Shown here in pieces: positions 1-31,033 of a stretch of 31,033 nucleotides of DNA (position 1 is the first letter of the stretch; the number at the start of each line of letters is the position of its first letter). Below the pieces are notes generated by a model. The model was not told where the DNA came from, did no database searches, and saw only the letters and a list, made by a program, of their open reading frames with translations. The translations under genes and the position numbers were made by a program. Source of the DNA: a virus; IMG/VR virus record IMGVR_UViG_3300048123_000030, positions 1 to 31,033 of that record. The stretch is one strand, 5' to 3'.

Positions 1-1782
1 AATAAAGGACACCTACGAGGGGCTAATCAAAACTGATGATAACAATGCTATCAGTGGCGAGGTTGAGCTTACCGATGGTGCAGGTAATGGTACAGGTGTC
101 AGCGTATCTACTGATGGTCGTGTAGTGGCATCAGGTACTGTTTCTTTTGGTTCTTTGAAAGATACAGGCGAAAACATTACGATCACAAAGTTTGTTGACG
201 AAGCAGATGGGATTGCAAACAATGATAACGATACTTCTATCCCTACTGTTGCAGCAGTAAAAGACTATGTAGATAGCACCGAACTTGATACTGTTACAAG
301 CGTAAACACGCAGACAGGCGATGTAGTCTTAGATACGGACGATATAAGCGAGGGTACAAGCAATCTATACTATACGGAAGCTCGTGTAAGCGCAAATACA
401 AGCGTAGCAGCTAACACTCTAAAAAACACTTATCCATCTGCTGATGCAACTAAGGTAGGGCATATCACAGTAACACAAGCTGTCGATTTAGATACCTTAG
501 AATCAAATGTATCTACAAATAACGCTAAGATTAGCTTTGACTCTACAAGTAGTGCAAAATTAGCAGGTATAGAGAGTGGTGCAGAAGTGAACCCAACAAG
601 CACCGATGAATTAAGCGAGGGTTCTACAAACTTATATTATACCGATGCTCGTGTATCAGCCAATAGTGCAGTAGCAGCTAATACAGCAAAAACAGGCATA
701 ACCTCGCAACAAGCAACAGATATAACCACGAACAATGCAAAAGTAGGCATAACGACAGATCAGGCAAACGCTATTACTACTAACTCTGCAAAAGTATCCT
801 TCCCTGAAGCACCTAATGATGGCGATTCTTATGTAAGAAAAAACGAAGGTTGGGAAAGTTTAACACACCCTGCCGATGCAGTTACTTCTGTAAATGGCGA
901 AACAGGTGTAGTAGTTTTAGATTCAGACGATATCACAGAAGGTACATCTAATTTGTACTTTACTGATGCAAGAGTGTCTGCAAACTCTGATGTTACAGCC
1001 AACACAGCTAAGGTAGGTATCACGACTACCCAAGCAGATGCAATCACAGCAAACTCTGCAAAGAATAGTTATCCCACAGATGATGCTACTAAACTTGCAG
1101 GGATAGAAGCAGGTGCAGAAGTTAACGTACAAGCTAATTGGAACGAAACAGATACTAACAGTGATGCTTATATTATTGGTAAACCAACAATCCCCACTGC
1201 TGCTGTTGATAGTGTTAATACCCAAACAGGCGATGTAGTACTTGACACTGATGATATTTCAGAGGGTACAACTAATTTATACTACACAGAAGCAAGGGTA
1301 TCTGCTAACACAAGTGTAGCTGCAAACACACTAAAGAACTCATATCCAACAACGGATTCAACTAAGGTAGGTTTTATTAGCGTAACACAAGCTGTTGACC
1401 TTGACACTATGGAAAGTAACATAGCGACTAACAATGCTAAAAACAGCTATCCGACTACAGATGCTACTAAAGTAGGATTCATAAGTATTACTCAGGCAGT
1501 AGATTTAGATACCATAGAAAGCGATGTAGCAACAAATAACGCCAAAGTAGGTATAACCACCCAACAAGCGAGTGATATCGCAACTAACAACGCTAAAATA
1601 AGTTTTGATAGTACATCATCTACTAAGTTAGCAGGTATTGAAGAGAACGCAGATGTTACCGATACTGCAAATGTTACAGCAGCAGGTGCATTGATGGATA
1701 GTGAAGTAGATGCAGATATCAAGACTTTAAGTTTACCTGCTAATACAACTATCAGCTCTTTTGCTCAATCGTTTTTAGATGA
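1..1782. repeat. Left copy of imperfect terminal direct repeat
   Basis: Bases 1-1782 align to 29360-31033. The first 260 bases differ at about ten positions, mostly silent. The left copy is 108 bp longer overall, and this is fully explained by two in-frame differences: it carries 70 extra codons around 1333-1542 (two type C repeats) and lacks two 17-codon type B repeats present on the right. The two ends are therefore diverged alleles of one fibre gene or two paralogues, not an exact terminal repeat. Confidence 0.9.
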
Positions 1783-2329
1783 TGCAGATGCAGCGACAGT
1801 TAGAGCTACAATAGGTGCAGGTACTTCTAACTTAGAATTAGGTACTACATCTACTACTGCATTAGCAGGGGATACAACAATCCCTGATAATAACAATCAA
1901 CTTACAAATGGTGCAAATTATATTACAGCATCATCTACTGATACGCTTACAAATAAAAGTGGTAATATATCTCAATGGACTAATGATGCAGGATATACAA
2001 CAAATGTAGGTACAGTTACAGAGGTTACAGTTGGCACAGGTTTAGATGTTACAAGTGGCACAACAACCCCTGCGCTTAGTTTAGACCTATCAGAGTTTAC
2101 AGATATGACTGCTGATATGGTTGAAACAGACGAGTTTATTGTGCTTGACAATGGTGCAGAAAGACGTAAGGCAGTAAACGAAATAAAATCAACTCTATTT
2201 AGTAATAATGACCTTTACAAAGTTATAGGTGTTGCTACTGATCATGGTAATAGAGTTACTTTAGATAATGGCACATCAGAAGGTGCTACAAGTATTATGC
2301 GAAATTTTGAAATTTTAATAGCGAACTAA
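2..2329 (+). CDS. Repetitive tail-fibre protein, 5' end cut by window edge (allele 1)
   Basis: The frame is open from base 2, so the first in-frame ATG at 125 is not the true start. The second copy at 29337 shows that eight codons (MANLQNKR) are missing, giving about 783 residues in full. The protein is Thr/Ser/Asn/Ala-rich and built from shuffled repeats. Type A contains TGDVVLDTDDISEGT, NLYYTEARVSAN. Type B is KVGITTQQASDITTNNA. Type C is KNSYPTTDATKVG plus TQAVDLDT. The [ST]NLY[YF]T[ED]AR motif is common in phage tail fibres and baseplate-attached proteins. The C-terminal ~130 residues are non-repetitive. The next gene, a receptor-binding candidate, starts in the stop codon (TAATG). Role as a host-contacting fibre is inferred from repeat type and position before the lysis genes. 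Confidence 0.8.
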   Translation: MKDTYEGLIKTDDNNAISGEVELTDGAGNGTGVSVSTDGRVVASGTVSFGSLKDTGENITITKFVDEADGIANNDNDTSIPTVAAVKDYVDSTELDTVTSVNTQTGDVVLDTDDISEGTSNLYYTEARVSANTSVAANTLKNTYPSADATKVGHITVTQAVDLDTLESNVSTNNAKISFDSTSSAKLAGIESGAEVNPTSTDELSEGSTNLYYTDARVSANSAVAANTAKTGITSQQATDITTNNAKVGITTDQANAITTNSAKVSFPEAPNDGDSYVRKNEGWESLTHPADAVTSVNGETGVVVLDSDDITEGTSNLYFTDARVSANSDVTANTAKVGITTTQADAITANSAKNSYPTDDATKLAGIEAGAEVNVQANWNETDTNSDAYIIGKPTIPTAAVDSVNTQTGDVVLDTDDISEGTTNLYYTEARVSANTSVAANTLKNSYPTTDSTKVGFISVTQAVDLDTMESNIATNNAKNSYPTTDATKVGFISITQAVDLDTIESDVATNNAKVGITTQQASDIATNNAKISFDSTSSTKLAGIEENADVTDTANVTAAGALMDSEVDADIKTLSLPANTTISSFAQSFLDDADAATVRATIGAGTSNLELGTTSTTALAGDTTIPDNNNQLTNGANYITASSTDTLTNKSGNISQWTNDAGYTTNVGTVTEVTVGTGLDVTSGTTTPALSLDLSEFTDMTADMVETDEFIVLDNGAERRKAVNEIKSTLFSNNDLYKVIGVATDHGNRVTLDNGTSEGATSIMRNFEILIAN

Positions 2330-3618
2330 TGAGTTTATACGATAAAGCAAGTATAGCGTTAATACCAAGTGGATTTAAAGCTACAACAGGAAACTTAGGT
2401 AAAGTTTACTCAGTTTTACCTGCTAATGGCGATGGCGATTTTACACATAGTAGAGGTTCAACAGCTACAAGAGTAAACAAAGATGGACTAATAGAAAGCG
2501 TAGCGATAGGGGAAGCAAGATTAGACTACCCATTGACAAACGGATTGGTAGGCGATTGTCCGCACTTACTTTTAGAACCGAGTAGAACGAATATATCACC
2601 TGATTCAGAGAGAATGGACTTGTGGAACAGTTTAAGAGTTACAAGAACAATTAATTCAGGTGTTTCGCCTGATGGCGCAAATACTGCTGTAAAGGTAGCT
2701 ATGACAGCAACAACAGGGGAACATTCAGTTTATGATGGTGTTAGTGTTTCATCAGGCACTACATATACAAATAGTATCTTTATCAAAAGAGGTACAGGTA
2801 GTGCTGATTGGCAATACTTTCAGTTTAGATATCGTAATGGTGGTTTTGGTACAGGTGGTGGTGTTGTTATTGATATACATAATGGCACAATAACTTACAA
2901 TTCAGGTTTGACTGATTATGGTATTGAAAATTATGGTAATGGTTGGTACAGAGTTTTTATTACTCAAACAGCTACTACTACTTCATCGAGTGCAGGACCC
3001 GTTTTAGCTTTTAACGAAATTTCAAATGGTTTTGATGTAAATATAGTTGGTAACACAAACGCTGATGTTTTACTATGGGGAAGTCAAATCGAAGCAGGAA
3101 GCTATCAAACTTCATATATCAAAACGTCAGGTGGTCAAGTAACACGCTCAGCCGATGTTTGTAATAATGCAGGTACAAGCGCACAAGTCAATAACGATGC
3201 AGGTGCTTTTTTTGTTGAAATACAAGCGTTAGAAGAGGGTAGTAGTGCGTCAAGACGTATTACTCTTAGTGATGAAAGTACAAATAATAGATTATTGATA
3301 GAAACAGATGAAAGTACAGGTACTTTTAAGTTTTTTATTGTAGGTGGTGGAAATGTAAGGTCAATAGCCACATCAACAGGGAACACGCAAACAGATATTA
3401 ATAAATTAGCAATAGGGTACGATGGTACAAGTGCTAAGGCATATATTAACGGAACTCAGGTAGGCAGTATAACAAACGCAACTACACGAACAGGGATTGA
3501 TACTATTGATATTGCAGATTGGAATGGAACTTCCAATATTTACTTTGGTAGAGTAAAACAAGTAATATATTTTAACGAAGCACTAAGCGATAGCGAATTA
3601 GCAACTTTAACAAGTTAA
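2329..3618 (+). CDS. Receptor-binding-like protein with CBM-like and LamG/concanavalin-like domains
   Basis: 429 residues. The N-terminus (DKASIALIPSGFKATTGN, then FTHSRGSTATRVN and later LLLEPSRTN near residue 85) matches a module widespread in phage tail tip and receptor-binding proteins. Residues ~95-270 resemble a carbohydrate-binding jelly-roll (IFIKRGTG, NGWYRVFIT, LLWGSQIEAGSYQTSYI). Residues ~285-429 look like a concanavalin/LamG sandwich ending in VIYFNEALSDSELATLTS, a typical LamG closing strand. It starts in the stop of the fibre gene (TAATG). Inferred role is adsorption to surface glycans. The exact ligand cannot be read from the sequence. Confidence 0.72.
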   Translation: MSLYDKASIALIPSGFKATTGNLGKVYSVLPANGDGDFTHSRGSTATRVNKDGLIESVAIGEARLDYPLTNGLVGDCPHLLLEPSRTNISPDSERMDLWNSLRVTRTINSGVSPDGANTAVKVAMTATTGEHSVYDGVSVSSGTTYTNSIFIKRGTGSADWQYFQFRYRNGGFGTGGGVVIDIHNGTITYNSGLTDYGIENYGNGWYRVFITQTATTTSSSAGPVLAFNEISNGFDVNIVGNTNADVLLWGSQIEAGSYQTSYIKTSGGQVTRSADVCNNAGTSAQVNNDAGAFFVEIQALEEGSSASRRITLSDESTNNRLLIETDESTGTFKFFIVGGGNVRSIATSTGNTQTDINKLAIGYDGTSAKAYINGTQVGSITNATTRTGIDTIDIADWNGTSNIYFGRVKQVIYFNEALSDSELATLTS

Positions 3619-3622
3619 GAAA

Positions 3623-3946
3623 ATGGCGATATTTAAAAAATACGAGTTTAACTCACAGGAACAAGCAGAAGAAAAGATTGCTGCTTTGCCACACGATACA
3701 GATGATGAGGGTAATGAGTATCTATTAGGCAAACACATTATTGTAAAACTTGGTTATCTATGGGTTACAGAACCTACCTTTGATGAAGAGGGCGAAATAG
3801 AAACTGAGGGTGTAGCTTCTGACAAATACTCAGTAGATGTTTTATGGAATGATTTAGACGAATCGCCTTATGGTTGGAAGTCTTATGAAATAACAGTAGA
3901 GGGTAATGGTGTACATACCTTCGCAGGTTGGTCTTTTAAAAGTTAA
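3623..3946 (+). CDS. Small conserved-looking protein after the receptor-binding gene
   Basis: 107 residues, acidic and rich in Trp and Tyr (LWVTEP, VLWNDLDESPYGWKSYEI, HTFAGWSFKS). It has no signal peptide, membrane segment or motif I can assign. It starts four bases after the preceding stop and so belongs to the same operon. Position right after receptor-binding proteins is often occupied by fibre chaperones or tail accessory proteins. That is context only and I do not assign a function. Confidence 0.6.
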   Translation: MAIFKKYEFNSQEQAEEKIAALPHDTDDEGNEYLLGKHIIVKLGYLWVTEPTFDEEGEIETEGVASDKYSVDVLWNDLDESPYGWKSYEITVEGNGVHTFAGWSFKS

Positions 3947-3950
3947 TATC

Positions 3951-4109
3951 ATGGATTTAACATCGTTTAGAGTTTATATGCTTAATCTTTCTGCAATCAC
4001 AGTAAGCACCTTAGATGTTTTAGAGGATGGATTGAAAATACTTTTACTTATTGTTTCGATTGGGTACACCATACAAAAATGGTGGGAACTAAAAAACAAA
4101 AATGACTAA
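3951..4109 (+). CDS. Small single-TM protein in lysis region
   Basis: 52 residues from ATG at 3951. An upstream in-frame ATG at 3906 lies inside the previous gene and is less likely. A membrane segment covers about residues 22-43 (LKILLLIVSIGYTIQKWW) and is followed by a basic tail (KNKND). It overlaps the next membrane protein by 8 bp and lies just upstream of the endolysin. It could be a holin, antiholin or lysis accessory protein. Confidence 0.6.
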   Translation: MDLTSFRVYMLNLSAITVSTLDVLEDGLKILLLIVSIGYTIQKWWELKNKND

Positions 4110-4458
4110 AGATAAAGAGCTTAGGGGTTATATAGGTGCAGGGGTTATTTTCTTTCTTGTAATGGGTTTGCTTTTGTTTTTAGCTTTCTACGAGATACCT
4201 GAAACAAATAACGATATTTTTAAAGTGATTGTCGGTATGTTAGTAGGTTCTCTGTCAGTTGTGATCTATACATTCATAGGTAAGAACCCTGAGGAAGTTG
4301 CAGAGCTACAAGCAAAGAGCCAAAGTCTTGAAACAAAGGTAAAACAGCTTGTAGAGGAAAAGGATAACATAGAAGCACTATTAAGAAACCTACAAAGCGA
4401 TGTGATCGAGAAACTATCAGTAACAGGTCAGAACTTTAAATATAAAGATTGCGAATGA
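4102..4458 (+). CDS. Two-TM protein with coiled-coil tail, holin-like
   Basis: 118 residues. Two hydrophobic segments at about 10-31 (IGAGVIFFLVMGLLLFLAFY) and 39-60 (VIVGMLVGSLSVVIYTFIG) are followed by a charged heptad-rich coiled coil (about 63-110; ELQAKSQSLETKVKQLVEEK). It lies between another small membrane protein and the M15 peptidase, and its TGA overlaps the peptidase ATG. Membrane topology and position suggest a holin or lysis-timing protein. A second and better holin candidate lies at 4940, so which one makes the pore is open. Confidence 0.6.
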   Translation: MTKDKELRGYIGAGVIFFLVMGLLLFLAFYEIPETNNDIFKVIVGMLVGSLSVVIYTFIGKNPEEVAELQAKSQSLETKVKQLVEEKDNIEALLRNLQSDVIEKLSVTGQNFKYKDCE

Positions 4459-4811
4459 AGTATTTTACTTATACAGAATTTGATAGCCCTGATGAAGTAG
4501 GAAGTGGTAATAAAATGCACCCTAAACTGCTTGTAATGCTTGATATGGTAAGAGATAAGTTTGACAAACCCATAAAAATTAACTCAGGGTATCGCACAGA
4601 AAAACACAATGATAAAGTAGGTGGAACGCCTAACAGTAGTCATCTTAGGGGCTTAGCTGTGGATATAGCGTGTTCAAGTTCTGTTGATAGATACCATTTA
4701 ATCAACTGTCTTTTAGATGTAGGGTTTAAGCGTATCGGTATAGCAAACAGTTTTATCCACGTAGATATAGACTCTGAAAAGTCAAAAGAAGTAATATGGA
4801 CTTATGCGTAG
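4455..4811 (+). CDS. Endolysin, peptidase M15 family (D-Ala-D-Ala carboxypeptidase/L-Ala-D-Glu endopeptidase-like)
   Basis: 118 residues from ATG 4455, which overlaps the upstream stop as ATGA; a TTG at 4449 is also in frame but unnecessary. It matches the short M15_3-type peptidases that cut peptide cross-links of peptidoglycan. Likely zinc ligands are His63 in SSH, Asp70 in LAVDI and His102 in FIHVDID, with the family SGYRTEKHN segment at 44-52. No signal peptide is visible, so release to the periplasm would need a holin. Neighbouring membrane proteins fit a lysis cassette. Confidence 0.9.
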   Translation: MKYFTYTEFDSPDEVGSGNKMHPKLLVMLDMVRDKFDKPIKINSGYRTEKHNDKVGGTPNSSHLRGLAVDIACSSSVDRYHLINCLLDVGFKRIGIANSFIHVDIDSEKSKEVIWTYA

Positions 4812-4947
4812 TTTTTCAATTATACTATTATTTCCTACCTCGTTTATAGCAGGTATATCTTATTATCCTGCAACAGGTAGGTATAAATTCAACGAGCTGA
4901 ATATATACTTATTTTTCATTCAATTACAATTTAGAAAGTATGAGTAA
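4804..4947 (+). CDS. Small hydrophobic protein bridging endolysin and holin genes
   Basis: 47 residues. The ATG overlaps the endolysin stop and the ORF ends 8 bp inside the next gene, filling what would otherwise be a 128-bp gap. A hydrophobic N-terminus (SIILLFPTSFIAGISYY) is followed by a Tyr/Phe-rich region (LNIYLFFIQLQFRKYE). It may be a signal-anchored lysis accessory or spanin-like protein. It lacks a clear lipobox, so no function is claimed. Confidence 0.55.
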   Translation: MRSFSIILLFPTSFIAGISYYPATGRYKFNELNIYLFFIQLQFRKYE

Positions 4948-5389
4948 AAAGAAGTTTAAGGACACCAAAGTAGGTAGATTCTTATCATCAGTAGGTTCTA
5001 CGCTTGGCGATGGAATGGGCGATATATTGCCCGATAACGGATTCTTAGGGGTCTTAAAGCGACTTATAGCAAAAGATGATATCCTAACCCCACAAGACAA
5101 AGAAACTGCCTTAAAACTGCTTGAAATGGACTCACAAGAGATTCAAGAAGTAAGTAAGCGTTGGCAGTCTGATATGCAAAGTGATTCATGGTTAAGTAAG
5201 AATGTAAGACCAATAACGCTTATATATCTCACTCTTGCTACCACGATCTACATTGTGCTTGATAGCTTACAGATAGATTTTAAGATAGATGAAGCGTGGA
5301 TAGAATTACTTAAAACTTTACTCGTAACAATCTATGTAGCATACTTTGGTAGCAGAGGTTTTGAAAAATACAAAAAAATCACTAAATAG
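4940..5389 (+). CDS. Holin, three-TM/gene-transfer-release type
   Basis: 149 residues. A basic N-terminus and a helical segment (TPQDKETALKLLEMDSQEI) precede the signature SWLSKNVRPITLIYLTLAT (from residue 82), one hydrophobic segment at ~87-108, and a second at ~120-137 (LLKTLLVTIYVAYFGSRGFE). This pattern is typical of the holin family often labelled GTA_holin_3TM. It is the last gene of the late lysis cassette, directly before the A/T tract. Inferred role: permeabilises the inner membrane so the M15 endolysin can reach the wall. Confidence 0.78.
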   Translation: MSKKKFKDTKVGRFLSSVGSTLGDGMGDILPDNGFLGVLKRLIAKDDILTPQDKETALKLLEMDSQEIQEVSKRWQSDMQSDSWLSKNVRPITLIYLTLATTIYIVLDSLQIDFKIDEAWIELLKTLLVTIYVAYFGSRGFEKYKKITK

Positions 5390-5400
5390 TATATATATAG

Positions 5401-5480
5401 TATATTATTATATATTATATTATTATATATATTATATTATATATTATTATATTTATATATATTATATATATTATATATAA
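5401..5480. repeat. 80-bp pure A/T tract; possible origin or unwinding element
   Basis: Eighty consecutive bases contain only A and T, built from irregular TATATTAT/ATTATATA units, followed by a GC dinucleotide and an A5T10 run (5483-5497). It lies in the longest non-coding stretch of the window, between the last lysis gene and the first early gene. Easy melting and low complexity fit a DNA-unwinding element, but no iteron or clear DnaA box was recognised beside it. Confidence 0.6.
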
Positions 5481-5495
5481 GCAAAAATTTTTTTT

Positions 5496-5503
5496 TAACT
5501 TTG
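5496..5503 (+). promoter_or_regulatory. Bacteroidota -7 element TAACTTTG
   Basis: TAACTTTG matches the Bacteroidota -7 consensus TAnnTTTG exactly and lies 30 bp upstream of ATG 5526. No TTTG is visible at the expected -33 position, which is A/T only, so this is a partial match. It would start transcription of the early region right after the A/T tract. Confidence 0.5.
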
Positions 5504-5525
5504 GGAACACATATATATAGAGATT

Positions 5526-5696
5526 ATGAAATTTGATTTAAAAATAGATTACTTAGGTAAAAAAGAGAATAAGCATACAGCAGAGAAAGATTTTTATCAC
5601 TTAACATTCAAAACGTATAACGCTTCTATTGAAGGTAAATTTGAGAAGTCAGAGATACGCCATATAATTCAAATCTTAGATAACGCTGTTGTGTAA
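5526..5696 (+). CDS. Small protein at head of early operon
   Basis: 56 residues (MKFDLKIDYLGKKENKHTAE and so on), mixed charged, with predicted beta strands and a C-terminal helix (SEIRHIIQILDNAV). No motif is recognised. It is the first gene after the A/T tract and the TAACTTTG element, and its stop overlaps the NinG-like gene start (TAATG). Confidence 0.6.
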   Translation: MKFDLKIDYLGKKENKHTAEKDFYHLTFKTYNASIEGKFEKSEIRHIIQILDNAVV

Positions 5697-6094
5697 TGCC
5701 TAAGAAGGTATCACGTAAAAATCTTGTAAAGCGTTTAGATAATATCTTTAGTCAGTACATAAGACTTAGAAACGCTAATGCTCAGGGCATAGCTGAGTGC
5801 TATACCTGTGGTAAGCGTGATCATTGGAAGCGATTGCAAAACGGACACTTTCAAAGCAGGAAGCACTACGGAACAAGATGGGATGAAACAAATTGCCAAG
5901 TACAATGCGCAGCTTGTAATGTATTTAGATATGGCGAACAGTACAAATTTGGTGTAAGATTAGATGAAGATTTTGGTTATGGTACTGCTGAGAGATTACA
6001 CGCTAAAGCTATACAAATCACAAAATACTCAAACAATGACCTGCAAGAGTTAATAACTAAATATAAAGCTCTTGTCAAAAAGAAAATGAAGTAG
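5696..6094 (+). CDS. NinG-like recombination endonuclease
   Basis: 132 residues. It resembles the lambda NinG (Rap) family, which resolves branched recombination intermediates. Cys35/Cys38 (CYTCGK) and Cys71/Cys74 (CAACN) form a zinc-binding pair. The family segment LQNGHFQSRKHYGTRWDETN lies between them with GHF at 50-52, and QVQCAACN follows. The basic N-terminus (KKVSRKNLVKRLD) fits DNA binding. Starts in the stop of the upstream small gene. A promoter and terminator follow immediately downstream. Confidence 0.85.
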   Translation: MPKKVSRKNLVKRLDNIFSQYIRLRNANAQGIAECYTCGKRDHWKRLQNGHFQSRKHYGTRWDETNCQVQCAACNVFRYGEQYKFGVRLDEDFGYGTAERLHAKAIQITKYSNNDLQELITKYKALVKKKMK

Positions 6095-6102
6095 TACTTT
6101 TG
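6072..6102 (+). promoter_or_regulatory. Bacteroidota-type promoter TTG-N20-TACTTTTG
   Basis: TTG at 6072-6074 and TACTTTTG at 6095-6102 (TAnnTTTG) are separated by 20 bp, the spacing expected for Bacteroidota housekeeping promoters. It overlaps the 3' end of the NinG-like gene. The predicted start near 6107 precedes no long ORF, only a short segment ending in a terminator. Confidence 0.6.
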
Positions 6103-6106
6103 TAGT

Positions 6107-6165
6107 GTTCATACGAACATCGTTTTAATGTTATGATTGGGGGGTGCTTTGCCCCCCTTTTTTTT
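6107..6165 (+). ncRNA. Candidate small RNA with 16-nt complementarity to a phage mRNA leader
   Basis: Between the promoter and the terminator lies a ~59-nt segment with a small 5' hairpin (GTTC-ATAC-GAAC, 6107-6118), a single-stranded ATCGTTTTAATGTTAT (6119-6134), then the terminator hairpin. That 16-mer is the exact reverse complement of 9916-9931, in the leader of the gene at 9935. Its core GTTTTAATGTT is the reverse complement of 6194-6204, in the leader of the gene at 6211. The only ORF is 12 codons running into the terminator. It could instead be an mRNA 3' end. Confidence 0.45.
6138..6165 (+). terminator. Rho-independent terminator
   Basis: Six G (6139-6144) pair with six C (6152-6157) around a short loop, followed by eight T (6158-6165). 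Confidence 0.9.
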
Positions 6166-6181
6166 ATTTAAAAATAATTTA

Positions 6182-6204
6182 TATATTTACACCAACATTA
6201 AAAC
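6182..6204 (+). promoter_or_regulatory. Promoter -7 element TATATTTA with AACATTAAAAC leader box
   Basis: TATATTTA (6182-6189) differs from TAnnTTTG at the last base. AACATTAAAAC (6194-6204) follows, six bases before ATG 6211. The same arrangement (TATATTTG, then AACATTAAAAC, then N6 and ATG) occurs at 9907-9935, so the two promoter-leaders appear related. Confidence 0.5.
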
Positions 6205-6210
6205 TTTATT

Positions 6211-6393
6211 ATGCAATTCAATTTAAATACCGAACAGCAAGATGCTATACTCTACGCTGTATCACACACACTCGCTAACAAAGGCGATATGTCTAATCAA
6301 ACCATTAATGACTTATACGATATACTCGATATGTTTAAGATAGAAGAGAACAAACGATACGGATTATATAGTGGAACTCATGAAGGACTTTGA
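6211..6393 (+). CDS. Small acidic early protein
   Basis: 60 residues (MQFNLNTEQQDAILYAVSHT and so on), largely helical, with no recognised motif. First gene downstream of a terminator and a new promoter, in an operon leading to the single-strand-binding candidates. Its leader carries AACATTAAAAC, complementary to the candidate small RNA at 6107-6165. Confidence 0.62.
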   Translation: MQFNLNTEQQDAILYAVSHTLANKGDMSNQTINDLYDILDMFKIEENKRYGLYSGTHEGL

Positions 6394-6490
6394 TAAGGCA
6401 CGATTAGAAACTATGGGTAATAGAATAGAAGAGTTAGAAGCCCATATAGAAATTTTAGAAAAACAATTAGAATTATATTATGCAGAGTAA
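6380..6490 (+). CDS. 36-residue coiled-coil micro-protein
   Basis: 36 residues overlapping both neighbours by 11-14 bp. The sequence RIEELEAHIEILEKQLELYY has clear heptads, so it probably forms a short coiled coil. Overlapping starts and stops on both sides support it being translated. Function unknown. Confidence 0.5.
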   Translation: MKDFDKARLETMGNRIEELEAHIEILEKQLELYYAE

Positions 6491-6842
6491 AATCACTCAA
6501 ATAGAACCGAAAGGTACATATACAAACGCATCAGGCACTTTTAATAAGTATCAGGTGTATCTCGCAAATGGTAACAATTATCAGTTTTTAGCCAAAGGCG
6601 AATTTAAAAAGCAGGTGGGCGAAACCATCGACTTTGAAGTAACGAATGAGCAATACAACACAGCGAAGCTCATCTACAACAAACCCATACAAGCAGCACC
6701 GACTGCAAACAGAGAACAAATTATTGTTCGTCAAAGTATGGTAAAAGCTGCTGCCGACTTTCACGCATCAAGACCGAACGCAGATATTGAAACAGTTATA
6801 CACGATGCGCAACTATTAATAAACTTTGTGAACAATGGGTAG
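6480..6842 (+). CDS. OB-fold-like protein, putative single-strand DNA-binding
   Basis: 120 residues. The N-terminal ~70 residues are strand-rich with spacing like a small OB fold (GTFNKYQVYLANGNNYQFLA, then KKQVGETIDFEV). A linker and a C-terminal helical segment (REQIIVRQSMVKAAADFHAS) follow. Phage DNA-binding proteins encoded beside the replicative helicase often have this layout. It overlaps the DUF3127 gene by 8 bp. The assignment is by layout rather than a diagnostic motif. Confidence 0.5.
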   Translation: MQSKITQIEPKGTYTNASGTFNKYQVYLANGNNYQFLAKGEFKKQVGETIDFEVTNEQYNTAKLIYNKPIQAAPTANREQIIVRQSMVKAAADFHASRPNADIETVIHDAQLLINFVNNG

Positions 6843-7161
6843 TATTATTGGAACTGTCAAACGAGTAGGACAAACAACTACAAAAGGTAATTATCAATTT
6901 AGAGAACTTGTATTAAACACTAAAGAGCAATATCCTCAGATATTAAGTGTTGTATTTTCAAATGACAAATGCACGACTTTAGACCAATACAATGAGGGCG
7001 ATCACGTAGAGGTTCAATACAACCTTAGAGGACGTGAGTGGACTAACCCACAGGGCGAAGTCAAGGTATTCAACACAATACAAGCATGGAAAATCCACAA
7101 ACAAGCAGAGGGTGTCGAAGCCAAAGAACACGCACCTGATAGAGCAGATTTACCATTTTAA
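6835..7161 (+). CDS. DUF3127-family SSB-like protein with DLPF tail
   Basis: 108 residues matching the Bacteroidota DUF3127 pattern: FRELVLNTKEQYPQILSVVF, ND, a GDHVEVQYNLRGREW block around residues 56-70, and FNTIQAWKI near 82. This is an OB-like nucleic-acid-binding fold. The C-terminus DRADLPF resembles the acidic tip of bacterial SSB that recruits partners. It precedes the replicative ATPase, which also ends in DLPF. Likely role: coating single-stranded DNA during phage replication. A terminator follows directly. Confidence 0.78.
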   Translation: MGSIIGTVKRVGQTTTKGNYQFRELVLNTKEQYPQILSVVFSNDKCTTLDQYNEGDHVEVQYNLRGREWTNPQGEVKVFNTIQAWKIHKQAEGVEAKEHAPDRADLPF

Positions 7162-7166
7162 CCAAG

Positions 7167-7192
7167 AGGGGGCTAACCACCCCCTTTTTTTT
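7167..7192 (+). terminator. Rho-independent terminator
   Basis: AGGGGG (7167-7172) and CCCCCT (7180-7185) pair around the loop CTAACCA, followed by a run of eight T. Confidence 0.88.
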
Positions 7193-7193
7193 A

Positions 7194-7201
7194 TAACTTT
7201 A
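7194..7201 (+). promoter_or_regulatory. Possible weak -7 element TAACTTTA
   Basis: TAACTTTA is one base off TAnnTTTG and lies 12 bp before ATG 7206, directly after a terminator that would otherwise stop transcription into the helicase gene. No -33 TTTG is visible. The mRNA would be nearly leaderless. Confidence 0.3.
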
Positions 7202-7205
7202 CCAA

Positions 7206-8114
7206 ATGCTAATAAACTTCGATAAACATTTAAAGAAACTCAATGATATACGTGCAGGAAAAGTAAGCGAGGGTTTACGCTTAGGGATAGATAGATTAGA
7301 TAATCACTTTCGTTTTGTGCATGGTAATCTTAACTTTATTTTAGGACACGCCAATACAGGTAAAACACACTTAGTATTTTATTTGATGTTTCTGTACTCA
7401 CTAAAGCATAACGTCCGATGGCTTGTGTTCAGCAGTGAGAACGAACCCTACGCACTAATTAGAAAGCTAATAGAGTTTGCAGAAGGCAAACCGATTAACC
7501 AAATAGAGAAAGAGGACTTTGAAAAGCAATACGATTGGGTATATAAACATTTTAAGTTTGTAGATACTGAGAAAGCGTACACATATAAAGACCTTTTACA
7601 ACTTGCTACTGCTGTAAAAAAGGCGTGGGATTATCAAGGGTTTTTAATTGATCCTCTTAATAGCTTAAAAAAGGATATCCCTAAGAACTCAAACAGCTAT
7701 GAGTACAGCTACGAAAGTCTTACCGATATACGAATCTTCTGCAAACAGCATAACATTACTACGTGGATATGTGTTCACGCTGTTACAGAAGCATTAAGGA
7801 AAAAACACCCTCAGGGGCATTACTACGCTAATCAACCTATACCACCTATGGCTTCTGATAGCGAGATGGGTGGGATGAGTATGAATAGAGCTGATGACTT
7901 TTTAATCATACATAGATACATATACCACGAAACGGATTGGATATACTCAAACCTATATTCAGCTAAGGTTAAAAACCAAGAGTTAGGGTACAAACCTACA
8001 CCTATGGAAGATCCGATTAAGTTTAGAAGTATATTAAATAATGTAGGGTTTGAAATAGATGGAAAAAATTTAGTAACTTACAATACCAAAGAACAAACAG
8101 ATTTACCATTTTGA
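7206..8114 (+). CDS. DnaB/RecA-like replicative ATPase (helicase)
   Basis: 302 residues. A single RecA-fold ATPase domain of the DnaB-C/SF4 type: Walker A GHANTGKT (47-54), FSSEN (75-79) with the catalytic Glu, Walker B GFLIDP (Asp149), WICVHAV (187-193) and MGGMSMNRADDFLIIHR (221-237), which corresponds to the helicase H3/H4 region. There is no N-terminal DnaB domain and no primase domain. The C-terminus TDLPF copies the SSB-type tip of the neighbouring DUF3127 protein. Its stop overlaps the TTG start of the sigma-factor gene. Inferred role: fork unwinding or loading at phage origins. Confidence 0.8.
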   Translation: MLINFDKHLKKLNDIRAGKVSEGLRLGIDRLDNHFRFVHGNLNFILGHANTGKTHLVFYLMFLYSLKHNVRWLVFSSENEPYALIRKLIEFAEGKPINQIEKEDFEKQYDWVYKHFKFVDTEKAYTYKDLLQLATAVKKAWDYQGFLIDPLNSLKKDIPKNSNSYEYSYESLTDIRIFCKQHNITTWICVHAVTEALRKKHPQGHYYANQPIPPMASDSEMGGMSMNRADDFLIIHRYIYHETDWIYSNLYSAKVKNQELGYKPTPMEDPIKFRSILNNVGFEIDGKNLVTYNTKEQTDLPF

Positions 8115-8608
8115 AAACAACACTTGAGAAGATTGCAGAAAAGCACGATGATTGGCATAGAATCGTGTTATCTTTTGGCTGCAAAGAATCCATAGCAGAA
8201 GATATAGTGCAAGAAGCGTATCTGCGTATCCACACTTACATTACAAAAGGTGTAGATATAACCTATGGCGATGATATAAACCACATGTATGTTTACCGAG
8301 TTTTAAGGGGTTTGTTTATAGATCTGCATAGAAAAGAAAAAAATATAATAAAAACCAATATAGATAACCTTGCCGACTATTTAGACGAGCAGGGCGAATC
8401 AAAAGAGATAGACATTTGTGGTGTTATGAAGCAAATGGATAGTCTGCTCGACAAAACCTTTTGGTATGATCGTACTGTCTTTGAGATAATTAGCGATGGT
8501 ATGCCTATTGCAGAATTAGCACGAAAGACAAACATATCTTATTATTCTCTGTACTTTACATACAAAAGAGTTAAGGATTTAATCAAAAATAATATAGAAT
8601 GGGATTAG
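8111..8608 (+). CDS. Small sigma-70-type RNA polymerase sigma factor
   Basis: 165 residues, starting at TTG 8111 inside the preceding stop; the next in-frame ATG would remove conserved region 2. ESIAEDIVQEAYLRIHTYI (residues ~27-45) is the sigma region 2 core-binding helix pattern (AEDIVQEtfLR). VYRVLRGLFIDLHRKEKN resembles regions 2.3-2.4. A C-terminal helix-turn-helix (FEIISDGMPIAELARKTN) resembles region 4. It is ECF-sized. It sits at the end of the helicase operon in the early region and is the best candidate to recognise the ACAAAAT/TACGTTATATA promoters of the late genes. Specificity is inferred, not shown. Confidence 0.72.
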   Translation: MKTTLEKIAEKHDDWHRIVLSFGCKESIAEDIVQEAYLRIHTYITKGVDITYGDDINHMYVYRVLRGLFIDLHRKEKNIIKTNIDNLADYLDEQGESKEIDICGVMKQMDSLLDKTFWYDRTVFEIISDGMPIAELARKTNISYYSLYFTYKRVKDLIKNNIEWD

Positions 8609-8757
8609 ATGAAAAATTTACGTTTATTCCTTGCGATGAAGAAGAACAGATATTTGAAGCTGAAAATTATACAAAACTTCCTTATCACTATACTGATATT
8701 TGTAGAAATAGAGCTAAATGGAATCGTAAAAAGGGGAAAATAAATAGAAAAAGATAA
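8599..8757 (+). CDS. 52-residue basic small protein
   Basis: Starts inside the sigma gene end and stops three bases before the next small ORF. The N-terminal half is acidic (CDEEEQIFEAENY) and the C-terminal half is basic (CRNRAKWNRKKGKINRKR), with two lone cysteines. No family recognised. Tight packing supports expression. Confidence 0.5.
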   Translation: MGLDEKFTFIPCDEEEQIFEAENYTKLPYHYTDICRNRAKWNRKKGKINRKR

Positions 8758-8760
8758 GAT

Positions 8761-8898
8761 ATGGGATTAGGGGATTTAGTATTTTACTTTACAAAATACA
8801 CAGGAATACGTTATATAGTAAAGAAGATATCCAAACTTAGGGGTAGAGATTGTGGCTGTGATGAGCGCAGAAACAAATGGAATAACATAAAATTTTAG
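8761..8898 (+). CDS. 45-residue protein with DCGCDERR motif
   Basis: MGLGDLVFYFTKYTGIRYIV begins an amphipathic segment and DCGCDERRNKWN follows. Small proteins of the form GLGD-then-DCGCDER occur in many Bacteroidota phages and look like short metal- or thiol-active proteins, but I know of no assigned role. A late-promoter-like sequence lies within the coding region at 8791-8818. Confidence 0.6.
   Translation: MGLGDLVFYFTKYTGIRYIVKKISKLRGRDCGCDERRNKWNNIKF
8791..8818 (+). promoter_or_regulatory. Intragenic copy of late promoter motif
   Basis: ACAAAAT (8791-8797) and TACGTTATATAG (8807-8818) match the two late-promoter boxes, with 9 rather than 10 bases between them. It lies inside the 45-residue ORF, with ATG 8900 about 80 bp downstream. 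It may be a weak promoter or chance. Confidence 0.3.
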
Positions 8899-8899
8899 G

Positions 8900-9109
8900 A
8901 TGCCAAAAGGACAGATGACCAAAGAGCAAAGACAAAGGTGGAAGCCCTATGCTGAGCTTCTTAGTGGTAATATGACAGAGAAGCATTACAAACTGATATG
9001 CGAATTACACGCTGATATCTATGCGCATAAATACCACGAACCATGCACCTGTTCGCCTAAGCGTATTAAGGAATGGATATACCAAATAAACAAGATATAT
9101 GCCTTATAA
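8900..9109 (+). CDS. Small protein preceding nuclease gene
   Basis: 69 residues, basic, largely helical (MTKEQRQRWKPYAELLSGN, then HYKLICELHADIYAHKYHE) with a CTCSPKRIKEWI segment near the end. Overlaps the nuclease gene by 11 bp. The Cys-Thr-Cys and the upstream His residues could bind a metal. No family recognised. Confidence 0.6.
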   Translation: MPKGQMTKEQRQRWKPYAELLSGNMTEKHYKLICELHADIYAHKYHEPCTCSPKRIKEWIYQINKIYAL

Positions 9110-9737
9110 GTATAAGCAAACATTAAACGATGAGCTATACCGAAAGCTAAACAAAGACAAGAGTGTCAATCATTTTTTTCAGACTAAGTATGTAGGTAAG
9201 TGCATGAAGCTCATAAGCGACTTTCACAAATACCACGAAAGCAAAACGCATAAGGATTGGGAACACTCGTATAGATGCTCAGTAGGTTACAAGCAGCTAT
9301 CCTATGTAAGCCAAAGGATACATCTAAAGAATCAATGGGTATCATTAGAGGAAGTAAAGCAATATGTTTTCTATCGTGTTATAGGGCAGACTTGGAACGG
9401 ATACCAACAAGAGCTTAGCATAATAGACGAACTCAAAGCAGAGTTTACAAACATTGATATAGTTAAAACAGACTTTGACAAAGATCACACTTATTGCATA
9501 GATGCTGAGATAATAAAAGATGACTACATTGTCTTAGGGATACAGATAAAACCCATCTCATACAAGATGATGAATACAGCTTATCAAAACAGAGCAAAGG
9601 CAAACCACAAAGAAAAGAACGATAACTACGCACGTATGTTCGCCCCCTACGTTTATGTTTACTACGATGATAATGGTATAGTAGATAAGCAGGAAACGAT
9701 TAACAAGATTAATACAATAATGCATTTAAACATATAG
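9099..9737 (+). CDS. PD-(D/E)XK nuclease-like protein, possibly MjaI-type restriction endonuclease family
   Basis: 212 residues. Residues ~93-155 show a restriction-endonuclease-like core: WNGYQQELSIIDELK with Glu105, then TYCIDAEI with Asp135, then GIQIKP (Gln149, Lys151), giving E, D and (Q)xK in the expected order. The N-terminal ~80 residues are basic and helical. It resembles phage proteins labelled MjaI-like endonucleases, though that label is from memory of the pattern. It could degrade host DNA, help replication or act in exclusion. The neighbouring methyltransferase is 2 kb away, so a dedicated pair is not evident. Confidence 0.55.
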   Translation: MPYKYKQTLNDELYRKLNKDKSVNHFFQTKYVGKCMKLISDFHKYHESKTHKDWEHSYRCSVGYKQLSYVSQRIHLKNQWVSLEEVKQYVFYRVIGQTWNGYQQELSIIDELKAEFTNIDIVKTDFDKDHTYCIDAEIIKDDYIVLGIQIKPISYKMMNTAYQNRAKANHKEKNDNYARMFAPYVYVYYDDNGIVDKQETINKINTIMHLNI

Positions 9738-9739
9738 TT

Positions 9740-9880
9740 ATGCCATTACCAACACCAAAACCAAGAGAGGACAGAAAGGACTTTATGTCTCGTTGTATGG
9801 GGAATCCTACAATGATTAAAGAGTATCCTAACACAGATCAAAGACTTGCTGTGTGTGCTGTTCAGTATAGAAAAAAATAG
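9740..9880 (+). CDS. 46-residue protein with SRCM...VC motif
   Basis: The sequence DFMSRCMGNPTMIKEYPNTD followed by QRLAVCAVQYRKK matches a short motif found in many phages, either alone or fused to head proteins, with two conserved cysteines. Function unknown. It begins two bases after the nuclease stop and ends just before a promoter. Confidence 0.6.
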   Translation: MPLPTPKPREDRKDFMSRCMGNPTMIKEYPNTDQRLAVCAVQYRKK

Positions 9881-9883
9881 AAA

Positions 9884-9914
9884 TTTGTTTATTAACATTT
9901 TTTTATTATATTTG
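9884..9914 (+). promoter_or_regulatory. Bacteroidota housekeeping-type promoter TTTG-N19-TATATTTG
   Basis: TTTG at 9884-9887 and TATATTTG at 9907-9914 (exact TAnnTTTG), 19 bp apart, are a full match to the Bacteroidota -33/-7 promoter. The predicted start is near 9919-9921, giving a ~15-nt leader before ATG 9935. It is the clearest host-type promoter in the window. Confidence 0.78.
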
Positions 9915-9915
9915 T

Positions 9916-9931
9916 ATAACATTAAAACGAT
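9916..9931 (+). promoter_or_regulatory. Leader element complementary to the candidate small RNA
   Basis: ATAACATTAAAACGAT is the exact reverse complement of 6119-6134 and ends three bases before the ATG. Pairing of the two RNAs would cover most of the leader. It could equally be a protein-binding operator occurring in opposite orientation at the two loci. Confidence 0.45.
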
Positions 9932-9934
9932 TAT

Positions 9935-10069
9935 ATGAGAAAATTTATCAATTACTTAAATAGCATTGAGGGTACTATGTACGCTGTTGCTATCACAGTT
10001 GCCTTTTGGGTAGCCATCTTAGATATATTACTAATCACTTATGTTCTATTGTCATGGTTTTCAAAATAA
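9935..10069 (+). CDS. 44-residue single-TM protein
   Basis: A basic N-terminus (MRKFINYLNS) is followed by one long hydrophobic segment (about residues 15-42; MYAVAITVAFWVAILDILLI). First gene of an operon driven by a complete host-type promoter, and the proposed target of the small RNA. An early phage membrane protein of this kind might act in exclusion or host takeover, but nothing in the sequence shows this. Confidence 0.6.
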   Translation: MRKFINYLNSIEGTMYAVAITVAFWVAILDILLITYVLLSWFSK

Positions 10070-10194
10070 CACCCACAGGATTATATATCGTCAACAAAGG
10101 CAAAACGATAGAAGTAATGACTCAAACAGAGTTTAACTTATACTACACGCAAAATGTGTGGTGGTCTAAAGCCAAAAAGTTTTTAGGGCTATGA
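10054..10194 (+). CDS. 46-residue small protein
   Basis: Start chosen at ATG 10054, which overlaps the previous gene by 16 bp; an in-frame ATG at 10006 would overlap far more. The sequence (MVFKITPTGLYIVNKGKTIE, then VWWSKAKKFLGL) suggests a small beta domain with a basic aromatic end. The stop overlaps the next ATG (ATGA). Function unknown. Confidence 0.5.
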   Translation: MVFKITPTGLYIVNKGKTIEVMTQTEFNLYYTQNVWWSKAKKFLGL

Positions 10195-10271
10195 ATATAG
10201 ACTTTGCACAGATAGGACTTGTAGGAATGATTATATGCTTAATATGGATTTTGGTCAGTTGCAATATATGA
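10191..10271 (+). CDS. 26-residue membrane micro-protein
   Basis: MNIDFAQ followed by a hydrophobic segment IGLVGMIICLIWILVSC and a stop. ATGA overlap with the previous gene argues for translation. The next gene starts within it. Very short, so confidence is limited. Confidence 0.35.
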   Translation: MNIDFAQIGLVGMIICLIWILVSCNI

Positions 10272-10516
10272 TAGACTCTGCTGAGATTTTAGAAGCGATC
10301 AGCAAGTGGCAAAAGAAGTCAGACAATGAGGAACTGCAAAAGGTATCAGAAGCAACCTTACGACTCGTGTTCTATATTAATCAATTAGAGTTAGAACGAT
10401 ACAGCTTTAAGCGTATCTTACGAGAGGAACGGCAATCAGTTATTAGAGCTGTGGAACGTGCAAGACGAGTAGAGAAAGAGTTAGAGAATTTAAAAGAGAA
10501 TAAATATGGATTATAG
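10235..10516 (+). CDS. Helical coiled-coil early protein
   Basis: 93 residues from ATG 10235, or 90 from ATG 10244; the sequence does not decide between them. Nearly all helical and highly charged toward the end (ERYSFKRILREERQSVIRAV, then ERARRVEKELENLKENKYGL), so a coiled coil or DNA/RNA-binding helix is likely. Overlaps the next small zinc-ribbon ORF. No family recognised. Confidence 0.58.
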   Translation: MLNMDFGQLQYMIDSAEILEAISKWQKKSDNEELQKVSEATLRLVFYINQLELERYSFKRILREERQSVIRAVERARRVEKELENLKENKYGL

Positions 10517-10628
10517 TAAATGGCTCTATTATAACGAAGAGTCAAACCAATGCTCAATGTGTGGTACACCCATAGAAGAGAGCGAATTGTATTGTAGTGG
10601 AACTTGTTTTGAAGCAGACCTAAGATGA
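10506..10628 (+). CDS. 40-residue zinc-ribbon protein
   Basis: Contains CSMCGTPI and YCSGTCFEADL, i.e. CxxC near residue 16 and CxxxC near residue 30, a compact treble-clef or zinc-ribbon pattern. It overlaps the exonuclease start (ATGA). Such micro zinc proteins are frequent in phage early regions. Target unknown. Confidence 0.58.
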   Translation: MDYSKWLYYNEESNQCSMCGTPIEESELYCSGTCFEADLR

Positions 10629-11398
10629 GCGAGATCACACTACTAAATGGGGAACGATTTAAGAAAGACACCCTCATAGATTTATTAAGAGAAGATGAGT
10701 TTTACTATGGGTATATGGCTAAGGCAGCATTAAGCTCATCATCAATTAAGATGTTATCAACAAGCCCAAAGAGGTATAAGTTTGTTACAGACTATGGTAA
10801 TGCAGAAAGTCAAGCCCTGCGTGATGGGTGGCTGTTTCATACAGCTATCTTAGAACCTGATGTATTTAACGATCAGATATTTGTAGATGTGCAAAGCAAA
10901 AACACAAAGAAGTATAAGGAAGCATTAGCAGAGCATGGTAAAGTATTCACTCAAAAGGAAAAACGAGATGCTGAAAGGTTAGCTGATGCGTTCCTAAGAA
11001 ACGAACAGGCATTAAGACTATTAGACAATAGCGAGTTTGAAGTACCTGCCTGTGGTATGATAGGTGGTTATCCCTTTAGAGCAAAAGCAGATGTATTAGG
11101 TAAAAACAAAATCGTTGATCTAAAGACCACAACTGACGTAAAGGGCTTTCCTTACTCAGCACGTAAGTATGGATATGATATACAAGTCTATATTTATTGT
11201 GAATTATTTAACATACCTTACACAGAGTTTAAGTTTGGTGTAATGGATAAGGGTACTCTTGATGTAGCTATATACGATGTAGGGGAAGTTTTTTACAATG
11301 AGGGTAAAAGAAAAACACACGAAGCCATAGAGCTTTTTGAAACCTTTTTTATACATGGCGCAGACTTATATAATTATACTTATACAGGAACATTATGA
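10625..11398 (+). CDS. PD-(D/E)XK exonuclease, RecE/ExoVIII-like (DUF3799-type)
   Basis: 257 residues. It follows the phage exodeoxyribonuclease VIII-like pattern: LSSSSIKMLSTSPKRYKF at 36-53, GWLFHTAILEP with His72, FRAKADVL with Asp156, IVDLKTT with Asp165 and Lys167, and YDIQVYIY with Gln187. This is a complete motif set for RecB-family 5'-3' exonucleases that make 3' single-strand tails for annealing. No RecT-type annealing protein was found beside it, although the OB-fold or DUF3127 proteins could serve. Overlaps the next gene by ATGA. Confidence 0.82.
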   Translation: MSEITLLNGERFKKDTLIDLLREDEFYYGYMAKAALSSSSIKMLSTSPKRYKFVTDYGNAESQALRDGWLFHTAILEPDVFNDQIFVDVQSKNTKKYKEALAEHGKVFTQKEKRDAERLADAFLRNEQALRLLDNSEFEVPACGMIGGYPFRAKADVLGKNKIVDLKTTTDVKGFPYSARKYGYDIQVYIYCELFNIPYTEFKFGVMDKGTLDVAIYDVGEVFYNEGKRKTHEAIELFETFFIHGADLYNYTYTGTL

Positions 11399-11814
11399 TT
11401 GTAACAGATACAGAAGTATTAAGCATAGCAACTAAAATACAAAAGATAACAGGACAGAATGTTTTAAATAAAAGTAGATTAAGAAAGACAGTTGAATCAA
11501 GAGCTTTGTTAAATAAAATACTTTATGACTTTAAAAATATGACCTTAGCAGAGATACGTAATTTTTATAGAGATAGGGGTAAGCCTATGAATCATGCCAC
11601 GGTTTTACATTCATTAAGAAACTTTGATATGTACAGGAAATTCAATCCAAAACTAAATGAGTATTTTAATGATATGGTAAGAGATTACGAACCAACAAGC
11701 AAACACACAAAAATAAACTTTATTGAAAATAAGATAAAATACTTATCTGATAGAAACTTAAATAGAGTACATAGGTTAGTAAATAGGTTATTTACACAAG
11801 AGCTTATAGAATGA
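11395..11814 (+). CDS. DnaA domain-IV-like DNA-binding protein
   Basis: 139 residues. Residues ~25-80 resemble the helix-turn-helix of DnaA domain IV: SRLRKTVESRALLNKILYDF, then MTLAEIRNFYRDRG, then MNHATVLHSLRNF, which parallels the DnaA signature DHTTVLHA. There is no AAA+ ATPase domain. The C-terminal ~50 residues are basic and helical. Likely binds a phage origin or acts as a repressor-like protein. The 80-bp A/T tract at 5401 is a possible partner site. Confidence 0.65.
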   Translation: MIVTDTEVLSIATKIQKITGQNVLNKSRLRKTVESRALLNKILYDFKNMTLAEIRNFYRDRGKPMNHATVLHSLRNFDMYRKFNPKLNEYFNDMVRDYEPTSKHTKINFIENKIKYLSDRNLNRVHRLVNRLFTQELIE

Positions 11815-12413
11815 TAACAAACGAGGACTGCATGGATTTAATGGCAAGGTATGAGGATAACTACTTCGACCTTGCTATCATTGACCCACCCTATGGGATT
11901 GATATTGCTGAGTGGGATAATGAGATTCCAAAGGATATTTTTTTTACCGAATTATTTAGGGTGTCTAAAAATCAAATAATTTGGGGCGGAAACTATTTTA
12001 TTCTTCCTCATTCTGAAAGTTGGATTTGTTGGCATAAACTTAAAGGCTTAAATAAAGGTATAGGAACTATGAGTGAGTTTGAATTAGCGTGGACTTCGCA
12101 CAAAGATAAAGCGAGATATTTTGGTTTTACATATTTAGGAAATACAAAGGGGTTGAATAAGCCAAAGCCTGACTATAAGATGCCTAAAAGAATACATCCT
12201 ACTCAAAAGCCTACAGAGTTGTACGAATGGCTACTTATTAATTACGCTAAAGAAAATGATAAGATACTCGATACTCATTTAGGTAGTGGCTCAATAGCAA
12301 TAGCGTGTCATAATTTAGGATATCAGCTTACAGGGTGCGAAATCGACAAAGACTACTACGAAGCTGCCATGAAGCGAATAGAACAACATAAACAACAACA
12401 AAGACTTTTCTAA
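11811..12413 (+). CDS. DNA adenine-N6 methyltransferase, beta-class
   Basis: 200 residues. DPPYGI (25-30, motif IV) comes before LDTHLGSGSIAIAC (153-166, motif I FxGxG-like), the beta-class order. IHPTQKP (128-134) and CEIDKDYYEAA (176-186) are the other N6/N4 methyltransferase landmarks. There is a short target recognition region between them. It probably protects phage DNA from host restriction. The 185-residue nuclease candidate at 12732 is close but separated by three small ORFs. Confidence 0.9.
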   Translation: MITNEDCMDLMARYEDNYFDLAIIDPPYGIDIAEWDNEIPKDIFFTELFRVSKNQIIWGGNYFILPHSESWICWHKLKGLNKGIGTMSEFELAWTSHKDKARYFGFTYLGNTKGLNKPKPDYKMPKRIHPTQKPTELYEWLLINYAKENDKILDTHLGSGSIAIACHNLGYQLTGCEIDKDYYEAAMKRIEQHKQQQRLF

Positions 12414-12547
12414 TGATACACATGATACGATATTATCAGCATTGGAAGTCAACCACAGACAATGAAAAGATAATAAAGTACTGTGATAAAATGATAGAAC
12501 ACTTTAGTAGTGAAGATAGACCTGACCTTAGATACAAACGACTATGA
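12413..12547 (+). CDS. 44-residue small protein
   Basis: Starts in the methyltransferase stop (TAATG) and stops inside the next start. Sequence MIHMIRYYQHWKSTTDNEKI followed by a charged helix and RPDLRYKRL. Basic. No recognised family. Confidence 0.45.
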   Translation: MIHMIRYYQHWKSTTDNEKIIKYCDKMIEHFSSEDRPDLRYKRL

Positions 12548-12648
12548 TACTATATATGGACTTTAGTGGGTTCTTAACAACAGCAGTACTATGTGCTTTC
12601 TGTTGGTTTATAGGATACCTAAAAGGATATGAAGATGGAAAAAAATAA
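12544..12648 (+). CDS. 34-residue single-TM micro-protein
   Basis: MILYMDFSGFLTTAVLCAFC and WFIGYL form a hydrophobic segment, followed by the charged tail KGYEDGKK. ATGA overlap upstream and a 14-bp overlap downstream support a translated frame. Confidence 0.45.
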   Translation: MILYMDFSGFLTTAVLCAFCWFIGYLKGYEDGKK

Positions 12649-12766
12649 CTTTATATGCCTTGACGATGAATTTACATACACACGCTGCGTGTTTCAATGT
12701 AGCGACTGCGCACTATACGAAAAACAATTAGATGAAAATAAAAATAACCAAAGAGATAATATATAA
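12635..12766 (+). CDS. 43-residue Cys-rich small protein
   Basis: Four cysteines (ICLDDE, TRCVFQCSDCALYE) could bind zinc. It overlaps the following nuclease candidate by 35 bp, more than other neighbours do. Function unknown. Confidence 0.42.
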   Translation: MEKNNFICLDDEFTYTRCVFQCSDCALYEKQLDENKNNQRDNI

Positions 12767-13289
12767 AGCCATAGATCGCAGCGAAGCGAGTATAGGGTAT
12801 CAATACGACAGATTTAAGCTATCTTTAAATATGCGTAAGTCTATGATAGTAATAGGCACGATAGGGGAACTTATCTTTGAGCAATACCTTAAAGGCAAAG
12901 AGGTAGAGTATGAGTATGAAGATGAAATGCACAAATCTCTTGACTACATTTCTAAATACGAGAAAGATTTTGAACTCAATAACGATATAATAGAAATTAA
13001 AACAAGTGGATACGATCAAGCAGGATACGAACACTTAAACTTACTATACAGCCAAGACCAATATAACTCAGGCATTAGAAAGGGATTTGATAAGTGTGTT
13101 CTTATATTTGTTAACGGATACGACAGGAACGAACGAATGTTAAGAATAGAGAACTGCAATAGTGCCACCATAGCAGGATACATACCTTTTAAAGATATAA
13201 GCAAATATCCATCTCAAAGAAAGTATTATGGCGATGACTACAAAGTACCCATTAGAGAATTGTATAACATAGAAACATTAATAAAGTGA
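12732..13289 (+). CDS. Putative PD-(D/E)XK-fold nuclease
   Basis: 185 residues. GTIGELIFEQYLKG (42-55) supplies a helix with Glu, and DFELNNDIIEIKTSG (78-92) gives the D...ExK strand pair (Asp78, Glu88, Lys90) typical of restriction-endonuclease-like folds. KCVLIFVNGYD follows as a core strand. The long C-terminal part is unassigned. It may cut DNA in recombination or host DNA breakdown, or pair with the nearby methyltransferase. Start ATG 12732 lies within the previous small ORF. Confidence 0.5.
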   Translation: MKIKITKEIIYKAIDRSEASIGYQYDRFKLSLNMRKSMIVIGTIGELIFEQYLKGKEVEYEYEDEMHKSLDYISKYEKDFELNNDIIEIKTSGYDQAGYEHLNLLYSQDQYNSGIRKGFDKCVLIFVNGYDRNERMLRIENCNSATIAGYIPFKDISKYPSQRKYYGDDYKVPIRELYNIETLIK

Positions 13290-13426
13290 AAATAAGGACA
13301 GGTAGTATATATCAACACTTAGCTTTTGGTATTACCATAACAAACTATCATGGCGAATACAGAGCATTGGTAATAGACTTTGCCTTTTGGTATATAGAAC
13401 TTATATTTAGAGATTATGAAGAGTAA
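13286..13426 (+). CDS. 46-residue protein, GTG start
   Basis: GTG overlaps the nuclease stop (GTGA). Sequence KIRTGSIYQHLAFGITITNY, then VIDFAFWYIELIFRDYEE. Aromatic and strand-rich. No recognised family. The GTG start is chosen because no ATG exists in the frame near the junction. Confidence 0.42.
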   Translation: MKIRTGSIYQHLAFGITITNYHGEYRALVIDFAFWYIELIFRDYEE

Positions 13427-13547
13427 AAAATGGACTCAAGCACAAAAGATTGAGCAGATAGAAAGAGCTACAACAAAACTCTATCTAATGGTTAATCAAT
13501 TAGCTAAAGAGGTGCAGGAATTAAAGGGTACACAAAATCCTGAATAA
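13416..13547 (+). CDS. 43-residue helical protein before terminase
   Basis: MKSKKWTQAQKIEQIERATT continues into a helical, coiled-coil-like segment (LYLMVNQLAKEVQELKGTQ). It is the last gene before the late promoter at 13532, whose first box overlaps its 3' end. Function unknown. Confidence 0.48.
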   Translation: MKSKKWTQAQKIEQIERATTKLYLMVNQLAKEVQELKGTQNPE

Positions 13548-13559
13548 TTACGTTATATA
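13532..13559 (+). promoter_or_regulatory. Late promoter candidate 1 (terminase operon)
   Basis: ACAAAAT (13532-13538), ten bases, TACGTTATATA (13549-13559). ATG 13584 follows 35 bp after the start of the second box, so the mRNA would carry a ~20-nt leader. Both boxes match the copy at 26158-26185 exactly. Confidence 0.6.
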
Positions 13560-13583
13560 ATTGAATAATCAACTTTTTTCAAG

Positions 13584-13838
13584 ATGCATGGTGGCGCAAG
13601 ACAAGGGGCAGGTAGAAAGCCCAAAGCAGACGAAGCTAAATTAGTAGAACGCTTAGATGCGATCATAGATAGTGATACAGCTCTCGCTAAGTTAGGGGAA
13701 CTCGTAGCTAAAGGCGATATGAGAGCAATCCAACTATATCTTAGCTATCGTTATGGTAAGCCAAAAGAGAGTATGGATATCAATTCATCTGAGGGGCTAA
13801 ATATAAACTTTAAGGACTTAATTAAGTTTGTCGATTAA
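13584..13838 (+). CDS. terS: Terminase small subunit-like protein
   Basis: 84 residues. The N-terminal HGGARQGAGRKPKADEA is the basic opening typical of many small terminase subunits, followed by a helical domain (AIQLYLSYRYGKPKES). It overlaps the large subunit start by 11 bp, which supports the assignment. Role: recognising phage DNA and delivering it to the packaging motor. It is short for the family and lacks an obvious separate helix-turn-helix. Confidence 0.72.
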   Translation: MHGGARQGAGRKPKADEAKLVERLDAIIDSDTALAKLGELVAKGDMRAIQLYLSYRYGKPKESMDINSSEGLNINFKDLIKFVD

Positions 13839-15039
13839 CATACATAAGAAATACCTACCAATATCCACAGACGATAGTAGATACTTTGTTGTTACAGGTG
13901 GTAGGGGTTCAGGTAAGTCTTTCTCAATAAATGCTTTGCTTGTTATACTTACCTATGAGCGAGGGCATACAATCCTATTTACAAGATACACTTTAACATC
14001 TGCACGTATCTCTATTATTCCTGAGTTTATAGAGAAGTTAGAACTGATGGATTGTATTGCAGACTTCCACGTTACTAAAGACGAGATAATAAATAGAAAA
14101 TCAGGAAGTAAGATAATCTTTAGGGGTATCAAGACAAGCTCAGGCGATCAGACAGCAAGTTTAAAATCACTCACAGGTATAACTACGTGGGTAGTAGATG
14201 AAGCAGAGGAACTAACAGATGAGCAGAAGTTTGATACTATTGACCTATCAGTAAGACAGCAAGGCAATCAAAACAGAGTTATCTTAATACTCAATCCTAC
14301 AACTAAAGAGCATTTTGTCTATACACGATTCTTTGAGGATAAAGGCGTACAGGAAGGTAGCAATACGAGTAAGGATAACACCACATACATTCACACCACC
14401 TACTTAGATAACCTAAACAATCTATCTGAAAGCTACATAGATCAGATAGAACAAATGAAACAGCGCAGACCTGAGAAGTACAAACAACAGATGTTAGGTT
14501 CGTGGATGAGTAAAGCTGAGGGTGTGATATTTACTAATTGGACGATAGGCGATTTTAAAAAGAAAGGTGTTAGCGTATGGGGGCAGGATTATGGCTTTGC
14601 TGCTGATCCATCAACTCTTGTAGAAACAAACATAGATACAGATAACAAAATAATCTATCTAAGGGAATGTTTTTACCTGCCACGACTCACAACCTCACAG
14701 ATAGCGCAACTCAACCTTAAACACGCTAAGGATGGTCTTATCGTAGGCGATAGCGCAGAGGTGCGACTACTACATGAAATAAAAGCCAAAGGTTGTAACG
14801 TAACAAAATCAATCAAAGGACAGGGCAGTGTTACCTATGGGATATCTTTATTACAAGACTACGACTTAGTGGTAAGCCCTGATAGTACAAACCTTATTAA
14901 AGAACTGAATAATTACAGATGGTTAGAGCGTAAGTCTAACACGCCTGTTGATGCTTACAACCACCTTATTGATGCAATTAGATATGCAGTAGGTTATCAA
15001 CTGCAAAACCCAAACAGAGGTCAGTACGCAATTCGTTAA
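13828..15039 (+). CDS. terL: Terminase large subunit
   Basis: 403 residues from TTG 13828; no ATG precedes Walker A. ATPase domain: Walker A GGRGSGKS (24-31), Walker B TTWVVDEAEE with Asp124 and Glu125, and a C-motif region LILNPT (153-158). Nuclease domain: WGQDYGFAADP with Asp254, IVGDSAE with Asp308 and HLIDAIRYAV with Asp382. It is of the Terminase_3/PBSX-like type. It packages DNA into the prohead through the portal, which here is encoded 12 kb away. Confidence 0.95.
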   Translation: MSINIHKKYLPISTDDSRYFVVTGGRGSGKSFSINALLVILTYERGHTILFTRYTLTSARISIIPEFIEKLELMDCIADFHVTKDEIINRKSGSKIIFRGIKTSSGDQTASLKSLTGITTWVVDEAEELTDEQKFDTIDLSVRQQGNQNRVILILNPTTKEHFVYTRFFEDKGVQEGSNTSKDNTTYIHTTYLDNLNNLSESYIDQIEQMKQRRPEKYKQQMLGSWMSKAEGVIFTNWTIGDFKKKGVSVWGQDYGFAADPSTLVETNIDTDNKIIYLRECFYLPRLTTSQIAQLNLKHAKDGLIVGDSAEVRLLHEIKAKGCNVTKSIKGQGSVTYGISLLQDYDLVVSPDSTNLIKELNNYRWLERKSNTPVDAYNHLIDAIRYAVGYQLQNPNRGQYAIR

Positions 15040-15063
15040 AATCATTTTTTTTTACGTTATATA
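15036..15063 (+). promoter_or_regulatory. Late promoter candidate 2 (tail operon)
   Basis: TTAAAAT (15036-15042), ten bases that are mostly T, TACGTTATATA (15053-15063). ATG 15079 is 26 bp after the start of the second box, giving a ~12-nt leader. The first box overlaps the terL stop codon. Confidence 0.58.
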
Positions 15064-15078
15064 GATAAGTAACAAGTT

Positions 15079-15726
15079 ATGAAAGTAGATATAGAAATCC
15101 CTGAATCACTTAATGAGATAACTTTAGACCAATATCAGAGATATCTAAAGATACAAGATAACAACGAGGACGAGAAGTTTTTAGCTGTTAAGATGATAGA
15201 GATATTTTGTGGGATACGTGGGGATCACGTCCTGCTTATGAGAGCTACTGATATTAACAGCATAGTGCAGATATTAACTGAGATGCTAAACGATACACCT
15301 AAGTTGCAAACCATGTTTAAAATGAAAGGTACGCAATATGGGTTTATACCTAAGTTAGACGATATGAGCTTTGGCGAATATATAGACTTAGATACGTTTA
15401 TAGGCGATTGGGAAAATATGCACAGGGCTATGAATGTTCTATATAGACGAATTACGAATCAATATGGCGATAAGTACAACGTAGAGGATTATAGCGTAGA
15501 TAACGCAGAGAAGATGAAGGATATGCCTATGAGTGCAGTTTTAGGTTCTATTGTTTTTTTTTACAATTTAGGGATGGACTTATCGAAAGCTATGCTGAAC
15601 TATTTGGGGAACGAAGAGATGAACTTAGCTCTGCATCTAATTTCGGACGAAAATGGGGGTGGTATCAATCACTTTACGCACTCGCTCAGGGGGATATTGG
15701 ACGATTTGAAGATATCACTAAATTAA
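15079..15726 (+). CDS. Tail assembly chaperone, G-type (unshifted product)
   Basis: 215 residues in the zero frame. N-terminal strand-rich start (MKVDIEIPESLNEITLDQYQ), then a helical body including YIDLDTFIGDWENMHRAMNV. It matches the tail chaperone G/GT class by size, context upstream of tail genes and by the frameshift extension seen in the overlapping frame. It would coat the tape measure during tail assembly. Unusually, it is separated from the tape measure gene by four tail genes and one small ORF. Confidence 0.6.
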   Translation: MKVDIEIPESLNEITLDQYQRYLKIQDNNEDEKFLAVKMIEIFCGIRGDHVLLMRATDINSIVQILTEMLNDTPKLQTMFKMKGTQYGFIPKLDDMSFGEYIDLDTFIGDWENMHRAMNVLYRRITNQYGDKYNVEDYSVDNAEKMKDMPMSAVLGSIVFFYNLGMDLSKAMLNYLGNEEMNLALHLISDENGGGINHFTHSLRGILDDLKISLN

Positions 15727-15815
15727 ATGCTCATCAATGTTTATATGCCCTAAGTTTTATGAAAGACAAAGCAGAGTTAGAAGCAAGACAAATAAAAAGT
15801 AAATTCAATGGCTAA
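15079..15815 (+). CDS. Tail assembly chaperone, GT-type product of -1 frameshift
   Basis: If ribosomes slip back one base on T_TTT_TTT (15555-15561), translation continues for 84 codons in the -1 frame to a stop at 15813-15815, giving about 245 residues. The extension contains KWGWYQSLYALAQGDIGRF and HQCLYALSFMKDKAELEA, the pattern typical of T extensions of Bacteroidota phage chaperones (WGWY, a small helix, GD, then a KAELEA helix). Without the shift, 15727-15807 would be non-coding. The extension also overlaps the next start (15808) by 8 bp, as neighbouring genes do. Confidence 0.72.
15555..15561 (+). promoter_or_regulatory. -1 frameshift slippery heptamer T_TTT_TTT
   Basis: A run of nine T (15554-15562) includes a heptamer in the correct phase: zero-frame codons GTT, TTT, TTT, TAC. 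After slippage both tRNA-Phe can re-pair perfectly. The -1 frame has no stop from here to 15813. No strong downstream hairpin was recognised by eye. Confidence 0.68.
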
Positions 15816-16281
15816 TCAAGGTGCAAGAGGGTTCTATCAAATAACCAACACAATCAAAGACCAACTACTCGCTGATGATAACATCAATACAGTTACCACA
15901 GGCGATATAACAGATATTGACCTAAACAAACAAACAATCTTCCCACTTGCACACATTGTAATTAATAACGTAACATTGGAAGAGCAGGTACTTAGATTTA
16001 GTATGAGTATCCTTACAATGGATGTAGTAGATCAAAGCAAAGATGCAGTAGTAGATGTGTTTAGGGATAACGATAACGAGCAGGACGTACTTAACACTCA
16101 ACTTGCTGTTATTAACAAAGTAATACAGGTGCTTAGAATGGGTACGTTATACACATCGAAGTATCAATTAGATGGCGATCCAAGCTGTGAACCCTTTTAT
16201 GATAGATTTGAGAACTCTGTTGCAGGGTGGGCTACAACCTTTGACGTGCTTATAGAAAACGATATTAACGTATGCAGTTAA
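15808..16281 (+). CDS. Tail or neck structural protein
   Basis: 157 residues. Opens with MANQGARGFYQITNTIKDQL and a strand-rich middle (IFPLAHIVINNVTLEEQVLR, then FSMSILTMDVVDQSKD), ending with VAGWATTFDVLIENDINVCS. Phage tail terminator and minor tail proteins at this position have comparable length and the closing strand-rich segment. Overlaps the next gene by 10 bp. Confidence 0.58.
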   Translation: MANQGARGFYQITNTIKDQLLADDNINTVTTGDITDIDLNKQTIFPLAHIVINNVTLEEQVLRFSMSILTMDVVDQSKDAVVDVFRDNDNEQDVLNTQLAVINKVIQVLRMGTLYTSKYQLDGDPSCEPFYDRFENSVAGWATTFDVLIENDINVCS

Positions 16282-16778
16282 AAGAAACACAGACAGCTCT
16301 TAGGGCTTTTGGTAAGTATGTAGTGCAACAGGCACGAACAAATCTTACTAAAGGCAAAAAGAATACATCTAAAGAGTTGTACGATTCTATTGGCTATACC
16401 ATAGAGGAAGTAAGTAAGGGGTTTAGACTTTACTTTGAGATGGAAGATTATGGTATGTTTCAGGACAGAGGTGTTAAGGGTGTACGTGGTGGTAAGTCTT
16501 TAAGCAACTTTAGTTACAAGCAATCCTCTAATCTTGTAGGGTTAGAAAGTGCCACAGGTACGTTTGGTAAGTGGGCATCTGCAAAGCGAATACAGTTTAG
16601 AGATAAAAAGGGTAGGTTTTTGAGTTACAAGCAGACAGGGTTTGCACTTGCTACGATTGTAAAGAACTATGGTATTAAGCCATCACTGTTTTTCACTAAG
16701 CCCTTTGAGAAAGCATTTACTAACCTACCTAAAGAATTACAAGAGCAATTTGCTAAAGATTTAGAAAACTTAATATAA
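16272..16778 (+). CDS. Tail completion-like protein (gp10-like)
   Basis: 168 residues. Basic helix at the N-terminus (LRAFGKYVVQQARTNLTKGK), then ELYDSIGYTIEE and LYFEMEDYGMFQDRGVKGVR, a DYGxFxDxGVKG pattern typical of HK97-gp10-like tail completion proteins of Bacteroidota phages, then SLFFTKPFEKAFTNLP. Ends in TAATG with the next gene. Likely sits at the head-tail joint. Confidence 0.65.
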   Translation: MQLKETQTALRAFGKYVVQQARTNLTKGKKNTSKELYDSIGYTIEEVSKGFRLYFEMEDYGMFQDRGVKGVRGGKSLSNFSYKQSSNLVGLESATGTFGKWASAKRIQFRDKKGRFLSYKQTGFALATIVKNYGIKPSLFFTKPFEKAFTNLPKELQEQFAKDLENLI

Positions 16779-17944
16779 TGGCTATAAAGATAAACGTACG
16801 AAGCCCCTTTTATGTAAAAGCAGAACCTGCAAGTGGTACGCTTACAAGTGCGCAAATGGAATTATACATATACACAGGCGCAAAACTTACCACACCCACA
16901 TCAAGCGAACTTAGATACACAATAACTAAAACACCAATAGACAGCAATAATTATGTAGTGTATGAGATAGCTGAACTTGTAAGAGATTATCTTGATATAG
17001 AGTTTGATGGCGAATATGATAGTCAATGTGTATGGGTTAGACCTACATTAACTTTAACTAAAACAAGTGGCTCTGAAACACCTACGCCTGTTGACTATAT
17101 AGCGTTCGATGGCTATGGTTACTTTCACGAGGGTACAAATCCTCAGCTATCAAGAGGATTGCTATTATCAAACAATACTATATTCAGACTAAACTACGAT
17201 AATGTAAGAATCCCTGTCTTTACAGAGGACACTAACTCAGTAACATTCTTATACAAAGGGGAAGAGAAACGAACTCAAAGTATACCATCGGCAGGGGTTG
17301 ATGTGAATAACACAAATGGTCAAATAGAATATGTTACAGTAAGTGGTTTAGATGATAATGATACATACAGGGAACGAGTTGTAAACGATGGGGGTACATT
17401 AGAGGACAGCGATTGCTTAGACTTGTTTCTAAGGCGATATAACATAGGTGAAGTAGACGAGGTTATCATAAACACAGATGCAGGTGTAGAGGTTGTTAAA
17501 ATCAACACGATTAATGAGTGTAAGTACGAGCCCTACAAAGTTACATTCATTAATAAGTATGGTGCTTTGCAGGACTTGTGGTTTTTTAAGAAGTCAGTAG
17601 AATCTACCAACGTAAAATCTGAGCAGTTTAAGGCATCTATATTTGACCAATCTACCCTAAGCTACAAAACATACAAACACCAACAACAAGCGTTTTTATC
17701 TCAGGGTAAGGATAGAATCACAATGAATACAGGATACGTAAATGACGATCATAACGCTGTATTAGAGGAACTATTATTAAGTGAGCAGGTATGGTACACA
17801 GAGATAACAGAAACAGAGGAACGAGTTATACCTGTTATCCCATTAACTAAGTCAATCACATACAAGACAAGTGTTAATGACAAACTTGCAAACTACACAG
17901 TAGATTTTGAACACGCTTTTGATAAGATAAATAACATTAGATAG
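16778..17944 (+). CDS. Tail structural protein
   Basis: 388 residues, strand-rich throughout (FYVKAEPASGTLTSAQMELY; ELRYTITKTPIDSNNYVVYE) with a central TFINKYGALQDLWFFKKS and a C-terminal YTVDFEHAFDKINNIR. No transmembrane segment. It lies between tail completion and a large baseplate-like gene and shares the operon by a one-base overlap (stop then GTG). I recognise it as a type common in flavobacterial phages without a named function. Confidence 0.6.
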   Translation: MAIKINVRSPFYVKAEPASGTLTSAQMELYIYTGAKLTTPTSSELRYTITKTPIDSNNYVVYEIAELVRDYLDIEFDGEYDSQCVWVRPTLTLTKTSGSETPTPVDYIAFDGYGYFHEGTNPQLSRGLLLSNNTIFRLNYDNVRIPVFTEDTNSVTFLYKGEEKRTQSIPSAGVDVNNTNGQIEYVTVSGLDDNDTYRERVVNDGGTLEDSDCLDLFLRRYNIGEVDEVIINTDAGVEVVKINTINECKYEPYKVTFINKYGALQDLWFFKKSVESTNVKSEQFKASIFDQSTLSYKTYKHQQQAFLSQGKDRITMNTGYVNDDHNAVLEELLLSEQVWYTEITETEERVIPVIPLTKSITYKTSVNDKLANYTVDFEHAFDKINNIR

Positions 17945-20202
17945 TGCAGAGCATACAGCTATATATTGAGGGGCAAAGAGTAGATATGTTTAAGGATGAA
18001 TCTGTAAGCATCACTCAGTCTATCCAAAACGTAAAGGATATCGCTAAGGTGTTCACAGAGTTTACCAAGACCTTTACTCTACCTGCTTCTAAAACAAATA
18101 ACAAGATATTCAAACACTACTATAACTTTGATATCACAGGGGGCTTTGATGCGAGAACAAAAAAAGATGCTACACTTGAATTAAACTACCTACCATTTAA
18201 AAAAGGTAAGATTAAGTTAGAGGGTGTAGACTTGCAAAACAGAAAACCAAAGTCTTATCGCATTACATTCTTTGGTAATACAGTAACACTTAAAGACCTA
18301 TTAGGCGAAGATAAGCTGAGTGCATTATCAGACCTTAATACATACACAGATACATATGCTGATACAGATGTAGAAAGATTGCTTAAACGTAATCCATCAA
18401 GAAACTCAACAGGCACAGTAGATACAATAGGAACTTCGTCTATTACAGATAGTAGTGGTTTTGGTACTGTTAGTGTTGGCGATTTAATTACAAACACCTC
18501 TACAAACGAAACGACTTACATAACAGGCATACCTGTATCTACTGCTATTGTTTTAAATGAGCAGATATTTACAGCAGGTCAATCTTACGAAATAGCTAAC
18601 CATGTTTTAGCACCTCTTATTACACATACAAAAAGATTAACATATCAAAGCAACACTCATGGGCAAACCACAGGTAATCTATGGTACGAATCAGGTAGTG
18701 GTACATCACATCATCATGGGGTTGCGTGGAACGAATTAAAATACGCAATAAGAGTACATAAAATTATAGAAGCCATTGAGAATAAATATGGCATAACATT
18801 TAGTACAGACTTCTTTAATACCTCAAACGATGCTTACTATGATTTGTTTATGTGGCTACACAGAAAAAAGGGCGAAGTTGGTTTTGGTGGGCAAATTACA
18901 AGTTTTGAAACACAAGTAACAGGTTTTCCTAATAGTACAAACTCAGGATCGAGAATGACTAATAACAACCTAAGTGTCAATGTGTCAAGTAGCTTTATTA
19001 CATCACTTATACTTTCTCTATATAGAACAGGTACTGCTGAATATGGCGTTATTGTAAAAAGAAACGGAACGACTATATATACACAAACAGGTATAACAGA
19101 TACAACTAAAGTTATTAATCTTCCGCAGCAATCAGGTAGCTATACTGTTTTTATTACTCATTCATCATCAATTACTTTTGATACAAGCCCTTATGTTAGG
19201 TGGACTCTTTCTTATAGAGAACCCGGTGGCGCACCTACTTTTGAGATATACCAATTAAGCTCGTCTTTTACTGCTAATGCTGAGATACAATTTGCAATCA
19301 CAGAACAAATACCTGAAATTAAAATTATAGACTTTTTAACAGGATTATTTAAGATGTTTAACCTTACTACGTTTGTAGAGGAAAATGGCACTATATACGT
19401 TGACACCTTAGATGAATTTTATGCAAATAAAAAATCAATAAGCACAGCATACGATATAAGCGAGTTTGTAGATGTAAAAAGTGGGCAGGTTGACGTGGCT
19501 TTGCCTTACAGAGAAGTATCATTTAGTTATGAAGATACAGATACATTTTTAGCAGAAACACATAATCAGATATTTAACCAAGAGTGGGCTAAAACAGACT
19601 TTACACAAACAGACGATGATAACAATATAGTGGATGGTAGTCTTTATAGTGTAAAAGCACCATTCTCACACCTAAAGTATGAGCGATTAATTAATTTAAC
19701 TAATAATTCACAAACAGATATACAATGGGGGTATTTTGTAGATGATAACCAAGAAAGTTATATAGGCAAACCATTACTATTTTATCCTGTATATACAAAC
19801 CCATTTGAAACAATTAGCTTTATAGATCAAGTAGGTTCTGATGGCGATTATGAATCTCACAAAGCAATTTCAGGAAGTGTCAATATGCCTTCTAACAGCG
19901 TTTCGTTTAGCTCAAGTACATCTACTGATAATATAAATTTTAAAAACGAATTAAACGAATACACAGGCGATAATAGCTTTACAGGCACGTTATTCGAAAA
20001 CTATTATAGCAACTATATTACAAATGTGTTTAACACAAAGAATAGACTTACAAAAGTAAAGGCATATCTACCCCTTAGAATCCTTTTGAACTTTACTCTT
20101 GCTGATAGGTTTGATATTAATGGTAAAAGGTATAAGATCAACAGCATAGAAACAAACTTAGCAACAGGCGAATCGAACATAGAACTATTAAACGAATTAT
20201 GA
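17944..20202 (+). CDS. Large tail/baseplate protein
   Basis: 752 residues from GTG 17944, the only start at the junction. The N-terminus VDMFKDESVSITQSIQNVKD and KVFTEFTKTFTLPASKTNNK is a hallmark of a large Bacteroidota phage tail protein. Strand-rich insertions follow (residues ~130-450, Thr/Ser-rich, including HHH near 257). A C-terminal part (RILLNFTLADRFDINGKRYK, then SIETNLATGESNIELLNEL) resembles baseplate hub barrel repeats. Likely a baseplate or distal tail component near the tape measure. Overlaps the next small ORF by ATGA. Confidence 0.65.
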   Translation: MQSIQLYIEGQRVDMFKDESVSITQSIQNVKDIAKVFTEFTKTFTLPASKTNNKIFKHYYNFDITGGFDARTKKDATLELNYLPFKKGKIKLEGVDLQNRKPKSYRITFFGNTVTLKDLLGEDKLSALSDLNTYTDTYADTDVERLLKRNPSRNSTGTVDTIGTSSITDSSGFGTVSVGDLITNTSTNETTYITGIPVSTAIVLNEQIFTAGQSYEIANHVLAPLITHTKRLTYQSNTHGQTTGNLWYESGSGTSHHHGVAWNELKYAIRVHKIIEAIENKYGITFSTDFFNTSNDAYYDLFMWLHRKKGEVGFGGQITSFETQVTGFPNSTNSGSRMTNNNLSVNVSSSFITSLILSLYRTGTAEYGVIVKRNGTTIYTQTGITDTTKVINLPQQSGSYTVFITHSSSITFDTSPYVRWTLSYREPGGAPTFEIYQLSSSFTANAEIQFAITEQIPEIKIIDFLTGLFKMFNLTTFVEENGTIYVDTLDEFYANKKSISTAYDISEFVDVKSGQVDVALPYREVSFSYEDTDTFLAETHNQIFNQEWAKTDFTQTDDDNNIVDGSLYSVKAPFSHLKYERLINLTNNSQTDIQWGYFVDDNQESYIGKPLLFYPVYTNPFETISFIDQVGSDGDYESHKAISGSVNMPSNSVSFSSSTSTDNINFKNELNEYTGDNSFTGTLFENYYSNYITNVFNTKNRLTKVKAYLPLRILLNFTLADRFDINGKRYKINSIETNLATGESNIELLNEL

Positions 20203-20351
20203 TACAGAATATCTTAGAGTTACTACCCTATGTAAAAGATGGCTCGGAAAACATCCGAATAGCTAAAGGACAGAATTACCTGCCTAAGAACTTTAGACAG
20301 GCATATACTAAATTTAAAAATGATATACAATGGCTAAAAAAATCCAAGTAG
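20199..20351 (+). CDS. 50-residue small protein before tape measure
   Basis: Fills the 127-bp space between the baseplate and tape measure genes, overlapping them by 4 and 22 bp. MIQNILELLPYVKDGSENIR followed by a basic helix ending WLKKSK. Perhaps a small tail accessory protein. Confidence 0.52.
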   Translation: MIQNILELLPYVKDGSENIRIAKGQNYLPKNFRQAYTKFKNDIQWLKKSK

Positions 20352-22078
20352 AGTTAGAAGCTAAAGCTGATGACGCTCTAAAGCAGGTCGAAGCATTTAA
20401 AAAAGAGATTGAAGATTTAAAAACTAAGATAGCTGAAACATCTGAAAAGGGTGGTAAAGGGTTTAAGGGTTTAGGTAAAGCTCTTAAGGTTGCTACTGCG
20501 CCCCTTAGAGGTGCTACAAAGGGATTTAAACTTTTAGGCAAAGCATTAGGTGGCTTAGGTGTAATTGGTTTGCTTAGTAAAGGTTTCGAGCTATTGAGCG
20601 AAATATTTAAAAAGAATCAAAAGGTTACAGATTTATTTGCCACAGCAGCAGAAACATTATCTTTTGTTTTTAATGATCTTGTAAAGCTATTCACAGATAA
20701 TATAGGTGTAGTTACAGATTTCTTTAGTGCGTTATTTACTAACCCTTTAGAAACTATGAAAAACTTTGCTAACACTTTGCAAAGAGCTGTTATAGACAGG
20801 TTTATACAATTAAAAGAAACATTAGGGTTTGTTGCAAAGGGTATTGGGGATTTATTTAAAGGTAATTTCTCTGATGCTATGGAAAGTTTTAAACAAGCAG
20901 GTAAGGAAGCTGTTGACGTAATTACAGGTCAAGACCAAAGTTTTGAGAAAGTAAAAGAAACTGTTACAAGCTATGCTAAAGAAACTTTACAAGCAGCTAA
21001 AAACATTGTAGAGCTAAACAAACAAGCGCAGCTCAATGAAGCAATCAATCAGGGGCTTATAGAAAAATACGATATACAAGCAGAGCAATTAAGACAGGTG
21101 CGTGATGATGAAAGCAAAACATTTGCAGAGCGTATCGAAGCCAACGAAAAGTTAGCATTGGTTTTAGATGAGCAGGAAAAGGTAATGAAAGCAAATGCTC
21201 AGGCACGTATTGATGCAGCAGCTGCCGAACTGTCTAAGAACGAAGATAACATAGAAGCCCAAGTTGCCTATCAAGAAGCATTGAACGAAGCGGCAGCTAT
21301 TGAAGCACAAGTTACAGGGTTTAGAAGTGAGCAGCAAACAAACGTAAATGCATTACTTAGAGAACAAGCAGAAGCCAAAAAAGAAATAGCAGCTATTGGA
21401 TTAAATGAAATACAAGAGGAAAGACTTGAAGCTCTTAACTTATACAATGAAAGGAAAGCATTAATAGAGCAAACTATTACTGATGAGGAAGAGAAAACAG
21501 CAGCTCTTAAATTAATCAAAGATAATTATGATGCCTATATAAGATCAAGCGACCAAGCTATTGCAGAAGAGCAGAAAAAAGTTGACGAAGAAACTCAACA
21601 GGCAAAACTTGATATGGCTAAGAGAGGACTTGATGGTATTGCAGCTAACTTAGGAAAAGAAACAGCAGCAGGTAAGGCAGCAGCCATAGCATCTACTTTA
21701 ATATCTACTTATCAAGGCGCACAAGACTCTTACAAGTCTTTAGCAGGTATCCCTATCGTTGGTCCTGCATTAGGTATCGCAGCAGCAGCAGCAGCTGTGG
21801 CAGGTGGTTTGCAAACAGTAAAAAGTATTCAATCTACTAAAACCCCTGAAACAGAAGGTATCAGTAGTGGTGGTGCAAACATCAGTAGCCCATCAAGACC
21901 TGCACCCCCATCAGTACCCCCTGCATTTAACATTGTAGGTGCATCAGGTGCGAACCAATTAGCAGAAGCAATAGGTGGGCAATCACAGCAACCTGTTAAA
22001 GCGTTTGTAGTGTCAAACGATGTAAGCACAGCACAGGAATTAGACCGAAACATCGTAGAGGGTGCATCGATAGGATAA
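20330..22078 (+). CDS. Tape measure protein
   Basis: 582 residues. A long helical protein rich in Ala, Glu, Lys and Gln: N-terminal coiled coil (ALKQVEAFKKEIEDLKTKIA), glycine-rich hydrophobic patch near 75-100 (GLGVIGLLSKGFELLSEIF), extended coiled coil ~200-430, then AAGKAAAIASTLISTYQGAQ and GIPIVGPALGIAAAAAAVAG, the common tape-measure ending. A Pro/Ser-rich stretch and a small C-terminal domain follow. It sets tail length and helps DNA ejection. It is relatively short, suggesting a short siphovirus tail. Confidence 0.85.
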   Translation: MAKKIQVELEAKADDALKQVEAFKKEIEDLKTKIAETSEKGGKGFKGLGKALKVATAPLRGATKGFKLLGKALGGLGVIGLLSKGFELLSEIFKKNQKVTDLFATAAETLSFVFNDLVKLFTDNIGVVTDFFSALFTNPLETMKNFANTLQRAVIDRFIQLKETLGFVAKGIGDLFKGNFSDAMESFKQAGKEAVDVITGQDQSFEKVKETVTSYAKETLQAAKNIVELNKQAQLNEAINQGLIEKYDIQAEQLRQVRDDESKTFAERIEANEKLALVLDEQEKVMKANAQARIDAAAAELSKNEDNIEAQVAYQEALNEAAAIEAQVTGFRSEQQTNVNALLREQAEAKKEIAAIGLNEIQEERLEALNLYNERKALIEQTITDEEEKTAALKLIKDNYDAYIRSSDQAIAEEQKKVDEETQQAKLDMAKRGLDGIAANLGKETAAGKAAAIASTLISTYQGAQDSYKSLAGIPIVGPALGIAAAAAAVAGGLQTVKSIQSTKTPETEGISSGGANISSPSRPAPPSVPPAFNIVGASGANQLAEAIGGQSQQPVKAFVVSNDVSTAQELDRNIVEGASIG

Positions 22079-22081
22079 AAT

Positions 22082-22109
22082 ACAAAAACAAAACTAAATA
22101 CGTTATATA
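22082..22109 (+). promoter_or_regulatory. Late promoter candidate 3 (protease)
   Basis: ACAAAAA (22082-22088), ten bases, TACGTTATATA (22099-22109). ATG 22113 begins exactly 14 nt after the start of the second box, so a conventional start site would make the mRNA leaderless. Confidence 0.6.
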
Positions 22110-22112
22110 TAT

Positions 22113-23297
22113 ATGCGAATCGTAGAACTTATATTAGACGATCAAGAGATAACAGGGATAGAAGCGATATCTGTCGTAGAAAACCCCGCCATTGAAGAGG
22201 ATTTTATTGCACTTAAAAACGAAGAGATAAAACTTGCTGAGGTATCAGGCGAGAAGCGTATCCTACTCGGTGCATTACTTATCCCAAACAAACCGATATA
22301 CAGACGTAAAGGCGATGATGAGTATTATATTTACTTCTCAAAAGATACAGTAGAGAAAGCATCACAGCTATACTTACAGAATGGCAATCAAAACAAAGCC
22401 ACATTAGAACATCAGCACAGCATTAACGGATTAACACTTGTAGAGAGTTGGATAGTAGAGGACGAGAAACACGACAAAAGCAGAATGTACGGACTAAATG
22501 TACCTGTGGGAACTTGGATGGGGGCTGTAAAAGTCAACAACGAAGAGATATGGGAACAGTTTGTAAAAACAGGAAAAGTTAAGGGCTTTTCTATTGAGGG
22601 GTACTTCGCTGACAAAATGGAACGCCCTAAAGAACCTATCAATGACTTTGACGAGGACGAAGCTCAGGATATGCTTAAATACATTCGTAGAATCGTTAAA
22701 AAGGATGGTAGATACAAAGATGGCAAAAAAGAGGAATTAGAATCATACTCTGACTATCCAAGTGGTGTAAAAAATAACGCAAAGCGTGGTATTGAACTTA
22801 ACGAGAAAGTAAACAATAAATGTGCTACTGATGTAGGTAAGATACGAGCGCAGCAATTAGCACAAGGCAAACCCATCTCAAAAGAAACTATCAAACGTAT
22901 GTACTCATATCTAAGCAGAGCAGAAGAGTACTACGATGAAAGCGATAGTAAAGCGTGTGGCACTATCTCATATCTTCTATGGGGTGGTAAAGCAGGTAAG
23001 CGTTGGGCTGAAAGCAAGTTGAAAGAGTTAGGCGAATTAGATTTAGCATCTCAGGTTATTAATGACGAGATGGCTATCATAGACGATAGACTTGCGTTTG
23101 CTACAAAAGAATTAGCAATAGCAGCAGCAAAAGATATAGGTTGTGAGAGTTACCACGAACACGAATACGAGGGCAAAGTATGGTATATGCCTTGCGAACA
23201 GCACAACCTCAAAAAACCATGCCAAGATGGATATGTCCAATATGGTATGAAAATGAAAAACGGAAAAAAAGTACCTAATTGTATCCCTATTAAATAA
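22113..23297 (+). CDS. XkdF-type prohead protease fused to two extra domains
   Basis: 394 residues. Residues 1-170 match the XkdF/S78_2 putative phage serine protease: SVVENPAIEEDFIAL (20-34), LEHQHSINGLTLVESWIVED (98-117) with His100/His102, VPVGTWMGAVKV (130-141) and KVKGFSIEGYF (155-165) with Ser160. Residues ~215-307 form a second conserved block (YPSGVKNNAKRG, then CATDVGKIRAQQLAQGKPIS, then LLWGGKAGKRWAESKLKEL) known from many Bacteroidota phages without a named role. Residues ~340-394 form a third (YHEHEYEGKVWYMPCEQH, ending PNCIPIK). It is expected to cleave scaffold and capsid during maturation. Confidence 0.8.
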   Translation: MRIVELILDDQEITGIEAISVVENPAIEEDFIALKNEEIKLAEVSGEKRILLGALLIPNKPIYRRKGDDEYYIYFSKDTVEKASQLYLQNGNQNKATLEHQHSINGLTLVESWIVEDEKHDKSRMYGLNVPVGTWMGAVKVNNEEIWEQFVKTGKVKGFSIEGYFADKMERPKEPINDFDEDEAQDMLKYIRRIVKKDGRYKDGKKEELESYSDYPSGVKNNAKRGIELNEKVNNKCATDVGKIRAQQLAQGKPISKETIKRMYSYLSRAEEYYDESDSKACGTISYLLWGGKAGKRWAESKLKELGELDLASQVINDEMAIIDDRLAFATKELAIAAAKDIGCESYHEHEYEGKVWYMPCEQHNLKKPCQDGYVQYGMKMKNGKKVPNCIPIK

Positions 23298-23303
23298 AAA
23301 ATT

Positions 23304-23657
23304 ATGAGCGAAAAAAGTATAAGCAAGATGCTATTTAGCAAAGAGAAAGTAGAGTTAGCATCTGTTCAAGAAATAAAAAAGTTAGCAGATAAATACTTTA
23401 GCGACACCGATACTGCACTTTCAAAAATAAAAGGTTTAAGAAGCGAAGCAAGATCTATATCTAATAAATTAGAACAAGCATTAAAACTTGCTGACAAAAT
23501 GGAATCAGAGTTACCACAACTTGAAAAACAAGCAAGAGATTTAGGTATTGATCCTGTAAACATTAAAGAACTTGGCGAAGCTGAAATAGCAACAAAAGAT
23601 GCAAAAAACATTAAAACAATTATTAATACATTAAATAAATTTCACACAACAATTTAA
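23304..23657 (+). CDS. Helical coiled-coil protein in capsid operon
   Basis: 117 residues, almost entirely helical and charged (SISNKLEQALKLADKMESEL, then PQLEKQARDLGIDPVNIKEL). No membrane segment. It lies between the protease and the scaffold candidate. It may be a minor scaffold or a head-associated protein. The sequence shows only coiled-coil character. Its stop overlaps the next start (TAATG). Confidence 0.58.
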   Translation: MSEKSISKMLFSKEKVELASVQEIKKLADKYFSDTDTALSKIKGLRSEARSISNKLEQALKLADKMESELPQLEKQARDLGIDPVNIKELGEAEIATKDAKNIKTIINTLNKFHTTI

Positions 23658-23791
23658 TGGCTAAACGTATAGACTACACAAAAGTAACAAAGCCAAAGGT
23701 ACGCAGAAAGGGCGTACACGCTAAAACCAAAATGAGTAGTATTAAAGGTTCAAAGCTATATAAGAAAAAATACAGAGGTCAAGGAAAATGA
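23657..23791 (+). CDS. 44-residue basic small protein
   Basis: MAKRIDYTKVTKPKVRRKGV followed by HAKTKMSSIKGSKLYKKKY and RGQGK. Strongly basic (15 Lys or Arg) and likely unstructured. Small proteins of this kind are recurrent near structural genes in flavobacterial phages and could bind packaged DNA. TAATG and ATGA junctions on both sides support translation. Confidence 0.6.
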   Translation: MAKRIDYTKVTKPKVRRKGVHAKTKMSSIKGSKLYKKKYRGQGK

Positions 23792-23931
23792 TTAAACGAC
23801 TTAAAAAATATATCACACCATCGAGAACAAGCCCTAAGGGCTCAAGACGTGCCTGTTTATGCGAGGATAATACGTACTCTATCAAGTGTTGTGATGGCTC
23901 ATTAAGAGCGCAAGGTATTGGGAAAGTTTAA
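23788..23931 (+). CDS. 47-residue Cys-containing basic protein
   Basis: MIKRLKKYITPSRTSPKGSR followed by RACLCEDNTYSIKCCDGSLR and AQGIGKV. Four cysteines in CLC...CC could bind a metal or form disulfides. The GSRRACLCxDNTYSxKCCDGSLRAQGIG pattern is one I recognise as common in Bacteroidota phages, function unknown. Starts in the upstream stop (ATGA). Confidence 0.62.
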   Translation: MIKRLKKYITPSRTSPKGSRRACLCEDNTYSIKCCDGSLRAQGIGKV

Positions 23932-23939
23932 CCCAAAAT

Positions 23940-23970
23940 ACAAATTAATTTTTAAATACGTTATTATATT
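23940..23970 (+). promoter_or_regulatory. Late promoter candidate 4 (scaffold)
   Basis: ACAAATT (23940-23946), ten bases, TACGTTATTATATT (23957-23970), directly followed by ATG 23971. The 17-nt distance between box starts and the 14-nt distance to ATG are the same as at 22099 and 26175. The second box carries one extra T. Confidence 0.58.
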
Positions 23971-24573
23971 ATGAAAGCGACAGAAATTCTAAGTAAAATC
24001 AAGACCTATCTTGGGGAAGATACTGCTGATATTGTGGAAAATATCGAGCAATCCCAAGTAGTAGAGTTAGCACAAGCGAAACTCGAAAACGGAACTGTCC
24101 TTGAAGCAGAAGCGTTTGAAGCAGGTAATGAAATCTTTATCCTTACAGACGATGAGAAAGTGGCTGTTCCTGTTGGCGAATACCAAATGGAAGATGGTCA
24201 AATCCTTGTCGTTGAGGAAGAGGGTTTGATTGCTGAAATCAAAAAAGCAGAAGCCAAAGAGGAAGAGGAAGTTGAAGCATCTGAGGAAGTATCTGAGGAA
24301 TTAGAAACTGAGGAAGAAGTGAAAGCTGAGTATGCTACTAAAGAAGAGTTAGCAGAAGTAAGATCATTGGTTGAGGAAATCAAGCAGATGATTGAAAAGA
24401 AAGAGGAAATGAGCGAAGTTGAAGAGCAAGTGAAAGAGGAACTATCTGAAACACCTGCCACAGAAGCGATCACTCATAACCCCGAACCCAAACAAAAAGT
24501 AAGTCTAAAGTATGCGCAAAACAGAAAGCAAAGTACTTTCGACAAAGTAATGTCTAAAATTGTTAACAATTAA
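23971..24573 (+). CDS. Probable capsid scaffolding protein
   Basis: 200 residues, very acidic. N-terminal helix (MKATEILSKIKTYLGEDTAD), a short strand-rich domain (~20-85), then a long Glu-rich coiled coil (~87-160; ELAEVRSLVEEIKQMIEKKE) and a basic C-terminal tail (YAQNRKQSTFDKVMSKIVNN). Acidic coiled coil with a basic end directly upstream of the capsid gene is the usual scaffold layout. The upstream XkdF protease would remove it during maturation. Confidence 0.7.
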   Translation: MKATEILSKIKTYLGEDTADIVENIEQSQVVELAQAKLENGTVLEAEAFEAGNEIFILTDDEKVAVPVGEYQMEDGQILVVEEEGLIAEIKKAEAKEEEEVEASEEVSEELETEEEVKAEYATKEELAEVRSLVEEIKQMIEKKEEMSEVEEQVKEELSETPATEAITHNPEPKQKVSLKYAQNRKQSTFDKVMSKIVNN

Positions 24574-24581
24574 ATTTATAT
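24554..24581 (+). promoter_or_regulatory. Degenerate late promoter copy (major capsid)
   Basis: CTAAAAT (24554-24560) and TAAATTTATATA (from 24571) keep both distances of the other late promoters (17 nt between box starts, 14 nt to ATG 24585), but the TACGTT core is TAAATT. The box overlaps the end of the scaffold gene. It was found by applying the geometry, so chance is possible. Confidence 0.35.
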
Positions 24582-24584
24582 AAA

Positions 24585-25481
24585 ATGCCAAATCCAACTA
24601 TTACAGGAAGTACTTATGCAGGGGAATTCGCAGGGAAATATCTCGGTGCTGCCCTTCTAAGTGCTGATACACTTGACAAAGGTGCTATCTCTATCTTACC
24701 AAACATTAAGTACAAAGCTGCTATGAAAGTAGGTGCGTTCTCAAATCTTGTACGCTCTGCTGATTGCGACTTTGACTCATCTACATCAGGTCTTACTCTA
24801 ACTGAGAAAGTACTTACACCAACTGAATTGCAAGTTAACTTACAAGTATGTAAGAAAGAATTGCACTCTGATTGGGAAGCTGCTCAAATGGGATTCTCTG
24901 CTTTTGATGAGCTACCCCCATTGTTCTCTGACTACGTTATCGCACGTGTAGCTGCTGAGGTTGCAAAAGCAACTGAAACTTCTATATGGCAAGGTAGTGC
25001 AGGTGAAGGTAGCTTTGATGGTTTTGAAACTCTACTTGCTGCTGATACAGACGTAGTTGACGTTGTTGCAGGTACAGTTACTACTTCAAACGTAATTGCT
25101 GAGCTTCAAAAAATCGTAGATGCTATCCCAAGTGGTGTATATGGTAAAGAAGATTTAACTATCTATATCTCTCAAAACATCGCTAAAGCGTATGTAGGCG
25201 CACAAGCTGCTTTGGGTTATAGAGATTTGTATCACGTAGGACAAACTGAGATGAACTTCCAAGGGATTCCTTTGTTTGCAACAGGTGGTCTTGCTGATAA
25301 CACAGCAGTAGCTGCTCAGAAGTCTAACCTATTCTTTGGAACAGGATTGCTTGATGACAGAAATGAAGTTAAAGTTATCGATATGGCTGACCTTGATGGT
25401 TCACAGAACGTGCGTGTAGTTATGCGCTATACAGCAGGTGTACAACATGGTATTGGTTCTGATATCGTTCTCTACGCATAA
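24585..25481 (+). CDS. Major capsid protein
   Basis: 298 residues. Compact single-domain protein with GEFAGKYLGAALLSADTLDK near the N-terminus, the KELHSDWEAAQMGFSAFDEL segment, a long helix (LFSDYVIARVAAEVAKATET), a central IYISQNIAKAYVGAQAALGY and C-terminal GLLDDRNEVKVIDMADLDG. The order of strands and spine helix fits an HK97-type capsid fold. It follows the scaffold gene and is followed by a strong terminator, as expected for the most abundant protein. No obvious long propeptide, so the separate scaffold probably guides assembly. Confidence 0.85.
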   Translation: MPNPTITGSTYAGEFAGKYLGAALLSADTLDKGAISILPNIKYKAAMKVGAFSNLVRSADCDFDSSTSGLTLTEKVLTPTELQVNLQVCKKELHSDWEAAQMGFSAFDELPPLFSDYVIARVAAEVAKATETSIWQGSAGEGSFDGFETLLAADTDVVDVVAGTVTTSNVIAELQKIVDAIPSGVYGKEDLTIYISQNIAKAYVGAQAALGYRDLYHVGQTEMNFQGIPLFATGGLADNTAVAAQKSNLFFGTGLLDDRNEVKVIDMADLDGSQNVRVVMRYTAGVQHGIGSDIVLYA

Positions 25482-25499
25482 TCAATAATTCTCTAACTT

Positions 25500-25539
25500 A
25501 AAAGGGGTGGGTAAGCCGAGTGCCTACCTACCCTTTTTT
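25500..25539 (+). terminator. Strong terminator after the capsid gene
   Basis: AAAAGGGGTGGGTAAGC (25500-25516) pairs with GCCTACCTACCC plus the T run (25522-25539), about 16 of 17 positions counting G-U pairs, loop CGAGT. Confidence 0.88.
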
Positions 25540-25555
25540 ATTAAAATAAAAAAAT

Positions 25556-26077
25556 ATGCCTTGTTCAGTATCAAACGGAAGAGCGTTACCATGTAAGAGT
25601 GGTGTAGGTGGACTGAAAAACATTTACTTTGCCCCTTACACATCTACCACAGCAGCATTGACTGATAGTAGTGGTACAATCACTTTAGATGATAGCGTAT
25701 CTTTCTACAAATATGAAATCAAGGGCAACTCGTCATTAGAAACTGCTATTAACTCGTCAAGAGAAAATGGCACTACTTTTTATGAGTCAACCCTTAATGT
25801 TACATTTACGTTTTTAGATGTAGCTACTCAAGAGCAGATTAAGCTCTTAGCTCATGGTCGACCTCAAATCGTTGTGGAAGATTACAATGGTAATGGCTTT
25901 TTAGTAGGTAAAGAGCATGGAAGCGAAGTTACAGGGGGTACAGTTGTTACAGGTGCAGCTATGGGGGATTTAAGTGGATTCACACTTACCCTTACTGCTC
26001 AGGAAACAGCACCACCTTTCTTTGTATCAGCATTACCTATTGATGATTCATCAGCGCCAATTAACCCAACACCATAA
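25556..26077 (+). CDS. Major tail (tube) protein
   Basis: 173 residues. Starts MPCSVSNGRALPCKSGVGGL and KNIYFAPY, followed by YKYEIKGNSSLETAINSSRE, NGTTFYESTLNVTFTFLDVA, LLAHGRPQIVVEDYNGNGFL, and GAAMGDLSGFTLTLTAQETA near the end. This is the pattern of a tail-tube or major tail protein in Bacteroidota siphophages. It lies after the capsid gene and its terminator, so it must be read from readthrough or an unseen promoter. Confidence 0.75.
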   Translation: MPCSVSNGRALPCKSGVGGLKNIYFAPYTSTTAALTDSSGTITLDDSVSFYKYEIKGNSSLETAINSSRENGTTFYESTLNVTFTFLDVATQEQIKLLAHGRPQIVVEDYNGNGFLVGKEHGSEVTGGTVVTGAAMGDLSGFTLTLTAQETAPPFFVSALPIDDSSAPINPTP

Positions 26078-26127
26078 ATTTTTTGTATATTAGCAAAGAG
26101 TTTATTTATTTTGGTTTAGTTATTGTT

Positions 26128-26152
26128 AGGGGGTGTAAAAGCCCCCTTTTTT
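26128..26152 (+). terminator. Rho-independent terminator
   Basis: AGGGGG (26128-26133) and CCCCCT (26142-26147) form a stem around an A-rich loop, followed by T residues to 26152. Confidence 0.85.
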
Positions 26153-26157
26153 ATTAC

Positions 26158-26185
26158 ACAAAATTCAGATTATATACGTTATATA
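26158..26185 (+). promoter_or_regulatory. Late promoter candidate 5 (portal operon)
   Basis: ACAAAAT (26158-26164), ten bases, TACGTTATATA (26175-26185), directly after the terminator. ATG 26189 begins 14 nt after the start of the second box. Confidence 0.62.
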
Positions 26186-26188
26186 GGT

Positions 26189-26614
26189 ATGCATATCTTA
26201 ACTACATCGACAGATTCACAAAGTATTGATGTAATACCACGCAGAGGTGTATCAGGTGTGCTTTTGTTATTTGTTAGAAACGAATCAACAAACATAGTTA
26301 CAGAATATACATCTGATGCTAAAGTATGGAACACATACGAAGCGACTTTTAATGGTGCAGAGATTGAGTGGCAAAATGACGTTCTAACATTTACATACGC
26401 AGAGGGAAGTACATATCTAACAATAAATAATAAATTTAGACTTACAGAGGATACTTATTATACTTTTGTATTACAAGATGAGTTAGGTAAGATATTTAAG
26501 GGTATGATGTTTTGTACAGATCAAACGATAGACCAAAATACGAACTCATACTATCAGATTAACAAAAATCAATATGTAACACACTCTGCTGATAACGAGT
26601 TTATAGTATTATGA
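26189..26614 (+). CDS. Small beta-sandwich-like structural protein, copy A
   Basis: 141 residues. The start is set at ATG 26189 because the promoter and terminator lie upstream of it and its N-terminus (MHILTTSTDSQSIDVIPRRG) aligns with copy B; an earlier ATG at 26123 would place coding sequence inside the terminator. Strand-rich, with FCTDQTIDQNTNSYYQINKN near the end. It is paralogous to the next gene. Possibly a capsid decoration or neck protein. Overlaps copy B by 4 bp. Confidence 0.65.
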   Translation: MHILTTSTDSQSIDVIPRRGVSGVLLLFVRNESTNIVTEYTSDAKVWNTYEATFNGAEIEWQNDVLTFTYAEGSTYLTINNKFRLTEDTYYTFVLQDELGKIFKGMMFCTDQTIDQNTNSYYQINKNQYVTHSADNEFIVL

Positions 26615-26958
26615 TAAAACTAACTACATCAACGGACGCTCAGACCATAAAGATTATACCACGTTCTTATGCAACGAATGTAAGTATGGTATTTAGAGAT
26701 GACTCTACAAACACATCTGTTACATATACATCTTCTGCTACAACTAACAAAAATCATTTAGTTATTAGCGAATCATTATCATTAACTGAGGGTAGGTTTT
26801 ATGATTTAACAATAAAAGAAGGTAGCAACGTTATATATAAAGACAAAGTATTTTGCACAGACCAAACAGTCGATCAAGATACGAATAACTATTACTCAGT
26901 TAACGATGGCGAATACACCATAGATACGAGCTACGATAACGATTATATTATATTATGA
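26611..26958 (+). CDS. Small beta-sandwich-like structural protein, copy B
   Basis: 115 residues. It shares LTTSTDxQxIxxIPR at the start and FCTDQTVDQDTNNYYSVNDG near the end with copy A, but lacks ~25 residues in the middle (copy A VWNTYEATFNGAEIEWQNDV region). Tandem duplication followed by divergence is likely. Overlaps the portal gene start by 4 bp. The role is probably structural given its position between tail tube and portal. Confidence 0.65.
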   Translation: MIKLTTSTDAQTIKIIPRSYATNVSMVFRDDSTNTSVTYTSSATTNKNHLVISESLSLTEGRFYDLTIKEGSNVIYKDKVFCTDQTVDQDTNNYYSVNDGEYTIDTSYDNDYIIL

Positions 26959-28766
26959 AAAACGATTTAAGAATAGTTAACCTAAGCACCTACACAAGCC
27001 CTGCTGTAAAAGAAATTCGTAATCAGCAATGGGTTGCTTATGGCGAAGATAACAACTACTTCCAACACCTTATCGACCTTTATAATGGCAGCCCAACAAA
27101 TAACGCTTGTATTACTGCAATTAGTGAGATGATTTATGGTAAGGGCTTAGATGCTACTGATAGCAACAGAAAGCCCGACCAATACGCACAGATGGTATCT
27201 TTGTTTAATGCTGATTGTGTTAGAAAATTAGCATACGATTTAAAGTTAATGGGTCAATGTGCTTTGCAAGTAATCTACTCTAAGGATAGAACTAAAATCG
27301 TAAAACTTGAACATATGCCTGTTGAAACATTACGAGCTGAAAAGTGTAATGATAAGGGCGAGATCGAAGCATACTTTTATCACTACGATTGGGCTAAGTA
27401 CAAAAAGAGCGATGAGATAAAACGTATCCCTGCCTTTGGAACTTCTAAAGAGGGTTTAGAGATTATGTACATCAAACCTTATAGAGCAGGGTTTAAATAC
27501 TATTCGCCTGTTGACTATCAAGGGGGTACACAATACGCAGAGTTAGAGGAAGAGATATCTAACTTTCATCTTAACAATATCCTTCAAGGGCTTAGCCCGT
27601 CCATGTTGATTAACATGAATAATGGAACGCCTGATCCTGAGCAAAGGGAACTAATTGAAAGACGTATATACGAAAAATTTAGTGGTAGTAGCAACGCAGG
27701 TAAGTTTATCTTAGCATTTAACGATAATGCAGAAACTGCTGCTACAATCGAACCTATACAATTATCTGATGCTCATCAGCAGTACGAATTTATGAGTACT
27801 GAGAGCGGAAAAAAAGTGCTCGTTTCCCACAGGGTAGTATCCCCCATGCTTTTAGGTATTAAAGACAATACAGGGCTTGGTAATAACGCAGACGAACTTA
27901 AAACAGCTACTATCCTTATGGATAACACAGTTATTCGTCCGTTTCAAAGATTGCTTATTGAGAACTTCGATCAGATACTTGCGTATAATAACATCTCACT
28001 TAACCTTTACTTTAAGACCTTACAACCTTTAGAGTTTACCGATCTTGATAATGTAGCTGATATGGAAACAAGAGAAGAGGAAACAGGGGTTAAAATGAGC
28101 AAAGAGGACTTGACTGATGAAGAGTTTGATATCATCCTTGACGATCTAAGGGGCGAAACAATATCTAACCGATGGGAAGCAGTTGACGTAAGAGAACACA
28201 GCGAGGATAACGAAAGTATAGAGGATTGGGCTGTTAAGCACATTGAAAGCAAAGAGGAAAAATTAGAAAAGAAGTCAATAGATTCTAAAAAGAGTGGGTT
28301 TAGTTATTTAGACAAATCCCTATATAAAGTAAGATACCGATACGCTGAAAAGTACAGCTCAGGCAAATCAAGACAATTTTGTCGTATTATGATGAGCAGA
28401 AGTGGTAGAGGTGTAGTGTATCGTATAGAAGATATTGACAAAGCGAGTAATGCAGGTGTCAATAAGTCTTTTGGGCATAAAGGCAAAGCATACGATCTAT
28501 TCAGATTCAAAGGTGGGGTTAACTGTGGGCATAGATGGGAAGAGGTGTTATACAGACTAAAATCTAAGACTATGAAAAAAGTAATCCAAAACTACGATGA
28601 AGTAAACAAGATACCTAAGTCTTATGCACCTACCCCACGAGGATATAAGGATGCAGAGAAAGCACCAAAGGATATGCCAAATAACGGACACCACCCAAAT
28701 TACAAACCAAAAAAATCAAAGGGTACGGATAAAGTATCAGATGCAAGAATTAGAGGAATTATATAA
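26955..28766 (+). CDS. Portal protein with additional C-terminal domain
   Basis: 603 residues. Residues ~1-390 are a portal core: VAYGEDNNYFQHLIDLYNGS at 28-47, NACITAISEMIYGKGL (52-67), LAYDLKLMGQCALQVIYSKD (~92-111), a clip/stem region, SHRVVSPMLLGIKDNTGLG near 290 and a long helix with NTVIRPFQRLLIENFDQIL. Residues ~445-560 hold a separate block: FCRIMMSRSGRGVVYRIEDI, SFGHKGKAYDLFRFKGGVNC, GHRWEEVLYRLKSK, with a Cys, His and Trp that look catalytic or metal-binding. A basic Pro/Lys-rich tail closes it. The portal forms the DNA gate of the head. Confidence 0.82.
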   Translation: MKNDLRIVNLSTYTSPAVKEIRNQQWVAYGEDNNYFQHLIDLYNGSPTNNACITAISEMIYGKGLDATDSNRKPDQYAQMVSLFNADCVRKLAYDLKLMGQCALQVIYSKDRTKIVKLEHMPVETLRAEKCNDKGEIEAYFYHYDWAKYKKSDEIKRIPAFGTSKEGLEIMYIKPYRAGFKYYSPVDYQGGTQYAELEEEISNFHLNNILQGLSPSMLINMNNGTPDPEQRELIERRIYEKFSGSSNAGKFILAFNDNAETAATIEPIQLSDAHQQYEFMSTESGKKVLVSHRVVSPMLLGIKDNTGLGNNADELKTATILMDNTVIRPFQRLLIENFDQILAYNNISLNLYFKTLQPLEFTDLDNVADMETREEETGVKMSKEDLTDEEFDIILDDLRGETISNRWEAVDVREHSEDNESIEDWAVKHIESKEEKLEKKSIDSKKSGFSYLDKSLYKVRYRYAEKYSSGKSRQFCRIMMSRSGRGVVYRIEDIDKASNAGVNKSFGHKGKAYDLFRFKGGVNCGHRWEEVLYRLKSKTMKKVIQNYDEVNKIPKSYAPTPRGYKDAEKAPKDMPNNGHHPNYKPKKSKGTDKVSDARIRGII

Positions 28767-28768
28767 CC

Positions 28769-29269
28769 ATGGCAACAGCACTATTTATATCACGTACAGA
28801 CCTTGTTAAAAACAGTATCATTGATGGTAATACTGATACAGACAAGTTTATCCAATTTATCAAAATCGCACAAGAGATTGAGGTGCAGAACTATTTAGGT
28901 ACTGACCTATACAATAAGATTAGTGCAGATATCGTTGCAGGTACGCTTACAGGGGGTTATCTTAACCTTGTTAATGATTATGTACAACCCATGCTTATAT
29001 GGTGGGCGCAGGTGTCCTATTTGCCTTATGCTGCATATCAAATCAAAAATGGTGGTGTATTTAAGCACACATCAGAGAATAGCGAAAGTGTAAGCAAATC
29101 AGAGGTTGATTATTTAGTAGGTAAGGCACGAGATACAGCAGAGTATTACACTCGTAGATTTATTGACTATATGAGTTTTAATAGCTCTACGTTCCCTGAG
29201 TATAATAGCAACTCAGATAGTGATGTTTATCCTGATAAAGATAGTTTATTCAACGGATGGGTACTGTAA
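28769..29269 (+). CDS. Head-tail connector-like protein
   Basis: 166 residues. Helical with ISRTDLVKNSIIDGNTDTDK, FIQFIKIAQEIEVQNYLGTD, LYNKISADIV, then YVQPMLIWWAQVSYLPYAAY and a C-terminal VDYLVGKARDTAEYYTRRFI. This is the layout of DUF6712-type or gp6-like connector proteins that extend the portal. It follows the portal by two bases, supporting the call. The next small ORF starts within its last codons. Confidence 0.72.
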   Translation: MATALFISRTDLVKNSIIDGNTDTDKFIQFIKIAQEIEVQNYLGTDLYNKISADIVAGTLTGGYLNLVNDYVQPMLIWWAQVSYLPYAAYQIKNGGVFKHTSENSESVSKSEVDYLVGKARDTAEYYTRRFIDYMSFNSSTFPEYNSNSDSDVYPDKDSLFNGWVL

Positions 29270-29364
29270 GATATAAACCAAAAGATAAGAACATAGTTAA
29301 ATTAAAAAGATTTTTGCAAAAGAACGAAAGTAAAGTATGGCAAATCTTCAAAACAAAAGAATAA
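29257..29364 (+). CDS. 35-residue basic small protein
   Basis: MGTVRYKPKDKNIVKLKRFL and QKNESKVWQIFKTKE: strongly basic, helical. It overlaps the connector gene by 13 bp and the fibre gene start by 28 bp. Similar overlaps occur throughout this phage, so it is probably translated. Confidence 0.45.
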   Translation: MGTVRYKPKDKNIVKLKRFLQKNESKVWQIFKTKE

Positions 29365-31033
29365 AGGACACCTACGAGGGGCTAATCAAAACTAATGATA
29401 ACAATGCTATCAGTAGTGAGGTTGAGCTTACCGATGGTGCAGGTAATGGTACAGGTGTCAGCGTATCTACTGATGGTCGTGTAGTGGCATCAGGTACTGT
29501 TTCTTTTGGTTCTTTGAAGGATACAGGCGAAAACATTACGATCACAAAGTTTGTTGACGAAGCAGATGGGATTGCAAACAATGATAATGACACTTCTATC
29601 CCCACAGTTGCAGCAGTTAAGGACTATGTAGATAGCACCGAACTTGATACTGTTACAAGCGTAAACACGCAGACAGGCGATGTAGTCTTAGATACAGACG
29701 ATATAAGCGAAGGCACAAGCAATCTATACTATACAGAAGCTCGTGTAAGCGCAAACACAAGCGTAGCAGCTAACACTCTAAAAAATACTTACCCCTCTTC
29801 TGATGCGACTAAGGTAGGGCATATCACAGTAACACAAGCTGTCGATTTAGACACCTTAGAATCAAATGTAGCTACAAACAATTCTAAGATCAGCTTTGAC
29901 TCTACAAGTAGTGCAAAATTAGCAGGTATAGAGAATGGTGCAGAAGTGAACCCAACAAGCACCGATGAATTAAGTGAGGGTTCTACAAACTTATATTATA
30001 CCGATGCTCGTGTATCAGCTAATAGCGCAGTAGCAGCGAATACAGCAAAAACAGGCATAACCACGCAACAAGCAGCAGATATAACCACAAACAATGCAAA
30101 AGTAGGCATAACGACAGATCAGGCAAACGCTATTACTACCAACTCTGCAAAAGTATCTTTTCCCGAAGCACCTAATGATGGCGATGCTTATGTAAGAAAA
30201 AACGAAGGTTGGGAAAGTTTAACACACCCTGCTGATGCAGTTACTTCTGTAAATGGGGAAACAGGTGTAGTAGTTTTAGATTCAGACGATATCACAGAAG
30301 GTACATCTAACCTGTACTTTACCGATGCAAGAGTGTCTGCAAACTCTGATGTTACAGCCAACACAGCTAAGGTAGGAATCACTACACAACAAGCAAGTGA
30401 TATTACCACAAATAACGCTAAGGTTGGCATTACAACTCAACAAGCTGCTGATATTACTACTAACAATGCGAAGGTAGGTATCACGACTACCCAAGCAGAT
30501 GCAATCACAGCAAACTCTGCAAAGAATAGTTATCCCACAGATGATGCTACTAAACTTTCAGGGATAGAAGCAGGGGCAGAAGTAAACGTACAAGCTAATT
30601 GGAATGAAACAGATACTAATAGTGATGCTTATATTATTAATAAGCCAACTATACCTACTGCTGCTGTTGATAGTGTAAACACCCAAACAGGCGATGTAGT
30701 ACTCGACACGGATGATATTTCAGAGGGTACAACTAATTTATACTACACAGAAGCAAGGGTATCTGCTAACACAAGTGTAGCTGCAAACACAGCCAAAGTA
30801 GGTATAACCACCCAACAAGCGAGTGATATTACAACTAACAACGCTAAAATAAGTTTTGATAGTACATCATCTACTAAGTTAGCAGGTATTGAAGAAAACG
30901 CAGATATTACCGATACTGCAAATGTTACAGCAGCAGGTGCATTGATGGATAGTGAAGTAGATGCAGATATCAAGACTTTAAGTTTACCTGCTAATACAAC
31001 TATCAGCTCTTTTGCTCAATCGTTTTTAGATGA
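29337..31033 (+). CDS. Repetitive tail-fibre protein, 3' end cut by window edge (allele 2)
   Basis: Open from ATG 29337 (MANLQNKR, then IKDTYEGLIKTNDNNAI) to the window end, 565 complete codons. It is the second version of the gene at 2-2329. Relative to that allele it has two extra 17-residue type B repeats (around 30376-30477) and lacks 70 residues comprising two type C repeats. Most base changes are silent, with a few replacements such as Asp/Asn and Ser/Ala. It is the natural next gene after the connector operon, so the circular gene order is connector, fibre, receptor-binding protein, lysis. Confidence 0.8.
   Translation, partial: MANLQNKRIKDTYEGLIKTNDNNAISSEVELTDGAGNGTGVSVSTDGRVVASGTVSFGSLKDTGENITITKFVDEADGIANNDNDTSIPTVAAVKDYVDSTELDTVTSVNTQTGDVVLDTDDISEGTSNLYYTEARVSANTSVAANTLKNTYPSSDATKVGHITVTQAVDLDTLESNVATNNSKISFDSTSSAKLAGIENGAEVNPTSTDELSEGSTNLYYTDARVSANSAVAANTAKTGITTQQAADITTNNAKVGITTDQANAITTNSAKVSFPEAPNDGDAYVRKNEGWESLTHPADAVTSVNGETGVVVLDSDDITEGTSNLYFTDARVSANSDVTANTAKVGITTQQASDITTNNAKVGITTQQAADITTNNAKVGITTTQADAITANSAKNSYPTDDATKLSGIEAGAEVNVQANWNETDTNSDAYIINKPTIPTAAVDSVNTQTGDVVLDTDDISEGTTNLYYTEARVSANTSVAANTAKVGITTQQASDITTNNAKISFDSTSSTKLAGIEENADITDTANVTAAGALMDSEVDADIKTLSLPANTTISSFAQSFLD
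29360..31033. repeat. Right copy of imperfect terminal direct repeat
   Basis: Counterpart of 1-1782. Both end inside the fibre gene at the same codon region (SFAQSFLDD), as expected if the window is one permuted genome length read past its starting point on a different allele. Confidence 0.88.

Follow-up and report, generated by a model that had tools for sequence, protein, structure and literature searches.

An early-encoded ECF-type sigma factor is the probable reader of the late promoters of a phage

The 31,033-base marine phage sequence IMGVR_UViG_3300048123_000030, analyzed here over its full length and called the window below, very likely encodes the sigma factor of its own late genes. 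In the mechanism that we propose, an ECF-type phage sigma factor would be made early, from a host-type promoter, and would bind the host core RNA polymerase, presumably displacing the host sigma factor. It would then direct the polymerase to about five late promoters of the form cAAAA-N12-ACGTTATATA that drive the packaging, head and tail genes, with CGTTATATA being read by sigma-2 and the cAAAA block probably by sigma-4. The proposal builds on computational observations of the fold of the protein, the anatomy of the promoters, their concerted covariation with the sigma allele, and the residue predicted to contact the changing base.

All main genes of the window are on the + strand (Table 1). 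The early side, from 5526 to about 13450, codes for a NinG-like protein, a DUF3127 protein, a DnaB-like helicase, the sigma factor, an exonuclease-like protein and a DNA methyltransferase. The late side comprises TerS (13584, so labeled by its position preceding TerL), TerL (13828), tail and tape-measure genes, head genes, the portal gene (26955), a fiber gene and an M15 endolysin gene (4461). TerL shares 54% identity with the TerL proteins of the Nonlabens phages P12024L and P12024S, and from the relatives and the TAnnTTTG elements we infer that the host group is Bacteroidota. A long, nearly pure A+T stretch at 5390-5480, also found in relatives, separates the late and early regions. The ends of the record (1-1782 and 29360-31033, fiber region) are approximately 95% identical in direct sequence, which would reflect either a duplication of the fiber gene or, in a circular or permuted genome, closure of the record on a strain variant. 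At 6095-6165, a strong terminator hairpin stands about 40 nt past an TACTTTTG element, and the interval contains no sizeable ORF, an arrangement that may specify a small RNA.

The TTG start of the sigma gene overlaps the stop codon of the helicase gene (TTGA, 8111-8114), and TTG is also used there in many relatives; translational coupling of the two genes is possible. No anti-sigma gene was seen adjoining the sigma gene, and no phage RNA polymerase was found among the window ORFs searched. Just past this neighborhood lies a small conserved ORF (8761-8898; GIRYIVKK..CGCDERR), which is kept in many relatives and had no Pfam match.

TABLE 1 Positions of the features of the window
Feature	Position	Strand	Remarks
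Host-type -7 element TATATTTA, before early ORF 6211	6182..6189	+	TAnnTTT[AG] in 15/15 unique relatives
Host-type -7 element TAACTTTA, before helicase-sigma pair	7194..7201	+	Conserved in close relatives only
DnaB-like helicase gene	7206..8114	+	Early operon partner of sigma; stop overlaps sigma start (TTGA)
Predicted ECF-type sigma factor, 165 aa	8111..8608	+	TTG start; profile, fold and homologue evidence
Sigma-2, residues 1-81	8111-8353	+	
Helix of residues 58-77 (regions 2.3-2.4)	8282..8341	+	Putative -10 reader
Codons of residues 64 and 67	8300-8302; 8309-8311	+	
Sigma-4, residues 100-165, after linker	8408-8605	+	
Exact late-motif copy in small ORF 8761-8898	8807..8817	+	A-block one base out of register; score 8.3
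Host-type TATATTTG, before early ORF 9935	9907..9914	+	TTTG at 9884 upstream
Putative late promoter 1 (TerS operon)	13533..13559	+	cAAAA-N12-ACGTTATATA; ATG 13584, 32 nt past G; changes in step with other sites
Putative late promoter 2, before ORF 15079	15037..15063	+	tAAAA-N12-ACGTTATATA, with T-tract
Putative late promoter 3, before ORF 22113	22083..22109	+	ATG 11 nt past G; predicted leaderless
Putative late promoter 4 (weaker), before ORF 23971	23941..23967	+	cAAAt-N12-ACGTTATTAT; ATG 11 nt past G
Putative late promoter 5, before ORF 26189, upstream of portal 26955	26159..26185	+	ATG 11 nt past G

A preliminary description of this DNA had read a 165-residue sigma factor from ORF 8111-8608, with the region 2 pattern AEDIVQEAYLR and a region 4-like helix-turn-helix, and both features were recovered. 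The pattern corresponds to residues 29-39, and region 2 was matched by Pfam PF04542 (E 4e-5) with 23.8 bits, just below the cut-off of 24. TIGR02937 (sigma70-ECF) spanned residues 14-160 (E 1.1e-7) with a score of 31.7 against a cut-off of 42.9, so that neither the Pfam nor the NCBIfam curated cut-off was reached. Among 30 members of the sigma family, PF04542 matched 17 at E ≤ 0.01 and TIGR02937 matched 29. An AlphaFold2 model built on a 30-row alignment had a mean pLDDT of 85, with a loose, low-confidence linker at about residues 80-100. Its top structural matches, obtained with Foldseek and VIA-align, were mostly ECF sigma factors, the closest predicted folds being those of Escherichia coli SigE (1or7_A, Z 10.6) and Mtb SigH (Z 10.5). 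Residues 1-81 superposed on ECF sigma factors at about 2.5 A (2.3 A over 70 residues for SigR region 2), and residues 100-165, whose helices span residues 102-161, fitted SigE region 4 in complex with -35 DNA (2h27; Z 10.0, 2.1 A over 66 residues). The large rmsd values of the two-domain rows result from domain placement. The 165-aa protein contains no sigma-1.1, sigma-1.2 or sigma-3 domain, only sigma-2, the linker and sigma-4. On the strength of the profile matches and the model, we assign it to the ECF-type (group IV) sigma factors, with a sigma-2 plus sigma-4 architecture.

Five exact copies of TACGTTATATA are present in the window, every one on the + strand. The motif had been proposed to mark the late genes, which held for the sites at 13550, 15054, 22100 and 26176 and failed for the copy at 8807 in the early region. 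The motif had also been given too small an extent, being only half of the bipartite promoter cAAAA-N12-ACGTTATATA, and one promoter, ACGTTATTAT at 23958, had been missed. The other half was derived from 22 non-redundant sequences upstream of TerS and ORF 15079 homologues, aligned on ACG. The single further conserved block was AAAA at -16 to -13 from the A of ACG, usually preceded by C (the first A in all 22, the second and the third in 21 each, the fourth in 18). With a bipartite matrix, the sites at 13550, 15054, 22100 and 26176 scored 25 to 34 bits, compared with a best score of 18.6 in 40 random sequences. The 23958 site scored 11.2 and is kept before ORF 23971 in relatives, at the same distance from the ATG. 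A terminator-like sequence with a C-run and a T-run precedes late promoter 5, and the product of ORF 22113 gave a weak head-protease match. The A-block lies about 3 to 5 bp nearer to the -10 element than the usual ECF -35 box, which makes its reading by sigma-4 uncertain.

Several other copies of the motif were rejected as promoters. That at 8807 lies inside the conserved small ORF of the early region, and relatives of the A class defined below have TTCGCTATATA there rather than the A-class motif; since it does not follow the class, it is probably a coding coincidence. The copies at 16143 and 26827 had low scores and no upstream A-block.

If the GTT of the late motif is G-11 T-10 T-9 in ECF numbering, the predicted transcription start lies 11 nt past the G. 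The first ATG was found at exactly this distance in 50 of 122 unique bipartite sites (41%, against a background of 1.6%), and at 32-33 nt in 45 further sites; the window ORFs with the 11-nt arrangement are 22113, 23971 and 26189. Transcription is thus predicted to start on the A of the ATG at many late genes, whose mRNAs should be leaderless. If true, this would tie promoter choice to translation mode.

Relatives, mostly represented by fragmentary contigs, were gathered by sigma, by TerL, and by sigmas of other subclades. The sigma gene was present in 287 of 342 non-redundant loci, with one match per locus in 286 of the 287. The preliminary description had named relatives that keep the motif and lack the gene as a finding against the link. 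We found no such case among the loci reaching far enough upstream of TerL, as sigma is carried by every one of the 19 loci that were fetched by TerL and extend 6 kb or more upstream of it; the checked records lacking sigma begin too near TerL to show the sigma locus. Across 135 relatives, the sites before TerS and ORF 15079 fell into five -10 classes, CGTTATA, CGATATA, GTTTATATATTA, TATTATATA and GTTATAAATA-like, which were called by pattern, with a few contigs hand-corrected or dropped. The two sites belonged to the same class in 104/104 genomes with both classed, and the ORF 22113 site, where read, mostly agreed with the class. Misfit homologous sites occurred before ORF 23971 in L087 and before ORF 22113 in L107. 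In L107 and in L023, L106, L115 and L118, we also observed an insertion after TerL that opens with a promoter of host type, TATATTTG for example, and closes with a terminator-like run, ahead of the late promoter.

Among relatives sharing 94-97% TerL identity with the window, those with the 79-82% identical sigma allele, which carries Q64, have CGATATA before both TerS and ORF 15079; relatives of the T class have CGTTATA at these places. None of the 62 sigma clusters at 90% identity was class-mixed; TerL clusters included mixed ones. Pairs with 80-90% identical TerL but sigma identity below 50% never shared the class (0/358), pairs with TerL identity below 60% but sigma identity of at least 65% shared it in 253/265 cases, and the standardised logistic coefficients for class sharing were 2.03 (sigma identity) and -0.18 (TerL identity), all of these values being descriptive because pairs are not independent. 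At the level of sequence comparison, promoter class tracks the sigma allele and not the neighboring terminase. As the late start signals change in step with sigma, sigma is very probably the factor that turns on the late genes.

The host-type elements of the early region behaved differently from this. Those before ORF 6211, before the helicase gene (in close relatives) and before ORF 9935 (where present) read identically in the T and A classes, and a CG[TA]TA element occurred in 0/66 cases before the helicase gene and 0/15 before ORF 6211. Element TAACTTTA, directly after a terminator at 7164-7188, is the likely source of the sigma transcript. The earlier ascription of TAnnTTTG to the early region thus stands for specific, conserved TAnnTTT[AG] elements before early genes, and TAnnTTTG alone does not mark the region. 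It exceeds expectation only mildly (61 copies on the two strands of the whole window, with 41 expected), TTTG-N17-20-TAnnTTTG occurred genome-wide within the chance range (4, versus a mean of 1.5 and a maximum of 4), and a generic sigma70 promoter scan was uninformative, giving fewer matches than shuffles.

Residue 64 of sigma, Q versus T/V/I/M/C, tracks base 5 of the motif, A versus T, with Q64 found only with the A class (10/10 versus 0/122). Residues 39 (R/K versus L/M) and 64 separate the T class from the A class fully, and residue 67 nearly so. The window protein has R39, V64 and G67, and Q64 is the residue of L021 and L123. The combination of Q64 and A was found on two sigma clades, split by L112 (T64, T class) with a branch support of 0.937; the T/A switch is represented by these two clades on one tree, and covariation pairs are not independent. 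As the two A-class clades share residue 39 besides residue 64, the N-terminal half may have been exchanged by recombination. In a profile alignment to SigR, residues 60, 64, 67, 70 and 71 correspond to W, I, N, I and N, which we read, using the family numbering, as the counterparts of SigH W81, I85, N88, I91 and N92. The structure of SigH shows T-10 stacked against I85 and hydrogen-bonded to N88, and the -11 G:C pair read by I91 and N92 (PMC6411747). With GTT as G-11 T-10 T-9, position 5 of TACGTTATATA is -10. Residue 64 therefore aligns with I85 in the pocket for the changing base, and covariation and structure independently name the same contact. An equivalence of residue 64 with sigma70 Q437 was dropped, as W433/W434 are placed at SigH R84/I85 (PMC6411747). 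The family represents a natural data set for the reading of the -10 base by ECF sigma factors, through residue 64 and perhaps residues 39 and 67.

Might the late promoters be read by another factor, a host sigma or a phage regulator encoded near the sigma gene, with the phage sigma serving elsewhere? Genes linked to sigma would covary with the promoters in a similar way. This explanation is nevertheless very unlikely, given that the residue tracking the changing base sits in the sigma pocket for that very base, that host-type promoters are the same across classes, and that P12024L retains both sigma and motif despite different other early genes. Slightly less credible still is phylogenetic inertia, in which sigma and motif would each follow the lineage with no functional link. 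The clade-wise distribution of the classes and the non-independence of the pairs agree with it, but the class goes with sigma where TerL disagrees, several sites per genome change jointly while early promoters stay, and the Q64-A pairing occurs on two separated clades.

A third alternative is that the motif, rather than being a promoter, acts in AT-rich leaders as a signal for translation or packaging, which would fit the short, fixed interval that often separates it from the ATG. At other sites this interval is 23 or 32 nt and the A-block spacing still remains constant, several sites have T-runs or terminator-like sequences upstream, and the sites precede several separate late genes; we regard such a signal as the least probable of the alternatives, and hardly to be expected. 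Recognition of late promoters by the phage sigma factor, a link that the preliminary description had drawn from distribution, is thus favored by their concerted change with the sigma allele, by residue 64, by the unchanged early promoters, and by the parallel in P12024L.

Few phages are known to encode a sigma factor that redirects the host polymerase to their late genes. In a survey of more than 4,000 phage genomes, sigma homologues were found in less than 15%, and Bacteroidetes are not mentioned in its main text (PMC9429907); in the searchable literature, we found neither a description of such a factor from Bacteroidota phages nor a paper on promoters of sigma-bearing Bacteroidota phages. 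Here, hundreds of uncultured genomes carry the sigma gene, and sigma and promoters change together, which opens a route to assigning late promoters and operons in these genomes. A scan of genome contigs for sigma provided no host link, yielding weak matches to bacterial sigma-like genes besides one 3.5-kb contig, from a MAG labeled Campylobacterales, that encodes a 43% identical sigma relative and is probably a misbinned phage fragment. We consider it reasonably probable that a large phage family, probably of marine Bacteroidota, possesses an ECF-type late sigma of its own, that the -10 specificity of this factor has switched several times with all late promoters of a genome rewritten in step, and that the late mRNAs are mostly leaderless from the AUG. 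If so, the family would provide a natural code that relates residues of the ECF -10 pocket to bases.

The cultured relative P12024L encodes a homologous sigma, gp35 (NC_018272.1, 21405-21884), which surfaced through its annotation, stating that it contains Sigma-70 region 2 and nothing more, and through a family-profile match (E 1e-13). A tblastn search of the window sigma against INPHARED gave no match at E ≤ 0.1, gp35 included. A CGTTA[AT] element precedes seven P12024L genes (179, 3031, 5412, 22090, 24771, 26011 and 27612), with the ATG exactly 11 nt past the G in six and 10 nt past it in one, and, by hand count, 6/7 have a CAA block beginning 18 bases upstream from the C of CGTT, in the register of the window. 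The late genes thus carry CAAA-N14-CGTTAATA with the spacing of the window; they differ in their -10 element, CGTTAATA rather than CGTTATATA. At the equivalents of residues 64 and 67, gp35 has T and N, as expected from a T-class promoter. Judging from these sequence features, gp35 of P12024L and P12024S is a candidate for an unrecognized late sigma, and the two phages constitute a culturable test system.

T4 gp55 is a small late sigma factor that acts on the host polymerase; it recognizes no promoter element besides TATAAATA and depends on the sliding clamp. In its sigma-4 domain and its bipartite promoter, the window sigma departs from this region 4-less, TATAAATA-only type. With Mtb SigH, Streptomyces coelicolor SigR, and SigE, SigW and SigZ, it shares the two-domain fold, GTT at -11 to -9 and equivalent pocket residues; it differs from bacterial ECF sigmas in scoring below the curated family cut-offs and in its AAAA upstream block, which is nearer to the -10 element. 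Phages 7-11 and phiEco32 encode sigma factors for late promoters (PMC8948821). That of phiEco32, gp36, similarly takes the host core to phage promoters, middle and late ones, but it recognizes a single-element promoter, tAATGTAtA, has no region 4 homology, and works with gp79 (PMC8948821); the bipartite CGTTATATA promoters and the sigma-4 domain set the window apart from this type. In 7-11, early genes depend on the host sigma and there is no middle class, and gp47 (SaPh711_gp47) is a phage sigma with a region 4-like C terminus and bipartite late promoters (GTAAtg-16-aCTA), although with its own promoter sequence and spacing and in an enterobacterial host, and with leaderless starts unmentioned (PMC8948821). 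By analogy of design, the system of the window would work like that of 7-11, with a promoter code of its own and predicted leaderless transcripts.
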